A stretch of 64,000 bases of DNA from Telluria beijingensis (lineage in GTDB: Bacteria > Pseudomonadota > Gammaproteobacteria > Burkholderiales > Burkholderiaceae_D). Positions within the stretch are counted from its first letter, which is position 1. Every line of letters starts with the position of its first letter. Shown in pieces: positions 1 to 64,000 of the stretch. The stretch covers positions 3,687,072 through 3,751,071 of the forward strand of contig NZ_CP132480.1 of the NCBI RefSeq assembly GCF_030770395.1, in the 5' to 3' direction. The notes under the pieces are model-generated. The model was given only the letters and a program-made list of their open reading frames with translations. It made no database searches and was not told where the DNA came from. The translations under genes and the position numbers were made by a program.

Positions 1-1
1 C

Positions 2-2473
2 ACCGCCGCCGACCTGGACAAACTGGTGAAAGCCGCCGTCTCGTTCGCCGATACCGCCACCAAGACCCCGCAAGTGGTCGAGGCAATCGCCGTCAATACC
101 ACCCTGCTGGCCCTGTTCGACACCCCGCGCGGCGTCGCCGAGCCAGTCGAACTGGCGCAGGCCCTGGCCGACACCGCCAAGGCAGCCGCCGGCGACCCGG
201 TCACGCTCGATTCGCTGCTGCGCGGCGGCGGCATGGACAAGGTCCTCAAGGTGATGCCGTCCGAGGCCACCCTGCAGGACGTGGTCGATGCGCTGGCCAC
301 TGGCGGCCTGCCGGCCGCGGTGGAAGTGGTGTACCCGACCAAGCCGATCCCGGAACCGGGCCCGGTGTTCTCGCTGACCCTCGCCTTCGAAGGCGTCGGC
401 CAGGGCGCGCTCGACAGCCACGACGACAACGTCACCAACAAGAGCGTCGCCGACGTCACCTTCAGCTACAAGGGCGCCGACCTGAAGGCAGGCCAGCACT
501 TCGAATACAGCGTCGACGGCGTCAAGTGGATCAAGACCGGCATCGACGTCTCGGCCGCGACCAACCAGGTGGTCATCAAGGACCTGGCGCTGGCCGCCCC
601 GGTCGAGGCGGCCCTGCCGTCATTGCTGCTGCCGACCCCGATGGCAGCGCAGAATAACGCCAATGTCGTCACCATCGTGCAACTGCGCGCGGCCGACGCC
701 AGCGGCGCCACCACCACCCCGGTGAGCCAGGCGATCGTGTACGACCATTTCGCCGCCGCGCCGATCGTGGCGCTGGCTGCAGACGACAGCCTGCTGGTGA
801 CCGGTGTGGAAACCGACGCCCTGGTACAGTACAAGGTCCTGACCCAGGTCGCGCTGCCGGCCATCTCGCTGCTGGCGACCACGTCGGAAACCAGTCAGCC
901 GACGAGCGGCGACGGCTGGAGTGACAAGGCGCCCGAACTAAAAGACGGCACCCACACCGTGCTGGTGCGCCAGATCGACGCGGCCGGCAATACCAGCCTG
1001 GAATCGGGACTCACCTTCACCATCGCCCCCGAGGCCAGCGACAGCCTGACCGTGAGCGCGACCGCGGATGGCATCTCGCTGGGCAGCACCGTCGCCGGCG
1101 CGATCTACCTGGCCTCGCCGGGCGGCCAGGCCGCGGTGGAATCCCTTGACGCCAGCCACGGCGCGACCGTCGGCACGGTATCGATCGGCGCCCAGTCGAA
1201 GGCCGCCAGCGGCATCCTCGAAGTGGTCCCGACCAAGGGCGATAGCGTGACCGACAGCGAAGGCATGGTCTACACGCTCGGCACCGATGGCGATGACGAG
1301 GTAACGGGCGCGGTGGCCTGGGGCTTCGACGGTAACGATATCCTGACCGGCGACACCGGCGTCAACACCCTGTACGGCGGCGCGGGCGACGACACCCTGC
1401 TCGGCTTCGAGGGCGACGACCTGCTGGCCGGCGGCGCCGGCGCCGACCTGTTCACCGGCGGCGCGGGCGCCGACACCTTCATGCTGCTCCAGGCCGGCGA
1501 CGCGGTGGTGCAGTACGACCTCGACGGCAAGGCAGTGAACGGCGGCTTCGACACCATCACCGACTTCAGCGTGGCCGAAGGCGACAAGCTCGGTTTCGCC
1601 GAAGGCACGCTGCTCGACAGCACGCTTGGCCTGACCACCAGCACGACGTACTACGCCTCGGTCGAGGACCTGCTGCGCGACGCCGGCAACCACCTGGAAA
1701 ACTACCTGAAAGACGGCGCGGTATTCGCCGGCCAGGTGGGCCGCGATGCCTATGTGGCGTCCACCGGCGGCGACGGCATCTCGCTGCTGAAACTGGAAAA
1801 CACCGCGGTGCTGGACCTGACCCCTGCGCAATTCACCGGCCTCACCGGCGAAGTGCTCTACAGCGGCAACGGCACGGTGGCCGACGATCCGTATGGCGAC
1901 AATGTGCTGGCGGCGGCCGATCCGCTGCATGCCGTCTACCTGCGCGGGCAGGAAGGCAACGACACCATCAGCGACAGCGCGCTGGCCGATATCCTCAACG
2001 GCGGCATCGGCGGCGACGACATCCACCTGTCCGGCGGCGCCGACACCCTGGTGATCGCGTCCAGCATGGACTCGAACATCGGCTCGTGGTTCAGCGACGA
2101 GACCCCGCGCAGCTTCGACATCGTGGACACCACCAGCGGCGACGCGTTCACCTTCGACTTCGGCCGTGTGGTGAACGGCGTAGGCCACGGCGTGATGCAG
2201 CAGCCAGAGGACAGCGGCTTCGAAGCCCTGTTCGCCGCCATCACGGCGGCCTACAACACGGCCGCAAGCTCGGCCGGCGACGCGGTGCTGATGACGATCG
2301 AGGGCGACCAGTACCTGATCGTCGACGATGGCGACAGCGTCATCACCAGCGACGACATCGCGATCCAGGTCGTCGGCTCGGGCAGCATCGCGCTCAACGG
2401 CTTCGGCAACGTGGTCTACACCCCGGCAGGCGTCACCGAGACCGCCATCGGCGGCGGCATCCTGGGCGGCTGA
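2..2473 (+). CDS. RTX-repeat (haemolysin-type calcium-binding) protein, 5' end cut by the window
   Basis: The reading frame is open to the left edge (codons from position 2; first in-frame GTG at 26), so this is probably the C-terminal part of a larger protein. Glycine/aspartate-rich nonapeptides of the GGxGxDxLx type lie at about 1360-1490, with a weaker second block near 1940-2060. In this family such repeats bind calcium outside the cell and are usually exported by a type I secretion system. The region before the repeats is Ala/Val/Asp/Thr-rich and resembles beta-sandwich (Ig-like) modules with phrases such as 'HTVLVRQIDAAGNTS'. No enzymatic domain is recognisable and no T1SS genes are in the window. 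An adhesin or surface-layer role is possible but not shown. It converges on dxs and shares its terminator. Confidence 0.75.
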   Translation, partial: TAADLDKLVKAAVSFADTATKTPQVVEAIAVNTTLLALFDTPRGVAEPVELAQALADTAKAAAGDPVTLDSLLRGGGMDKVLKVMPSEATLQDVVDALATGGLPAAVEVVYPTKPIPEPGPVFSLTLAFEGVGQGALDSHDDNVTNKSVADVTFSYKGADLKAGQHFEYSVDGVKWIKTGIDVSAATNQVVIKDLALAAPVEAALPSLLLPTPMAAQNNANVVTIVQLRAADASGATTTPVSQAIVYDHFAAAPIVALAADDSLLVTGVETDALVQYKVLTQVALPAISLLATTSETSQPTSGDGWSDKAPELKDGTHTVLVRQIDAAGNTSLESGLTFTIAPEASDSLTVSATADGISLGSTVAGAIYLASPGGQAAVESLDASHGATVGTVSIGAQSKAASGILEVVPTKGDSVTDSEGMVYTLGTDGDDEVTGAVAWGFDGNDILTGDTGVNTLYGGAGDDTLLGFEGDDLLAGGAGADLFTGGAGADTFMLLQAGDAVVQYDLDGKAVNGGFDTITDFSVAEGDKLGFAEGTLLDSTLGLTTSTTYYASVEDLLRDAGNHLENYLKDGAVFAGQVGRDAYVASTGGDGISLLKLENTAVLDLTPAQFTGLTGEVLYSGNGTVADDPYGDNVLAAADPLHAVYLRGQEGNDTISDSALADILNGGIGGDDIHLSGGADTLVIASSMDSNIGSWFSDETPRSFDIVDTTSGDAFTFDFGRVVNGVGHGVMQQPEDSGFEALFAAITAAYNTAASSAGDAVLMTIEGDQYLIVDDGDSVITSDDIAIQVVGSGSIALNGFGNVVYTPAGVTETAIGGGILGG

Positions 2474-2491
2474 TCTCCTGGCAGGGCCGAT

Positions 2492-2526
2492 AAAAAACCC
2501 GCTTTCTCGCGAAAGCGGGTTTTTTC
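2492..2526. terminator. Bidirectional intrinsic terminator between RTX gene and dxs
   Basis: An A-run, then the inverted repeat CCCGCTTTC-tcgc-GAAAGCGGG, then a T-run. The A-tract on one side and T-tract on the other make it a rho-independent terminator in both directions, which fits the convergent genes ending at 2473 (plus) and 2545 (minus). Confidence 0.93.
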
Positions 2527-2544
2527 ATTTCACGACCGTAGCGC

Positions 2545-4419
2545 TCAACCGTTATTGACCACCAGCCGCGGCTCGCCCTGCGCCACCAGGCGCGCGCGGA
2601 TCGATGCCGCGATGCCCTTGGCATCCAGGCCGACCGACGCCAGCAGCAGCGCCGGATCGCCCTGGTCGATGAAGTTGTCGGGCAGGCCCAGGTTCAGCAC
2701 CGGTTTGGCAACGCCGGCTTCGGCCAGCGCTTCCATCACCGCGGCGCCGGCGCCGCCCATGATGCAGCCCTCTTCCACCGTCACGATCAGGTCGTGGTCC
2801 TGCGCCAGGCGCTTGACCAGGTCGACGTCGAGCGGCTTCACGAAGCGCATGTTCGCCACCGTCGCGTCGAGTTCCTCGCCCGCCTTCATGCTTGGCGCCA
2901 CCATCGAGCCGAAGGCCAGGATCGCGATCTCCTTGCCGGTGCGGCGCACTTCGCCCTTGCCGATCTCGATCGAGGTCAAGGCCTCGACCAACGGCGCGCC
3001 GACGCCGGCGCCGCGCGGATAACGCACCGCGGCCGGGCCGGGATAGTGGTAGGCCGTGGTCAGCATCTGGCGGCATTCGTTCTCGTCCGACGCGGCCATC
3101 ACCACCATGTTCGGGATGCAGCGCAGGTAGGCCAGGTCGTAGTTGCCGGCGTGGGTTGCGCCATCGGCGCCGACCAGGCCGGCGCGGTCGAGCGCGAAGG
3201 TCACGTCCAGGTTCTGCAGCGCCACGTCGTGGATCAGCTGGTCGTAGGCGCGCTGCAGGAAGGTCGAATAGATCGCCACCACCGGTTTCACGCCCTCGGT
3301 GGCCATGCCGGCCGCGAACGTCACCGAATGCTGCTCGGCGATGCCGACGTCGAAGTAGCGCTGCGGGTATTCCTGGTGGAAGCGCACCATGCCCGAGCCT
3401 TCGCGCATGGCGGGCGTGATGCCGACCAGGCGTTTATCCGCCGCCGCCATATCGCACAGCCAGTTGCCGAACACCTCGGTGTAGGTGATCTTGCTCGGTG
3501 CGGTCGACGGCTTGATGCCTTCGAGGTGGTTGAACTTGCCGGTGCCGTGGTACAGGATCGGCTCGGCCTCGGCCAGCTTGTAGCCTTGCCCCTTCTTGGT
3601 CACCACGTGCAGGAATTGCGGGCCCTTGAGCTTCTTGATGTTTTCCAGCGTCGGGATCAGCGAGTCGAGGTCGTGGCCGTCGATCGGGCCGATGTAGTTG
3701 AAGCCGAATTCCTCGAACATCGTGGCCGGGACCACCATGCCTTTCGCGTGCTCTTCGAGCTTGCGCGCCAGGTCGAGCACCGGCGTCGGCAGCACGCTCT
3801 TGCCGACGTTCTTGGCGGCGGCATAGAACTGGCCAGACAGCAGGCGCGCCAGGTAGCGGTTCAGGGCGCCCACCGGCGGCGAGATCGACATGTCGTTGTC
3901 GTTCAGGATGACCAGCAGGTTGACGTCATCCTCGACGCCCGCATTGTTCAGGGCTTCGAACGCCATGCCGGCCGTCATGGAGCCGTCGCCGATGACGGCG
4001 ATCGCGTGGCGGTCCTCGCCCTTGATCTTGGCCGCGGCGGCCATGCCCAGCGCCGCCGAGATCGAGGTCGACGAGTGGGCGGTGCCGAAGGTGTCGTATT
4101 CGCTCTCGTCGCGCTTGGGGAAGCCCGACAGGCCGTTCAGCTGGCGCAAGGTGGGCATGCGGCCGCGGCGCCCGGTCAGGATCTTGTGCGAATAGGTCTG
4201 GTGGCCGACGTCCCACACGATGCGGTCGCGCGGCGTGTCGTACACATAGTGCAGCGCGATCGTCAGTTCCACCGTGCCCAGGTTGGACGACAGGTGGCCG
4301 CCCGTTTTGGACACAGATTCGAGCAGGAACTGGCGCAGCTCGTGGGCCAGCGGCGTGAGCTGGGTGCGCTGCAGCTTGCGCAGGTCGGATGGGTCGTTGA
4401 TTTTTTCTAGCAGGTTCAT
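2545..4419 (-). CDS. dxs: 1-deoxy-D-xylulose-5-phosphate synthase
   Basis: Catalyses the TPP-dependent condensation of pyruvate and glyceraldehyde 3-phosphate, the first step of the MEP isoprenoid pathway and a source of thiamine and pyridoxal precursors. The 624 residues match the usual family length. The transketolase-like TPP signature [16 protein letters not shown], the pyrimidine-domain stretch '[17 protein letters not shown]' and the C-terminal transketolase domain are all visible. The ATG abuts the ispA stop codon with no gap, so the two are translationally coupled as the last gene of xseB-ispA-dxs. Its cofactor is made by the thi operon at 34-38 kb. Confidence 0.98.
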
Positions 4420-5319
4420 TTAGGCCTTCCGCTGCACGATCAGGTCCGCGAGTTCACGCAGACGCTGAGCTTTGTCTCCGAATGGCGCCAGCGCGTCGTG
4501 CGCGTCGCGCCGCAGTTGCTCGGCCAGCGCGCGCGATGGCTCCAGTCCGAGGATCGACACATAGGTCGGTTTGTTGTCGGCCGCGTCCTTGCCGGCGGTC
4601 TTGCCCAGCGTGGCCGAATCGGCAGTGGCGTCCAGCACGTCGTCGACCACCTGGAATGCCAGGCCCACGGCGCTCGAATAGGCATCCAGCGCTTCCAGTT
4701 CGTGCGCCGCCAGTTCGCGGCCGGCGAGCGCGCCGAGCAGCACCGACACGCGCAGCATGGCGCCGGTTTTCAGCTGGTGCATGCGTTCGAGCTGTTCGCG
4801 GGTGAGCGCCAGGCCGACGCTATCGAGGTCGATCGCCTGGCCGCCGCACATGCCGGCGGAGCCCGCGGCCTGCGCCAGCAGGCGCACCATCGCCAGCAGG
4901 CGCGCCGGCGGCACGGTGGCGGCGTCGATCTGCGCCAGCACCTCGAAGGCTTGCGCCTGCAGGGTATCGCCGACCAGCAGCGCGGTGGCTTCGTCGTAGG
5001 CCACATGCACCGTTGGCTTGCCCCGGCGCAGGGCGTCGTCGTCCATGCATGGCATGTCGTCGTGCACCAGCGAATACACGTGGATCATCTCGACCGCGCT
5101 CGCGACCCGGGCCAGCGCCGCGGGATCGGCCTCGAACAGCACGCCGGCGGCATAGGCCAGCAGCGGACGCACGCGCTTGCCGCCGCCCAGCGTGGTGTAG
5201 CGCATCGCTTCGTGCAGCTTGTGCGGCACCCGTTCGGCGGGCGGCAGGAAGGCGTCGAGCGCTTCTTCGGCCCGGGCCTGGACGTCGCGGGTCCAGGCGC
5301 TGAAGTCCTGGACCGTCAT
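4420..5319 (-). CDS. ispA: Farnesyl diphosphate synthase (polyprenyl synthetase)
   Basis: Condenses isopentenyl diphosphate with dimethylallyl and geranyl diphosphate to give farnesyl diphosphate. The protein has 299 residues. The first Asp-rich motif is DDMPCMD (chain-length region) and the second is DDVLD, with GGGKRVRPLL upstream; these bind the Mg-diphosphate. The frame stays open upstream of 5319, but the start MTVQDFSAW is chosen because its ATG overlaps the xseB stop (ATGA), the typical arrangement in this operon, and because family similarity begins there. The gene ends directly at the dxs ATG. Confidence 0.97.
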   Translation of the reverse strand: MTVQDFSAWTRDVQARAEEALDAFLPPAERVPHKLHEAMRYTTLGGGKRVRPLLAYAAGVLFEADPAALARVASAVEMIHVYSLVHDDMPCMDDDALRRGKPTVHVAYDEATALLVGDTLQAQAFEVLAQIDAATVPPARLLAMVRLLAQAAGSAGMCGGQAIDLDSVGLALTREQLERMHQLKTGAMLRVSVLLGALAGRELAAHELEALDAYSSAVGLAFQVVDDVLDATADSATLGKTAGKDAADNKPTYVSILGLEPSRALAEQLRRDAHDALAPFGDKAQRLRELADLIVQRKA

Positions 5320-5582
5320 TGCGCGGCCTCGTCGTCGCTGAACGGCTTGAGCATGTCGCCTTCGAGCACCTTGACCTGGGATTCGACTTTTTCGAGCTGG
5401 GCCGCGCAATACTTGACCAGTTCCGAGCCGCGCGCATAGGCCGCGACCGAGGCTTCCAGCGGCAGCGCGCCGGATTCCATCTGTGTCACGAGCTGGGCCA
5501 GTTCGGCCATCGCCTGCTCGAAGGATTGCGGTGCGGTCGCCGTCGCCGCCGGCGCGCTGTCCGCTGTCATATTCTTTGCCAT
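5316..5582 (-). CDS. xseB: Exodeoxyribonuclease VII small subunit
   Basis: Small subunit of exonuclease VII, which degrades single-stranded DNA in mismatch repair and other processes together with XseA (not in the window). The 88-residue, largely helical protein carries the family core 'SFEQAMAELAQLVTQMESG' followed by 'LEASVAAYARGSELVKYC'. The N-terminus adds about 18 Ala/Thr-rich residues before the conserved part. It is the first gene of the operon and overlaps ispA by ATGA. No clear Shine-Dalgarno precedes the ATG; a second in-frame ATG four codons in is an alternative start. Confidence 0.95.
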   Translation of the reverse strand: MAKNMTADSAPAATATAPQSFEQAMAELAQLVTQMESGALPLEASVAAYARGSELVKYCAAQLEKVESQVKVLEGDMLKPFSDDEAAQ

Positions 5583-5918
5583 AAATAAGTCTGTATCGTG
5601 AGCGCGCGCTTTGTGCGCCGTGGGTCAATCCAATCGCGTATTTTAGATCAATCCCACCCCACGGGGGGTGCACATTGCAGCATTCATAACTAGCAAGCTC
5701 GTCAAGAATCGGGCAGACCTCCCAATCTCATCATGAAAACGATGCCTCATCGGCAACATACCAAGCGCTGCGCACCGCAATCTCGCGCCGGCCCAAGACG
5801 GTAGAGCCCGTTCCACAGTATAATCTCCGGTTCTGTCCGAAATACCGTATTCCTCTACTTAAATACTGGTCTTTGGATTCTTTCTCTTCTTTGGAAGCTT
5901 ACTTAAAGGGGGGTTGGG
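5583..5918. other. Intergenic region between divergent xseB and Rieske oxygenase
   Basis: These 336 bases contain no convincing ORF or RNA gene. A perfect TATAAT lies at 5819-5824, with no good -35 at 16-18 bp, and could serve the plus-strand Rieske gene with a leader of about 90 nt. A purine-rich Shine-Dalgarno (AAAGGGGGG) lies just before the ATG at 5919. The G+C content is lower than in the flanking genes. No promoter for xseB could be picked with confidence. Confidence 0.55.
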
Positions 5919-7019
5919 ATGTCCGATCTGGCTACCCACGCCAAGCTGGCGCGCTCGAACGCACAGCTTCCGGTAAATGTGTACTTTGACGACGCGCTGC
6001 TCGAGCGCGAAATGCAGCAACTGTTCCGCAATGGCCCGCGCTATATCGGCCATGAATTGATGGTGCCGGAAACCGGCGATTTCGCGACGCTCGCCTCCGA
6101 ACACGAAGGCCGCATGCTGGTGCGTAACGCGGGCGGCATCGAAGTGCTGTCCAACGTCTGCCGCCACCGCCAGGCGCTGATGTTCAATGGCCGCGGCAAT
6201 GCGAAGAACATCGTGTGCCCGCTGCACCGCTGGACCTATGACCTGAAGGGCGAATTGATCGGCGCACCGCATTTCGCGGACACGCCGTGCCTGAACCTGT
6301 CCAGGACCCCGCTGCAGAACTGGAACGGCCTGCTGTTCGAACAGAACGGCTACGACGTGATGGAGAAACTGGGCAAGCTGTCGGTGACGAAAGACCTGGA
6401 CTTCACCGGCTACATGCTGGACCACGTCGAAGTCCACCAGTGCGACTACAACTGGAAGACCTTCATCGAGGTCTACCTGGAGGATTACCACGTCGAGCCG
6501 TTCCACCCGGGCCTGGGCAACTTCGTCTCGTGCGACGACCTGAAATGGGAATTCGGCAGCGACTACAGCGTGCAGACCGTGGGCGTGAACCGCGCGCTGC
6601 AGAAGGCCGGTTCGCCGGCCTACAAGCGCTGGCAGGAGCAGGTGCTGAAGTTCAACAACGGCCAGCCGCCCAAGTATGGCGCGATCTGGCTGACCCTGTA
6701 CCCGAACATCATGGTCGAGTGGTACCCGAACGTGCTGGTGGTGTCGACCCTGTGGCCCGACGGCCCGGGCAAGACCCGCAACGTGGTCGAGTTCTACTAT
6801 CCTGAAGAGATCGTGCTGTTCGAGCGCGAGTTCGTCGAGGCCGAGCGCGCCGCCTATATGGAGACGGCGGTCGAAGACGACGAGATCGGCCTGCGCATGG
6901 ACGCCGGCCGCAAGATCCTGCTGGCGCGCGGCGTCAACGAGGTAGGACCCTACCAGTCGCCGATGGAAGACGGCATGCAGCACTTCCATGAGTGGTATCG
7001 CAGCAAGATCGCGTTGTAA
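5919..7019 (+). CDS. Rieske [2Fe-2S] non-haem iron oxygenase, alpha subunit
   Basis: Predicted terminal oxygenase of the aromatic-ring-hydroxylating or Rieske monooxygenase type. The Rieske cluster ligands are visible as Cys81-x-His83 and Cys100-x2-His103. The C-terminal SRPBCC catalytic domain has the facial-triad region 'EDYHVEPFHPG', giving His191 and His196, with an acidic pair near 320 as candidate third ligand. The length of 366 residues is in the short range of the family. No ferredoxin or reductase partner is adjacent, so electron transfer must come from elsewhere. The substrate cannot be told from sequence; an N-demethylase or ring hydroxylase are both possible. A strong Shine-Dalgarno supports the start. 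Confidence 0.88.
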   Translation: MSDLATHAKLARSNAQLPVNVYFDDALLEREMQQLFRNGPRYIGHELMVPETGDFATLASEHEGRMLVRNAGGIEVLSNVCRHRQALMFNGRGNAKNIVCPLHRWTYDLKGELIGAPHFADTPCLNLSRTPLQNWNGLLFEQNGYDVMEKLGKLSVTKDLDFTGYMLDHVEVHQCDYNWKTFIEVYLEDYHVEPFHPGLGNFVSCDDLKWEFGSDYSVQTVGVNRALQKAGSPAYKRWQEQVLKFNNGQPPKYGAIWLTLYPNIMVEWYPNVLVVSTLWPDGPGKTRNVVEFYYPEEIVLFEREFVEAERAAYMETAVEDDEIGLRMDAGRKILLARGVNEVGPYQSPMEDGMQHFHEWYRSKIAL

Positions 7020-7039
7020 CCCCGCGTTGTAAGCAAACC

Positions 7040-7061
7040 GGCGCCACCTCCCCGTGGCGCC
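7040..7061. terminator. Hairpin after the Rieske gene
   Basis: A perfect 8-bp stem GGCGCCAC/GTGGCGCC with a 6-nt loop lies 20 bp after the Rieske stop. A second GC-rich inverted repeat (about 7064-7091) follows at once. There is no long T-run, so intrinsic termination is possible but not certain; it could also stabilise the 3' end of the Rieske transcript. Confidence 0.5.
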
Positions 7062-7106
7062 ACCGGCCGCGCGGCTTTCGCGCCGCGGCCTTTCACTGGA
7101 AATCCG

Positions 7107-8027
7107 ATGGCCTCCCTCTGGATGTTGTACGCCAGCTTCGCATTCGCCGCCATGGGCGCGGGCGTGAAGCTGGCTTCCGAGTTCTATTCCACGTCCGAAT
7201 TGCTGATGTACCGGGGCCTGGTCGGCACCGTCATCCTGCTGTTCATGGTGCGCCGCCAGGGCGGCACCTTCAAGACCCCGTTCGGCAAGGCCCACCTGTG
7301 GCGCAGCCTGGTCGGCGTGACTTCGCTGTGGCTGTGGTTCTTCGCGATCGGCCGCCTGCCGCTGGCCACTGCCATGACGCTCAACTACATGGCGCCGATC
7401 TGGATCGCGGCCTGGATGTTCGCCATGGGCTGGTGGACCGGGTCGAAGCATGCCGAATGGCCGCTGGTGCTGGCAATCGCGGCCAGCTTCTTCGGCGTGA
7501 CCATGGTGCTGCAGCCGGCGGTCGAGAGCAACCAGTGGCTGGGCGGCCTGGCGGGCGTGTGCTCGTCGATCATCTCGGCCATGGCCTATATGCAGGTGCG
7601 CCGGCTCGGCCAACTGGGGGAGCCCGAGTACCGGGTGGTGTTCTACTTCTCGCTGACCACGACCCTGGTCGGGCTGTTCGCCACCGTGGCCGGGGACGGG
7701 CCGCAAGGCGCCGTGTTCCACGCGCACACGCCGTACGGCTTCCTGCTGCTGCTGGGGATCGGCGGCGCCGCCCTGATCGCCCAGATGTGCATGACCCGCG
7801 CCTACCGCGTCGGCAAGGTGCTGGTGGTGGCCAACCTGCAGTACACCGGCATCGTGTTCTCCACCCTGTGGGGCCTGATCCTGTGGGGCGACGCCTTCGA
7901 CTGGCATGTGTGGCTGGGCATCGGCGTGATCCTGGTCTCGGGATTGGCCGCGACGTTCTACAATACCCGCAAGACGGCGCGCGGCGCTGTCGTCAAGGAC
8001 CAGGACCCCGTGGTCAGCGAATCGTAG
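7107..8027 (+). CDS. DMT/EamA-family membrane transporter
   Basis: A 306-residue inner-membrane protein with about ten hydrophobic segments, in two EamA repeats of about five helices each. That is the standard layout of the drug/metabolite transporter superfamily. Phrases such as 'LNYMAPIWIAAWMFAMGWW' and the second-repeat 'LQYTGIVFSTLWGLILWGD' fit this family. Members export amino acids, nucleobases or other small metabolites; the substrate here is unknown. It lies 18 bp ahead of the sulfurtransferase gene, so the two are probably co-transcribed. A link to sulfur amino acids is possible but speculative. Confidence 0.88.
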   Translation: MASLWMLYASFAFAAMGAGVKLASEFYSTSELLMYRGLVGTVILLFMVRRQGGTFKTPFGKAHLWRSLVGVTSLWLWFFAIGRLPLATAMTLNYMAPIWIAAWMFAMGWWTGSKHAEWPLVLAIAASFFGVTMVLQPAVESNQWLGGLAGVCSSIISAMAYMQVRRLGQLGEPEYRVVFYFSLTTTLVGLFATVAGDGPQGAVFHAHTPYGFLLLLGIGGAALIAQMCMTRAYRVGKVLVVANLQYTGIVFSTLWGLILWGDAFDWHVWLGIGVILVSGLAATFYNTRKTARGAVVKDQDPVVSES

Positions 8028-8045
8028 AAGGAGCGTGTTCATCCC

Positions 8046-8900
8046 ATGTACAAGACCCTGATTTCGGCCAGCGAACTGGCCGCCCATATCGACGACCCGC
8101 AGTGGGTAGTGGTGGATTGCCGCCACGACCTGGTGAATCTCGCGGCTGGCCGCGAAGGCTATGCCGCCGGCCACCTGCCGAACGCGGTGTTCGCCGACAT
8201 CGAGACCGTGCTGTCGGGCGCCAGGCGCGGGCCTGACAGCGTGTTCCTTGGCCGCCATCCGCTGCCGGAGAAAGAAGCGCTGGCCGACGCCCTGCGCGCT
8301 TTCGGCATCGGCGACGACACGCAGGTGGTTGCCTACGACGCCCACGGCGGCATGTTCGCGGCGCGCCTGTGGTGGCTGCTGCGCTGGCTGGGGCACGAGG
8401 CGGTGGCGGTGCTCGATGGCGGCATGGCGGCCTGGCAGGCGCTGGGGCTGTCCTTATCAAGCGAGGTTCCGGTCAAGGCCCACGGTTCGCTCACCATGCG
8501 CGCGCCCTTCGTGCCGACCGTGACGGTGCGCGAGGTGATGGACAACCTGGAGAGCGGCCAGCGGATCGTGATCGATGCGCGCGCGGCGGACCGCTTCCGC
8601 GGCGAGAACGAGACCATCGATCCGGTCGGCGGTCACATCCCGGGGGCGAAGAACCGCTTCTTCAAGGACAATCTGCAGGCGGATGGCCGGTTCAAGGATG
8701 CAGGACAACTGCGCGCGGAGTTCGGCGCCCTGATCGACGATCCACAACAAGCCATCATGCAGTGCGGCTCGGGCGTGACCGCCTGCCACAACCTGCTGGC
8801 GCTGGAAGTGGCCGGCATGCCGGGCGCCAGCCTGTATCCGGGGTCGTGGAGCGAGTGGGTCGGCGATCCGACACGGCCGGTCGCCAAAGGCGCGGATTAA
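8046..8900 (+). CDS. sseA: 3-mercaptopyruvate/thiosulfate sulfurtransferase (two-domain rhodanese)
   Basis: Transfers a sulfane sulfur to an acceptor through a cysteine persulfide. The 284 residues form two rhodanese domains: an inactive N-terminal one and an active C-terminal one with Cys240 in the loop CGSGVTA. In this family CG(S/T)GVTA loops indicate 3-mercaptopyruvate as preferred substrate, whereas thiosulfate enzymes have CRKG-type loops. The predicted location is cytoplasmic, since no signal peptide is present. A Shine-Dalgarno AAGGAG lies about 11 nt before the ATG. It follows the DMT transporter closely. Confidence 0.92.
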   Translation: MYKTLISASELAAHIDDPQWVVVDCRHDLVNLAAGREGYAAGHLPNAVFADIETVLSGARRGPDSVFLGRHPLPEKEALADALRAFGIGDDTQVVAYDAHGGMFAARLWWLLRWLGHEAVAVLDGGMAAWQALGLSLSSEVPVKAHGSLTMRAPFVPTVTVREVMDNLESGQRIVIDARAADRFRGENETIDPVGGHIPGAKNRFFKDNLQADGRFKDAGQLRAEFGALIDDPQQAIMQCGSGVTACHNLLALEVAGMPGASLYPGSWSEWVGDPTRPVAKGAD

Positions 8901-8914
8901 TCGTTGGAACTCAG

Positions 8915-9012
8915 GTTCCCGCCTTCGCGGGAACGACGTGCGGAGGCCGCGCACCACGTCAACCGTCGCTTGCCAATTACCGATGAACCGTCGTTCCCGC
9001 GAAGGCGGGAAC
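8915..9012. repeat. REPIN-like pair 1 of inverted palindromes
   Basis: Two 20-bp palindromes in opposite orientation: GTTCCCGCCTTCGCGGGAAC at 8915-8934 and GTTCCCGCGAAGGCGGGAAC at 8993-9012. They are separated by 58 bp and lie between the convergent ends of the sulfurtransferase and ZIP genes. The outer flanks resemble those of the other two pairs (GACG on one side, CCAAGT on the other). Confidence 0.9.
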
Positions 9013-9038
9013 CCAAGTCTTCACCGCAGCCCCCCACC

Positions 9039-9773
9039 TCAAAACGCGTGCAGCGCGACCACCAGCGCCACGCCCAGGCCGATCAGGAACACCTGCGGCA
9101 CCGTCTCCCTGAACGTCGCCCGGCGCTGCATCTGCGGCATCAGGTCGCTCACCGCGATATAGATGAAGCCCGACGACGCGAACACCAGCACATACGGAAT
9201 CAGGCCGCTGGCCTGGTCCAGCGTGAAGTAGCCCAGCAGGCCGCCCGCCACCGCCAGCAGGCTGCACAGCAGGTTGAACACATAGGCGCGCAGGCGCGAG
9301 AAGCCGGCGTTGAGCAGCACGATGAAGTCGCCGATCTCCTGCGGGATCTCGTGGGCGACGATGGCCAGCGCGGTCACGATGCCCACTTCGGGGTCGGCCA
9401 GGAAGGCCGCCGCGATCAGGATGCCGTCGGTGAAGTTGTGCATGCCGTCGCCGAGCAGGATCATCCAGCCCGACTTGCCGGCCTCGCGCTTGTCGTGGCC
9501 GTGGGCGTGGTGGTGGCCGTCGCCCTCGTGGTGGTGCGAATGGCGCAGCAGCGCCACTTTCTCGAGCAGGAAGAACGCCAGCAGGCCCGCCAGCAGGGTC
9601 GCGAACAGGCTCTTGATGTCGGCGCCCGATTCGAAGGCCTCGGGCAGCGCGTGCAGCAGCGAGGTCGCCAGCATGATGCCGACCGACAGGCTGACCATCT
9701 TCTCGACCACTTTCGACAGCAGGGCGAACGAGAACAGTGCAGCCCCGGAAATGCTGACGACGCCGGCGATCAC
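9039..9773 (-). CDS. ZIP-family divalent metal transporter
   Basis: Predicted inner-membrane importer of zinc or related divalent metals. The 244 residues carry about eight hydrophobic helices. The family's metal-site helices are visible as 'GDGMHNFTDGILIA' and 'IVAHEIPQEIGDF'. A histidine-rich cytoplasmic loop with HSHHHEGDGHHHAHGH lies between helices 3 and 4. The annotated start is a GTG. The frame stays coding-like for about 11 codons upstream (a hydrophobic continuation of helix 1), but no ordinary start codon was found there, so the N-terminus may be a few residues longer from a rare start. Confidence 0.9.
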   Translation of the reverse strand: MIAGVVSISGAALFSFALLSKVVEKMVSLSVGIMLATSLLHALPEAFESGADIKSLFATLLAGLLAFFLLEKVALLRHSHHHEGDGHHHAHGHDKREAGKSGWMILLGDGMHNFTDGILIAAAFLADPEVGIVTALAIVAHEIPQEIGDFIVLLNAGFSRLRAYVFNLLCSLLAVAGGLLGYFTLDQASGLIPYVLVFASSGFIYIAVSDLMPQMQRRATFRETVPQVFLIGLGVALVVALHAF

Positions 9774-9916
9774 GGTCGCCAGCAGGATGGAACTCAGGGT
9801 CGGGTCGAAAAGCGGGTCGATTTGAAAGCCTCTTGTTCTGTTCTTGCGGCGATCCGCAAACCGGACATTGTACCGCCCCCGGCCCGCCCTCGTCCAAGAC
9901 CCTTAAGTGACACCCT

Positions 9917-10801
9917 TCAGGCGACGCCGTTCTTGCGGAACCAGGCCAGCGCGCGGTTCCAGCCATCCGCGGCGTCGGCCGCATTGAAGCTCGGGCGGTA
10001 ATCGGCATGGAAGGCATGCCCCGAATCCGGATACACGTGGATCGTCGAGCGGCTGTTGCCCTTGTCGAGCGCGGCCTGCATGCGCTGGACCGTGTCCAGC
10101 GGGATGCCGGTGTCCTTCGCGCCATACAGGCCCAGGACCGGCACCTTCAGGTTCTGGGCCACGTCGACCGGGTGCTTGGGCGTGAACGACGTCGACTCGC
10201 CCACCAGGCGGCCATACCAGGCCACGCCGGCCTTGACGTCCAGGTTGTGCGCCGCGTACAGCCAGGTGATGCGCCCGCCCCAGCAAAAGCCGGTGATGCC
10301 CAGCTTCTTGGTATCGCCGCCGCGCTGCCTGGCCCAGTCGACCACGGTGTCGAGGTCGGACATGACTTGCGCATCCGGCGTCCGGGAGACGATGTTCTTG
10401 ATCAAGTCGGCGGTATTGGGCGCCTTGGTCGCATCGCCCTGGCGCACGAACAGGTCGGGCGCAATCGCCATATAGCCCTGCTTGGCGAAGCGGCGCGCCA
10501 CGTCCTTGATGTGCTCGTGCACGCCGAAGATCTCGGAAATCACCAGGATCACCGGCACATTGGTCTTGCCGCGCGGCTGGGCGCGATAGACCGGAACGTC
10601 CTGGCCCTCGATGACGAGGATGCTGTCGGCCGCGTCGAGGCCTTCGGCATCGGTCTGGACCTGGGTCTGCGCGACCACCGGCAGCGCGGCCGCGGCGAAG
10701 CCGGTGCCGACCGCGGCTTTCAGGAAGTCGCGCCGCTTCACGCCATCGTCGTAGGCGCTGGCGCCGAGCAGGCTGTTACCGTCGTTGACGAGATCTTTCA
10801 T
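9917..10801 (-). CDS. Dienelactone hydrolase family protein with Tat signal
   Basis: An alpha/beta hydrolase of the dienelactone hydrolase family, probably exported. The catalytic triad candidates are Cys in GFCWGG, Asp in GAKDTGI and His in DSGHAFH. The N-terminus has the twin-arginine motif KRRDFLK followed by a hydrophobic segment ending in VVAQTQ, so a folded periplasmic enzyme is predicted. An ATG two codons upstream (10807) directly abuts the AAGGGG Shine-Dalgarno. The ATG at 10801 lies 6 nt from it and is the better start. The natural substrate is unknown. It is divergent from the TonB receptor. Confidence 0.9.
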   Translation of the reverse strand: MKDLVNDGNSLLGASAYDDGVKRRDFLKAAVGTGFAAAALPVVAQTQVQTDAEGLDAADSILVIEGQDVPVYRAQPRGKTNVPVILVISEIFGVHEHIKDVARRFAKQGYMAIAPDLFVRQGDATKAPNTADLIKNIVSRTPDAQVMSDLDTVVDWARQRGGDTKKLGITGFCWGGRITWLYAAHNLDVKAGVAWYGRLVGESTSFTPKHPVDVAQNLKVPVLGLYGAKDTGIPLDTVQRMQAALDKGNSRSTIHVYPDSGHAFHADYRPSFNAADAADGWNRALAWFRKNGVA

Positions 10802-10930
10802 GGACATCCCCTTCTGGACAAGTTGGACAGGCTTGCCAGTTTAGCATCGCTGCAACCGCGTGCGCGTGCGCACGGATGAGTCCAGATCGTGGTTGAAATG
10901 ATACATATGCATAAAGGATACTTCATGAAT

Positions 10931-10949
10931 GAGAATGATTCGCATTATA
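10931..10949. promoter_or_regulatory. Fur box overlapping the TonB receptor promoter
   Basis: GAGAATGATTCGCATTATA matches the 19-bp Fur consensus at 14 positions by hand count. It overlaps a TATAAT at 10946-10951, and a broader inverted repeat AATGAGAAT...ATTCTCATT spans 10928-10957. Iron-loaded Fur bound here would block the -10 element, so the receptor gene should be induced in iron starvation. Confidence 0.85.
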
Positions 10950-10967
10950 ATTCTCATTTGAAAAATA

Positions 10968-13241
10968 ATGACTGCTTCTCACTTCAAGAAACCTTTGCCC
11001 ATGACCAGCCACGCCCGCAGCACCGCTCGCACCCTCACCCTCCACACACTCAGCACCGCCATCCTCGGCATCCTGCCCGCCTGGCATGCGATGGCAGAAG
11101 AAGCACCCGAAGTGCCATCCGCCGTCCCCGAGGTGAAGATCACCGGCGCCCGCGACGCCACCACCGAAGGCACTGGTTCGTACACCACCACCGGCCCGCT
11201 GGCGACCGGCGCGCGCCTGAACCTCACGCCGCGCGAAACGCCGCAATCGCTGTCGATCATGACCCGCGAGCGCATGGAAGAACAGGGCCTGCAGACGCTG
11301 GCCGAGACCATGCAGCAGGTGACCGGCATCTACGTCAACTACAACGACACCGAGCGCGTCACCTATAACGCGCGCGGCTATGCGGTCAACAACTTCCAGG
11401 TCGACGGCATGCTGAACCTGTTCGGCAGCTCGCTCAAGGCCAATGGCGACAACGTCGTCTACGACCGCATCGAAGTGGTGCGCGGCGCGACCGGGCTCAC
11501 CACCGGCGCCGGCGATCCGTCGGCCACCATCAACCAGGTGCGCAAGCGCCCCACCAAAACCTTCCAGGGCAACGTGGCCGTGCGCGTCGGCACGCATGAC
11601 CTGCGCCGCGCCGAACTGGATGTGTCGGGTCCGATCGCCTACGAGGGCAAGCTGCGCGGCCGCTTCGTCACCGCCAAGCAAGAGGCAAAGTCGTTCCGCC
11701 CGCTGTACGAGCAGGACCTGGGCGCCCTGTACGGCATCCTGGAGGCCGACCTGGGTTCAAGCACCACGGTGGCCTTCGGCCACGAGCGCCAGAAGTCCGA
11801 CCCGCGCGGCTCGACCTGGGGCACGGTCCCCTACTGGAATGCCGACGGCTCGCTGGCCAATATGCCGCACGACCTGAACCTGTCGACGCCCTGGGCTTCG
11901 TGGAATATGGACGAGAAGAAGACCTTCGCCACCGTCGACCATCGCATCAACGCCGACTGGCGCCTGCGCGCCGGCTGGACCACGGCCGACCGCGTGCAGG
12001 ACGGCAGCCTGTACTTCGGCTATGGCGGCTATCCGCGCGCCGACGGCAGCGGCATCACGGTCGCCTACGGCCGCTTCCCGGCCGACGAGACGATGGACGT
12101 GCTCGAGTTGAACATCGACGGCAAGTTCACCCTGTTCGGCCGCCGCCACGACCTGGTCTTCGGCTGGGGCAAGGCCGACCGCGAAACCATCTCGCCGCGC
12201 ATCACGCTCGGCGCGGTGCCCGCGGGCTACGGCGCAATCCCGAACTGGCAGACCTGGACCGGCGACGTGCCCGAATTCCCGAGCACGGTCGGTGCCCACC
12301 CCACCAGCATCAACAACGTCGACCAGAAGGCGGCCTTCCTGGCCACCCGCCTGAACCTGTCCGACGCACTGAAGGCGGTGGTCGGCGCGCGCCATGGCAA
12401 GTACACGACCCGCACCCGCAACTTCAGCGAAGCGGGCGCCCCCACCACCACCACCGGCTTCACCAACGACGACATCGTCACGCCCTACGTCGGCCTGCTG
12501 TTCGACCTGAACCAGCAGTGGACCGCCTATACCGCCTACACCAGCATCTTCCAGCCGCAGAACTTCCGCGACGCGAATAACGAGTTCCTGGATCCGGTCG
12601 AGGGCAATAATATCGAGGCCGGCGTGAAGGCCGAGCTGTTCGACCGGCGCATGAACTTCTCGGCGGCGGTCTTCCGCAGCAAGAAGGACAATGTGGCCGA
12701 GATCGACGACAGCGTGCCGCCGAATTCGCTGCCCGGCGCGGTCCAGGCCTACCGCAGCACCGGCAAGGGCAATGTGATCGACGGCGTCGAGGTGGAAGCC
12801 TCTGGCCAGATCGTGCGCCAGTGGAACCTGTCGGCCGGCTACAGCCACACCCGCCCACGCAATGCGGCGGGCGCGCCGATCAATACCGTCATCCCGCGCA
12901 ACCTGCTGCGCGTGTTCACCAGCTACCGCTTCGGCGACAACGACCGCTACACGGTCGGCGGCGGCGTGAACTGGCAGAGCAATCTGTGGAACACGGCGCA
13001 GAAACCGACCGGCAGCTTCAATGCCAACGGCACGCCCGTCACCGCGACCGGGCGCATCGAACAGGGTTCGATCTGGCTCGCCAACCTGATGGCGAGCTAC
13101 CGCATCAACGAGCACCTGACGGCCAGCGTCAATGTGAGCAATGTGTTCGACAAAATCTACTACAACCGGGTCGGCTTCTATAACGGCCTGCACTACGCGG
13201 AGCCGCGCACCGCATCGGCCACGCTGCGCGCGTCGTTCTGA
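10968..13241 (+). CDS. TonB-dependent ferric-siderophore outer membrane receptor
   Basis: Imports a ferric siderophore across the outer membrane using TonB energy. The 757 residues comprise a signal peptide, a plug domain ('TPRETPQSLSIMTRERMEE', then 'GLTTGAGDPSATIN') and a beta-barrel ending in the terminal phenylalanine of 'ATLRASF', as in the FhuE/PupB-like group. There is no N-terminal signalling domain of the FecA type after the signal peptide, and no sigma/anti-sigma pair nearby, so control is probably by Fur alone. With a transcript start near 10957 the in-frame ATG at 11001 (MTSHARSTAR) gives a normal leader and a cleaner signal peptide than the ATG at 10968. Confidence 0.93.
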   Translation: MTASHFKKPLPMTSHARSTARTLTLHTLSTAILGILPAWHAMAEEAPEVPSAVPEVKITGARDATTEGTGSYTTTGPLATGARLNLTPRETPQSLSIMTRERMEEQGLQTLAETMQQVTGIYVNYNDTERVTYNARGYAVNNFQVDGMLNLFGSSLKANGDNVVYDRIEVVRGATGLTTGAGDPSATINQVRKRPTKTFQGNVAVRVGTHDLRRAELDVSGPIAYEGKLRGRFVTAKQEAKSFRPLYEQDLGALYGILEADLGSSTTVAFGHERQKSDPRGSTWGTVPYWNADGSLANMPHDLNLSTPWASWNMDEKKTFATVDHRINADWRLRAGWTTADRVQDGSLYFGYGGYPRADGSGITVAYGRFPADETMDVLELNIDGKFTLFGRRHDLVFGWGKADRETISPRITLGAVPAGYGAIPNWQTWTGDVPEFPSTVGAHPTSINNVDQKAAFLATRLNLSDALKAVVGARHGKYTTRTRNFSEAGAPTTTTGFTNDDIVTPYVGLLFDLNQQWTAYTAYTSIFQPQNFRDANNEFLDPVEGNNIEAGVKAELFDRRMNFSAAVFRSKKDNVAEIDDSVPPNSLPGAVQAYRSTGKGNVIDGVEVEASGQIVRQWNLSAGYSHTRPRNAAGAPINTVIPRNLLRVFTSYRFGDNDRYTVGGGVNWQSNLWNTAQKPTGSFNANGTPVTATGRIEQGSIWLANLMASYRINEHLTASVNVSNVFDKIYYNRVGFYNGLHYAEPRTASATLRASF

Positions 13242-13332
13242 CGGGCCGGCCGCCAGACGCAAGCCGCGACGGTGGTTTTCCATCGGCGCGGCTTATACTC
13301 TTCCTTTGATCTTGAACGATACAGGGGATTGC

Positions 13333-14340
13333 GTGGACAAGCTGGCCAATCATTTCAAGCAGTTGCAATCGACCTTGCCGCCGGACGGTCCGGGATTCAG
13401 TGCCGCGGTCCTTCGCGACGGCGAGACCGTATTCGAGCTTCATCACGGCATGGCGTCGCTCGAACTCAAGGTGCCGTTGTCCGCCGATTCGGCCTACTAT
13501 CTCGCTTCCGAGTCCAAGCAGTTCACCGCGGCCTGCGTCATGATGCTGGTGCGCGAGGGCGTCATCGGGCTCGACGACGATGTGTGTGTCCACCTGCCCG
13601 AACTGGCGAAGTTCGAGCAACCGTTCCCCCTGCGCAGCCTGCTCAATCACAGCAGCGGCATCCCCGACTATTTCCAGTTCATCGCATGCCAGCTGGGGCG
13701 CCACGAAGCCGACTACTTCGACAACCGGATGATCCTGGCGCTGATCGCCCGTCTCGATACGGTGGTCTTTCCGACCTCGACCGAATACGGCTACAGCAAC
13801 AGCAACTACATCCTGCTCGCCACCCTGGTCGAGCGCCTGGGCGGCATGCCGCTCGCGCGATTTGCAAGGGAGAAGCTGTTCGCGCCGCTGGGCATGCGCC
13901 GCATCGCATTCGATGAGGATCGCTTCAGCATCATCGAGCACCGGGTGTTCAGCTATGAAGCCGATCCTGCGCGCCCGTTTGGCTACAAGCAGCACCTGGG
14001 CAATGCCAACACCGTGGGCGACGGCGGTGTGTACGGCAGCGTGCGCGAACTGATGCTGTGGGAAAGAGAATGGCACCGCCAGTGGACCGATCCATCGAGC
14101 CTGCTGCACGCGATGCTGCAGCCATCGCCCCTGCTGGATGGGACGGTGCCGCCCTACCGCTTTGGCCTGGAGCTGATCCAGCGCGCAGGCCACGATGTCG
14201 TGTTCCACAGCGGCGGGCTATGGGGGTTCGATACGCTGATCCTCAGGATTCCGGCGCGCCGCATATCGATCATCCAGCTGGCGAATTGCGAAGCGGCGCA
14301 GTCCAATATCGAAGGCATTCTGGCTGCAATACTTGGCTGA
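13333..14340 (+). CDS. Beta-lactamase/penicillin-binding-like serine hydrolase
   Basis: A class C beta-lactamase-fold serine hydrolase of 335 residues. The active-site motifs are SxxK as SESK (in 'YLASESKQFT'), YxN as YSN (in 'YGYSNSNY') and the third box as HSGG. Family members include esterases, D-aminopeptidases and carboxypeptidases, so resistance should not be assumed. The frame is open upstream into the TonB gene, but the GTG at 13333 is chosen: AGGGG lies 6 nt before it and family similarity starts there. A TATACT at 13294-13299 is a candidate -10. No obvious signal peptide is present, so the protein may be cytoplasmic. Confidence 0.87.
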   Translation: MDKLANHFKQLQSTLPPDGPGFSAAVLRDGETVFELHHGMASLELKVPLSADSAYYLASESKQFTAACVMMLVREGVIGLDDDVCVHLPELAKFEQPFPLRSLLNHSSGIPDYFQFIACQLGRHEADYFDNRMILALIARLDTVVFPTSTEYGYSNSNYILLATLVERLGGMPLARFAREKLFAPLGMRRIAFDEDRFSIIEHRVFSYEADPARPFGYKQHLGNANTVGDGGVYGSVRELMLWEREWHRQWTDPSSLLHAMLQPSPLLDGTVPPYRFGLELIQRAGHDVVFHSGGLWGFDTLILRIPARRISIIQLANCEAAQSNIEGILAAILG

Positions 14341-14386
14341 TCATTTTCTGACACACGCGCTATAGCGCCCTGCCGGGCAACCCAGC

Positions 14387-14806
14387 CTACCTCGCCGCCG
14401 GATCGCCGTCGTCCGACGCGTGGATCGCCAGCTCGTTCCAGCCCGATGCGGCATCGGGCTCGCGCGCGAAGCGAAAACCGGGCAATAGCGCCAGCAGGAT
14501 CTCGGCGGTCGTGCGCACGATGCAGCCGGGGGCGACATGCCCGCCGATAACGCGCCCCTGCGCATCGGCGACCGAGATATGCAAATGCGACCCATCGGGA
14601 GACAAGGACCCCGCAAGCGTCAGGATCTCGAGGTCGCCGCGCAGTTCGAGCGCATCGCTCATGCCTGCCAACCGTATCCGCGCGACGCCCAGGCTGCCGA
14701 TCCCCTGGACGACGAATGCCGCGCCAAGCCCGGCATCGCGCAGGATCGCATCGAGCGCGCTACGCAGGTCTTGTTGCGGATGAAGGCGAACAGGGAGTGC
14801 TTGCAT
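14387..14806 (-). CDS. PPC (DUF296) domain protein
   Basis: A 139-residue single-domain protein of the PPC/DUF296 fold, recognised by 'GSHLHISVADAQGRVIGGHV' near the C-terminus and the preceding 'GDLEILTLAGSLSPDG'. In plants the fold accompanies AT-hooks; in bacteria it stands alone as a trimer, some with a metal site of conserved histidines (HLH and GGH here). The biochemical role is unknown. It starts 29 bp after polA on the same strand, so it is probably co-transcribed as a distal gene. The start ATG has no close Shine-Dalgarno. Confidence 0.82.
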   Translation of the reverse strand: MQALPVRLHPQQDLRSALDAILRDAGLGAAFVVQGIGSLGVARIRLAGMSDALELRGDLEILTLAGSLSPDGSHLHISVADAQGRVIGGHVAPGCIVRTTAEILLALLPGFRFAREPDAASGWNELAIHASDDGDPAAR

Positions 14807-14835
14807 AACAGCGGGCCGGCGACCTCGGTGCGCCC

Positions 14836-17607
14836 TTAGTGCGCTTCTTCCCAGTTCTTGCCGACGCCGGTCTCCGCCAGCAGCGGCACATCGAGCTTCG
14901 CCACGCCCGCCATCAGCTCCGGCAGTTTCACGCGCACCAGCTCCAGCTCGCCTTCCGGCACCTCGAGCACCAGTTCGTCGTGCACCTGCATGATCATGCG
15001 CGTGGCCAGTCCATCGCTGTCGATCCAGTTTTGCACCGCGATCATCGCCAGCTTGATCAAATCCGCCGCCGTGCCCTGCATCGGCGCATTGATCGCCGCG
15101 CGTTCGGCGCCGGCGCGGCGCGGGCCATTCGGCGAGTTGATCTCGGGCAGCCACAGGCGGCGGCCGAACACCGTCTCGACGTAGCCGCGCGCCTTCGCTT
15201 CCAGGCGCGTATTGTCCATGTACTGCTTCACGCCCGAGAAGCGCGCGAAATAGCGTTCGATGTAGTTGGCGGCCGCCGCGCGTTCGATGCCCAGGTTGCC
15301 GGCCAGGCCGAAGGCGCTCATGCCGTAGATCAGGCCGAAGTTGATGACCTTGGCGTAGCGCCGCTGCTCGCTCTGCACATCGGCTGGCGGAATGCCGAAG
15401 ATCTCGGCGGCGGTGGCGCGGTGGATGTCCTCGCCGTCGGCGAAGGCCTTCAGCATCGCCGCGTCGCCCGAGATGTGCGCCATGATGCGCAGCTCGATCT
15501 GCGAATAGTCGGCCGACACGATCACGCTGCCCGGCGGCGCGATGAAGGCTTCGCGGATGCGGCGGCCTTCGGCGGTGCGCACCGGGATGTTCTGCAGGTT
15601 CGGTTCGTTCGACGACAGGCGGCCGGTGATGGCCACTGCCTGCGCATAATTGGTGTGCACGCGGCCGGTTTTCGCATTGACCATCTTCGGCAGCTTGTCG
15701 GTATAGGTCGACTTCAGCTTCGACATGCCGCGGTGCTCGAGCAGGATCTTCGGCAGCGGATAATCCTCGGCCAGCTTCTGCAGCACCTCTTCGTCGGTCG
15801 ATGGCGCGCCGGTCGCGGTCTTCTTGATCACCGGCAGGCCGAGCTTGCCGAAGAAGATCTCGCCGATCTGCTTCGGCGAACCCAGGTTGAACGGGCCGCC
15901 GGCCGCCTCATAGGCCTGCTGCTCCAGCTCCAGCATGCGCTTGCCCAGTTCGGCCGATTGCACGTCGAGCAGGGCGCCGTCGATCAGCACGCCGTTGCGC
16001 TCGATCTTGTGCAGCACTTCCATGGTCGGCATTTCGATCTCGCGGTAGATGCGGGTCAGGCCGGCATCCTTTTCGACTTCCGGCAGCATGCTCTGGTGCA
16101 GGCGCAGGGTAATGTCGGAATCCTCGCCGGCGTACTCGGTGGCGCGCGCCAGCTCGACCTGGTCGAAGCAGATCTGCTTGGCGCCCTTGCCGCAGACGTC
16201 CACATACGGAATCGTGGTGTAGCCCAGGTGGCGCATCGCCATCGTGTCCATATCGTGCGGCTTGTGCGACTCGAACACATACGATTGCAGCAGCGTGTCG
16301 TGCACGATGCCTTTCAGGGTCACGCCATGGTTGGCGAAGATGTGCATATCGTACTTGAGGTTCTGGCCGACTTTCGGCTTGGCCGGATTCTCCAGCCAGG
16401 CGCGCATCTTTTCCAGCACATGCTCGCGTCCCAGCTGGTCCGGCGCGCCGGCATAGCGGTGCGCCACCGGGATGTAGGCGCCCTTGCCTGCCTCGACCGA
16501 CAGCGAGATGCCGACCATCTCGGCCGTCATCGGGTCGAGCGAAGTGGTTTCGGTATCGACCGAGGTCAATGCGGCCGCGTCGACCAGCGCCAGCCATTGA
16601 TCCAACTGTTCATCCGTCAGGATGGTCTCGTATTCGCCCTTGATGACCGGCATGCCGGCCAGGGTCGCCGCGCCTTCCGGCGAATTGAGCGGGCCGCCGC
16701 CCGGCGCCGCGCCCGCCGCCGGCCGCACGCTGCCATCGCCGGCCTTGGCGCCGCCGAGGTCGCGCAGCATGGTCTTGAAACCGTAGCGCTGGAAGAAATC
16801 GCGCAAGGCCTCGGCGTCTTCCGGACGGCCGACGAGCGACTCTTCGAACGAGATCACGTGCTTGACCAGGTCGCAGTCGGTCTTGACGGTGATCAGCTCG
16901 CGGCCCTTCGGCAACCACTCCAGGGCCGCCTGCAGGTTGGCGCCGACCGCGCCGCCGATGCTGGCGGCATTCTCGATCACGCCGTCGAGCGAGCCGTGCA
17001 GGGTGAGCCACTTGACCGCCGTCTTGGGGCCGCACTTGGCCACGCCCGGCACGTTGTCGACGGTGTCGCCGACCAGGGTCAGGTAGTCGATGATGCGGTT
17101 CGGCGCGACGCCGAACTTGGCCAGCACGCCGGCTTCGTCCATGCGCTCGTTGGTCATGGTATTGATCAGCATGACCTTGTCGTTGACCAGCTGGGCCAGG
17201 TCCTTGTCGCCGGTCGAGACCACGGTCTTCATGCCGCGCGCCGTCGCCTGCACCGCCAGGGTGCCGATCACGTCATCCGCTTCCACCCCATCCACCATCA
17301 GGATCGGCCAGCCCATGTGGCGCACCACTTCGTGGATCGGTTCGATCTGCTTGCCCAGGTCTTCCGGCATCGAGGCGCGCGTCGCCTTGTACTCCGGATA
17401 CAGGTCGTCGCGGAAAGTCTTGCCCTTGGCGTCGAAAACGCAGGCGATGTAGGCCGCCGGGAAATCGGCGCGCAGGCGGCGCAGCATATTGACCATGCCG
17501 TGCATCGCGCCGGTCGGGAACCCGTCCGGGCTGCGCAGGTCGGGCAGCGCGTGGTAGGCGCGATAGAGATAACTGGAACCGTCGACGAGCAGCAGGGTAT
17601 TGTCCAT
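14836..17607 (-). CDS. polA: DNA polymerase I
   Basis: Removes RNA primers and fills gaps in replication and repair. At 923 residues it has all three modules: an N-terminal 5'-3' flap nuclease ('LLVDGSSYLYRAYHAL', 'VDGVEADDVIGTLA'), a 3'-5' proofreading domain with intact DxE exo I ('SVDTETTSLDP') and the family A polymerase domain ('SADYSQIELRIMAHISGD', 'QVHDELVLEVPEGE'). Because the exonuclease residues are present, proofreading is probably active. Transcription is divergent from the DUF2782 gene; a PPC-domain gene lies downstream. No Shine-Dalgarno is evident before the ATG. Confidence 0.98.
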   Translation of the reverse strand: MDNTLLLVDGSSYLYRAYHALPDLRSPDGFPTGAMHGMVNMLRRLRADFPAAYIACVFDAKGKTFRDDLYPEYKATRASMPEDLGKQIEPIHEVVRHMGWPILMVDGVEADDVIGTLAVQATARGMKTVVSTGDKDLAQLVNDKVMLINTMTNERMDEAGVLAKFGVAPNRIIDYLTLVGDTVDNVPGVAKCGPKTAVKWLTLHGSLDGVIENAASIGGAVGANLQAALEWLPKGRELITVKTDCDLVKHVISFEESLVGRPEDAEALRDFFQRYGFKTMLRDLGGAKAGDGSVRPAAGAAPGGGPLNSPEGAATLAGMPVIKGEYETILTDEQLDQWLALVDAAALTSVDTETTSLDPMTAEMVGISLSVEAGKGAYIPVAHRYAGAPDQLGREHVLEKMRAWLENPAKPKVGQNLKYDMHIFANHGVTLKGIVHDTLLQSYVFESHKPHDMDTMAMRHLGYTTIPYVDVCGKGAKQICFDQVELARATEYAGEDSDITLRLHQSMLPEVEKDAGLTRIYREIEMPTMEVLHKIERNGVLIDGALLDVQSAELGKRMLELEQQAYEAAGGPFNLGSPKQIGEIFFGKLGLPVIKKTATGAPSTDEEVLQKLAEDYPLPKILLEHRGMSKLKSTYTDKLPKMVNAKTGRVHTNYAQAVAITGRLSSNEPNLQNIPVRTAEGRRIREAFIAPPGSVIVSADYSQIELRIMAHISGDAAMLKAFADGEDIHRATAAEIFGIPPADVQSEQRRYAKVINFGLIYGMSAFGLAGNLGIERAAAANYIERYFARFSGVKQYMDNTRLEAKARGYVETVFGRRLWLPEINSPNGPRRAGAERAAINAPMQGTAADLIKLAMIAVQNWIDSDGLATRMIMQVHDELVLEVPEGELELVRVKLPELMAGVAKLDVPLLAETGVGKNWEEAH

Positions 17608-17746
17608 AAGGGGGTGGTATTCAGGATTCGGCAGGCGGCGCCAACCGTGGCGCCAGGGTAAGCGTCATTATCGCAGAATCCGCATGAATGGCCGCGCTTC
17701 TGCCCTGGCAAAATTCCTTCCTGCAATCATGGGGATCGGTACACTT

Positions 17747-17777
17747 TTCACAGGGAAGTGGCGCTGTTTGCTACAAT
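17747..17777 (+). promoter_or_regulatory. Candidate sigma-70 promoter of the DUF2782 gene
   Basis: TTCACA (17747-17752) and TACAAT (17772-17777) are separated by 19 bp, slightly long. Transcription would start about 20 nt before the ATG at 17804. It lies in the divergent region with polA. Confidence 0.5.
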
Positions 17778-17803
17778 GGACTAAACGACATTAGGTGACC
17801 ATC

Positions 17804-18307
17804 ATGCTGCGCTCGACACCCCGCTTTGCCCTCCTGACGCTCTGCCTGTTCGCCCACGCCGGCTTCGCCGCGGCCCAGCAGGCAACGCTGCCGCAGACGC
17901 AACCGACCCCACCGCAAACGCAGACGCGCCCCAGCGAAGCGCCGCCCCAGCTCGAACGCATCGAGCCGGGCAGCGACGTGCCGGCCACCACGATTCCGCC
18001 GCGCGAGCGTACCAAGATTACCGAGCGCCGCAGCAACGACGGCACGGTCACCCAGGTCGACGTTGAAAGCGGCCCGAGCCGCTACACCATGAAGCCCAAC
18101 GTTGCTCCAGGCAATGCCCAACCCGGCGATGCCACCAGCAACAATATCCGTGCCCCACAATGGACGGTGATGGAATTCGACTTTGGCAATCCCAAAAAGC
18201 AGGACACAGCCGAGCAGCCGGTCGCGCCGGCACCCGCACGTCCGGGCGTTCCCGCCCGCGCCGACGTGCCGCCGCCGCCCGCGCTGGAGCCGACCACCAA
18301 ACAATGA
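17804..18307 (+). CDS. DUF2782 family exported protein
   Basis: A 167-residue protein with a signal peptide (cleavage near 'GFAAAQQ'), then a Pro/Thr/Gln-rich low-complexity stretch, then the conserved core 'ERTKITERRSNDGTVTQVDV', which I associate with DUF2782. The C-terminus is again proline-rich. The ATG at 17804 is preferred over the in-frame GTG at 17795 because AGGTGA is 5 nt upstream of the ATG. The function is unknown. The polA / DUF2782 / thrB neighbourhood is common in Burkholderiales (from memory, not checked). Confidence 0.8.
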   Translation: MLRSTPRFALLTLCLFAHAGFAAAQQATLPQTQPTPPQTQTRPSEAPPQLERIEPGSDVPATTIPPRERTKITERRSNDGTVTQVDVESGPSRYTMKPNVAPGNAQPGDATSNNIRAPQWTVMEFDFGNPKKQDTAEQPVAPAPARPGVPARADVPPPPALEPTTKQ

Positions 18308-18367
18308 TCGCGCCCGCCGCGGCCCCGCGCCGCGGCAGCGGGTCCTCACCTACTCTTTTGCTAGCAC

Positions 18368-19324
18368 ATGGCAGTATTTACCGCGGTCTCGCTGGATGAC
18401 CTTCACCAGTGGATCAAGCAGTACCCGCTCGGCAACGCCGTCGGGCTCGAAGGCATTTCCTCCGGCATCGATAACAGCAATTTCTTCTTGAGCACGGAGC
18501 GCGGCGAGTACGTGCTCACGATCTTCGAGAACCTGCGCTTCGACCAGCTCCCCTTCTACGTCAAGCTGATGGCCCACCTGGCCGAACGCGGCATTCCGGT
18601 GCCGGCGCCTGTCGCCAATGCGGACGGCGAACTGGTCGTCACGCTGCAGGGCAAGCCGGCCATCGTCGTCAGCCGCCTGCAAGGCAGTTCCCAGCTTGAT
18701 CCGCAACCGGTGCATTGCGCCGAAGTGGGCCGCATGCTGGCACGCATGCACCTGGCGGCGCAAGACTTTACCCTGCACCAGCCCAACCTGCGTGGCCTGG
18801 ACTGGTGGGTGGCGACCGCCCCGGCCGTCCTGCCCTTCCTGGACGGGGACGAAGCGGCGCTGCTGCGCGCTGAAGTCGACTACCAGGCGGCGTTCGCGGC
18901 CGGCCCGGTCTATCCGAAGCTGGCGCGCGGGCCGGTGCACGCCGACCTGTTCCGCAACAATGTGATGTTCGAAGGCGAACGCCTGAGTGGCTGCTTCGAC
19001 TTCTATTTTGCCGGCGTCGATACCTGGCTGTACGACGTCGCCGTGACCGTCAACGACTGGTGCATCGACCTGGCCACCGGCAAGCTCGACGAGGCGCGCG
19101 TGCATGCGCTGCTGGATGCCTACCATGCGGTGCGGCCGTTCACGCCGGACGAGCGCGCCGCCTGGCAGCCGATGCTGCGCGCCGGGGCGCTTCGCTTCTG
19201 GCTGTCGCGCCTGTATGATCTGCATCTTCCCCGTGCGGCCGAGCTACTGACCCCGCACGATCCGACCCATTTCGAACGCATCCTGCGCGAACGCATCGCT
19301 TGCCCGGCGCCTAATTTGCCCTAA
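18368..19324 (+). CDS. thrB: Homoserine kinase (APH-fold type)
   Basis: Phosphorylates homoserine in threonine synthesis. The 318-residue protein belongs to the aminoglycoside-phosphotransferase-fold ThrB group, not the GHMP kinase group. Visible features are the N-terminal '[15 protein letters not shown]', the catalytic loop HADLFRNN (Asp as base, Asn as Mg ligand) and the DFG-equivalent 'CFDFYFAG'. It is followed by the membrane-protein gene with no intergenic gap. The other threonine genes (hom, thrC) are not in the window. Confidence 0.93.
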
Positions 19325-20107
19325 ATGAACAATTTGCCTGCTATCACCGGCTGGATCTGGCTTAAACGCGGCGCCAGCCTGTTCCGTCAACAACCCGCGG
19401 CCCTGACCACGCTGCTGTTCGCCAATATCCTGATCAGCATCCTGATCAGCGCGGTGCCTTTGCTGGGGCCGATGGTGGCGGTGGTCTTGATTCCGGCGTT
19501 CTCGATGGCCTTCATGATGGCCTGCTCGATGATCGAGAGCGGGCAGCGGGTCTCGCCCGCGGTGCTGTTGACGGGCTTTCGCAAGCCGGTGTTTCGCGAA
19601 TTGTGCAAGGTCGGTGTGGTCTACCTGGGCGTCTCGCTGGTGCTGGCGCTGATCACGCGCTTCGCCGTCGATCCTGGGTTCTGGGAACAGGTGCGGGCCC
19701 AAGGCTCGACCGGCACCCCGGCGGTGCTGGCGGGATCGGATGTGATGGCGATGTTCCTGATCTTCGCGATCGACGTGGCGGCGCTGGTGTCGCTGTGCTT
19801 TGCCGCCCCGCTCACCTATTGGCAAAAGATGCCGCCGTTCAAGGCCGTGTTCTACAGCTTCTTTGCGGTGAAACGCAGCGCCGGCGTGTTCCTGGTGCTG
19901 CTGCTGGCGTGGTTCGCGATCTTCTTCGCGGTGTGCATGGTGATCGCCATGCTGCTGGGCGGGAACAACCTGGCGCGGGTGGTGATCATGTGGGTGATCT
20001 TTTTGTTCATCCTGCTGCTGCAGTGCGCGATGTATGCGGGGTATCGGGAGATCTTTGGCAAGCCGCAGGATGGCGGCCCGGACAATAGGGTCAGCCTCGA
20101 GAAATAA
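19325..20107 (+). CDS. BPSS1780-type integral membrane protein
   Basis: A 260-residue inner-membrane protein with about six hydrophobic segments and a short charged C-terminal tail. It resembles the BPSS1780 family of Burkholderiales membrane proteins, typified by 'ITGWIWLKRGASLFRQQPA' near the N-terminus and 'PPFKAVFYSFFAVKRSAG' before the last helices. The ATG follows the thrB stop directly (TAA-ATG), so translation is coupled. No function is known and no catalytic residues stand out. Confidence 0.8.
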   Translation: MNNLPAITGWIWLKRGASLFRQQPAALTTLLFANILISILISAVPLLGPMVAVVLIPAFSMAFMMACSMIESGQRVSPAVLLTGFRKPVFRELCKVGVVYLGVSLVLALITRFAVDPGFWEQVRAQGSTGTPAVLAGSDVMAMFLIFAIDVAALVSLCFAAPLTYWQKMPPFKAVFYSFFAVKRSAGVFLVLLLAWFAIFFAVCMVIAMLLGGNNLARVVIMWVIFLFILLLQCAMYAGYREIFGKPQDGGPDNRVSLEK

Positions 20108-20200
20108 GCTGCCGTCCGCCCGAGGCCTTTAACCTGGCCCGGCCGAGCTTTCGCGAGGGCCATTCTGCACATGCCCTCATGGCCAGCGGGGAGTGGACAT

Positions 20201-21580
20201 TCAGCGAGCACGCCGACGGTGGAGCAAGGACATCGGGATGTGGGCTTCACCCTTGGCATTCTTGGCATTGGCATACCTCAGGCTCATGGTCACAAGACCG
20301 GCCGGAAGAATGTTGCCGTAACCGGGACCAGGCACTTCGCCCGCGACCGTCAGCAATTGGTCGCCAGCGCCATCCACAACCATCACCGTCTCATTGAAGC
20401 TTCTTCCGATTGGAGGAATATTGAATGTCTTGTCAATTGTTTGCGAAGAAGGATCGCAATCCTCGGTGAGAGGAGCCGCATCGAACTTTCCGGTCACTCG
20501 CAGCGTATTCGTTCGGCCCGAAGCCGTATAGGCAGTGCGGATGACAACATCTATTTTCTCCCACACAACGTTCCACCGACATATGCGCCCGTCGTCGGTT
20601 TCTCGCGATGCGTTCAACGTCATCTCGCCACCGAAGAATACTTCCGTGGGGTCGAAACGCGCCTCGGCGACGGTATCGGATTCGATCGTGACCCGGCATC
20701 CCCCCAGCCCACCCGCACAGACCGATCGCTGGCTCCAGCCGGCAAATTCGGAAAAGTAGTCTGGCTGCGCGCGCACCGTTATCTGCTCGCCCTCACGGAA
20801 TGTTCCAGAAACAGGCGTGACCGTCCCGCGTCCTGCTCCTGCTGCATAAGTGGCGAGTTTGTAGGCAGGAAGCGTCGGCACCCTTATGACCTCCGGCACC
20901 GATAAGCGAACGATTTCTTCGAGATCAATCGCCGTGGTGCTGCCAGTAATCTTGTTTAACGTCCGTCGCGCGACGCTGATCGCAGCATTACCGCTATATG
21001 CGGAGGCAAGATCGGCTGGCGTAAAAAGGCTCGTGAAATGAGAAGCCGCGGCGACTTTCTTACTAATCGACTCGGAATCAGTTCCTTGTGCGCCACCCAT
21101 AATGGCCAGCGCAACCACCGGTTTGGTCAATACCCCGTCAGTGATTGCTTTTGTCCAAAAATCCCTGCCTTGAGGCTCTGCGTCGCGATTATACAAGTTT
21201 CGATAAACAGAATTTACGAACGCAGCATGATCGTTGTCATCATAAAGATCCTGGGACTCGAGGCTTCTCCCGAAAATGTCGACTAAATATTTGACCGTCG
21301 GCGAACTATCATATGCAGTGAGGAGGCTCCCAATATCCAAAGGTATATTAGCCTGTCTATAAGCATTAGACCAAAATGCAAGTCCTTCCGCATCGGCAGG
21401 CCTACCGAAATAAGCCACATAAATGCGCTGGATCAGCTCGTTGTAATCCGTGGCTGGCGCAACGGTAACGCTTGCCGCTGAACGTGACATGACACCTTCA
21501 GTTACCGGATCGGAGCCGCCGCATCCTGTCATGGCTAAAGACAAAGTCAGCACTAGTACAGGATACGATTTCTTGTCCAT
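20201..21580 (-). CDS. DUF4214-domain lipoprotein with Cys-paired repeat
   Basis: A 459-residue predicted lipoprotein with signal 'VLVLTLSLAMTGC'. Residues of about 40-200 form a DUF4214 region ('IQRIYVAYFGRPADAEGLAFW', 'VYRNLYNRDAEPQGRDFW'), a module common in secreted and RTX proteins. A following stretch resembles a divergent InlB B-repeat ('VTPVSGTFREGEQITVRAQP', 'FAGWS', a Cys pair, 'DTVAEARF'). The C-terminal 130 residues are unrecognised. The ATG at 21580 has AAGGAAA upstream; the ATG at 21604 lacks one. The G+C content is clearly lower than in its neighbours, especially 20960-21600, which suggests acquisition or relaxed selection. Confidence 0.78.
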   Translation of the reverse strand: MDKKSYPVLVLTLSLAMTGCGGSDPVTEGVMSRSAASVTVAPATDYNELIQRIYVAYFGRPADAEGLAFWSNAYRQANIPLDIGSLLTAYDSSPTVKYLVDIFGRSLESQDLYDDNDHAAFVNSVYRNLYNRDAEPQGRDFWTKAITDGVLTKPVVALAIMGGAQGTDSESISKKVAAASHFTSLFTPADLASAYSGNAAISVARRTLNKITGSTTAIDLEEIVRLSVPEVIRVPTLPAYKLATYAAGAGRGTVTPVSGTFREGEQITVRAQPDYFSEFAGWSQRSVCAGGLGGCRVTIESDTVAEARFDPTEVFFGGEMTLNASRETDDGRICRWNVVWEKIDVVIRTAYTASGRTNTLRVTGKFDAAPLTEDCDPSSQTIDKTFNIPPIGRSFNETVMVVDGAGDQLLTVAGEVPGPGYGNILPAGLVTMSLRYANAKNAKGEAHIPMSLLHRRRAR

Positions 21581-21605
21581 GATGGTTTCCTTTATAGAAA
21601 CCACG

Positions 21606-21634
21606 AGTCTAGAATTCGATTAAAGAAAATTCAA
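21606..21634 (-). promoter_or_regulatory. Candidate promoter of the DUF4214 lipoprotein gene
   Basis: On the minus strand TTGAAT (21634-21629), a 17-bp spacer and TAGACT (21611-21606) give four of six matches each to the sigma-70 boxes. The start would be about 20-25 nt before the ATG at 21580. Confidence 0.5.
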
Positions 21635-21677
21635 CCGATACCGTTTCCTGTCGCCGTGCGACAACGTTAAATCGCTT

Positions 21678-21697
21678 TATTCACCAGTTGGTGAATA
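21678..21697. promoter_or_regulatory. Operator-like palindrome upstream of the DUF4214 gene
   Basis: TATTCACCAGTTGGTGAATA has 9-bp arms around a 2-nt centre. It lies about 44 bp upstream of the candidate -35 of the lipoprotein gene, a normal distance for an activator site, and between that gene and the convergent-side end of uvrD. No cognate regulator is evident nearby. Confidence 0.5.
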
Positions 21698-21821
21698 GAC
21701 AGGTTTTAAAGCCTAATGTAGGGATAGATTGAATTCGGATTAACGTCGACGGTTTGAATTCCGACTGCATTTGCGTTGACCAACGTTGGCAAAGGTGCGC
21801 GCCATGAGCGGCGCGCATCGA

Positions 21822-24137
21822 TCAACGGCCGAGCTTTTCGAGCTTGGCGATCGACAGGTCCAGCACCTTCATGCCGGCCGACCCGAAATTGATCTGGGCC
21901 CGCGCCGCGCCGGCGCCGCCTTCGATATTGACGATCACACCCTCGCCGAACTTGGCGTGCGATACCGATTCGCCCACCCGCCAGCCGGTGCCATTGCCGG
22001 ACTTCTGCGTGATCTGCTGCGCGATCTTGTTGTCGCTGCCGCCTTCGCGGAACTTGGCGTCGTCCCAGGCCGTCGTCTGCTTGCGCCCCGCGAACCAGGC
22101 GGTCTGCACGCGCGGCGACAGCCACTTGAGCGCTTCTTCGGGCAATTCGTCGAAGAAGCGCGACTTCATGTTGAAGCGGGTCTGGCCGTGCAACATGCGC
22201 TGCTGGGTGAAGCTCATGTAGAGGCGACGGCGCGCGCGCGTGATGGCCACGTACATCAGGCGCCGTTCTTCGTCCACGCCCTCGGCCTCGCGCGCGCTGC
22301 TCTCGTGCGGGAACAGGCCTTCCTCGAGGCCGGTGATGAAGACCGCGTCGAATTCGAGGCCCTTGGCCGAGTGCACCGTCATCAGTTGCAGCGCCTCTTG
22401 CCCGGCCTGGGCCTGGGCGTCGCCGGCCTCGAGCGAGGCGTGCGACAGGAAAGCCGACAAGGGCGACATCACGGTCGGCAGCGGCGCGCCGCCGTCGATG
22501 ACCTCGATGCCGTCCTGGTAGACCACGGCCTCGCCGGCCTGGGCCTGCGACGGCGGTCCGAGGTGGGCCGGCGCGCCGATACCGAAACCTTCTTCCTGCA
22601 CGAACTGGGTCGCGGCGTTGACCATCTGTTCCAGGTTTTCGATGCGGTCGGCGCCTTCCTTCTCGTTGGCGTAGTGTGTAAGCAGCGTGCTGCGTTCGAG
22701 CACCACGCGCACCAGTTCGGGCAACGGCAGTTGCTGGGTCTCGAAGCGCGCGCCTTCGATCAGCTTGACGAAGCCGCCGAGCGAGTTGCCGGCCTTGCCG
22801 GTCATGTAGGGCACGGCTGCGTACAGCGAGATGCCGTAGCTGTCGGCCGCCATCTGCAGTTGCTCGATCGAGCGCGCGCCGATGCCGCGGGTGGGGAAGT
22901 TCACCACGCGCAGGAAGGCCGAATCGTTGTGCGGATTGTCCATCAGCTGCAGGTAGGCGATGGCGTGCTTGACCTCGGCGCGCTGGAAGTAGCGCAGGCC
23001 GCCGTAGACCGTGTAGGGAATGCCGGCCGCGAACAGCGCATGCTCGATCACGCGGCTTTGCGCATTGGAGCGGTACAGCACCGCGATCTCGTTGCGCGGC
23101 ATGCCCTCGTTCATGAGGCTTTTCGCCTCGTCGATGATCCACTGCGCTTCTTCGAGGTCGGACGAGGCCTCGTACACGCGCACCGGTTCGCCCTGGCCCG
23201 CATCCGTGCGCAGGTTCTTGCCCAGGCGCTTCGTGTTATTGGCGATCAGGTAGTTGGCGCTGTCCAGGATGTGGCCGTGCGAGCGGTAGTTCTGCTCCAG
23301 CTTGATCAGGTTCTTGACCTGGTAGTCGCGCTCGAAGGCCGACATATTGCCGACGTTGGCGCCGCGGAAGGCATAGATGCTCTGGTCGTCGTCGCCCACG
23401 GCGAAGATGGCGCCGCCGCCGCTCTCGCCCTGCCCCGCCAGCAGTTTCAGCAGGTTGTATTGCAGGTCATTGGTATCCTGGAACTCGTCGACCAGGATGT
23501 GGCGGAAGCGCATCTGGTAGTGATGACGGAGCGGGCCGTTGCGCGCCAGCAGTTCATAGGAACGCAGCAGCAGTTCGGCGAAATCGACCACGCCCTCGCG
23601 CTGGCACTGCTGGTCGTACAGCTCGTACAGCTCGACCATGCGGCGTTCGATCGGATCGTACGCCTCGACCTGCGAGGCGCGCAGGCCCTGGTCCTTGGCG
23701 TTGTTGATGAAGTACATCAGGTTCTTGGCCGGGTACTTCTCGTCGTCGACGTTGTGCGCCTTGAGCATGCGCTTGATCAGCGACAGCTGGTCTTGCGAGT
23801 CGAGGATCTGGAAGGTCTGCGGCAGCGCGGCGTCGCGGTAATGGGTGCGCAGCAGGCGGTTGCACAGGCCGTGGAAGGTGCCGATCCACATGCCCCGCGT
23901 ATTGATCGGCAGCATGGCCGACAGGCGGGTGAGCATCTCCTTCGCCGCCTTGTTGGTGAACGTCACCGCCATGATGCCGGCCGGCGACACCTGGTTGGTC
24001 TGGATCAGCCAGGCGATGCGCGTGGTCAGCACGCGCGTCTTGCCGGAACCGGCACCGGCCAGGATCAGCGCGCTCTGCGAAGGCAGTGTAACCGCGGCAA
24101 GTTGTTCGGGATTGAGGTTGTGAAGGAGGGTCTGCAT
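21822..24137 (-). CDS. uvrD: ATP-dependent DNA helicase UvrD/PcrA
   Basis: A superfamily 1A 3'-5' helicase for nucleotide-excision and mismatch repair and for removing proteins from DNA. The 771 residues contain Walker A GAGSGKT, the DEFQD Walker B, 'GDDDQSIYAFRGA', 'LEQNYRSHGHIL' and 'MTVHSAKGLEFDAVF', in the correct order. The C-terminus carries the Tudor-like tail 'HAKFGEGVIVNIEGG'. A TATAAT on the minus strand (24149-24144) lies only 6 nt before the ATG, so the transcript may be nearly leaderless. Confidence 0.97.
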   Translation of the reverse strand: MQTLLHNLNPEQLAAVTLPSQSALILAGAGSGKTRVLTTRIAWLIQTNQVSPAGIMAVTFTNKAAKEMLTRLSAMLPINTRGMWIGTFHGLCNRLLRTHYRDAALPQTFQILDSQDQLSLIKRMLKAHNVDDEKYPAKNLMYFINNAKDQGLRASQVEAYDPIERRMVELYELYDQQCQREGVVDFAELLLRSYELLARNGPLRHHYQMRFRHILVDEFQDTNDLQYNLLKLLAGQGESGGGAIFAVGDDDQSIYAFRGANVGNMSAFERDYQVKNLIKLEQNYRSHGHILDSANYLIANNTKRLGKNLRTDAGQGEPVRVYEASSDLEEAQWIIDEAKSLMNEGMPRNEIAVLYRSNAQSRVIEHALFAAGIPYTVYGGLRYFQRAEVKHAIAYLQLMDNPHNDSAFLRVVNFPTRGIGARSIEQLQMAADSYGISLYAAVPYMTGKAGNSLGGFVKLIEGARFETQQLPLPELVRVVLERSTLLTHYANEKEGADRIENLEQMVNAATQFVQEEGFGIGAPAHLGPPSQAQAGEAVVYQDGIEVIDGGAPLPTVMSPLSAFLSHASLEAGDAQAQAGQEALQLMTVHSAKGLEFDAVFITGLEEGLFPHESSAREAEGVDEERRLMYVAITRARRRLYMSFTQQRMLHGQTRFNMKSRFFDELPEEALKWLSPRVQTAWFAGRKQTTAWDDAKFREGGSDNKIAQQITQKSGNGTGWRVGESVSHAKFGEGVIVNIEGGAGAARAQINFGSAGMKVLDLSIAKLEKLGR

Positions 24138-24143
24138 CCGGCC

Positions 24144-24149
24144 ATTATA
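24144..24149 (-). promoter_or_regulatory. Candidate -10 element of uvrD
   Basis: Perfect TATAAT on the minus strand. Initiation 6-7 nt downstream would fall on or next to the uvrD ATG. There is no clear -35 at 17 bp and no Shine-Dalgarno between, which points to a leaderless message. Confidence 0.5.
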
Positions 24150-24201
24150 CCGCCGCGTTTTACTGTATGCCCATCCAGTTTGGTCAATCCCCCCGGACGT
24201 T

Positions 24202-24600
24202 CTAGACGATCTTGATGATCAGTCCCACGTCCATGGTGTCGTCCGCGCGCACCACGACGCGCTGGCCGGGATTCACGTGGCGCGTTTTCGCCGCGACGAT
24301 GTCATCGGCGACAGTCAGCCTGGTAAACACCTGCATCGGCTCGCGCCGATCGTAGTGCTTGATAGTGAATTCGAGGCGCCATGGCGTGTCGCCATGCATC
24401 CCGCTGATCATCGCGCGCTCGCCGCGGAAGACATGGGCCACCGGCTTGCTGGTCTCGCCCAGCAGGTCGAGACTCATCGCCACCTGGTACGGCGGCCGCG
24501 GCAAGGCCTGTGCGGCGCCGCCCAGCGTGGCGGCCAGTGCGCCGAATGGCAGGGTCAGGCAAAGACGGCGGCGCAGGCCGCTGATGGAAGATGAACGCAT
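24202..24600 (-). CDS. Small exported protein of unknown function
   Basis: A 132-residue protein with a typical signal peptide: arginine-rich start, hydrophobic core 'LTLPFGALAATLGGAAQA', cleavage before LPRPP. The mature part is about 95 residues and probably beta-rich, with no cysteines and no catalytic motif I recognise. The ATG at 24600 is preferred over the ATG at 24639 because GAGG lies 5 nt upstream and the signal peptide is then complete. It stands alone, 64 bp upstream of uvrD on the same strand. Confidence 0.65.
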   Translation of the reverse strand: MRSSSISGLRRRLCLTLPFGALAATLGGAAQALPRPPYQVAMSLDLLGETSKPVAHVFRGERAMISGMHGDTPWRLEFTIKHYDRREPMQVFTRLTVADDIVAAKTRHVNPGQRVVVRADDTMDVGLIIKIV

Positions 24601-24681
24601 GCTTGCCTCGAAGTGGTGGTGGTTGCCCCATCGTCGCATGGCAGAACGGCAAGTGCAATGCGCCGCGCATGAAATGCTACT

Positions 24682-25086
24682 TTACTGGCCGGCCGAGCGC
24701 GTCGTCTGGTATTGCGGCAGGCCGTCGTCGCATTTTACCCAGTTCAGGCGGCTGCGCACGAAGGTATGGTCGGCCGGCGGCACCTGCTCCGGATCGTCGA
24801 GGCTGGCGGTGGCGAGGTCGATCTCGTCAGGCCAGCGTTCGTCGTGCCAGGTGAGCGTTGTGCCGCACGATGGGCAAAAGCTGCGCACCGCATGTTCGCT
24901 GGACCGGAAGCGCTGCGGCGCGCTGGCAGTCCAGTGCAGGCTGACGGTCTTGACACTGAACCAGGCGATGGCCGGCGCGCCGGACGCCCTGCGGCAATCC
25001 GTGCAATGGCACAAGGTACTGTTGAATGGCTGGCCATGCGCCTCGTAGCGCACCGCCCCGCAGAAGCATCCTCCCTGCAAGCTCAT
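24682..25086 (-). CDS. GFA/CENP-V family zinc protein
   Basis: A 134-residue protein of the glutathione-dependent formaldehyde-activating (GFA, Mss4-like) family. Zinc ligands are visible as CFCG at the N-terminus, 'CHCTDCRRASG' and FCPSCG. The founding member was proposed to speed S-hydroxymethylglutathione formation, but most relatives have no proven activity. Because a glutathione-dependent formaldehyde dehydrogenase lies at 30.2-31.3 kb the link is tempting but not adjacent. The Shine-Dalgarno AGGAG lies 6 nt before the ATG. Confidence 0.88.
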   Translation of the reverse strand: MSLQGGCFCGAVRYEAHGQPFNSTLCHCTDCRRASGAPAIAWFSVKTVSLHWTASAPQRFRSSEHAVRSFCPSCGTTLTWHDERWPDEIDLATASLDDPEQVPPADHTFVRSRLNWVKCDDGLPQYQTTRSAGQ

Positions 25087-25323
25087 CCGTTTCTCCTTCC
25101 TTGAATCGTCGGCGATTTCACAAAGGAAATCACATTAACATCGCGCAACTTCTTGCAAACGCAATTCTCAGCCGCGCGCCGCCTCGTTATCTTTTCGCTT
25201 ATTTTAATGACAGATTCGCGACATGGTCGCGAACCCCGTCGCATGTGCATTCATTCGTGCCCAGGCGCACGGTGCGGGCCTGGTGTCCGCGCCGCGCCAG
25301 GGGACAAACCTAAGGAGAACACT

Positions 25324-25869
25324 ATGTTGGGTCGTGTTGTTACCGTGGCCGCACTGGCCGTTGGCGGCGCAATGCTGTCGAAGAAACTCAAGCAAAACCG
25401 TGGCTTTGGCGCCAGCTCGTCGATCGTCGAGACGATTGAAATCAATGTGCCTGTACGTACTGCCTACAACCAGTTCACCCAGTTCGAAGACTTCCCGCAG
25501 TTCATGAAGAGCGTGAAGGAAATTCGCCAGCTGGACGACAAGCACCTGCACTGGAAGGCCAACGTGGCCGGCGAAGACAAGGAATGGGATGCCGAGATCA
25601 CCGAGCAGATCCCGGACAACCGCATCGCCTGGCGCAGCGTCACCGGCGTCAAGAACGGCGGCGTGGTCACCTTCCACAAGATCTCGGACACCGTCACCCG
25701 CATCGCGCTGCAGATGGACTACGAGCCGGAAGGCCCGCTCGAAACCCTGGGCGACGCCCTGGGCGCGGTGCGCATGGAAGCGCGTTCGAATCTGGCCAAC
25801 TTCAAGGAGTTGCTGGAAAAACGCGGCAGCGAAACCGGCGGCTGGCGCGGGAAGATCGATCAGCATTGA
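25324..25869 (+). CDS. SRPBCC (polyketide cyclase/dehydrase-like) protein
   Basis: A 181-residue protein with a hydrophobic N-terminal segment ('VVTVAALAVGGAML') followed by a START/SRPBCC domain with 'IEINVPVRTAYNQFTQFEDF' and 'GEDKEWDAEITEQIPDNRIA'. The fold binds hydrophobic ligands, but no ligand can be assigned. Similar proteins are often stress-induced and membrane-attached. The start is set by AAGGAG at 25312-25317; the longer frame upstream lacks a signal. The 237-bp upstream region is long and AT-rich near 25200, so a regulated promoter is likely, but I could not pick boxes. Confidence 0.85.
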   Translation: MLGRVVTVAALAVGGAMLSKKLKQNRGFGASSSIVETIEINVPVRTAYNQFTQFEDFPQFMKSVKEIRQLDDKHLHWKANVAGEDKEWDAEITEQIPDNRIAWRSVTGVKNGGVVTFHKISDTVTRIALQMDYEPEGPLETLGDALGAVRMEARSNLANFKELLEKRGSETGGWRGKIDQH

Positions 25870-25895
25870 TCGGTCACGCATGCAGTCACCGGGCT

Positions 25896-25925
25896 GCTGG
25901 CGCTAACGCCTCCGTTAGCGCCAGC
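25896..25925. terminator. Long hairpin after the SRPBCC gene
   Basis: A perfect 13-bp stem GCTGGCGCTAACG / CGTTAGCGCCAGC with a 4-nt loop lies 26 bp after the stop codon. There is no T-run behind it, so it may act as a 3' stabiliser or a weak bidirectional terminator. It directly abuts REPIN-like pair 2. Confidence 0.55.
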
Positions 25926-25930
25926 ACGTC

Positions 25931-26027
25931 GCCCCCGCGAAGGCGGGGGCCCAAGTTCTGCTAGCAACCAGGTACTGCTTGCGCTACCAATTCGCTTGCA
26001 CACTTGGGTTCCCGCCTTCGCGGGAAC
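25931..26027. repeat. REPIN-like pair 2 of inverted palindromes
   Basis: GCCCCCGCGAAGGCGGGGGC at 25931-25950 and GTTCCCGCCTTCGCGGGAAC at 26008-26027, in opposite orientation and separated by 57 bp. The outer flanks are cACGTCg and gACGTC, the inner flanks CCAAGT and ACTTGG, as in pair 3. They lie between the convergent SRPBCC and marR genes. Confidence 0.9.
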
Positions 26028-26036
26028 GACGTCCTC

Positions 26037-26525
26037 TTACGGCCGACGGCTATTGACCGCCTTCGTCGTCGCCGGCAACTCCACCCGCTTCACCGGCATC
26101 GCCTGCGCCGCGATGAATCCCTCCAGCGCCTGCGACAGGTCGGCAACCACCTGGCTGCCATACGACTCCTCGATCAACCTGTATTGCTGCTCGATCAACG
26201 GCGCGATCTCGTCGATCAGCTTGTCCCCTTTCGGCGCCAGCCGCACCCAGATCCGCCGCTGGTCGGCCGCCACCCGCTGCCGTTCGACCAGGCCCAGTTC
26301 TTCCATGCGCGACAGCACGCCGGTCATGCTGGGACTGAGGATCTGGCACAGGTCGCACATCTCGCGCGGTTCCAGTTGCCCGTGTTCGTCCAGCACGCGC
26401 AAGATCCGCCACTGCTGCTCTGTCACGCCGAAATGGTTGAGGATTGGACGAAAATGCGACATCAGCGAATCGCGCGCCTTGAGGAAAAGCTGGGGCAAAT
26501 TGCGGTGAGTGATACGGCGGGCCAA
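26037..26525 (-). CDS. MarR-family regulator, HpaR-like
   Basis: A 162-residue winged-helix repressor. The N-terminal 'LPQLFLKARDSLMSHFRP', then 'GVTEQQWRILRVL' and 'CQILSPSMTGVLSRME', fit the HpaR subgroup, which controls aromatic (homoprotocatechuate-type) catabolism in other bacteria. No hpa genes are present here, so the inducer is unknown. The start codon is TTG, supported by GGAG 6 nt upstream and by family similarity from the first residues. It is divergent from the bestrophin gene, with a palindromic operator between, suggesting local control of that operon and of itself. Confidence 0.87.
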   Translation of the reverse strand: MARRITHRNLPQLFLKARDSLMSHFRPILNHFGVTEQQWRILRVLDEHGQLEPREMCDLCQILSPSMTGVLSRMEELGLVERQRVAADQRRIWVRLAPKGDKLIDEIAPLIEQQYRLIEESYGSQVVADLSQALEGFIAAQAMPVKRVELPATTKAVNSRRP

Positions 26526-26594
26526 TGCGTGCTCCGTGTTAAATGTGTCTACATCAAGAAATATCGGGCAAGCACTAGCACTTGACTGACTAAG

Positions 26595-26626
26595 ATATTA
26601 GTGATTAACTACGAATATATTAGTGA
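26595..26626. promoter_or_regulatory. MarR-type operator between marR and bestrophin genes
   Basis: A 24-bp imperfect palindrome (26595-26618) with arms ATATTxGT and ACxAATAT around a TTAA centre. The 10-mer ATATTAGTGA (26595-26604) is repeated directly at 26617-26626, 22 bp or about two helical turns away, so two dimers could bind on one face. It lies in an AT-rich segment between divergent genes. Confidence 0.72.
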
Positions 26627-26669
26627 GTTTTCTTGACTCCGTCTATTTTTTGCGAATGCGGTCGAAACC

Positions 26670-27611
26670 GTGATTATCCGAGAGCGTCCTTCCGGGCTCA
26701 AGCTGTTCCTTCTGCTGCGCGGCTCGGTCCTGCCCCGCATCCTGCCCACCCTGCTGGTCAATATTGCGGTGGCAACGCTGGTCACCTGGTCGCACGGCGA
26801 CCTGTGGGACCTCAAGATTACCCTCACCACGATTCCCTTCACCCTGATCGGCTTGCCGATCGCGATCTTCCTCGGCTTTCGCAACAACTCCGCCTACGAC
26901 CGCTTCTGGGAAGGCCGCAAGCTGTGGGGCGAGCTGGTGCTGCGCTGCCGTAACCTGGCGCGCCAGGCGACGAGCCTGATCGACGATCCACAGCCCGCGC
27001 TTGCAAGCAATGGTTTGCAGGATACACGGGTACGCATGATCTACCGCGCGATTGCGTTCGTCCACGCGCTGCGCGACCACCTGCGCGACCAGCCGAGCTC
27101 GCCGCAAGTGGCGACTTTGCTGCTGCCGGACGAAGCCGACGACATGGCGCGCGCCCGTAACAAGCCGGACTGCCTGATGCGCCATATGGGCGCCGACCTG
27201 CAGCGCTGCATCCGGGAAGGACGCATCGAAGCGTGCCTGGCCGCCAATATCGACAATACCCTCTCGAGCCTGACCGCCGCCGCCGCGTCGTGCGAGCGCA
27301 TCAAGAATACGCCGATCCCCTATTCGTACACGCTGCTGCTGCACCGCACCGCCTATATCTACTGCTTCCTGCTGCCCTTCGGCCTGGTCGATTCGATCGG
27401 CTTCATGACGCCGTTCGTGGTCGCCATCGTGGCCTATACCTTCTTCGGCCTCGATGCGCTGGGTGACGAGCTGGAAGAGCCATTCGGCATCGAACCCAAC
27501 GACCTGCCGCTGGACGCCATCTGCCGCGCCATCGAGATCGACCTGCGCACCGCCCTGCGCGACGACCACGTGCCGCCGCCGCTGCAGCCGGTCGACTACT
27601 GCCTGACCTAG
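26670..27611 (+). CDS. Bestrophin-family (UPF0187) channel protein
   Basis: A 313-residue membrane protein of the bacterial bestrophin family, pentameric channels that in studied bacteria conduct cations and in eukaryotes anions. The start 'MIIRERPSGLKLF', then 'FLGFRNNSAYDRFWEGRKLWG' and 'FGLDALGDELEEPFGIEPND', are characteristic. It is read from a GTG chosen on family grounds; no good Shine-Dalgarno precedes it. It is followed after 8 bp by the CoA-transferase gene and is divergent from marR, so both are probably under that repressor. Confidence 0.9.
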   Translation: MIIRERPSGLKLFLLLRGSVLPRILPTLLVNIAVATLVTWSHGDLWDLKITLTTIPFTLIGLPIAIFLGFRNNSAYDRFWEGRKLWGELVLRCRNLARQATSLIDDPQPALASNGLQDTRVRMIYRAIAFVHALRDHLRDQPSSPQVATLLLPDEADDMARARNKPDCLMRHMGADLQRCIREGRIEACLAANIDNTLSSLTAAAASCERIKNTPIPYSYTLLLHRTAYIYCFLLPFGLVDSIGFMTPFVVAIVAYTFFGLDALGDELEEPFGIEPNDLPLDAICRAIEIDLRTALRDDHVPPPLQPVDYCLT

Positions 27612-27619
27612 GAGCCACC

Positions 27620-29143
27620 ATGCACCACGACCATCACTTAGTCCACGACCGCGTCCGCCTGCCGCAGCTGCGCGAACGCATCACCAGCGCTGCCGCCGCG
27701 GCCGAATGGATCCACGACGGCATGACCGTCGGCACCAGCGGGTTCACCCGCGCCGGCGACGCCAAGGCGGTGCCGCTGGCGCTGGCCGAGCGTGCACGCA
27801 CGACGCCGCTGGCGATTACCCTGATCACCGGCGCCTCGCTCGGCGGCGACACCGACGCCATGCTGACGCAGACCGGCGCACTGGCGCGCCGCATGCCCTT
27901 CCAGACCGATCCCACGCTGCGCGCCGCGATCAACCGCGGCGAGGTCATGTTCACCGACCAGCACCTGTCCGAGACGGTCGAACTGCTGCGTACGCGCCAG
28001 CTTGCGCCGGTCGACGTCGCCATCATCGAGGCGGTGGCGATCACCGAGGACGGCGCCATCATCCCGACCACCTCGGTCGGCAACAGCGCCAGCTTCGCGA
28101 TCCTGGCCGACAAGGTGATCGTCGAGATCAACCTGAACCAGTCGCCGGCGCTCGAGGGACTGCACGACATCTTCATTCCGAAGCTGCGGCCGCAGCGCGA
28201 ACCGATGCCCTTGAAGACCGTCAGCGACCGTATCGGCACCACGGCCATCGTCATCCCGCCCGAGAAGATCGTGGCCATCGTCATGACCGAGAAGCACGAC
28301 AGCGCCTCGACCATCCTGCCGCCGGACGACGACACCGCCGCGATCGCCGGCCACCTGACCGGCTTCTTCAATGCCGAAATCGCCGCCGGCCGCCTGACCG
28401 AACGGCTGATGCCGATCCAGGCCGGCATCGGCACCATCGCCAACGCGGTGCTGGCCGGCCTGATCGACGGCCCGTTTACGGGCCTGAGCATGTATTCCGA
28501 AGTGCTGCAGGATTCGACCTTCGACCTGTTCGACGCCGGCAAGCTCGATTTCGCCTCGGGTTCCTCGATCACCCTGTCGGAAGAAAAAGGCCGCCAGGTG
28601 TTCGCCGACCTGGCGCGCTACAAGGACCGCCTCGTCCTGCGCCCGCAGGAAGTGAGCAACCATCCCGAAGTGGTGCGCCGGCTCGGCATTATCGCCATCA
28701 ATACGGCGCTCGAATTCGATATCTACGGCAATATCAACTCGACCCACGTCGGCGGCACCCACATGATGAACGGCATCGGCGGCTCGGGCGACTTCGCCCG
28801 CAATGCCTATCTGTCGGTGTTCGCGACCAAGTCGGTCGCCAAGGGCGGCAGGATCTCGAGCATCGTGCCGATGGTCTCGCATGTCGACCATACCGAGCAT
28901 GACGTCGACGTCGTGGTGACCGAGGTCGGCCTGGCCGACCTGCGCGGACTGGCGCCGCGCGAACGGGCGCAGCGCATCATCGACAACTGCGTGGCCGAGC
29001 CATATAAACAGATGCTGCGCGATTATGTGGAAGAAGCCAACCGCGGTGGCGGCCACACCCCGCATGTGCTGGAGAAGGCGTTCTCTTGGCACGTGCGGTA
29101 TCGCGACACCGGATCGATGCTGCCGGCCGCGTCATCGCATTGA
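27620..29143 (+). CDS. Succinate CoA-transferase / acetyl-CoA hydrolase family protein
   Basis: A class I CoA-transferase of the acetyl-CoA hydrolase group (AarC/ScpC-like), moving CoA between acyl-CoA and a carboxylic acid, often succinate with acetyl- or propionyl-CoA. The 507 residues carry the catalytic glutamate region 'INTALEFDIYGNINSTHVGG' and the following 'GIGGSGDFARNA'. The start has GGAG upstream and is 8 bp after the bestrophin stop. The N-terminus begins with HHDHHLVH, an unusual histidine cluster. The exact acyl pair cannot be told from sequence. Confidence 0.9.
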   Translation: MHHDHHLVHDRVRLPQLRERITSAAAAAEWIHDGMTVGTSGFTRAGDAKAVPLALAERARTTPLAITLITGASLGGDTDAMLTQTGALARRMPFQTDPTLRAAINRGEVMFTDQHLSETVELLRTRQLAPVDVAIIEAVAITEDGAIIPTTSVGNSASFAILADKVIVEINLNQSPALEGLHDIFIPKLRPQREPMPLKTVSDRIGTTAIVIPPEKIVAIVMTEKHDSASTILPPDDDTAAIAGHLTGFFNAEIAAGRLTERLMPIQAGIGTIANAVLAGLIDGPFTGLSMYSEVLQDSTFDLFDAGKLDFASGSSITLSEEKGRQVFADLARYKDRLVLRPQEVSNHPEVVRRLGIIAINTALEFDIYGNINSTHVGGTHMMNGIGGSGDFARNAYLSVFATKSVAKGGRISSIVPMVSHVDHTEHDVDVVVTEVGLADLRGLAPRERAQRIIDNCVAEPYKQMLRDYVEEANRGGGHTPHVLEKAFSWHVRYRDTGSMLPAASSH

Positions 29144-29165
29144 CGATGGCCGACATGCGCGGGGT

Positions 29166-29186
29166 GTGGACGGCCCCGCCGTCCAC
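29166..29186. terminator. Hairpin between convergent CoA-transferase and helical-protein genes
   Basis: A perfect 9-bp stem GTGGACGGC / GCCGTCCAC with a 3-nt loop lies in the 49-bp gap between two convergent stop codons. No T-run follows on either strand, so termination efficiency is uncertain. Confidence 0.5.
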
Positions 29187-29192
29187 CGGAAT

Positions 29193-30032
29193 TCAACCCA
29201 CCGTCGGCACCGGCTTGGCCAATCCTTTCGCGCGCGCATCCTTGATCAAGGCGCGCACCGTCCTGTCGGCGGCCTTGCTCTCGCGCTCCATTTCCTTGCC
29301 CAGCTCGCCCATGCGCTTGCCCAGCTTTTCCATCGGCTGGTTGGCGATCTCCATCTGGCGGCCGATGTCTTCCATCGAGGCGCGCTGCTGGCGCGCCTGC
29401 GGGCCGTTGTAGGCTTCGCCGATGCGCTCGCCGGCATCGGACATGCGCTTGCCGGTCTCGGCCATCTTCTGCTGGATGATGCGGCGCTCCGCATCGTCGC
29501 CCGCCGCCGCCATCTGCCGGCTCAGCATATCCATGTGCTTGCTGAGCGCCTGCATGCCGTCGTCGACTTCGCGCATGTCGCGCGCGCTCGGCATATTGGC
29601 GGGCTTGGCCGCGGCGCGCTCCATGTCACGGCCGAGCGCTTCCATCTTCTTGCCGTGCTTTTCCATTTCCTTGCCGTGGACTTTCATCATCTCGCCCAGG
29701 CGGTCGAGCGGCGCCCAGGCGGCGCGCGCCTTCCTGATCGTGTCCGGGTCCTCGATCACATAGCCGTGACCATCGGCGCGGAACCAGATGAATTCGCCCT
29801 TGATCGCGCGCTGGGCGGCGCGCACCTCGTCCCAGTCGTCGCTGCTGCCGCTGATGTCGAAGCGGCCGGCGGTGTCGCGCACCAGTGCATACGGCTCGTC
29901 CGCCGCCGCCACGCGCACCACCCGCGCCTTGCTCTCGGCCGCCGCATGGGTCGGCATGGTGAAGGCCGCCAGGGTGGCCAGGCCGAGGAGCGGAAGCGCC
30001 AGCTTCCAGTGGATCGAGGCGGTGCGTGACAT
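29193..30032 (-). CDS. Periplasmic helical protein with Met/Gly heptad repeats
   Basis: A 279-residue protein with signal peptide ('LALPLLGLATLAAFTMPTHAAA'). Residues 35-105 form a globular part ('GEFIWFRADGHGYVIEDPDTI'). From 110 the chain is helical, with methionine every seven residues (116, 123, 130, 137; then 190, 197; then 220, 227, 234, 241, 248) and glycine at a second fixed position (113, 120, 127, 134; 194, 201; 224, 238, 245). I recognise no family. A metal-binding, chaperone-like or envelope-spacer role is possible but unproven. The ATG at 30032 is chosen over an upstream in-frame start because of GGAG and the signal peptide. Confidence 0.75.
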   Translation of the reverse strand: MSRTASIHWKLALPLLGLATLAAFTMPTHAAAESKARVVRVAAADEPYALVRDTAGRFDISGSSDDWDEVRAAQRAIKGEFIWFRADGHGYVIEDPDTIRKARAAWAPLDRLGEMMKVHGKEMEKHGKKMEALGRDMERAAAKPANMPSARDMREVDDGMQALSKHMDMLSRQMAAAGDDAERRIIQQKMAETGKRMSDAGERIGEAYNGPQARQQRASMEDIGRQMEIANQPMEKLGKRMGELGKEMERESKAADRTVRALIKDARAKGLAKPVPTVG

Positions 30033-30234
30033 GGGCGGTCTCCAGTGATAGGCCGGACGTAGCCGGCGATGGAAACAGGGTAGACAATCCGGCGTGCGTC
30101 GCCCAGCACGCTGCGACAGACGGTCGAAAACGGGGAACAGGCGGCAAAACCGGCGCCAGGACGACAACGCGGCCTGAAAGGCCGCGCAAGACGATGCATA
30201 TGCGGCGGGCCGGACGGCCGACCGCGAGAGAACG

Positions 30235-31341
30235 TTAGTAGACGACGACCGAACGGATCGACTCGCCCGACTTCATCAGGTCGAAGCCTTCGTTGATGCG
30301 GTCGAGCGGCAGGTGATGGGTGATCAGGTCGTCGATATTGATCTTGTTTTCCATATACCAGTCGACGATCTTCGGCACGTCGGTACGGCCGCGGGCGCCG
30401 CCGAAGGCCGAACCCTTCCACTCGCGGCCGGTCACCAGCTGGAACGGACGGGTGGAGATCTCCTGCCCGGCCGCCGCCACGCCGATGATGATCGACTGGC
30501 CCCAACCCTTGTGGCAGCACTCCAGCGCCTGGCGCATGGTGTTGACGTTGCCGACGCACTCGAAGCTGTAGTCGGCGCCGCCGTCGGTCAGCTGGATGAC
30601 GCTGTCGACCACGTTCTCGACCTTGGTCGGGTTGATGAAATGGGTCATGCCGAACTTGCGCGCCATCGCTTCGCGTTCCGGGTTCAGGTCGACGCCGATG
30701 ATCTTGTCGGCGCCCACCATCTTCGCCGCCTGGATCACGTTCAGGCCGATGCCGCCCAGGCCGAACACGACCACGTTGGCGCCCGCTTCGACCTTGGCGG
30801 TAAAGATTACGGCGCCAATGCCGGTGGTGACGCCGCAACCGATGTAGCAGATCTTGTCGAACGGCGCGTCATTGCGCACCTTGGCCAGGGCGATCTCGGG
30901 AACCACGATGTAGTTCGAGAAGGTCGAGGTGCCCATGTAGTGGTAGATCGGCTGGCCGTCGATCGAGAAACGGGACGTCGCATCGGGCATCAGGCCGCGG
31001 CCTTGCGTCGAGCGGATCGCCTGGCACAGATTGGTCTTTTGCGACAGGCAGAATTTGCACTGGCGGCATTCCGGCGTGTACAGCGGGATCACGTGGTCGT
31101 CCTTGCGCAGGCTCGTCACGCCAGGGCCGACGTCGACCACCACGCCGGCGCCTTCATGGCCCAGGATGGCCGGGAAGATGCCTTCGGGGTCAGCGCCCGA
31201 CAGGGTGTAGTAGTCGGTATGGCAGATGCCGGTGGCCTTGACCTCGACCAGCACCTCGCCGGCCTTCGGACCTTCGAGTTCGACCTCTTCGATCGTGAGC
31301 GGATGGCCCGCCTTCCATGCAATTGCTGCCTTGGTTTTCAT
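30235..31341 (-). CDS. adhC: S-(hydroxymethyl)glutathione dehydrogenase / class III alcohol dehydrogenase
   Basis: Oxidises S-hydroxymethylglutathione to S-formylglutathione in formaldehyde detoxification; the class also reduces S-nitrosoglutathione. The 368 residues show catalytic zinc ligands in 'GICHTDYYTLSG' and 'GHEGAGVV', the structural zinc cysteines in 'CRQCKFCLSQKTNLC', and the NAD site 'VFGLGGIGLNVIQ'. The start MKTKAAIAWK has GGGAA upstream; the longer frame is not supported. The usual partner S-formylglutathione hydrolase is not adjacent. Confidence 0.96.
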   Translation of the reverse strand: MKTKAAIAWKAGHPLTIEEVELEGPKAGEVLVEVKATGICHTDYYTLSGADPEGIFPAILGHEGAGVVVDVGPGVTSLRKDDHVIPLYTPECRQCKFCLSQKTNLCQAIRSTQGRGLMPDATSRFSIDGQPIYHYMGTSTFSNYIVVPEIALAKVRNDAPFDKICYIGCGVTTGIGAVIFTAKVEAGANVVVFGLGGIGLNVIQAAKMVGADKIIGVDLNPEREAMARKFGMTHFINPTKVENVVDSVIQLTDGGADYSFECVGNVNTMRQALECCHKGWGQSIIIGVAAAGQEISTRPFQLVTGREWKGSAFGGARGRTDVPKIVDWYMENKINIDDLITHHLPLDRINEGFDLMKSGESIRSVVVY

Positions 31342-31525
31342 ATCGTATTCCCGTTGCTTGAAGAAAAGCGCGTCCATGAGCGCGCCGCAAAGGTGACATG
31401 ATAACAAGCTTGCGCGATCGCGTGCGGCAACGGCCGCAATCGTTCGCCACCCGGGCGCTGGCGCAGGCGCATCCGATCGGTTACCATCGTCCCCTGCACC
31501 TTTGCAGGGCCTATTGGAGAACACC

Positions 31526-32125
31526 ATGCCCGATCCCGCGAAGGTGCGCGCCGCGCCCGCGATCCCGCGCTACGAACTGCTCGCGCTCGACCTGTCCCTC
31601 GCCTTTCCGGCCGCGTTGCGGCCTACGGTTGCCGCACTTACCGACAGTGCAGGCTGGCGTCCCGAAATACGCCACTATACTTACCAGGTCGTGTCCGGCG
31701 GCGACACCTTGAGCATTCCCCGACGGCTCTACATCGACCGCGGCCTGCTGTGGGACGATGCCGGCCGCGACGCGACAGCAAGCGGCATCGCCAGGTGCCT
31801 CGGCACCCGCCACCATGACGGCTATGTGCGCGACGCTTGCCTGGAGCGGCTGCTGGCCGCGCCGCAAGGCTGGATGGCGCCCTTCATCGTGCACCTGGTC
31901 GGCGAATACGTGGACGAGATCGTGCAGCGCATCGAGACGGCGCTGCCGGGCTTCGCGCCGGACATGCGGGCCGCCCTCGCCGCCTTCGTGCGCGAGAATC
32001 CGCGCTACCTGGACACGATCGAGCGCCGCACCATCAGCTATCGGCCCTATGGCTGCGCGGCGTCGGCAAGCTATGCGGGCAAGCGTGTCATCGCCTTGCT
32101 GCGGGCGCTGGGCCGGGAAGCGTGA
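31526..32125 (+). CDS. Conserved-looking cytoplasmic protein of unknown function
   Basis: A 199-residue protein without signal peptide or membrane segment. It is compositionally typical of the genome and starts with ATG 6 nt after GGAG, so it is very likely a real gene. Visible stretches are 'GWRPEIRHYTYQVVSGGD', 'GIARCLGTRHHDGYVRD' and 'TISYRPYGCAASASYAGK'; none matches a family I know. Its 3' end overlaps the convergent acetyltransferase gene by 38 bp. The role is unknown. Confidence 0.7.
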   Translation: MPDPAKVRAAPAIPRYELLALDLSLAFPAALRPTVAALTDSAGWRPEIRHYTYQVVSGGDTLSIPRRLYIDRGLLWDDAGRDATASGIARCLGTRHHDGYVRDACLERLLAAPQGWMAPFIVHLVGEYVDEIVQRIETALPGFAPDMRAALAAFVRENPRYLDTIERRTISYRPYGCAASASYAGKRVIALLRALGREA

Positions 32126-32630
32126 GCCGCATCCGCTGCTCCATCAATTCCGAGCCGGGCCGCAAGGGTTCGCGCACGCCGGCGTCGACGAAACCGGCGC
32201 GCTCGTACAGGCGCAAGGCCTCGACATTGGTGCAGGTCACGCCCAGCTGGACTGCCTGCGCGCCACGCTCTGTTGCCCAGCGCACCGCCTCGTCCAGCAA
32301 GGCGGCGGCCACGCCGTGGCCGCGCGCTTGCGGCGCCACCCACATCTGGAACAGGTTGACGATGGACGCATCCGCCGCATCCTCCTTGGCCCAGGCCAGC
32401 CCGACGAGCATGCCGTTTGCCTCGGCCGCCAGCGCGCGGTCGATGCCGGACGTGGTCGAGCACGCCAGCCGCGCGGCCCAGGTCTCGGGCGCCAGCGCCT
32501 CCTCGGCGGCCAGCGTGCTGCCGAAGGCGTCCGGCGCATCGGCCAGCGCGCGCAGGCGGATCGCGCGGTAGGCCGGCCATTCCTCAACCGTGAATGGCCT
32601 GACGGTGAAAGCGGTGGCGGCGTGCGCCAT
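32088..32630 (-). CDS. GNAT-family N-acetyltransferase
   Basis: A 180-residue acetyl-CoA-dependent acetyltransferase. Motif A is visible as 'MWVAPQARGHGVAAALLDEA' (the Q/RxxGxG/A pyrophosphate loop) and motif B near 'LGVTCTNVEALRLYERAGF'. The substrate is unknown; members acetylate small amines, antibiotics or protein N-termini. The ATG at 32630 has AGGAG 6 nt upstream, and the frame extending further upstream is not supported. The last 38 bp overlap the convergent gene ending at 32125. Confidence 0.88.
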   Translation of the reverse strand: MAHAATAFTVRPFTVEEWPAYRAIRLRALADAPDAFGSTLAAEEALAPETWAARLACSTTSGIDRALAAEANGMLVGLAWAKEDAADASIVNLFQMWVAPQARGHGVAAALLDEAVRWATERGAQAVQLGVTCTNVEALRLYERAGFVDAGVREPLRPGSELMEQRMRLTLPGPAPAARR

Positions 32631-32746
32631 GGCGAACTCCTGCTTATTGTTGGATAGTAATTTTAGCAGGCGGCATTCGCGCCACTGCCGAGCGCCATGC
32701 GCCGCCCACAATTGGTACATTGCGCGCATTGACCAAGGAGAGCGCC

Positions 32747-33109
32747 ATGTCGGAATCGAACAAGAACGTATTGCAACAGGCAAACGCCGCAGTGAGCCGG
32801 GGCGACAACGAAGGTTTCCTGTCCTTCTGCACCGACGACCTCGTCTGGTCGACGGTCGGTGGCGAGACCCTGCGCGGCAAGGAGGCGGTGCGCGCCTGGA
32901 TGGTGGACGGCTACGCCGAGCCGCCGACGTTCACGGTGCGCGAACTGGTGGCCGAAGGCGACTTCGTGGTTGCCCTGGGCGACATCGAATCAAAGGACGA
33001 GAAAGGCAGCCCGGTGCAGAATGCCTATAGCGACGTCTGGCGCTTTCGTGATGGCAAGATGGCCGAGCTGCGCGCCTTCGTCATCCCGGTCGGCTCGGCG
33101 GGCGCCTAG
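32747..33109 (+). CDS. SnoaL-like / NTF2-fold protein
   Basis: A 120-residue cone-shaped NTF2-fold protein. Typical features are the N-terminal helix 'NVLQQANAAVSRGDNEGFLS', 'CTDDLVWSTVGGETLRGK' and the closing 'DVWRFRDGKMAELRAFVIP'. Family members are small isomerases, hydrolases or ligand binders; the role here is unknown. AAGGAG lies about 7 nt before the ATG. Its TAG stop shares CTAG with the stop of the convergent ion-channel gene. Confidence 0.85.
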   Translation: MSESNKNVLQQANAAVSRGDNEGFLSFCTDDLVWSTVGGETLRGKEAVRAWMVDGYAEPPTFTVRELVAEGDFVVALGDIESKDEKGSPVQNAYSDVWRFRDGKMAELRAFVIPVGSAGA

Positions 33110-33816
33110 TCTTCCCCGTCCTCCATCCGGCGCTTGCGCGCCCGCCCGACGGCGATCCGGTTGCGCGTGGTGAAAGCGATCAGGCGCGCCACCACCACCG
33201 CCAGGTACATCAGGCCGATCAGCATCTCGACGCTGGCCAGCGCCCGCGCATGCACGGTCAGGGGGATCACGTCGCCGATGCCGGTGCTCGACAGCAGCGC
33301 GAAGCTCAGGTAGTTCAGTTCGGTCCACGTGCGCGGCGCGGCGGGGTTGACCGCGGCCGCGAAGGTGCCGGGATGGACTTCCTGCAGCAGCACGTACAGG
33401 TGGGTAAAGGCCCATGCCAGCAGGGTGAAGGTAGCGCCGGCCGCGAACAGCTCGTCGGTGGTGGCCAGTTCGTCGTCCATCATGTAGGCGATCAGGCTGC
33501 CCGCCGCATAGAAATAGAACAGCGCCTCGAGGCCGGACGACCAGGCCAGCAACTGTTTTAGTCCGAACAGGATCTGCGCCAGCAGCAGCACGATGATCGG
33601 CACCGCCAGCGCCCAGCTGACCCGCACCTCGCCCGGCGTGCGCCGCACCATGCGGATGGTAAAGGCCAGCACCACGATGCCGAAGGCATTGAAGGCCACC
33701 TGGCCGGCCCGCGTGCCCTCGATGAAGGGATAGGTCAGCATGCCGGCCAGCTGGACCAGCAGCAGGATGGCGGACGGGTGGCGGCGGGTGTGCGTGAACA
33801 GGAGCAAGGGGCGCAT
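33106..33816 (-). CDS. Ion-channel (two-pore-helix potassium channel-like) membrane protein
   Basis: A 236-residue membrane protein with about six hydrophobic segments. The last two flank a pore loop containing 'SFALLSSTGIGDVIPLT', where STGIGD resembles the potassium-channel filter TxGxGD, but with Ile in place of the usual Tyr/Phe, as in some bacterial Ion_trans_2 proteins. No cytoplasmic RCK domain is present; the C-terminus is short and basic (RARKRRMEDGED). Selectivity is therefore uncertain. It lies 38 bp downstream of thiE on the same strand and may be read through from the thi operon. Confidence 0.78.
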   Translation of the reverse strand: MRPLLLFTHTRRHPSAILLLVQLAGMLTYPFIEGTRAGQVAFNAFGIVVLAFTIRMVRRTPGEVRVSWALAVPIIVLLLAQILFGLKQLLAWSSGLEALFYFYAAGSLIAYMMDDELATTDELFAAGATFTLLAWAFTHLYVLLQEVHPGTFAAAVNPAAPRTWTELNYLSFALLSSTGIGDVIPLTVHARALASVEMLIGLMYLAVVVARLIAFTTRNRIAVGRARKRRMEDGED

Positions 33817-33854
33817 GGGCTGGCGGCGGTGATCGCGGTGCGCCCATTGTAGGT

Positions 33855-34469
33855 TCAGGCGGGCGGGAACAGCGCGCCGAACGCGCGCGCCGCGCCGGCG
33901 GGATCGCGCGCGCCATAGACGCTCGTGATGGCCGCCACCAGGTCGATGCCGCGCGCCACCAGCGGCGCCGCATTGGCGGGCGTCATGCCGCCGATGATCA
34001 CGATCGGCAAGCTGAACTCGGCGCGCGCCTGGTCCAGCAGCTCGGGCGGCGTCACGAACGTGTATTTCTTGACCGGCGAGGGATAGAAGCCGCCGAAGGC
34101 GATGTAGCTGGCGCCGTCCTGCACTGCCGCGCGCGCCAGGGCCAGCTCGCCATAGCACGAGGCGCCGACGATCTTGCCAGGCCCCAGCAGCGCGCGCGCC
34201 GCGCGCACGCCCTGGTCGGTATGGCCCAGGTGTACGCCGTCGGCGTCGATGTCCTGGCACAGGTCGAGGTGGTCGTTGATCACCAGCGGCCGGCCGTGGC
34301 GACGGCACAGCGCCAGCAGCGCCGTCGCCTGTTCCTTGCGCAGGGCAGGCACCGCCTCCTTGTGGCGGTACTGGACCAGGGCGGCGCCGGCTCCCAGCGC
34401 CGCATCGGTGGTGGCGATCAATCGCTCGGTATCGTCCCAGTTGGGGGTGACGAGGTACAGGCCGCGCAT
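33855..34469 (-). CDS. thiE: Thiamine-phosphate synthase
   Basis: Joins HMP pyrophosphate and the thiazole phosphate to thiamine monophosphate. The 204 residues show 'LVQYRHKEA' (the pyrophosphate-contact Arg-His-Lys region), 'LVINDHLDLCQDIDADGVHLG', 'GASCYG' and 'IVIIGGMTPANAAPL'. It is the last biosynthetic gene of the thiC-thiS-thiG-thiD-thiE operon; thiD ends 11 bp upstream. All of these should be repressed by thiamine pyrophosphate through the thiC riboswitch. Confidence 0.95.
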   Translation of the reverse strand: MRGLYLVTPNWDDTERLIATTDAALGAGAALVQYRHKEAVPALRKEQATALLALCRRHGRPLVINDHLDLCQDIDADGVHLGHTDQGVRAARALLGPGKIVGASCYGELALARAAVQDGASYIAFGGFYPSPVKKYTFVTPPELLDQARAEFSLPIVIIGGMTPANAAPLVARGIDLVAAITSVYGARDPAGAARAFGALFPPA

Positions 34470-34480
34470 GCGGACTCCTT

Positions 34481-35227
34481 TCAGTGGTGGGGTTTCAGCA
34501 GGCGGCGCGGGATGCGCTGCCCCGGCGCCAGCGCATACGACTGCGCCAGCGTGTGGTGGGTATAGGTCTGGGCCGCGTCGAGCGCGGCTTCCATGTCGTC
34601 GCCGAGCGCCAGCCGGGCGGCGAGCGCAGCGGCCAGCGTGCAGCCGCTGCCGTGGTAGCCGTGCGGCAGGCGAGGCCAGTGCCAGCTGCGCAGTTCGGCG
34701 TCTCCCTGCAGCCAGCGGTTGACGACGAGGTCGCCCACGGCATGGCCGCCGGTCACCAGCATCTGCGCGCAGGCATCCGGTCCGAGCGCGTCCCGCTCGG
34801 GCAGGTTGGGCAGCACGATGGTCGCCAGCGGCATCAGTGCACGCAGCGCCTCGGCGGCATCGCCCTGCCCCAGCGCGTCGCCATGGCCGCTGGCCAGCAC
34901 CGGGTCGAGCACCACCGGCAGCGCCGGCCGGCGTGCGCGCAACTTGCCGACGATGCCGGCGATCGCCGCCGCATTGGCGGCATTGCCGGGGATGCCGAGC
35001 TTGACCGCCGCTATCTCGAAGGCGTCCAGCAGCGGCGCCGCCTGGCGCTCGACCAGGCTGGCCGCGACCGGCTGCGCATCGAAGACCCGGTTATTGTCCT
35101 GGCTGGTCAGGGCGGTGGCCACCGGCAGCGGGTGCGCGCCTTGAGCCGCGATCGCCAGGATGTCGGCCGCCAGGCCGGCGCCGGCGCCGGGGTCGAGCCC
35201 GGCGAACACCAGCACGCAGGCGGTCAT
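34481..35227 (-). CDS. thiD: Hydroxymethylpyrimidine/phosphomethylpyrimidine kinase
   Basis: Phosphorylates HMP and HMP-phosphate, making HMP pyrophosphate for ThiE. The 248-residue ribokinase-fold protein has '[17 protein letters not shown]' at the start and the anion-hole and base loop '[12 protein letters not shown]' near the C-terminus. The ATG overlaps the thiG stop as ATGA, which fixes the start although the frame is open further upstream. It is placed between thiG and thiE. Confidence 0.95.
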
Positions 35228-36030
35228 CCCGTGATCTTTCCTTCGCGGGGCGAGGACGGCGAGGCCGCGAAGCGCTTCGGCATCCGGCCGGCGAGATGCG
35301 CGTCGCGCCCCGCCAGCACCGCGTGCTTCATCGCGCGCGCCATGCGCACCGGGTCGCGCGCGGCGGCGATGGCGGTGTTCATCAATACGCCGTCGCAGCC
35401 CAGCTCCATCGCGATCGCGGCGTCCGACGCCGTGCCGACGCCGGCATCGACCAGCACCGGCACCGTGGCCTGCTCGATGATGAGCGACAGGTTCCACGGA
35501 TTGAGGATGCCCATGCCGGAGCCGATCAGCGAGGCCAGCGGCATCACCGCCACGCAGCCGATCTCCTGCAGGATGCGGGCCTGGATCGGATCGTCGCTGC
35601 AATAGACCATGACGTCGAAGCCATCTTTTACCAAAGCCTCGGCCGCGACCAGGGTCTCGGGCATGTGCGGGAACAGCGTCTTCTCTTCGCCCAGCACTTC
35701 CAGCTTGACCAGCTTGTGCCCGCCCAGCAGCTCGCGCGCCATCTGCAGTGTATAGATCGCGTCCTTGGCGTTGTAGCAGCCGGCCGTATTCGGCAGGATG
35801 GTGAAGTCGCTTGGCGGCAGCACGTCCAGCAGGCTCGGGGCGTTCGGGTCCTGGCCGATGTTCACGCGGCGGATCGCCACCGTGACGATCTCGGCGCCGG
35901 CGGCCAGGGTCGCTTCCCGGGTCTGGTCCAGGTCGCGGTACTTGCCGCTGCCGACCAGCAGGCGGGATCGATAAGCGCGGCCGGCGATGGTCAGCACGTC
36001 GTCGCGGTTCATGTCGTTCATTGCATTCAT
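35224..36030 (-). CDS. thiG: Thiazole synthase
   Basis: Forms the thiazole phosphate ring from 1-deoxy-D-xylulose 5-phosphate (made by Dxs, same window), ThiS thiocarboxylate and an imine. The 268 residues contain the Schiff-base lysine region '[18 protein letters not shown]' and the phosphate loop '[18 protein letters not shown]'. The ATG at 36030 has AGGAG 7 nt upstream; a longer in-frame start at 36054 would overlap thiS. Its stop overlaps thiD. The imine source (ThiO or ThiH) is not in the window. Confidence 0.96.
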
Positions 36031-36043
36031 AGTCTGTCTCCTG

Positions 36044-36247
36044 TCAGCCGCCACCGATGGCGCGCACGATATCCACCCGATCCTGTTCCTGCAGGCGCCG
36101 GTGCAGCCATTGCTGGCGCGGCACCACTTCGCGGTTGACCGCGAGCGCCATCCCCTGCCCCGTCAAGCCCAGCTGTTCCAGCAGGCCGAACAGGGTCTGT
36201 CCCGGCGGCACCTGGCATGGGGCGCCGTTCACTTCGATCGGCGTCAT
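36044..36247 (-). CDS. thiS: Sulfur carrier protein ThiS
   Basis: A ubiquitin-like carrier of 67 residues that delivers sulfur to the thiazole as a C-terminal thiocarboxylate. The beta-grasp start '[20 protein letters not shown]' and '[12 protein letters not shown]' fit the family. The tail is IGGG, one glycine longer than the usual GG end. If ThiF adenylates only a terminal Gly-Gly, this still qualifies. The ATG directly follows the thiC stop codon, with no spacer. Confidence 0.93.
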
Positions 36248-38357
<2,110 letters not shown>

Positions 38358-38396
38358 GTCTGCCGCCAAGGAGCGTGAGCTCCTGGCAGCCGGCCG

Positions 38397-38402
38397 ATTA
38401 TA
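38397..38402 (-). promoter_or_regulatory. -10 element of the thi operon
   Basis: Perfect TATAAT on the minus strand, which would start RNA near 38390, about 33 nt before the aptamer. The -35 position (about 38420-38425) reads AGTCCA, a poor match, and touches the target duplication of the adjacent foldback element. Confidence 0.7.
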
Positions 38403-38427
38403 GCCCAATCGTTTTTCGGTGGACTAG

Positions 38428-38588
38428 GGAAGCACTGATTTATTCTGGCGCGCAGGAATCGGTCACGAAAAATGTGCCCGGCAAGGCGCAAACCGGAGCG
38501 ATACCCAGTGGTATCGCGAGGATTTGCAACGCCGCAGGGCGCATTTTCTCGTGGCCGAGGCCGCCGCCATGAATAAATCAGTGCTTCC
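38428..38588. mobile_element. 161-bp foldback MITE-like element, IS5-type signature
   Basis: Perfect 18-bp terminal inverted repeats GGAAGCACTGATTTATTC / GAATAAATCAGTGCTTCC, flanked on both sides by CTAG (38424-38427 and 38589-38592). CTAG fits the YTAR target duplication of IS5-group elements, although CTAG is itself palindromic and could belong to the repeat. The interior is also an imperfect palindrome centred near 38508 (CACGAAAAATG ... CATTTTCTCGTG; GCGATACC.. GGTATCGC). No coding capacity is present, so any transposition would need a transposase in trans. Confidence 0.85.
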
Positions 38589-38608
38589 CTAGAATCGATG
38601 CGGAGCGA

Positions 38609-39016
38609 TTACATCATGGGCGGCTCCTGTTCCAGCGCGTGCAGCTGCAGTTCTCCGTTCACGAAGCGCACCTCGACGAAGGGCGTGCGCGCCGGCTCGA
38701 TGGCGCGCACGACGGGCGGCCCGTCATCGACCGCGACTTCGAGCCGCACGCTGTCGGCGCTGGTCTTGACGTCGACCGAGTCCGCACGCGAGATCGTCCA
38801 GTCGGTGCTGACGCCGGAACGCTGGTACACCTGCTTGCCATCGACCAGCACGCTCACGGTATTGTTCTGGAAGCCTTCGCCTAACCTCACGCGTAATGTC
38901 ATGACCCGCCCCTCCTCAGATATCGACGCGGGAGCGCCGGACAGGCTGCGCTCCCCGCATGCCTGTCCGGACAATCCCAGCACCAGCAAGACAGCAATCC
39001 AGGCCAGGCGCCTCAT
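38609..39016 (-). CDS. Small exported protein downstream of the metzincin
   Basis: A 135-residue protein with a signal peptide ('LAWIAVLLVLGLSGQACGE'). The cysteine could be lipidated, but the -2 glutamine is not a good lipobox. The mature part looks beta-rich, with 'EGFQNNTVSVLVDGKQVYQR' and a proline-containing C-terminus. I recognise no family. The ATG overlaps the protease stop (ATGA), so the two genes are translationally coupled and probably act together, for example as an inhibitor, chaperone or anchor; that is inference. Confidence 0.72.
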   Translation of the reverse strand: MRRLAWIAVLLVLGLSGQACGERSLSGAPASISEEGRVMTLRVRLGEGFQNNTVSVLVDGKQVYQRSGVSTDWTISRADSVDVKTSADSVRLEVAVDDGPPVVRAIEPARTPFVEVRFVNGELQLHALEQEPPMM

Positions 39017-41142
39017 TCTTTCTCAGGCCTCCCGAAAACCTGGGTCGTGATCTGGTTCAGTGTATCTTGCGCGGCACGCTCGTCCCCGCTCGCCATCTGG
39101 ACACAGGACAGGGTGTACCGCACTTCGTCCTCGGACACCGGATCGAGCACGTGGGTACCGGCCACGCTCGCGAGCAAGGCGATGCTTTCCTCCTTGTTGG
39201 CGGCGCGCACGGTGACCGGCCGGCCCTTGCCCGCATTGACGGTCTTGAACACGCGCCCGGCGTTGATGCCCTTGATCATGCGCGCATAGGTGGCCATCGG
39301 ATGGGCGCCGAAGCGGTCGATCACCTCGTCGAAGGCGGCATTGCCGGAGCGGAGCGTCACGTTGTCCGAACCTTGCAGGTAGAGCAGCACGCCCTGGTCG
39401 TCGCCCATGAACAGGTCGGCCAGCGTGTCTTCGTCGCGCGTGACCGGGTAGCGCACCCGGATCGTCAGGATGTCGGACAGCACCTGCGAGCCGTCGAGCG
39501 CCGCATAGGCCGCACGCACCCGGTATTGCCCCGGCTGGTCGAAGTAGAAGCCGCCCTTGCCGTAGCCGATATAGGCGCTGTCGCGCACCTCGTCGTCGAC
39601 GCCGAGCACTTGCTGGCGCTCGCCGACCAGGTGGTCGATCATCGGCTCGTAGGCAACCACTTGGCCGCTCGGCTTGCTGATGACGATCCTGACCATGCCG
39701 AAATCGGGATGCAGCCAGGTGTGGGCACGCCGCCCGCGGGTGGTGGTGGCCTTGAGCTTGAGCTCGAGCACGACCGGTTCGCCCAGCGCGAAACTGCGCT
39801 GGTGGGTCGAGATCCCCAGCACCAGCCCCGACTCGTCCGCGATCGGATCGGCCAGTACCTCACGGCCCAGCGACGAGCCGACGATGAAGTTGTTGCCGCC
39901 CATGATGACGTCGTTGCGGAAGCCATGGCGCAGGTGGATCAGTTCCTCGTCGTCGAAGCGGAAATCGAAACTGCTCCAGAAACCGGCCGGCCCGCCTTTC
40001 GGGTAGTACCACGGGTAGTTCATCCACGACAGCGCATCCGGCCGGTCTGGCTTGGGCGGCGATGCGAGCGACTTCTGCCATGAGTGCAGGAGGTTGAAGC
40101 AATGCCCGAGCTCGTGCACATAGGTGTAGAGCTGCAGCCGCTGCTGCTCGGCCGAGGCGCCGCCGATGCCCGCGTTGAACACGGCGCAGCCCTGGCGCTG
40201 CTTGCCCTGCTGGTCGAACATGATGCCGTACAGGCCGCTGCCATAGTCGTGCTGCTGGGCGACCAGTTGCCACACGCACCATTGCTGCACATCGCTCCAG
40301 AGGGTGAAATGGGTCTGCATCGAGGCGTGCAGCTCGGCATTGCTCCAGGCGGCGTTCGCCTGCGCTTCGGAGATATTGATCACGTTATTGCCGCCGGTCG
40401 GCACCATGCCGATGCCGGCTTCGCCGAAGGCGCTCACCACGCTGAGGTTGCGCGCACTGCCGCCCGACGGCAGCGAGCCGGTGTCATAGCTGGCGAAGGT
40501 CGAGCCGACCAGGTCGGACACGCTGTCTGTCTCGATCCTGACGGTGCGGAAATGCAGCGACGAGAACGGGCAATGATAGGAGGCGCCCGGTGCATTGGTC
40601 ACGGTGAAGAATTGCAGGGTGGCGGCCGCCTGCGGCTGCAGGATGTTGACCCGCGGGATCGTGACCTGCACCACCGGCGCACCGGCCGCGAAGGTAAAGC
40701 GGCCCATGCCCTTGACCACGACCTTGGAACTGCTGACCGTGATCGTCGGGCTGTCCACCACGAAGGAACCGAAGTACGAGGTGGTCTTGCCGACGGTCTG
40801 GTAGAAGTCGCCGCTCACCCGCTTCATGGGGCGGCTGCGGTCGACGTCGACCCGCAAGTCGACCTGGAAGGCGCCCAGCGTCCCGGCATAGCAGCCGCTG
40901 ACCGCCTTCTTGATCGGCAGCGGGATAGGCGGTATCGGGAATTTCGGGATCGGCGCAGGCGGCACATGCGGGATCGGCGGCGCCTCGGGCAAGGCGCCGG
41001 TCGGGGCCGTATCATGGGGTTCATGGAGCCCCAGTTCGCCATTGGTCAGCCCGGAAATCTCTTCATAGCTCATCTGCCCCCTGTCTTCCAGCAACGCCTC
41101 TTCACCGGCGTTTTCAACCCCAGTTGGATCAATTTGTGACAT
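39013..41142 (-). CDS. Metzincin-like zinc metalloprotease without signal peptide
   Basis: A 709-residue protein. Residues 1-50 are acidic, 51-77 are proline-rich (alternating Pro-Ile/Val) and the rest is folded. The zinc site is HELGHCFNLLH (His343, Glu344, His347, His353), with Asn where classical metzincins have Gly, followed by a Met-turn 'LSWMNYPW' at Met374. The C-terminal half contains beta-sandwich-like segments ('LGEPVVLELKLKATTT', 'GGFYFDQPGQYRVRAAY'). No signal peptide, membrane segment or lipobox is seen. AAGGAG sets the start. The substrate is unknown. Confidence 0.82.
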   Translation of the reverse strand: MSQIDPTGVENAGEEALLEDRGQMSYEEISGLTNGELGLHEPHDTAPTGALPEAPPIPHVPPAPIPKFPIPPIPLPIKKAVSGCYAGTLGAFQVDLRVDVDRSRPMKRVSGDFYQTVGKTTSYFGSFVVDSPTITVSSSKVVVKGMGRFTFAAGAPVVQVTIPRVNILQPQAAATLQFFTVTNAPGASYHCPFSSLHFRTVRIETDSVSDLVGSTFASYDTGSLPSGGSARNLSVVSAFGEAGIGMVPTGGNNVINISEAQANAAWSNAELHASMQTHFTLWSDVQQWCVWQLVAQQHDYGSGLYGIMFDQQGKQRQGCAVFNAGIGGASAEQQRLQLYTYVHELGHCFNLLHSWQKSLASPPKPDRPDALSWMNYPWYYPKGGPAGFWSSFDFRFDDEELIHLRHGFRNDVIMGGNNFIVGSSLGREVLADPIADESGLVLGISTHQRSFALGEPVVLELKLKATTTRGRRAHTWLHPDFGMVRIVISKPSGQVVAYEPMIDHLVGERQQVLGVDDEVRDSAYIGYGKGGFYFDQPGQYRVRAAYAALDGSQVLSDILTIRVRYPVTRDEDTLADLFMGDDQGVLLYLQGSDNVTLRSGNAAFDEVIDRFGAHPMATYARMIKGINAGRVFKTVNAGKGRPVTVRAANKEESIALLASVAGTHVLDPVSEDEVRYTLSCVQMASGDERAAQDTLNQITTQVFGRPEKE

Positions 41143-41463
41143 GGTTGTTCTCCTTGATGCCCATTCATCGCGTGCGCAGTCAGCAAAGCAGCCGCGGCCC
41201 TGGTCGGTACAAGTCATCTTCCTTTGCAGGCGGATGTGGTGCTTGGACCGTCGGGATACGCCGATCGATTCGTCGAGTCCGCCGGGATTCGGCGTGATCG
41301 GTGTCGCGTCTAGAGGAAAATCAAAGGAACTTCAGTAAGTCGGCAAGGGCATGAATGCGAAGGCGCCGGATGCCCGTTTTCCGCCGATGCCGCCGGGATA
41401 GGCTGGCGATTCAAGGTGACCTATAATGGTTCTTTCGCAAAAAATTTCACTTACCAGCACATC
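41143..41463. other. Divergent intergenic region, metzincin operon / valS
   Basis: These 321 bases contain no credible ORF. The only strong signal is the valS -10 at 41422-41427. The metzincin side shows only its Shine-Dalgarno (AAGGAG on the minus strand near 41153); no promoter could be picked. Confidence 0.5.
41422..41427 (+). promoter_or_regulatory. -10 element of valS
   Basis: Perfect TATAAT 37 bp before the ATG at 41464. No good -35 is visible. Because transcription would begin near 41434, the in-frame GTG at 41416 cannot be the translation start. Confidence 0.65.
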
Positions 41464-44262
41464 ATGGAATTAGCCAAGTCTTTCGAGCCAGCCGATATTG
41501 AACAGTTCTGGCGCGCCGAGTGGGAACAGCGCGGTTACTTCACCGCCACCATGGACGAGGGCAAGCCGTCGTTCAGCATCCAGCTGCCGCCGCCGAACGT
41601 GACCGGCACCCTGCACATGGGCCACGCGTTCAACCAGACCATCATGGATGGCTTGAGCCGCTACTACCGCATGCGCGGCTACAACACGGCCTGGGTGCCG
41701 GGCACCGACCACGCCGGCATCGCGACCCAGATCGTGGTCGAGCGCCAGCTCGACGCCCAGAAGATCTCGCGCCACGACCTCGGCCGCGAGGCCTTCCTGG
41801 AAAAAGTCTGGGAGTGGAAGGAAAAATCGGGCAATACCATCACCGGCCAGATGCGCCGCCTGGGCGCCTCGGCCGACTGGCAGCGCGAATACTTCACGAT
41901 GGACGACACCCGCTCGAAGTCGGTGGTCGAAGTCTTCGTGCGCCTGTACGAGCAGGGCCTGATCTACCGCGGCAAGCGCCTGGTCAACTGGGATCCGGTG
42001 CTGGGAACGGCGGTGTCGGACCTCGAAGTCGATTCGCAGGAAGAAGACGGCTCGATGTGGTACATCCAGTACCCATTGGCTGACGGCAGCGGCCACCTGA
42101 CGGTCGCCACCACCCGTCCCGAGACGATGCTGGGCGACGTCGCGGTCGCGGTCGACCCGACCGACGAGCGCTATCTGCACCTGCACGGCAAGCTGATCAA
42201 GCTGCCGCTGACGGGCCGCGAGATCCCGATCGTCGCCGACAGCTACGTCGACAAGGAATTCGGCACCGGCTGCGTCAAGATCACCCCGGCCCACGACTTC
42301 AACGACTACGCAGTCGGCCAGCGCGCCGGCCTCGAGCCGATCAATATCTTCACGCTGGACGCGAAGATCAACGAGAACGCCCCGAGCCAGTACCAGGGCC
42401 TGGACCGCTTTGCCGCGCGCAAGCAGATCGTGGCCGATCTCGAAGCGCTGGGCCTGATGGAAGCGATCAAGCCGCACAAGCTGATGGTCCCGCGCGGCGA
42501 CCGCACCAATGTCGTCATCGAGCCGATGCTGACCGACCAGTGGTTCGTCGCCATGACCAAGCCCGCGCCCGAAGGCACTTTCAACCCGGGCAAGTCGATC
42601 ACCGACGTGGCGCTGGAAAAAGTCGCCAACGGCGAGATCAAGTTCGTGCCCGAGAACTGGAGCACAACCTATAACCAATGGCTGGGCAATATCCAGGACT
42701 GGTGCATCTCGCGCCAGCTGTGGTGGGGCCACCGCATCCCGGCCTGGTTCGCCAAAGACGGTTCGATCGTCGTCGCACGCGATGAAGAAGAAGCCCAGGC
42801 CAAGGCCGCGGCGCAAGGCATCACCGGCGCCCTGCGCCGCGACGACGACGTGCTCGACACCTGGTTCTCGTCGGCCCTCGTCCCCTTCTCGACCATGGGC
42901 TGGCCCGAAGAGACCCCGGACATGAAGATGTTCCTGCCGTCGTCGGTGCTGGTCACCGGCTTCGACATCATCTTCTTCTGGGTGGCGCGCATGGTCATGA
43001 TGACCGCCCACTTCACCGGCAAGGTGCCGTTCGAGACCGTGTACGTGCACGGCCTGGTGCGCGACTCGCAGGGCCAGAAGATGTCGAAGTCGAAGGGCAA
43101 TACGCTCGACCCGATCGACCTGATCGACGGCATCGACGTCGAAACCCTGGTCGCCAAGCGCACCACCGGCCTGATGGACCCGCGCGCCGCCGAGAAGATC
43201 GGCAAGGCGACCCGCAAGGAGTTCCCGGAAGGAATCCCGGCGTTCGGCACCGACGCCGTGCGCTTCACCATGGCCAGCTACGCTTCGCTGGGCCGCAACA
43301 TCAACTTCGACCTGGGCCGCGCCGAGGGTTACCGCAACTTCTGCAATAAACTGTGGAACGCGACCCGCTTCGTGATGATGAACACCGAGGGCAAGGACTG
43401 CAGCGCACCAGCCGCGGAAGATTTGTCGCCGGCGGATCGCTGGATCATCTCGCTGATGAACCGCGTCGAACTCGACGTGGCCAAGGGCTTCGCCGACTAC
43501 CGCTTCGACAATATCGCCAGCAGCATCTACAAGTTCGTCTGGGACGAATACTGCGACTGGTACCTCGAAGTCGCGAAGGTCCGTGTCCAGCAAGGCACGG
43601 AGGCGCAGCAGCGCGCCACCCGCCACACCCTGCTGCGGGTGCTGGAAGTGATCCTGCGCATGGCGCACCCGATCATCCCGTTCGTGACCGAAGCGCTGTG
43701 GCAGAGCATCGCGCCGCTGGCCGGCAAGACCGGCGAAACGATCATGCTGCAACCGTATCCGCTGGCCGACACCTCGCTGGTCGACGAAGAAGCCGAAGCC
43801 TGGATGGAGCAGTTCAAGGCGCTGACCGACGCCACCCGCAACCTGCGCGGCGAGATGTCGCTGTCGCCGTCGGTGCGCGTGCCGCTGATCGTCGAACCGG
43901 GCAACGAAGCCGACCGCGCACGCATGGAAGGCTTTGCGCCCTACATCCAGCTGCTGGGCAAGCTGGCCGAGGTGCAGATCGTCGACGCGCTGCCGGAATC
44001 GCCGGCCGCGGTGTCGATCGTCGGCACCACCAAGCTGATGCTGAAGGTCGAGATCGACGTCGCCGCCGAGCGCGAGCGCCTGTCGAAGGAGATCGCCCGC
44101 GTTTCAGGCGAGATCGCCAAGGCCGAAGGCAAGCTGTCGAACGAAAGCTTTGTCGCCCGCGCGCCGGCGGCCGTGGTGGCGCAAGAGAAGGAACGGGTCG
44201 CGAACTTCTCGGCCACCTTGGTCAAAATGCAGGAGCAGCTGGCGAAGTTGCCGGCGGCTTGA
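41464..44262 (+). CDS. valS: Valyl-tRNA synthetase
   Basis: A class Ia aminoacyl-tRNA synthetase that charges tRNA-Val and edits threonine. The 932 residues contain the HIGH equivalent HMGH ('[12 protein letters not shown]'), the CP1 editing domain with '[17 protein letters not shown]', the KMSKS loop ('[14 protein letters not shown]'), an anticodon-binding helical domain and the C-terminal coiled coil ('[20 protein letters not shown]') typical of ValS. The start [13 protein letters not shown] is chosen from the promoter position and the family N-terminus; the Shine-Dalgarno is weak. Confidence 0.98.
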
Positions 44263-44302
44263 TCGGCTGCTGCTTACTTCCCTGAGTTAGCTTAAGCACG
44301 TC

Positions 44303-44398
44303 GTCCCCGCGCAGGCGGGGACCCAAGTAATCTGAGCAGCCACTAGCACCAGCATGGTGGCAACGCTTGCAAACTTGGGTCCCCGCCTGCGCGGGGAC
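44303..44398. repeat. REPIN-like pair 3 of inverted palindromes
   Basis: GTCCCCGCGCAGGCGGGGAC at 44303-44322 and GTCCCCGCCTGCGCGGGGAC at 44379-44398, in opposite orientation with 56 bp between. Outer flanks cACGTC / GACGT and inner flanks CCAAGT / ACTTGG match pair 2. They lie between the convergent valS and MBL-fold genes. Confidence 0.9.
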
Positions 44399-44425
44399 GA
44401 CGTTTTTGAACTAGCAAATAATCAT

Positions 44426-45496
44426 CTACTTCAGGTTCTGCCACCACCGCCCACCCGCATGCGGCTGTTTCAAGTCCAGCGCCTCCCCCATCTCCGGCGT
44501 GGTCAGCTTGACGCCCTTGTCGTCGGCCAGCCTGGCGATGCGGTCGAACGGATCCTGCCAGCGATGCATGCCCAGGTCGAAGGTCCCGTTATGCACCGGG
44601 AACAGCCAGCCCGCGTTCAGGTCGAGGAAGGCCTGCATGGTTTCCTCCGGCTGCATGTGCACGTCGGGCCAGCGCTTGTCGTAGGCGCCGGTTTCCAGCA
44701 GCGCCACGTCGAACGGGCCGAACCTGGCGCCGATCTCCTTGAAGCCCTTGAAGTAGCCGGTGTCGCCGCTGAAGAACAGGCGCAGGTCGTCGTGCTGGAT
44801 CACCCACGAGGCCCACAGCGTCTTGCCAGCATCGTGCAGGCCGCGGCCCGAGAAGTGCTGGGCCGGGGTGGCGGTGATGCGCACGCCGCCGACGTCCGTG
44901 CCCTGCCACCAGTCAAACTGGCGCACCTTGGCCGGGTCGACGCCCCAGTCGATCAGGCGGTCACCCACGCCCAGCGGCGTCAGGAATACCGTGGTCTTGG
45001 CGGCCAGTGCCTTCACCGATCCATGGTCGAGGTGATCGTAATGGTCGTGCGACAGGATCACGGCCTTGATCGGCGGCAGTTCGTCGATCGTGATCGGCGG
45101 CGCATGGAAGCGCGCCGGACCGGCCCATTGCACGGGTGAGGCGCGTTCCGAGAACACCGGATCGGTCAGGTAGAACTCGCCGCCCAGCTTGATCAGCATG
45201 GTCGAGTGGCCGAGGCGGTACAGGGTATGGTCGGGCGCGGCCAGCAGCGCGGCCTGGCTCAGGCTGCGGACCGGCACCGCGCCTTCGGGGATCGTGCCCT
45301 TCGGCTTGTCGAACAGGAAAATCCACCACAGCCTGGCCATCTCGCCAAAGCTCATCTTGTGCATCTCGACCGGGTTGCGGTATTTCCCGTCGTGGAATTG
45401 GGGCGAGGCCGGTGCGGTGGCGGTGCTGGCGATGGAGGTGCAGGAAGCCATGATAGCGAGTGCTCCAAGTAGGATAGTGCCGAGTAGTAGGCGCAT
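44426..45496 (-). CDS. MBL-fold metallo-hydrolase lipoprotein (NAPE-PLD-like)
   Basis: A 356-residue metallo-beta-lactamase-fold hydrolase with an N-terminal signal ending in IMASC, a plausible lipobox. The metal motif HxHxDH reads 'SHDHYDHLDH', with further ligands in 'ATPAQHFSG', 'FFSGDTGYF' and 'FPVHNGTFD'. It resembles the N-acylphosphatidylethanolamine phospholipase D-like and UlaG-like group, which act on phospholipids or phosphoesters. It is divergent from a TetR gene that shares two operator copies with it, so it is probably the repressor's target. Confidence 0.87.
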   Translation of the reverse strand: MRLLLGTILLGALAIMASCTSIASTATAPASPQFHDGKYRNPVEMHKMSFGEMARLWWIFLFDKPKGTIPEGAVPVRSLSQAALLAAPDHTLYRLGHSTMLIKLGGEFYLTDPVFSERASPVQWAGPARFHAPPITIDELPPIKAVILSHDHYDHLDHGSVKALAAKTTVFLTPLGVGDRLIDWGVDPAKVRQFDWWQGTDVGGVRITATPAQHFSGRGLHDAGKTLWASWVIQHDDLRLFFSGDTGYFKGFKEIGARFGPFDVALLETGAYDKRWPDVHMQPEETMQAFLDLNAGWLFPVHNGTFDLGMHRWQDPFDRIARLADDKGVKLTTPEMGEALDLKQPHAGGRWWQNLK

Positions 45497-45522
45497 GGTA
45501 TCGATAGGAAGTCATGAAGTAC

Positions 45523-45570
45523 ACTACACAGTGTAGTATCTGCATTTGAGAAAGTAAACTACTGAGTGTA
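45523..45570. promoter_or_regulatory. Two TetR-type operator copies between MBL and tetR genes
   Basis: ACTACACAGTGTA (45523-45535, part of the perfect palindrome ACTACACAGTGTAGT) and ACTACTGAGTGTA (45558-45570) share ACTAC-NN-AGTGTA. The first is 27 bp upstream of the MBL start codon, the second 10 bp upstream of the tetR ATG, so bound repressor would silence both genes. Confidence 0.78.
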
Positions 45571-45580
45571 AAATTCGCGT

Positions 45581-46198
45581 ATGCACACGCCGCCCATTCG
45601 CTTGACCGACCGCAAACGCAGCGCCATCCTGGCCGCCGCTGCCGAGCAGTTCCGCGTCCACGGCTATGAAACCGCCAGCATGGATGCGATTGCGGCCCTG
45701 GCTGAAGTGTCCAAGCGCACCATCTACAACCACTTCGCCAGCAAGGAAGAACTGTTCGCCGAGACGGTGATGCAGATGTTCGAGAGCAGCGCCGGCCAGC
45801 TCGAGCTGGGCTACCAGGCCGAGCGCAGCCTGCGCGAGCAGCTGGTCGAACTAATGACGCTCAAGATGCGCACGCTGGCCGATCCTGAATTCATCGCACT
45901 GGCGCGGGTAGCGATCGGCGAAGCGATCCACGCACCCGAGCGCACCCTGCCGGTGATCGCCCGGCTGGGAGAGCGCGAGGAAGGCGTCACGGCCTGGATC
46001 CGCGCGGCCCAGGCCGACGGCAGGCTCAAGCCCGGCGATCCTTCGTTCGCCGCCACGCTGCTGCAGGGCCAGGTCAAGACCTTCGCCTTCTGGCCGCAGA
46101 TCGCAATGGGCGCCGCGCCGCTGGCGAGCGCGGACCAGGAGCGCGTCATCGATGCGGCGGTGTCGATGTTCCTGTCCTACTTCGCGATCGCCGACTAG
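45581..46198 (+). CDS. TetR-family transcriptional regulator
   Basis: A 205-residue repressor with an N-terminal helix-turn-helix ('MDAIAALAEVSKRTIYNHF ASKEELF' region, residues about 30-60) and a helical ligand-binding domain with an AefR-like C-terminus. The ligand is unknown. It is divergent from the MBL-fold gene across an 84-bp gap containing two operator copies, so auto-repression and control of the MBL gene are expected. Its TAG stop shares CTAG with the convergent histidine kinase gene. Confidence 0.92.
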   Translation: MHTPPIRLTDRKRSAILAAAAEQFRVHGYETASMDAIAALAEVSKRTIYNHFASKEELFAETVMQMFESSAGQLELGYQAERSLREQLVELMTLKMRTLADPEFIALARVAIGEAIHAPERTLPVIARLGEREEGVTAWIRAAQADGRLKPGDPSFAATLLQGQVKTFAFWPQIAMGAAPLASADQERVIDAAVSMFLSYFAIAD

Positions 46199-47394
46199 AA
46201 ACCGATCACGAAGCGGGCGCCCTTGCCCACCGATTTCGCGTAGCGCACGGTGCCGCCGTTGGCGTGGACCAGCTGGCGCACCATCGCCAGGCCGATGCCG
46301 CCGCCCTGCTTCTTCGTCGTGTAGAACGGCGTGAAGATATGGGCGACCTGCGCTTCAAGAATGCCTGCGCCGTCGTCGACGACCTCGATGCGCAGGCGGC
46401 TGCCGCGCACCAGGCGCGCCTCGACCCGGGCGCAACCGCCAGCCTGCGTGGCCTCGAAGGCATTCTTGAGCAGGTTGATCAGCGCCTGTTCCAGTTGGCC
46501 GGGATCGGCCATCAATTCCAGCGACGCCGGCTCGACCGCGAACGCGAGCTCCCCTCCGCGCGCGCGCCAGGCCGGCCCGACCAGCGCATCCACCCGTCCG
46601 AACAAGGCGGCCAGCGCCACGCGCTCGGGCCGCGCGGGCGGCACGTTCGACAGGCTGCGGTAGCTGGCGACGAAGTCGACCAGGCTGTCGGCGCGGCGGT
46701 TGATCGCGCCGAGGGCGGTCTGGAGGTCGGCGCCGACATCAAGCGGCAGGTCGGCCTGGAATTCGATCAGTAAATCGTGCGCGGTGCGCGACAGCGAGGC
46801 CACCGGCGTCAGCGAATTCATGATCTCGTGGGTCAGCACGTGCACCAGCTGGCGCCATGATTTCAGGGCCTCGGCTTCCAGCTCGCTCTCGACCGGCATC
46901 AGCGCGACCAGGCGCTGCGGCGCGCCGTGCAGAGTCAGCATCGAGACGGCAACCAGTGCCCGTTCGACGCCGCGCTCGGTATCGAACTCGATCAGCCGGC
47001 GCCGGTCTTCCAGCGTGGCCAGCTGGCGATACAGCGCGCCGGGATCGACGGCGCGGCCGGGCGCCACCAGCTTGCGCGCACTGGCGTTGAGCGGCGCCAC
47101 CTCGCCATCACCATCGACGCAAAACAGGGCGATCGGCGCATGTTCGAGGCGCGCTTCAAAGGCCAACGCATTCTCGACCAGTGAACGCTGGTCGATGCTG
47201 GGCGCCGCTTCGACCAGCATAGCCGGCTGCGATCGGGCCAGCCGCTCCACGCACCACCACATCAACGCCAGCAAGGGCAAGGCAACCAGGGCGCACAGGA
47301 CCAGCATGCGCGGCGACTCGCGCAGCGCACCGGCGCCGAAGGCCAGCGCGAGCATGCCGGCCAAGGCCAGCCAGATGCCGACCCTAGATGCCAT
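46195..47394 (-). CDS. Sensor histidine kinase (NtrB/NtrY-like)
   Basis: A membrane histidine kinase of 399 residues: two N-terminal transmembrane segments (about 5-50) with a very short periplasmic part, a PAS-like domain (about 80-170), a phosphoacceptor helix with His in 'LTHEIMNSLTPVAS' and a HATPase domain with N box 'INLLKNAFEA', 'DDGAGI' and 'GGGIGLAMV'. The lack of a periplasmic sensor suggests that it senses in the membrane or cytoplasm. It overlaps the response regulator gene by 11 bp and is its partner. Confidence 0.93.
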   Translation of the reverse strand: MASRVGIWLALAGMLALAFGAGALRESPRMLVLCALVALPLLALMWWCVERLARSQPAMLVEAAPSIDQRSLVENALAFEARLEHAPIALFCVDGDGEVAPLNASARKLVAPGRAVDPGALYRQLATLEDRRRLIEFDTERGVERALVAVSMLTLHGAPQRLVALMPVESELEAEALKSWRQLVHVLTHEIMNSLTPVASLSRTAHDLLIEFQADLPLDVGADLQTALGAINRRADSLVDFVASYRSLSNVPPARPERVALAALFGRVDALVGPAWRARGGELAFAVEPASLELMADPGQLEQALINLLKNAFEATQAGGCARVEARLVRGSRLRIEVVDDGAGILEAQVAHIFTPFYTTKKQGGGIGLAMVRQLVHANGGTVRYAKSVGKGARFVIGF

Positions 47395-48715
47395 GCTTGC
47401 CCAGCTTGCGGTACAGGGCCGCGCGGCTCAGGCCGAGTAGGCGCGCGGCCAGGCTGATATTGCCCTTGGCCTGCTCCATGGCGGCGGCGATGGTGTCGCG
47501 TTCCAGGGCGCCGAGCTTGAATTCTTCGCCCACCGGCGCCGGTGCTGCCAACGGGGCTGGCGCCGCCAGGCCGAAATCGTCGACCTGGTAGTCGGATTGA
47601 CGCCCGAGGATGACGGCGCGCTCGCAGGCGTGGCGCAGCGCGCGCACATTGCCCGGCCAGTCCCAGGCGCACAGGCGGTCCAGCGCCCCGGGCGCGAGCT
47701 CGCGCACCGGCCGGCCATACTGCCCTTCGTACAGCGACAGGTAGTGGTGCAGCAGCGCCGGGATGTCGTCGCGCCGTTCGCGCAGCGGCGGCACGCGGAT
47801 CACGATGGTGTTCAAGCGAAACAGCAGGTCGGTGCGGAACACCGAGGCATCGAACAGGCTGGCTTCGTCGAGATTGGTGGCGCTGACGATGCGCACGTCG
47901 ACCGGCTCGGCGCGGTCGGCGCCCACCGGCGTCACCTGCCGGCGCTCCAGCACCGTCAGCAGCTTGGCTTGCGCCGCCAGCGGCAGGTTGCCGATCTCGT
48001 CGAGAAACAGGGTGCCGCCGTGGGCCGCCTGGAAGCGGCCCGCGCGGTCGGTCCGGGCGTCGGTGAAGGCGCCGCGCCGGTGGCCGAACATCTCGCTCTC
48101 GAAGGTCGCCTCCGGCACGGCGCCCATGTCGACCGCCAGGAAGGCGGCGTCGGCAAGCGCCGACGCTGAATGGATGGCGCGCGCGACCAGTTCCTTGCCC
48201 ACGCCGTTCTCGCCCAGCACCATCACATTGGCCGCGGTCGGCGCCACGCTGGCGATCATCGCTTTTACCTCCTGCATGGCGGCCGACTCTCCCATCAGGC
48301 TGGCGTCGACGCTGGCGGCCCGGGTGCTGCGCCGCGCCAGCGCGGCATCGACCGCGGCCAGCAGGCGCGCATTGTCCCAGGGCTTGGTGATGAAGTCGCC
48401 GGCGCCGCGCTTGAGCGCTTCCACCGCCAGCGGCACGTCGGCGTAGGCGGTCAGCACGATCACCGCCGGCGCTTGCGGCAAGGCGCGCAGGCGATCGAGC
48501 ACCGCGAGTCCCTCGGCGCCATCGATGCGGCCCGGCGTGAAGTTCAGGTCGAGCAGGACGACGTCCGGCACGCCGGCTTCCAGCATGGACGCGAGCCGCG
48601 CCGGATCGCCCTCGGTCGCCACCGCGCCGTGGCGCCGGCGCAGCAGTATCTGCGCGGCGCAGGCGACGTCGGGGTCGTCGTCGAGGATCAGGATGCGCGC
48701 GGTGGAGTCAGGCAT
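47384..48715 (-). CDS. Sigma-54-dependent response regulator (NtrC family)
   Basis: A 443-residue activator: receiver domain with phospho-Asp in 'VVLLDLNF', AAA+ domain with Walker A GENGVGKE, 'FLDEIGNLPL' and the sigma-54 loop, and a Fis-type helix-turn-helix ('NISLAARLLGLSRAALYRKL'). The loop reads GAFTDA instead of the canonical GAFTGA; this variant occurs in a subset of the family. It is divergent from the HlyD/ABC operon, which has a sigma-54 promoter and palindromic upstream sites, so that operon is the obvious target. It overlaps the kinase gene. Confidence 0.94.
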   Translation of the reverse strand: MPDSTARILILDDDPDVACAAQILLRRRHGAVATEGDPARLASMLEAGVPDVVLLDLNFTPGRIDGAEGLAVLDRLRALPQAPAVIVLTAYADVPLAVEALKRGAGDFITKPWDNARLLAAVDAALARRSTRAASVDASLMGESAAMQEVKAMIASVAPTAANVMVLGENGVGKELVARAIHSASALADAAFLAVDMGAVPEATFESEMFGHRRGAFTDARTDRAGRFQAAHGGTLFLDEIGNLPLAAQAKLLTVLERRQVTPVGADRAEPVDVRIVSATNLDEASLFDASVFRTDLLFRLNTIVIRVPPLRERRDDIPALLHHYLSLYEGQYGRPVRELAPGALDRLCAWDWPGNVRALRHACERAVILGRQSDYQVDDFGLAAPAPLAAPAPVGEEFKLGALERDTIAAAMEQAKGNISLAARLLGLSRAALYRKLGKHGI

Positions 48716-48788
48716 TGCGGTCGGGGTGGACAGGTCAGCAGGCATTCTAGCAGCGCAAACAGGCGCTTGCGAACACCCGCCGCACACC

Positions 48789-48827
48789 TGTTCGGAGTCG
48801 CACACCCGACCTGTCCGGAAGCGGACA
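48789..48827. promoter_or_regulatory. Two enhancer-like palindromes (UAS) for the NtrC-type regulator
   Basis: TGTCCGGAAGCGGACA (48812-48827) has perfect 6-bp arms around GAAG. TGTTCGGAGTCGCACA (48789-48804) is a degenerate copy 23 bp upstream, about two helical turns. Their centres fall near -76 and -99 relative to the expected sigma-54 start, the normal enhancer range. Confidence 0.78.
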
Positions 48828-48868
48828 CTTCGCGCCGAAAAACCCGTCCACCGCCCCGAAAAAGCCCA

Positions 48869-48884
48869 TGGCACGCCGCTTGCA
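48869..48884 (+). promoter_or_regulatory. Sigma-54 (-24/-12) promoter of the HlyD/ABC operon
   Basis: TGGCACG-N4-TTGCA matches the sigma-54 consensus exactly in both boxes. Initiation is expected about 12 bp after the GC of the -12 box, near 48895. Confidence 0.92.
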
Positions 48885-48935
48885 ATGAGTCCAGGCATGG
48901 ACCAGATACCCCCACCCGCCGTCACCGGCGCCGCC

Positions 48936-50180
48936 ATGGACGAGACGCTGCCGCCACGGCGCGGCCGGCGCTTCTTGCGCATCGCCTTGTCGCTCACCAC
49001 CCTCGTCGCAGGCAGCCTGCTGCTGTGGCAGATGCTGCCGCGCGGCCTCGCCGTCGAACTGCGTGACGTGCGCATCGCCGGCGTCGAAGCCGGCGTGTTC
49101 CGCGACGAGATCGTGGTGCGCGCGCTGGCAGAGCCGCTCAATTCGATCATGCTCGATGCGGTCGAATCCGGCCGCGTCGAGGAAGTCTTCGCCCGCGATG
49201 GGCAAACGGTGAAGAAAGGCGACCTGCTGTTTCGCCTGTCGAACCCGCAGCGCAACCTCGAGCTGCTGGCGCGCCAGGCCGAACACGCGCAGCAGATCTC
49301 GAACCTGGCCAACCTGCAAGTGGCGCAAGAAGCCGTGCGGACCGACCACCAGCGCCGCTTGGGCGACCTCGCCTTCGCGCTCGAGCAAAACGAGAAGCAG
49401 CACGCCCGCAATGCCCGCCTGGCGCGGGACGGTTTCATCTCCACAGTGGCGCTCGAAGAATCGCAGGACAAGCTGGCCCAGGCGCGCCGTGCCCTGGACC
49501 AGGAACGGCGCGGCATGGCGCTCGAACAGGGGGTCAGGCAGCGCGCGTTGAACCAGATGGACCAGGCGATCCGCGGCCTGGCCTCCGGCCTGGAGCTCGT
49601 GGCCGCCGCGGTCGACGCGCTGGCGGTGCGCGCGCCCAGCGACGGCGTGCTGACCGACTTCCGGCTGCTGGTCGGCCAGGCGGTGCGCCAGGACCAGCCC
49701 ATCGGCCGCATCGACGATCCGAACCGTTTCAAGCTCAGCGCCCAGGTCGACGAGTTCTACCTGAGCCGCGTCAACCCGGGCCGCGAAGGCCGCGTCGCCC
49801 AGGACGGCGAAACGTATCCGCTGCGGGTGGGCACCGTCTACCCGCAGATCAAGGAGGGGCGTTTTCTCGCCGAACTGGTGTTCACCGAGCGCCAGCCGGA
49901 CGTGATCAGCCCCGGCCAGGGCATGGACGTGCGGCTGACCCTCGGCCAGAGCGCGCGCGCCCTGCTGCTGCCGAACGGCGCCTTCGCCAACGACGGCGGC
50001 GGCGCCTGGGCCTTCGTCGTCGCCGGCGACGGCGGCCACGCGGTCAGGCGCGACATCAAGCTCGGACGGCGCAGCAGCACCCAGGTCGAGGTGCTGGCAG
50101 GCCTCGCCGCCGGCGAGAAAGTCATCGTCTCCGGCTATGCCTCCTTCGGCAAGGCCGAACGGCTGCGGCTGACCGATTGA
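48936..50180 (+). CDS. HlyD/MacA-type periplasmic adaptor of an ABC efflux system
   Basis: A membrane-fusion protein of 414 residues: one N-terminal transmembrane segment ('FLRIALSLTTLVAGSLLLW'), a biotinyl-lipoyl-like half ('VESGRVEEVFARDGQTVKKG'), a long coiled-coil hairpin (about 110-220) and the matching half ('VRAPSDGVLTDFRLLVGQAV') with beta-barrel. It should bridge the ABC permease and an outer-membrane channel not encoded here. In-frame ATGs at 48885 and 48897 lie in or at the start of the sigma-54 transcript, so the ATG at 48936 is preferred, although its Shine-Dalgarno is poor. Confidence 0.88.
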   Translation: MDETLPPRRGRRFLRIALSLTTLVAGSLLLWQMLPRGLAVELRDVRIAGVEAGVFRDEIVVRALAEPLNSIMLDAVESGRVEEVFARDGQTVKKGDLLFRLSNPQRNLELLARQAEHAQQISNLANLQVAQEAVRTDHQRRLGDLAFALEQNEKQHARNARLARDGFISTVALEESQDKLAQARRALDQERRGMALEQGVRQRALNQMDQAIRGLASGLELVAAAVDALAVRAPSDGVLTDFRLLVGQAVRQDQPIGRIDDPNRFKLSAQVDEFYLSRVNPGREGRVAQDGETYPLRVGTVYPQIKEGRFLAELVFTERQPDVISPGQGMDVRLTLGQSARALLLPNGAFANDGGGAWAFVVAGDGGHAVRRDIKLGRRSSTQVEVLAGLAAGEKVIVSGYASFGKAERLRLTD

Positions 50181-50220
50181 ACCGGCGGTTTATCATCATC
50201 ACATCGAACAGGAAAACACC

Positions 50221-50901
50221 ATGCTCAAGCTTTCAGGCGTCAGCAAGATCCACGTGGCCGGCGACGTCCGGACCACGGCCCTCGACCGCATCGACCTCGA
50301 GATCGGCGCCGGCGAATACGTCGCCATCACCGGCCCTTCGGGCTGCGGCAAGTCGACCCTCCTGGGCCTGCTTGGCCTGCTCGACGTGCCGACCTCCGGC
50401 ACCTTCCTGTTCGACGGCCATGACGTCGGCGGCTGGAGCGAGGCGCGCCTGAACGGGCTGCGGCGCGGCATGGTCGGCTTCATCTTCCAAAGCTTCAACC
50501 TGATCGAGGAATTGAGCGTGTTCGAGAACGTCGAACTGGCGCTCGAATATACGGGCGTCCCAGGCGCCGAACGCCGCCGCCGCGTGCAGGCCATGCTGGA
50601 CCGCCTGGGCGTGGCCCACCGCAGCAGGCACCGGCCATCGCAGCTGTCGGGCGGCCAGCAGCAGCGGGTGGCGATCGCGCGCGCGCTGGTGGCCGGTCCG
50701 GCCGTCCTGCTGGCCGACGAACCGACCGGCAATCTCGACACCGCCCATGGCGACGAGGTGATGCGCCTGCTGCGCACCATCAATGCCGAAGGCACGACGG
50801 TGGTGATGGTCACCCACTCGGCCGCGCACGCGGCCCAGGCTTCGCGCACCGTGCGCCTGCTCGATGGCCGCATCGTGGTCGACGCGCTGCAGGCAGCTTG
50901 A
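50221..50901 (+). CDS. ABC transporter ATP-binding protein (MacB/LolD type)
   Basis: A 226-residue ATPase with Walker A GPSGCGKST, Q loop 'IFQSFNLIEELSVFENV', signature LSGGQQQR, Walker B 'LLADEPTGNLD' and H loop 'MVTHSA'. It belongs to the type VII mechanotransmission group that works with FtsX-like permeases. It lies between the adaptor (40 bp upstream) and the permease (10 bp downstream). Confidence 0.95.
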   Translation: MLKLSGVSKIHVAGDVRTTALDRIDLEIGAGEYVAITGPSGCGKSTLLGLLGLLDVPTSGTFLFDGHDVGGWSEARLNGLRRGMVGFIFQSFNLIEELSVFENVELALEYTGVPGAERRRRVQAMLDRLGVAHRSRHRPSQLSGGQQQRVAIARALVAGPAVLLADEPTGNLDTAHGDEVMRLLRTINAEGTTVVMVTHSAAHAAQASRTVRLLDGRIVVDALQAA

Positions 50902-50911
50902 GGAGGCCGGT

Positions 50912-53320
50912 ATGCTGCTGCGCGATTTCCGTATCGGCTGGCGACTGCTGGCCAAGGACCGCTCGTACTCGGCGGTCGTGATCCTCGGGCTGGCGACCGG
51001 TATCGCCGCCTGCTTCCTGCTGCTCGGCCTGGTGCGCCATGCCTTTTCTTATGACCGCCACGTGCCGGAGCATGAACAGGTATTCCGGCTGCTGTCACGC
51101 TGGAACCTGGAGCTGCTCGGGACCAAATGGGATCCCATGACCAGCCTGCCCGCGCGCGACGCCGCCCTCGCCAGCGGCCAGCCGCTGCTTGCCACGGCCT
51201 TTGTCCAGCGCCCCCTGGATGCGCGCGTCGGCAACCAGGTGAAGGCGTTCAACCTGACCCTGGTCGACCCGGCATTCCAGCAGATCTTTTCGCCCGTGGT
51301 CGTGGCCGGCGACCTGCAGGCGGCGCTCACCCGCCCCGGGGCCCTGGCGCTCAGCCGCGCCACCGCGCTCAAGCTGTTCGGCCGCATCGACGTGATCGGC
51401 GCCACGCTGCAGGGCGATGGCGCCGCCTATAGCGTGGCGGCAGTGCTGGAAGACCAGCCTGCGGCCACGACCACGCCCTATGAGGCCCTGGCCGGTTTCG
51501 ATGGACCGTTCCTGCCCGACGAAGTGCGCCGTGAACTGGCGCGCTCCTGGGGCTTCAGCGGCGGCAGTGTGTACCTGAAACTGCTGCCCGGCGCCGACCG
51601 GGAAGCGGTACTCGATGCCATCCAGCGCCAGTTGCGCGCATCGAGCCTGGTGCGCAGCCATTTTCCTGAACAGGTGGCGGCCCTGGGCGGGCGCAACCTG
51701 ATCGACTACCGGCTCGACCCGCTCGCCGATGCCTACCTGGCGCCCGATGTGGACGGCGCGATGATCGTGCACGGCAACCGCCAAGGCATGCTGGGCCTGG
51801 CCGTCGTTGCCGGCCTGATCCTGCTGCTGGCAGCCACCAATTACGTCAACCTGGCCACCGTGCGCACGCTGGCGCGCCAGCGAGAGATCGCGATGCGCAA
51901 GGTGCTGGGGGCCTCGGCGAGCGCGGTGGCGCGCCAGTTCCTGGCCGAGTCAGTGCTGATCTGCCTGCTCGCAACCCTGCTCGGGCTGCTGCTGGCGTGG
52001 CTGCTGCTGCCGGTGTTTTCCGATCTCGTGCAGCGCCAGTTCGACGCCATGTTCAGCCCCGACGCGCTGGCCGCCACGCTGGCGCTCGGCGTGCTGCTCG
52101 GGCTGGCCGCCGGCGCCTATCCAGGCTGGTCGGCGCTGCGGGTGCGTCCCGGCGCCGCCCTGGCGGGACGCGGCGCCAGCGAGACCGCGCGCGGTTTGTG
52201 GCTGCGGCGTGCGCTGACCATCGTGCAACTGGCGACCGCCATGGGGCTGACGGCCACCACCCTGGCGGTGAGCTGGCAGACGCGCCATGCCAGCTCGCTG
52301 GATCCCGGCTTCGACATGGCGCCGCTGTTGATGTTCCCATCGATCAACGATGCACGCGATGCGCGCATCCGCGCCCTGCGCGACGAGATCGCCCGCTTGC
52401 CCGACGTGGCCGGCGTGGCGTTGTCGCATATGCCGTTCAGCGTCGGACACAATATCACCAGCTTGCGGCGCGAAGGCGGCGAGGTACTCGATCTGGAAAA
52501 CTATGCCGTCAGCCCGGAATTCTTCGCCGTGCTCGGCGTCAGGCCGCTGGCCGGGCGCCTGTTCGATCCATCGCTGGACAAACCGAAGCAGCCCGACCGG
52601 GTCGTGATCAATGCCAGTGCCGCGCGCCGACTCGGTTTCGCCAGCCCGCATGACGCGATCGGCAAGACGCTTCTCAGGCCCGGGAAGACCCGGGACGCCC
52701 TGCAAATCGTGGGCATTGCGCCCGACATCCGCCATCGTTCGGCGCGCGATGAACAGTCGCCCGTCGCCTACATCCTGAACGACCGGGTCGGCATGTTCAC
52801 CGTACGCACCCGCGCCAATCCGGACGCAACTGCGCGCGACATCGAGACGCTGTGGCCACGCCACTTCCCGAACGAGACCATCGGCGTGGTGCGCATGCAG
52901 AAGGTCAGCTCGGACCTGTTCTACGCCGACGACCTGCGCCTGTCGCAACTGCTGGCGGCATCGAGCGTCATCGCCAGCGCCATCGCGGCCTTCGGCATCT
53001 ATGTGCTGGCCGCCTACAGCGTGCAAAGAAGGGAAAAGGAAATCGTGCTGCGCAAGCTGTACGGCGCCAGCCGCGGCGCCATCGGGCGCCTGGTGGCGCG
53101 CGATATCGGCCTGCTGGTGGCGGGCGGCGCCGCGCTCGGCCTGCCGCTGGCCTGGCTGGCGATCCAGCACTACATGAACGGATTCGCCACCCAGGCGCCG
53201 GTCGGCGGCTGGATGCTGGCGCTGGGACTGTTGCTGGCCTGCGCGGTGGCGCTGGCGGCCACCGTGCGCCACGCGCTGGCGGCGATGCGCCTGCGGCCGG
53301 CGCAGGCGCTGAGGGAATAG
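50912..53320 (+). CDS. FtsX/MacB-like ABC transporter permease (duplicated, eight-helix)
   Basis: An 802-residue permease with an N-terminal transmembrane helix and a MacB-PCD periplasmic domain, then three helices with 'RQREIAMRKVLGASASAVARQ', and a second copy of that arrangement ending with 'RREKEIVLRKLYGASRGAIG'. This tandem layout is typical of antimicrobial-peptide or lipoprotein-related exporters. Together with the adaptor and ATPase it likely exports a peptide or protects the envelope. GAGGAGG sets the start. It is the last gene of the sigma-54 operon. Confidence 0.9.
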   Translation: MLLRDFRIGWRLLAKDRSYSAVVILGLATGIAACFLLLGLVRHAFSYDRHVPEHEQVFRLLSRWNLELLGTKWDPMTSLPARDAALASGQPLLATAFVQRPLDARVGNQVKAFNLTLVDPAFQQIFSPVVVAGDLQAALTRPGALALSRATALKLFGRIDVIGATLQGDGAAYSVAAVLEDQPAATTTPYEALAGFDGPFLPDEVRRELARSWGFSGGSVYLKLLPGADREAVLDAIQRQLRASSLVRSHFPEQVAALGGRNLIDYRLDPLADAYLAPDVDGAMIVHGNRQGMLGLAVVAGLILLLAATNYVNLATVRTLARQREIAMRKVLGASASAVARQFLAESVLICLLATLLGLLLAWLLLPVFSDLVQRQFDAMFSPDALAATLALGVLLGLAAGAYPGWSALRVRPGAALAGRGASETARGLWLRRALTIVQLATAMGLTATTLAVSWQTRHASSLDPGFDMAPLLMFPSINDARDARIRALRDEIARLPDVAGVALSHMPFSVGHNITSLRREGGEVLDLENYAVSPEFFAVLGVRPLAGRLFDPSLDKPKQPDRVVINASAARRLGFASPHDAIGKTLLRPGKTRDALQIVGIAPDIRHRSARDEQSPVAYILNDRVGMFTVRTRANPDATARDIETLWPRHFPNETIGVVRMQKVSSDLFYADDLRLSQLLAASSVIASAIAAFGIYVLAAYSVQRREKEIVLRKLYGASRGAIGRLVARDIGLLVAGGAALGLPLAWLAIQHYMNGFATQAPVGGWMLALGLLLACAVALAATVRHALAAMRLRPAQALRE

Positions 53321-53321
53321 C

Positions 53322-54803
53322 TTATTTGACCGGGGCGTCGTCGCGCACGCCGGCCTGCAGCTTGCGCCTGGCGGCGGCGCGCTGTTCCCAGTAGTGCGCG
53401 TTCTCGATCCCGAGCGGCGCCGGATCGAATTCCGGGTCCTTGCCGGCCTTCTTCTGGGCCTCGTAGTCGCGCAGGCACTTGAAGGCCACCTTGTGCAGCA
53501 TGACGATGGCGACGATGTTCAGCCAGGCCATCAGGCCGACGCCGATATCGCCCAGGCCCCAGGCCACGTCGGCGGTCTTGACCGCGCCGTAGATGGTGGC
53601 CGAGACGATGCACAGCTTGAGCACGAAGGGCAGCCATGGATGGCGGCCGTGGCGGTCCATGTAGGCGATATTGGTCTCGGCGATGTAGTAGTAGGCGACG
53701 ATGGTGGTGAAGGCGAAGAACAGCAGCGCGATCGCCACGAACAGCGCGCCGAAGCCCGGCAGCGTGTTCTCGAGCGCGGTCTGGACATAGCCCGGCCCCG
53801 AGGCCACGCCCTGCACGCCGACGAACACCGGCGCGCCATCCGGCGTCTCGACGTTGTACTGGCCCGTCATCAGGAGCATGAAGGCGGTCGCCGAGCACAC
53901 CAGCAGGGTGTCGATATAGATCGAGAAGCCCTGCACCAGGCCCTGCGCGGCAGGGTGGCTCACTTCGGCCGCCGAGGAAGCGTGCGGGCCGGTGCCCTGG
54001 CCGGCCTCGTTCGAATAGATGCCGCGCTTGACGCCCCACTGGATCGCCAGGCCGAGCATGGCGCCGAAGCCGGCGTCCAGGCCGAAGGCCGAGCTGAAGA
54101 TCAGTTGCAGCACGGCCGGTAGCTCGCCGATGTTCATCGCCACGATCACGATCGCCACCAGGATATAGGCGGCGGCCATGAACGGCACCACGACTTCGGC
54201 GAAGCTGGCGATGCGGCGCACGCCGCCGAAGATGATGATGGCCAGCACCACGGCCAGGCCGATGCCGGTGTAGAGCGGGTCGATGCCGGCGGCGGTCCTC
54301 AGGCCCTCGGCGATCGAGTTGGCCTGCACGCCCGGCAGCAGCAGCCCGGTCGCGAACAGGGTCGCGATGGCGAAGGTCCAGGCATAGCGCTTCATGCCCA
54401 GGCCCTTCTCGATATAGAAGGCGGGGCCGCCGCGGTACTGGTTGCCGACCGGCTCCTTGTAGACCTGGCCCAGGGTCGACTCGACGAAGGCCGAGCTGGC
54501 GCCGAGGAAGGCCATCATCCACATCCAGAACACCGCGCCCGGGCCGCCGAAGGTGATCGCGGTGGCCACGCCGGCGATATTGCCGGTGCCGACCCGGCCG
54601 GCCAGGGTCATGGCCAGGGCCTGGAACGAGGACACGCCCTGCTCCGAGCTTTTCCCTTCGCGCATCAGGCGCACCATCTCGCGCACGTGGCGCAGTTGCA
54701 GGAAGCGCGAACGCAGCGAGAAATACAGCCCGGCCCCCAGGCACAGGGCAATCATGATGGGGCTCCAGATGATGCCGTTGACGGCGTTGACCAGATCGAG
54801 CAT
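53322..54803 (-). CDS. Sodium:alanine symporter (AGCS family)
   Basis: A 493-residue inner-membrane symporter for alanine or glycine with Na+. About eleven hydrophobic segments are present, with the family signatures 'GRVGTGNIAGVATAITFGGPG' (part of the substrate and sodium site), 'GAVFWMWMMAFLGASSAFVES' and 'YSNEAGQGTGPHASSAAEVSHP'. AAGGA lies upstream of the chosen ATG; an upstream in-frame extension is not supported. It stands alone and converges on the ABC permease, with only 1 bp between the two stop codons. Confidence 0.95.
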   Translation of the reverse strand: MLDLVNAVNGIIWSPIMIALCLGAGLYFSLRSRFLQLRHVREMVRLMREGKSSEQGVSSFQALAMTLAGRVGTGNIAGVATAITFGGPGAVFWMWMMAFLGASSAFVESTLGQVYKEPVGNQYRGGPAFYIEKGLGMKRYAWTFAIATLFATGLLLPGVQANSIAEGLRTAAGIDPLYTGIGLAVVLAIIIFGGVRRIASFAEVVVPFMAAAYILVAIVIVAMNIGELPAVLQLIFSSAFGLDAGFGAMLGLAIQWGVKRGIYSNEAGQGTGPHASSAAEVSHPAAQGLVQGFSIYIDTLLVCSATAFMLLMTGQYNVETPDGAPVFVGVQGVASGPGYVQTALENTLPGFGALFVAIALLFFAFTTIVAYYYIAETNIAYMDRHGRHPWLPFVLKLCIVSATIYGAVKTADVAWGLGDIGVGLMAWLNIVAIVMLHKVAFKCLRDYEAQKKAGKDPEFDPAPLGIENAHYWEQRAAARRKLQAGVRDDAPVK

Positions 54804-54943
54804 GCGATGTCCTTGTGGCGAAAAGATGCCACAAGATACAGCAATTAATAGAAAACTTGCATGGAAAAAAATAGAGTGGTTGCAACACGCCATGCTACCG
54901 ATGCAGGAAATAGCGCTACGTTAAGTCGTGCTAAGATCGCCCC

Positions 54944-55141
54944 ATGGACCGACGAAGCGATTACAAGACCTCCCTGCGCATCGACGCCGTGCTGCACGAG
55001 GCGCCGCTGGAGCAGCGCGCAACGGCCGCACGCCAGCTTGCCGAGCTCGGGGTGCCGCTCGACGTCACGATGCGCGTGCTGACCCGCCCGGCCGAGCGGC
55101 GCCACCAGGTCACGCCTGAAGACGTGCGCAACGCGCCGTAG
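54944..55141 (+). CDS. Small protein of unknown function (65 residues)
   Basis: A 65-residue basic protein, 'MDRRSDYKTSLRIDAVLHEA' followed by a helical part and the C-terminal 'HQVTPEDVRNAP'. It has no signal or membrane segment and no family I recognise. A TAAGAT at 54932-54937 lies 6 nt before the ATG, with no Shine-Dalgarno, so if it is transcribed from there the message would be leaderless. Codon usage looks typical of the genome. Confidence 0.55.
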   Translation: MDRRSDYKTSLRIDAVLHEAPLEQRATAARQLAELGVPLDVTMRVLTRPAERRHQVTPEDVRNAP

Positions 55142-55245
55142 ACGTCAATACCGGTTTTGGAAGGAATCCTCTGATTCAGGCCCATCCAGTGCGCAAGCGG
55201 CTTTGCTACACTCTGCCGTACCAACAACAACACTGGAGATACCCC

Positions 55246-55698
55246 ATGCGACACCTGATGCCAGCCGGCCTGATCGCCGCCGCCCTGTTCGCCCTGCCCG
55301 TCGCCGCCATCGCGCAGAACGCCTCCCCGGTCGGCGCCTGGAAGACCATCGACGACAAGACCGGCAAGCCGAAGGCGCTGGTGCGCATCACCGAAGAAGG
55401 TGGCGTGCTCACCGGCAAGATCGAAAAGCTGTACCGCGATCCGTCCGAAGACCAGAACCCGAAATGCGTGAAATGCACCGACGCGCGCAAGGACCAGCCG
55501 ATGATCGGCATGACGATCCTCTCGGGCCTCAAGAAGGATGGCAATGAATACACCGGCGGCGAGATCCTCGACCCGGCCGCCGGCAAGACCTACAAGAGCA
55601 AGGCCAGCCTGGCCGACAACGGCAGCAAGCTCGAAGTGCGCGGCTATATCGGGGCGCCGATGTTCGGCCGCACCCAGACCTGGCAGCGCGAACAATAA
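55246..55698 (+). CDS. DUF2147 family periplasmic protein
   Basis: A 150-residue exported protein with signal peptide ending AAIAQ, then the DUF2147 domain: 'PVGAWKTIDDKTGKPKALVR', 'GKIEKLYRDP', a Cys pair CVKC, 'GGEILDPAAGKTYKSKASL' and 'LEVRGYIGAPMFGRTQTW'. The fold is a small lipocalin-like barrel; its ligand is unknown. GGAG lies upstream of the ATG. A TACACT near 55207 is a candidate -10. A good intrinsic terminator follows the gene. Confidence 0.88.
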   Translation: MRHLMPAGLIAAALFALPVAAIAQNASPVGAWKTIDDKTGKPKALVRITEEGGVLTGKIEKLYRDPSEDQNPKCVKCTDARKDQPMIGMTILSGLKKDGNEYTGGEILDPAAGKTYKSKASLADNGSKLEVRGYIGAPMFGRTQTWQREQ

Positions 55699-55706
55699 TC
55701 GTTACC

Positions 55707-55730
55707 ACGGCCCGGCGACGGGCCGTTTTT
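55707..55730 (+). terminator. Intrinsic terminator after the DUF2147 gene
   Basis: A perfect 8-bp stem ACGGCCCG / CGGGCCGT closed by a GNRA-type GCGA loop, followed by TTTTTC. It lies 8 nt after the stop and only 7 nt before the ATG of the SMR gene. Confidence 0.9.
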
Positions 55731-55737
55731 CTTCCTG

Positions 55738-56079
55738 ATGACCCTCAATCAAGCCTATATCTTTCTTGGCTTTGCCATCGTCGCCGAAGTGATCGGCACC
55801 ACCGCCCTCAAGGCGTCCGACAGCTTCACCCGTCCCTTGCCGAGTCTGGTCACGGTCGGCTGCTACGCACTGTCGTTCTACCTGCTCACCTTCAGCCTGC
55901 GCGTGCTCCCGACCGGCATCGCCTATGCGATCTGGTCCGGCGTCGGCATCGTGCTCATCTCGCTGGTCAGCTGGCTGTATTTCAGGCAGAGCCTGGACCT
56001 GGCCGCCATCGCCGGCCTGGCCCTGATCATCGCCGGAGTGCTGGTGATTAACCTGTTTTCGAAGAGCGTCGGGCACTAG
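55738..56079 (+). CDS. Small multidrug resistance (SMR) family transporter, EmrE-like
   Basis: A 113-residue four-helix membrane protein of the SMR family. The essential Glu17 lies in 'GFAIVAEVIGTTALK', and 'GIAYAIWSGVGIVLIS' with the conserved Tyr/Trp is present. These proteins export quaternary ammonium compounds, polyaromatic cations or guanidinium by proton exchange. The ATG is not preceded by a Shine-Dalgarno and sits right behind a terminator, so its expression route is unclear. Confidence 0.9.
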   Translation: MTLNQAYIFLGFAIVAEVIGTTALKASDSFTRPLPSLVTVGCYALSFYLLTFSLRVLPTGIAYAIWSGVGIVLISLVSWLYFRQSLDLAAIAGLALIIAGVLVINLFSKSVGH

Positions 56080-56190
56080 CGCACGCTTGATTCACGCCCC
56101 GCGCAATGTGGGCTATGCTTACGCAAGAATCACGTCAACCGCGACGTGTTGCCGAGCGTTACTTCCAGCCCACCATCGACCACTGGCGCC

Positions 56191-56712
56191 ATGAAACCGA
56201 CTTCCGTATCGCGTGCCGCACGCCCCGTCTTCCGCGGACGGGCCATGCGCGTGATTCGCCTGCTCAGCCTGGCCGGCGGCGTGTTCGGCATCCTGTTGCC
56301 GGCCGCGCTGCTGGCCTCGACCGCGCACGGCATCCCGGACTGGGTCGAGCCGTACATCGTGCTGGTCGGCGTGGCGCTCGGCTCGGGCGGCTTCTTTTTG
56401 GTGGCGATGGCCGGCTACCGCATGAACCGCGATCCGATGCTGCGCTCGTTCGCGGCCCTGCTCCTGATGCTGCCGTTCAGCGCCAGCGGCATCGTGATCT
56501 GGCATGCCAGCAATATGCTGATGGTCTACCTGTGCACCTTCCTGCTGATGCTGACGATCCTGATCTATTTCAGCTTCATCTATCCGCTGACCCACGTGCC
56601 GCAACAGCAGATCGTGCCCAGGACGCCATCGAAGCGCGGGCCGAAGCCGATCCAGTGGACGCCGCTGCGGCGCACCGCCCAGCGCGAGCGCACCCCCACG
56701 CAGACGCTGTAA
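56191..56712 (+). CDS. Four-helix membrane protein, paralogue of the one at 60.5 kb
   Basis: A 173-residue inner-membrane protein with a basic N-terminus, four hydrophobic helices and a basic C-terminal tail ('RTPSKRGPKPIQW'). The core 'RVIRLLSLAGGVFGILLPA', then 'GFFLVAMAGYRMNRDPMLRS', aligns with the protein at 60461-60814. No family is known to me. The ATG at 56191 is preferred over the GTG at 56146, but the Shine-Dalgarno is weak; a start at 56245 is also possible. It converges on the response regulator. Confidence 0.62.
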   Translation: MKPTSVSRAARPVFRGRAMRVIRLLSLAGGVFGILLPAALLASTAHGIPDWVEPYIVLVGVALGSGGFFLVAMAGYRMNRDPMLRSFAALLLMLPFSASGIVIWHASNMLMVYLCTFLLMLTILIYFSFIYPLTHVPQQQIVPRTPSKRGPKPIQWTPLRRTAQRERTPTQTL

Positions 56713-56719
56713 GCGGTTG

Positions 56720-57325
56720 CTACAGCCACCCGGCATCGCGCGCCATCCGGTACGCTTCCACCCGGTTGCCGGCACCCAGCTTGCTGATCGCCTCCGACAG
56801 GTAGTTGCGCACCGTGCCCTCCGACAGGTGGACCTGGCGCGCGATCTCGCCGCTCGAGCGGCCCTCGCCCGCCAGCCGCAGTACCTGGCGTTCGCGCTCG
56901 GTCAGCGGGTCGCTGCCGCCGTTCCAGCTTTCCAGCGCCAGTTCGGGCGCGATCGCCCGGCCGCCGCCATGCACCGCGCGGATGGCGTCGGCCAGCGCCT
57001 CGACCGGCGCATCCTTGAGCAGGTAGCCGCGCACGCCGGCCTCCATGGCGCGCCGCAGGTAGCCGCTGCGGGCGAAGGTGGTCACCACCACCACCTTGCA
57101 GGCCAGCCTGCGCTCGGCCAGTGCCTGCGCCAGTTCGATCCCGGTCATGTGCGGCATCTCGATATCGGTCAGCACGATGTCGGGCATGAGCCGCTCGCAC
57201 AGGGCCAGCGCCTCGCGGCCATCGAGGGCCGCGCCGACCACCTCGACGTCCGGCTCCAGCCGCAGCAGCGCGCTCAGGGCCCCCAGCACCAGTTTCTGGT
57301 CTTCGGCGATCAGGACGCGGATCAT
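56720..57325 (-). CDS. NarL/LuxR-family response regulator (DesR-like)
   Basis: A 201-residue regulator with receiver domain (phospho-Asp in 'DIVLTDIEMPHMTG') and a GerE helix-turn-helix ('LAGEGRSSGEIARQVHLSEG'). It is most like DesR/LiaR-type regulators. Its start overlaps the kinase stop (ATGA), so it is the kinase's partner. The palindrome ATGACAACTGTCAT at 60334-60347, upstream of the same gene cluster, is a candidate binding site. Confidence 0.93.
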   Translation of the reverse strand: MIRVLIAEDQKLVLGALSALLRLEPDVEVVGAALDGREALALCERLMPDIVLTDIEMPHMTGIELAQALAERRLACKVVVVTTFARSGYLRRAMEAGVRGYLLKDAPVEALADAIRAVHGGGRAIAPELALESWNGGSDPLTERERQVLRLAGEGRSSGEIARQVHLSEGTVRNYLSEAISKLGAGNRVEAYRMARDAGWL

Positions 57326-58431
57326 GCCGGCACCTGCAATTCGAGCGCCAGGCCGTCGCCGGCCGCGAGCTTGAGACGGCCGCCGAGCGCCGCCACCCGT
57401 TCCTGCATGCCGGCCAGGCCGTTACCGTGCCGCAGTTCATCCGTATTGCGCAGCCGGCCATCGTCATGCACGCGCAAGACCGCATTGCCTTGCTCGCGGC
57501 TCAGCGACAGCGTGCAGCGCGACGCCCGGGCGTGACGCACGATATTCGTCACCGCTTCACGCACCGCCAGCGCCACTACGTGTTCCACCGCCGGGGCCAG
57601 GTCGATGCGCTCGACCCGTTCGTCAAGCACGACGTCGGCCGCCTGCAGGCTGGCGCGGGCGCTGGCCAGGGCCTGGGCCAGGCCGCTTTCGCGGTAGCCG
57701 GTGACGGCCGTGCGCACCTCGGCCAGGGCGGTGCGCGCACTGGTCTCGATGTCGGCGATTTCGCGCGCGCAGGCCTCGGGATCGCGCCCGGCCAGCTTGC
57801 GCGCCAGCTCGGCCTTGAGGGCGATCAGCGACAGCGAATGGCCGAGCAGGTCGTGCAGGTCGCGCGAGATGCGTTCGCGCTCGGCGATGCGCGCCATGTG
57901 CTCGACTTCTTCCTGCTTGCGCAGCAACTGGGCGCGGGCCGCGCGCTGGCGCTCGTCCATCAGCGTCGACAGGCCCACCGGCAGGCCGACCAGCATCAGC
58001 GGCATCAGGAACATCATCTGCATCGGGCCCTCGATCACAAACGACGCCGCCACCCCGGCGCCGACCACCGCCAGCATGCCGCCGACGGCGCGCCGCGCCA
58101 GCGGGATGCGGGCGCACATGGCGCAGGCGAAGATGAAGAAGCTGGCGGCGCCCGGATTCCAGCGCGCCCACAGGGCGCCGATCACGCAGCCGGCCGCCAC
58201 GCAGGCGTGGACCTGCCAGCCGCGCGCCCAGTAACTGCAGCAGTACAGCGCGAAGAAGGCCACCAGCGTCAGCGCCAGCAGGACTACTTCCAGCGCGCTA
58301 GGCGTCACGTAGGCGAACTTCCAGAACAGGTAGCCCAGCGACAGCAGCCACAGGTATTGGCGCTTGCCGTATTCGGGCGGGATCCAGGGCCGTGCCAGCG
58401 CCTGCCGCAAAGTCGTCATCATCGGCTCCAT
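57322..58431 (-). CDS. Sensor histidine kinase (DesK-like, HisKA_3)
   Basis: A 369-residue membrane kinase with about five hydrophobic helices in the N-terminal half, a dimerisation helix with His in 'RERISRDLHDLLGHSLSLIA', and a HATPase with 'REAVTNIVRHA' and 'DDGR...GNGLAGMQERV'. DesK of Bacillus senses membrane thickness through a similar many-helix domain; a similar role is an inference. The start at 58431 has a Shine-Dalgarno within tandem TAGGAACGA repeats. It overlaps the regulator and lies 14 bp after the amidohydrolase. Confidence 0.9.
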   Translation of the reverse strand: MEPMMTTLRQALARPWIPPEYGKRQYLWLLSLGYLFWKFAYVTPSALEVVLLALTLVAFFALYCCSYWARGWQVHACVAAGCVIGALWARWNPGAASFFIFACAMCARIPLARRAVGGMLAVVGAGVAASFVIEGPMQMMFLMPLMLVGLPVGLSTLMDERQRAARAQLLRKQEEVEHMARIAERERISRDLHDLLGHSLSLIALKAELARKLAGRDPEACAREIADIETSARTALAEVRTAVTGYRESGLAQALASARASLQAADVVLDERVERIDLAPAVEHVVALAVREAVTNIVRHARASRCTLSLSREQGNAVLRVHDDGRLRNTDELRHGNGLAGMQERVAALGGRLKLAAGDGLALELQVPA

Positions 58432-58454
58432 CGTTCCTATCGTTCCTAGCGTTC
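58431..58454 (-). repeat. Tandem 9-bp repeat over the kinase ribosome binding site
   Basis: On the minus strand TAGGAACGA occurs twice in tandem, preceded by a degenerate copy (TGGAACGC). The unit contains the amidohydrolase stop TAG and the kinase Shine-Dalgarno AGGAA. Confidence 0.7.
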
Positions 58455-60254
58455 CAGCAGGCGCACGTCGGCAAGTTCGAAGCGGTAGTCGCCCGGTTTC
58501 GGTCCGGCACTGAATGCTAGCATGGCGACGGCGGCCGGATCGATGCCGGCGAAGGCGCTCAGCGGCATGCTCACTTCCTGCCATTCGGCCCCGGCGGTGA
58601 ACGGCTGCAGGCGCGGCGTGCGGTCGCCGGCGCCCATCATCATGACCTGGTAGGTCTTGCCGTCGCCGCGCACCTTGAAGCGCAATACCTTTGCCGCGCT
58701 CAGGTCGGCCGACTGCATCGGCTGCGCGCCCGGCATGAAGGCCACGCTGGACCAGGCGAACGGCAGGCCGGGGGCCACGGTGGCCTGCACCGCCAGCGGC
58801 ACCTGGCCGTCGGGCAGCGCAGGCAACACATCGAGCTTGACGGTCGACTTGCCGCCGGCGAACTGGTCGGTCGACGCAATCCAGCCGGCGCCGAATGGAC
58901 TGCCCAGCTTGCCCTTGCTGAACTGGCTGATGCGGCCATCGGCCGGCAAGGCCTGGCGCACGGCGCCGCTGTTCTCCTTGGCCACCAGTTCGCGCCGCGC
59001 CTCGCGCAGCGGATTGGCGCTCTGGCCATCCTTCCACACTTCGACGATGCGGCGCGTGGCCTTGATGTCGGCGGCCGGATTGCCGTCGACCAGCAGCAGG
59101 TCGGCCTTGCAGCCGGCCGCGATACAGCCGCGCCGGCCCAGCTTGAACACGGTGGCCGGCACGCTGGTGGCCGCGGCCAGGGCGTCGACCGGGCTCAGCC
59201 CGGCTTCGACGAGGGCCGCCATTTCGCGGTGCATGCTCAGGCCGTAATGGGTGCCGGGATTGCCGGCATCGCTCCCGGCCAGCACCGGCACGTCGTGGCG
59301 GCGCAGCGCGGCGGTCATCGCCTTCGGCAAGGCCAGTTGCTGGCGTGGACGCGCGCCGATGCTGCCCTTGAGAATGGCGGCGCTCTCGCGATCGACCAGG
59401 GCGGCCAGAGTCGCATCGTTCAGCAATTGTTCGCTTGCGCCGCCGGCCTCGCTTTCCAGCACCGCGAAGGTCGGGATCACGAACGCCCCCTTGCGCTTGG
59501 CCAGCTGCGCCAGGCTGTCGATGCGTTCCTGCGCCAGCGGCGCACCGAGGAACAGGTGGACCAGGCCATCGACGCCCGCCTCCAGCATGGCGCGTGCATC
59601 GGCTTCGGTGCTGACGTGGACCACCGCCAGCTTGCCGCGCCGGTGGGCCGCCTCCACCAGGGCCCTGGCGGTCGGCAGGTCGAGCGTGTTCATGCCGCCC
59701 GCCTTCTGGCCGCCGCCGATCAGCACAATCTTGATGAAGTCCGACCCTTCGGCGATGCGCGCATCGACGAAGGCCTGCGCTTCGCTGGGCTGGGTCAGGG
59801 TCGGGATCGGCATGCCGAACTGGGTGCCGTGGCCCTTCGGCGCCGTGGCCAGGGTGCCGGCGGAGAACATGTCGGCGCGCTGCGTGTTCTGCCCGGCCGC
59901 CATCGCGCGTTTTACTTCCTGCATCAGGGGCACGGCGGTGAACATGTCGATCTGGGTGGTCACGCCGAACAGCAGCGGCGCCTCGCTCTGGCGGTAGGCA
60001 TGGGTGTGGGCGTCGATCAGGCCCGGCAGCAGCGTGCGGCCGGCGCCGTCGACGATGCGGGCGTCTTTCGGCGCGGCGCCGCGGAAATCGGCGTCGAGGA
60101 TTTTGTCACCATCGAACAGCACCGAACGGCGTTCGTGCACGGTCTTGCCGTCGAAGACGCGGACGTCCCGGACCAGGGTGGCGGCGGCCAGGGCCATGCT
60201 GGACAGGGTAAAGCCGGTGGCGACGGCGGCTGCTTTCAGGATGAAGTAGGACAT
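58446..60254 (-). CDS. Exported amidohydrolase with C-terminal CIA30-like domain
   Basis: A 602-residue metal-dependent amidohydrolase with a signal peptide ('AAVATGFTLSSMALAAA'). The TIM-barrel has HxH as 'IDAHTHAY', a lysine region 'GSDFIKIVLIGGG', 'LAVVHVSTEADA', 'GVDGLVHLF' and Asp in 'LAGSDAGN'. After about residue 430 a beta-sandwich follows, similar to the CIA30/CBM11-like fold ('SADLSAAKVLRFKVRGDGKTY', 'YRFELADVRLLE'). A similar architecture is seen in imidazolonepropionase-like enzymes. The substrate is unknown. It is transcribed ahead of the DesK/DesR pair. Confidence 0.9.
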   Translation of the reverse strand: MSYFILKAAAVATGFTLSSMALAAATLVRDVRVFDGKTVHERRSVLFDGDKILDADFRGAAPKDARIVDGAGRTLLPGLIDAHTHAYRQSEAPLLFGVTTQIDMFTAVPLMQEVKRAMAAGQNTQRADMFSAGTLATAPKGHGTQFGMPIPTLTQPSEAQAFVDARIAEGSDFIKIVLIGGGQKAGGMNTLDLPTARALVEAAHRRGKLAVVHVSTEADARAMLEAGVDGLVHLFLGAPLAQERIDSLAQLAKRKGAFVIPTFAVLESEAGGASEQLLNDATLAALVDRESAAILKGSIGARPRQQLALPKAMTAALRRHDVPVLAGSDAGNPGTHYGLSMHREMAALVEAGLSPVDALAAATSVPATVFKLGRRGCIAAGCKADLLLVDGNPAADIKATRRIVEVWKDGQSANPLREARRELVAKENSGAVRQALPADGRISQFSKGKLGSPFGAGWIASTDQFAGGKSTVKLDVLPALPDGQVPLAVQATVAPGLPFAWSSVAFMPGAQPMQSADLSAAKVLRFKVRGDGKTYQVMMMGAGDRTPRLQPFTAGAEWQEVSMPLSAFAGIDPAAVAMLAFSAGPKPGDYRFELADVRLLER

Positions 60255-60333
60255 GGTTTCCTCACGGGTTAGTGTGAAACCAGTATGGCAAGGTACCGCC
60301 CTTGCCGACAGGAGCGCTTGCCATCGATTCGGC

Positions 60334-60347
60334 ATGACAACTGTCAT
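60334..60347. promoter_or_regulatory. Operator-like palindrome between amidohydrolase and membrane-protein genes
   Basis: ATGACAACTGTCAT (arms ATGACA / TGTCAT, 2-nt centre) lies 80 bp upstream of the amidohydrolase ATG and 114 bp upstream of the divergent 4-helix protein gene. A related half-site GATGTCAC follows at 60353. NarL-type dimers bind short palindromes of this kind. Confidence 0.62.
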
Positions 60348-60460
60348 CACGAGATGTCACGTCGCGCTGGCGCACGAAGAAACATTCGCCATGGGCATCA
60401 TTTCCCGTGTGATATCTTGCTTTCACTGCCAAGCCGGCAGGACCTTATTCGGGGATGTGC

Positions 60461-60814
60461 ATGATACTGCTGCGACTCGTCAGCCTGATCGCCGGCGTAC
60501 TGGTGCTGATCGCGCCGGCGATCCTGATCCGCGTCGACGGCATGCCCCCGGACACGGGCCGGGCCGGCGCGGCCCTGGCCTGCGTGGTGCTGGCGTCGAG
60601 CGGCTTTATCCTGGTCGGGATGGCCGGCCAGCGCCTGCGCCGCTCGGCCGTACTGCGCACGCTGGCGGCGGTGCTGCTCGGGGTGCCGGTGCTGGCCAGC
60701 GCCGCCCTGCTGTGGCGCGGCAGTTCGCCGGCGGTGCTGTGGCTGGCCGGCGCCGTGATCGGCCTGAGCGCACTGCTGTACCTGACCCTGGTGTACCGGC
60801 CGCTGCGCGCCTGA
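60461..60814 (+). CDS. Four-helix membrane protein, paralogue of the one at 56.2 kb
   Basis: A 117-residue inner-membrane protein with four hydrophobic helices and short ends. 'LLRLVSLIAGVLVLIAPA' and 'GFILVGMAGQRLRRSAVLR' align with 'VIRLLSLAGGVFGILLPA' and 'GFFLVAMAGYRMNRDPMLR' of the protein at 56191-56712, so the two are paralogues. The ATG at 60461 has GGGG at 6 nt; the ATG at 60455 directly abuts it. It is divergent from the amidohydrolase. The function is unknown. Confidence 0.68.
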   Translation: MILLRLVSLIAGVLVLIAPAILIRVDGMPPDTGRAGAALACVVLASSGFILVGMAGQRLRRSAVLRTLAAVLLGVPVLASAALLWRGSSPAVLWLAGAVIGLSALLYLTLVYRPLRA

Positions 60815-60825
60815 GGCGCCCTCGG

Positions 60826-61893
60826 CTATGCCGGCGGCAGGTTATCCCACAAATCGCCCGTCGGGCTGATGCGCGGCGCGGTGACGCCGAAGTGTTGATA
60901 GGCCAGCGGCGTGGCGATCCGTCCGCGCGGCGTGCGCTGCAGGTAGCCCTGCTGGATCAGATACGGCTCGAGCACGTCCTCGATGGTGTCGGCGGCCTCG
61001 CCGATAGCCGCCGCCAGGTTGCCGATGCCGACCGGGCCGCCGGCGAATTTGAATAGCACCGCCTCCAGCAGCTTGCGGTCCATGACGTCGAAGCCGACGG
61101 TGTCGACGTCGAGCATCTTCAAGGCACGGTCAGCGATGTCGCGCACGATCTCGCCGGTGCCCTTCACCTCGGCATAGTCGCGTACGCGGCGCAGCAGGCG
61201 GTTGGCGATACGCGGCGTGCCGCGTGCGCGCTTGGCCACTTCGCGGGCGCCGTCCTCGTCGATCGGCGCGCCGAGCAGCGCGGCGCTGCGCAGCACGATT
61301 TTCGTCAGTTCGTCGACATTGTAGAACTCCAGGCGCGCCACGATGCCGAAGCGGTCGCGCAGCGGATTGGTCAGCATGCCGGCGCGGGTGGTGGCGCCGA
61401 CCAGGGTAAATGGCTGCAGGTCGAGCTTGACCGAGCGCGCGGCCGGGCCTTCGCCGATCATGATGTCGATCTGGTAGTCCTCGAGCGCCGGGTACAGGAT
61501 CTCTTCGACCACCGGCGACAGGCGGTGGATCTCGTCGATGAACAGCACGTCGTTCGGCTCGAGATTGGTGAGCAGCGCCGCCAGGTCACCCGGACGCTCG
61601 AGCACCGGGCCCGAGGTCTGGCGCAGGTTGACGCCCATCTCGCGCGCGATGATGTGGGCCAGCGTGGTCTTGCCCAGGCCCGGTGGACCGAACAGCAGGG
61701 TGTGGTCGAGCGCCTCGCGCCGCTTGCGCGCGGCGCTGATGAATATTTCGAGCTGGTCGCGGATCTTGGCCTGGCCGACGTATTCGTCCAGCTGCTTGGG
61801 ACGCAAGGCGCGTTCGATCGCCTCTTCGTTAGGGGAAGCTGGCGCGGCGTCGATCACGCGCTGTTCGGTAAAGCTGTCGGTCTGGATGCTCAT
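60826..61893 (-). CDS. ruvB: Holliday junction branch-migration ATPase RuvB
   Basis: AAA+ motor of the RuvAB complex that drives branch migration at Holliday junctions. The 355 residues contain '[18 protein letters not shown]', Walker [10 protein letters not shown], Walker B DEIH, sensor '[18 protein letters not shown]' and the C-terminal winged helix ('[19 protein letters not shown]'). It starts 15 bp after ruvA in the ruvC-ruvA-ruvB cluster. Confidence 0.98.
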
Positions 61894-61908
61894 GGCGCGT
61901 TTTTCTCG

Positions 61909-62487
61909 TTAGCCTTTGGACAGCGCCTTCAGGGCGAACTTGATGCCATCCGAGACGTTCGAGCCGGCCGGCATGTTCTTGATCGCGAGGAGCGCTTCCT
62001 TGTCAGAATACCCCAGCGCGGCCAGCGCATTGAGCACGTCCGCCTGCGCGTCGTCGCGGGCCGTGCCGGCGACCATGCCGATGTCGGCGCCCAGCTTGCC
62101 TTTCAGCTCGAGCAGCAGGCGTTCGGCGGTCTTCTTGCCGATGCCCGGCACCTTCACCAGGCGCCCGGTCTCCTGCAAGGTGACGGCCTGCGACAGCTCG
62201 GCCACCGTCATGCCGGACAGGATGGCGAGGGCCATGCGCGCGCCGATGCCGGTGATCTTGATCAGCTGGCGAAAAAGCGCGCGTTCGGACGCCGAGCCGA
62301 AGCCGAACAGCAGGTGGGCGTCCTCGCGCACCACCAGATGGGTGAACAGCACGACTTTTTCGCCGGTGTGCGGCAGGTTGTAGAAAGTGCTCATCGGCAC
62401 GTCGACTTCATAGCCGACGCCATTGCAATCGACCAGCACGTGCGGCGGCGCTTTTTCGAGCAGGATTCCAGAGAGGCGACCGATCAT
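61909..62487 (-). CDS. ruvA: Holliday junction-binding protein RuvA
   Basis: A tetrameric junction-binding protein of 192 residues. It has an N-terminal OB fold ('[20 protein letters not shown]'), two helix-hairpin-helix motifs ('[14 protein letters not shown]' and '[16 protein letters not shown]') and a C-terminal RuvB-contact domain ('[20 protein letters not shown]'). It lies 18 bp after ruvC and 15 bp before ruvB. Confidence 0.98.
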
Positions 62488-62505
62488 CGGTTTTCCTTGA
62501 ATATT

Positions 62506-63045
62506 TTATGAAACGAGGCGGCTGTTCTTCATGCGCAGCGCCTGCCCGGCGGGCGACAAGCCATTGAGCAGCGCCAGCGTATCGATGCTGTGGGCATGGC
62601 AGATCGCCACGCCGAGGGCGTCGGCGGCATCGGTGCCCGGCAGGCCCGGCAGCTTGAGCAGGCGCGCGACCATGTCCTGCACCTGCGGCTTGGCCGCCTT
62701 GCCGGTGCCGACCACGGCCTGCTTGACCTGCACCGCCGTGTATTCGGCCACGTCCAGGTCGGCGCTCACCAGCGCCGTGATCGCCGCACCGCGCGCCTGG
62801 CCCAGCAAGAGCGTGGATTGCGGATTCACGTTGACGAAGACTTTTTCGATGGCGGAACAGGCCGGCTGGTAAGTGGCGATGATTTCGCTGACGCCGGCCA
62901 GGATGACCTTCAGGCGCGGCGGCAACGCGCCTTCCAGCCCGGTCTTGATGGTGCCGGAGGCAATGTAGCGCAGCCGGGCGCCGTGTTTTTCAATGACGCC
63001 GAAGCCCGTCGTGCGCAGGCCCGGGTCGATGCCGAGAATAATCAT
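62506..63045 (-). CDS. ruvC: Crossover junction endodeoxyribonuclease RuvC
   Basis: Resolves Holliday junctions by paired nicks. The 179-residue RNase H-fold protein has the first catalytic Asp in '[16 protein letters not shown]', the Glu in '[15 protein letters not shown]' and the C-terminal Asp pair in '[15 protein letters not shown]'. It is the first gene of the ruv cluster. No LexA box was identified in the 118 bp upstream, so SOS control is not evident. Confidence 0.97.
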
Positions 63046-63121
63046 GGTGGAATGTTACCCCGGCTGGGGGTGTTCGTGGGAAAAATACTGTGCAAAAACA
63101 CAGTTCACCACGCTTCGATCG

Positions 63122-63152
63122 CATCGGGCCGGCCCATTGCGCCGGCCCGATG
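63122..63152. terminator. Strong hairpin downstream of purH
   Basis: A perfect 12-bp stem CATCGGGCCGGC / GCCGGCCCGATG with a 7-nt loop begins 11 bp after the purH stop. No T-run follows on the minus strand, so it may protect the 3' end or terminate weakly rather than act as a classical terminator. Confidence 0.6.
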
Positions 63153-63163
63153 GGGTCGCCGGA

Positions 63164-64000
63164 TCAGTGACGGAAGTGACGGGTACCGGTGTACAGCATC
63201 ACCACGCCGCGCTCGTCGGCCGCGTCGATCACTTCCTGGTCGCGCATCGAGCCGCCCGGGTGGATGACGCAGGTCGCGCCGGCATCGACGACGACATCCA
63301 GGCCGTCGCGGAACGGGAAGAAGGCATCCGACGCTACGGCCGAACCGGCCAGCGTCAGGCCGGCGTTCTGCGCCTTGATCGAGGCGATGCGGGCCGAGTC
63401 GATACGGCTCATCTGGCCGGCGCCGACGCCCAGCGTCATGCCGTTGGCGCAGAACACGATCGCGTTCGACTTGACGAACTTGGCCACGCGCCAGGCGAAC
63501 ATCATGTCCTGCAGCTGCTGCTGGGTCGGTTGCTTCTTGGTGACCACGCGCAGGTCGCCCAGGCCGACGTTTTTCGCATCCGGCGACTGCACCAGCAGGC
63601 CGCCGCCGACGCGCTTGACGTCGTAGTTGTTCTGGCCGGCGCCCAGTGCGATCTCGAGCAGGCGCACGTTCTGCTTGGCCGCCATGATCTGGCGTGCCTC
63701 GGCCGTGAACGATGGCGCGATCAGCACTTCGACGAACAGCTTCGACAGGGCTTCGGCCGCCTTGCCGTCGACTTCGACGTTGAAGGCGATGATGCCGCCG
63801 AAGGCCGAGGTCGGGTCGGTCTGCAGCGCGCGCGAGTAGGCGTCCAGCGCATCGACACCGATCGCCACGCCGCACGGGTTGGCGTGCTTGACGATCACGC
63901 AGCCGGCCGGCTGGCCCAGGCCGCCAAGCGACTTGACGCATTCCCAGGCCGCGTCGGCATCGGCGATATTGTTGTACGACAGTTCCTTGCCCTGCAACTG
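63164..64000 (-). CDS. purH: Bifunctional AICAR formyltransferase/IMP cyclohydrolase, C-terminal part (cut by window)
   Basis: Carries out the last two steps of IMP synthesis. Only the last 279 codons are inside the window; the frame runs past the right edge, so the 5' part, including the IMP cyclohydrolase domain, is missing. The AICAR transformylase core is visible as '[19 protein letters not shown]', the Lys-His catalytic pair in '[13 protein letters not shown]', '[19 protein letters not shown]' and the C-terminal '[11 protein letters not shown]'. It is transcribed toward the ruv genes. Confidence 0.97.

Follow-up and report, generated by a model that had tools for sequence, protein, structure and literature searches.

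We analysed a stretch of 64,000 nucleotides of the Telluria beijingensis genome (the window), in which a short foldback element lies between the expected promoter of the thi genes and an upstream operon (Table 1). The TPP riboswitch that follows this promoter is the sole Rfam match in the window. On the other side of the element, the nearest ORF encodes 135 amino acids, has no Pfam or NCBIfam match, and likewise precedes the thi promoter in some relatives. Further upstream, a 734-aa ORF (39013-41217, minus strand) matches nothing in Pfam or NCBIfam at E <= 0.001. It contains an HELGH stretch, which we take to be a zinc-metalloprotease-like motif.

Table 1. Features at and around the foldback element (window coordinates).
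Feature	Position	Strand	Remark
thiC (name and start inferred); start at MNAPLKFD within a longer ORF, 36248-38251	36248..38173	-	ORF list
TPP riboswitch (RF00059), downstream of TATAAT	38248..38364	-	58.3 bits (gathering 54.3)
TATAAT, expected -10 of the thi promoter, perfect	38397-38402	-
-35-like hexamer TAGTCC, 18-bp spacing; left as before by the insertion	38421..38426	-	3/6 against TTGACA
CTAG target duplication, thi side	38424..38427		about -37 to -34 of the expected thi promoter
Foldback MITE, 161 bp, without a long coding frame	38428..38588
Terminal inverted repeat GGAAGCACTGATTTATTC	38428..38445	+	18/18 against the right end of IS5-family element L072
Asymmetric hairpin core (model R1), common to elements with other ends	38476..38542	-	89.5 bits
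Terminal inverted repeat, second copy, perfect	38571..38588	-
CTAG target duplication, upstream-operon side	38589..38592
135-aa ORF, ends 16 bp before the element	38609..39016	-	ORF list

Read directly, positions 38424-38592 consist of CTAG, a 161-bp body and CTAG. The inverted-repeat arms (38424-38445 and 38571-38592) measure 22 nt each and are 100% complementary, which corresponds to an 18-bp terminal inverted repeat (TIR) plus CTAG. A sequence-only reading that preceded this work had described 161 bp with perfect 18-bp terminal repeats and CTAG on both sides, and both the direct reading and the arm measurement show this to be accurate. Even with up to 3 mismatches allowed, the window contains the TIR at the two element ends only (chance expectation, 0.03 matches). 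The element contains no transposase gene, its longest stop-free stretch being 53 codons. RNA of the minus strand is predicted to fold with -107 kcal/mol (z = -13.6), and none of 200 shuffled sequences was equally stable; the long hairpin foreseen in the sequence-only reading thus stands as a predicted fold.

A single full-length match was found in T. beijingensis (33/33 candidates scored), where the TIR, with up to 1 mismatch allowed, occurs at this place only. Across the genus the TIR is present in 19 of 62 genomes, own included, and element DNA is matched in 26 of 199 relatives' genomes, again own included (best 4 candidates or fewer per genome). Outside the genus, it is the middle of the element alone that matches. 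Congeners such as G021 and G059 hold several copies by the same count, and the own genome holds one. We could delimit 25 copies in the genus, 159-175 bp long, of which ten have identical 4-bp flanks (nine CTAG, one CTAA) and 15 do not. Four genus copies (L008, L010, L011 and L030) are 174-175 bp long, with about 14 bp extra, and their added bases lie in one arm beside the core.

The thi region is matched in all 62 genus genomes. We fetched the thi loci of 29 of the 61 relatives with such a match and found the TIR in none of them (0/29, up to 3 mismatches). In the eight relatives that were aligned at the insertion site, this site reads CTGC, CTGG or is further diverged, and none has an exact CTAG. 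The sequence-only reading had named copy number and empty sites among its checks. The own genome has one copy, and the 29 fetched thi loci of relatives, free of the element, agree with an insertion. The anatomy, the congeners and the relatives without the element show that it inserted at a CTAG, some 37 bp ahead of the point where thi transcription is expected to start, and duplicated the CTAG.

Did the insertion alter the thi promoter? The sequence-only reading had noted a perfect -10, a poor -35 and an element end at the expected -35, and each of these observations holds: the -10 is TATAAT, no hexamer exceeds 3/6, and the proximal CTAG is overlapped. It had gone on to propose that the insertion replaced or tuned the -35. 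We reconstructed the empty site by joining both element flanks at one CTAG and aligned it with the thi upstream region of eight relatives, of which G060, G011 and G020 aligned best. The 25 bases from the proximal CTAG to the -10 are unchanged, and all hexamers spaced 15-19 bp from the -10 are therefore identical whether or not the element is present. Among these, TCCACC at 15-bp spacing ties with TAGTCC (3/6 against TTGACA), and AGTCCA at 17-bp spacing, which overlaps the proximal CTAG, scores 2/6. Since the best hexamer is 3/6 both ways, and since the -35s are just as poor in the eight relatives without the element (best 2 to 4 of 6), the insertion is not the cause of the poor -35. Neither replacement nor tuning of the -35 is thus supported, and replacement was rejected on two grounds, the target duplication and the relatives without the element; the insertion left as before the -10, the spacer and all hexamers in the 15-19 bp range.

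What did change lies upstream of about -37 only, where ATCGCTCCGCATCGATT was shifted away and AATAAATCAGTGCTTCC now stands. Because G011 and G060 are A/T-rich upstream of about -37, a UP-element effect is conceivable. Could the element then matter for thi control, either by having replaced or tuned the -35 or by bringing a promoter part of its own, and be retained for that reason? Its end adjoins a promoter with a poor -35, and this proximal end is somewhat A/T-rich at what may be a UP-element position. Yet the hexamers are the same with and without the element, a consensus scan of 38200-38800 detected no promoter-like site, and the element is missing from all 29 thi loci fetched from relatives, so that we consider such a role very doubtful. 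The same scan detected no terminator-like site, and an outward promoter or terminator in the element was accordingly rejected.

A second possibility is that the hairpin marks a transcript boundary, where it would end, protect or be cut from read-through RNA of the upstream operon and so shield thi. The element starts 16 bp past the upstream stop codon, its predicted fold is very stable, and RNase cleavage of MITE-containing transcripts is described in the review PMC10969869. Against this, 38200-38800 has no terminator-like site with a T run, and a single insertion that no relative shares shows no sign of being kept; a boundary function appears improbable, if less so than a role in promoter control. 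Any effect on thi would be confined to sequence beyond about -37 and to a long hairpin formed in upstream-operon read-through RNA. For the thi operon the outcome is an ordinary one, an insertion that spares the -35.

What is the origin of the element? MITEs are commonly assigned to an insertion sequence by their ends. Congeners contain elements of about 1.2 kb that are bounded by the same ends and encode an IS5-family transposase (NF033581, transpos_IS5_4, E 9e-100; Pfam DDE_Tnp_1). The match of the TIR to the right end of one of them, L072, is complete, which supports the IS5-group origin put forward in the sequence-only reading. Both ends could be seen in eight IS copies, four with identical YTAR flanks and four without. 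At E <= 1e-30 the transposase was found in 11 of 62 genus genomes, some of its copies broken or partial, and not in the own genome (10/10 candidates scored). Homology between the L072 copy and the MITE is confined to the 18-bp end, and a comparison with five IS copies gave, past the ends, only chance matches of 9-11 bp (E 0.18 or worse). Because the ends are the same, the homology is confined to them and the enzyme is missing here, we class the element as an IS5-group type II MITE whose genome presently lacks that transposase. Its single own-genome copy is probably stranded.

The MITE therefore shares with IS5-group insertion sequences the 18-bp end and the CTAG/YTAR target type. In contrast to them, it has no transposase gene, has nothing but the end in common with them, carries the right-type end on both sides, and contains a core that is missing from the IS copies searched. 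To follow this core we built a covariance model (R1) from the core alone, with the TIRs excluded and the window copy in the training set. The core as part of the parent IS was rejected, as R1 had no match in 12 loci of IS copies and 99-bp elements. These 99-bp elements belong to the congener G019 (L067, L068 and L069), where four identical copies with near-identical ends and CTAG or CTAA duplications are coreless; they represent a second MITE of the same IS group. Since this element stands in four copies without a core, IS5-type transposition seems not to need one.

Outside the genus, the matching middle sits in foldback elements that are also about 160 bp long but carry other ends. The core is a 67-bp asymmetric hairpin at the centre of such elements in Burkholderiales and beyond, and their TIRs are unrelated. 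Probing with an exact 19-mer of the core yielded at least 120 loci in named genomes. Among the matches listed, 98 of 126 core places have symmetric TIRs, and 83 of the 98 elements so bounded measure 156-171 bp; the remaining 28 core places have no TIR by the rule used, many of them at contig edges, and most of the 11 that were read appear by eye to have decayed ends. At least three end classes could be distinguished: IS5-like ends flanked by YTAR, TA-GTG ends, and GAAC ends whose flanks are mostly TNA. The window element fits this group in its central core, its length and its symmetric TIRs.

The core also occurs in a second foldback element of the own genome, L255, which lies outside the window (G000:C1:3419841-3420001). 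It has perfect TAGTGTCCTGAATTGGAAGTT ends, measures 161 bp including TA, and its core is diverged (41 bits).

For the profile and the tree we left out two rows of class 'other' and any row shorter than 150 or longer than 185 bp; thinning of near-copies then brought 101 elements down to 51. In this non-redundant set of 51 elements conservation reaches 1.5-1.95 bits per column in the core arms, the left one being biased by the exact 19-mer that found most loci and the right one unbiased, compared with 0.96 in the loop and 0.30-0.91 in the remainder. When 40 cores were compared, 96% of cells were paired and 9 of 20 pairs had changed on both sides, a pairing that exceeds 500/500 shuffles and all slid versions. 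Two T.G pairs are nearly invariant (39/40 and 37/40 cores), which suggests that a folded single strand, RNA above all, fits better than double-stranded DNA. Rfam had no family for positions 38380-38640 up to E 5, and the core was thus rejected as a known RNA family.

R1 extended the range of the core well beyond the genus. With the own genome included in each count and the best candidates per genome scored, it matched, at E <= 1e-4, 97 of 399 genomes from Burkholderiales and 47 of 274 from the class; of the latter 47, 45 are listed under other orders. At E <= 1e-6 it matched 22 of 398 genomes of the phylum, including nine outside the class; these phylum-level matches are to the core model. On plasmids, 2 of 72,556 records matched, in the core part only. 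Are these places also mobile elements? Core-model places lie centrally in a TIR-bounded element in 30 of 51 cases, compared with 6 of 1196 places picked at random from those loci, and 21 of 51 have no TIR by the rule used (6 of 57 loci were excluded for cut flanks, and L220, L227 and L230 had trained the model).

Strong hairpins might resemble one another by convergence or chance, and the foldback elements found here are indeed all palindromic and G+C-rich. However, what is conserved includes the sequence, the asymmetric internal loop and the two T.G pairs, and the excess of core-only matches in TIR-bounded elements is far above random; convergence or chance is scarcely credible as the source of the likeness.

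Are the ends replaced while the core stays? One Comamonas genome provides the sharp case, and the only one: it contains L154, which has GAAC ends with TTA flanks, together with L113, L130 and L104, which have IS5-like ends. In a gapped alignment L154 and L113 agree at 62/64 positions of the core, 42/56 of the arms and 28/44 of the ends, the last a level reachable by gaps alone. In its arms L154 is close to L113, L130 and L104, as only 0-14 of 2000 shuffles were as good. Its 18-bp ends show no resemblance to theirs (323-1885 of 2000 shuffles as good), and as a yardstick the ends of L113 and L130 are alike (0/2000). Thus, with arms alike and ends unlike, the likeness stops at the TIR border.

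We then consider the tree of the 51 interiors, from which 24 nt were cut at each end. The end class needs 4 changes on this tree (minimum 2), and the starred branches force 2 to 3 per class; 27 of 48 inner branches are weak. L154, with its TNA-GAAC ends, falls within a supported clade of IS5-type interiors (100/95), and the other two TNA rows stand elsewhere (100/92). The lineage of the window element groups (98/82) with TA-GTG elements, including the second core element of the own genome, a long branch whose placement is unsure.

Alternatively, the ends may not have been replaced at all: a single old core lineage could have kept its transposase group, with the ends drifting along as that group slowly diverged. 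The IS5 family is known to include both TNA and YTAR targets. Element length stays at about 160 bp whatever the ends, among the matches listed, and the TIR classes cluster strongly on the tree of interiors, none of 200 shuffles being as low. However, gradual drift is hard to reconcile with L154 lying inside a supported IS5-type clade apart from the other two TNA rows, or with arms alike and ends unlike within one genome, and we regard it as unlikely, if the most serious of the alternatives.

Our preferred reading, to which we give a probability of roughly 0.78, is that the window element is an IS5-group type II MITE that spared the promoter and belongs to a group built around the core, in which ends were exchanged on more than one occasion. 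The GGAAGCACTGATTTATTC ends would have been recognised in trans by an IS5-family transposase. Arm homology, the sharp change at the TIR border and the tree together indicate that ends were swapped more than once for ends of other target classes. As a possible route, one arm would gain new ends and the other arm would be copied from it through the foldback. If the ends were replaced, the transposases would have been replaced too, which is the best reading of the core-bearing MITEs, and the sequences suggest that such mini-transposons can change the enzyme they depend on. More tentatively, and at slightly less than even odds, the core persists across Pseudomonadota in MITEs that repeatedly exchange TIRs and transposase, kept by selection and not for the transposition of any one enzyme; the two nearly invariant U.G pairs and the conserved internal loop make a structured RNA a candidate for what is selected.

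Type II MITEs of prokaryotes are described in PMC10969869 as shorter than 500 bp, with TIRs, a target duplication, a stable stem-loop and IS homology confined to the TIRs. All of these traits recur in the window element. An interior core common to elements with different TIRs, in contrast, goes unmentioned in the part of that paper available to us. The Correia elements of Neisseria and QMITE1/2 of Coxiella, compared by their description in the same part, are likewise foldback, mostly intergenic and able to enter transcripts, but are presented as families of particular hosts and not as one core with several end types. For a MITE in a host of the Burkholderiales, that review cites the genome paper of Polaromonas JS666 (PMC2570305). 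Titles and abstract starts of the open-licence literature gave no account of the core or of interior-sharing MITEs with unlike ends, for which Polaromonas JS666 is a possible precedent. Because the interior is conserved and the ends are variable, a classification by ends would break up one lineage into many families. The finding matters more for mobile DNA than for the thi operon, and what deserves follow-up is the shared core and its varying ends. If end replacement is true, it would offer non-autonomous elements a route to outlive the loss of their IS, and the reason for retaining the hairpin would become directly testable.

Which transposases would serve the other ends? We searched for autonomous partners of TAGTGTAGTG ends (11 genomes), TAGTGTNCTGYCCCG ends (10 genomes), GAACGTG ends (at least 8 genomes, 20 stretches read) and TAGTGTCCTGARTTG ends (399 genomes), and found none among the places listed. 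These places consist of short elements, single ends and contig ends, with no facing end pair about 1 kb apart. As no autonomous partner was found for TA-GTG or TNA-GAAC ends, the case for other transposases is drawn from ends and targets. The Comamonas genome G789 (L281 and L282) contains 266-bp elements in many copies, with GAACCTGTTCACG ends and TCA duplications, which are apparently another MITE type of the TNA class.
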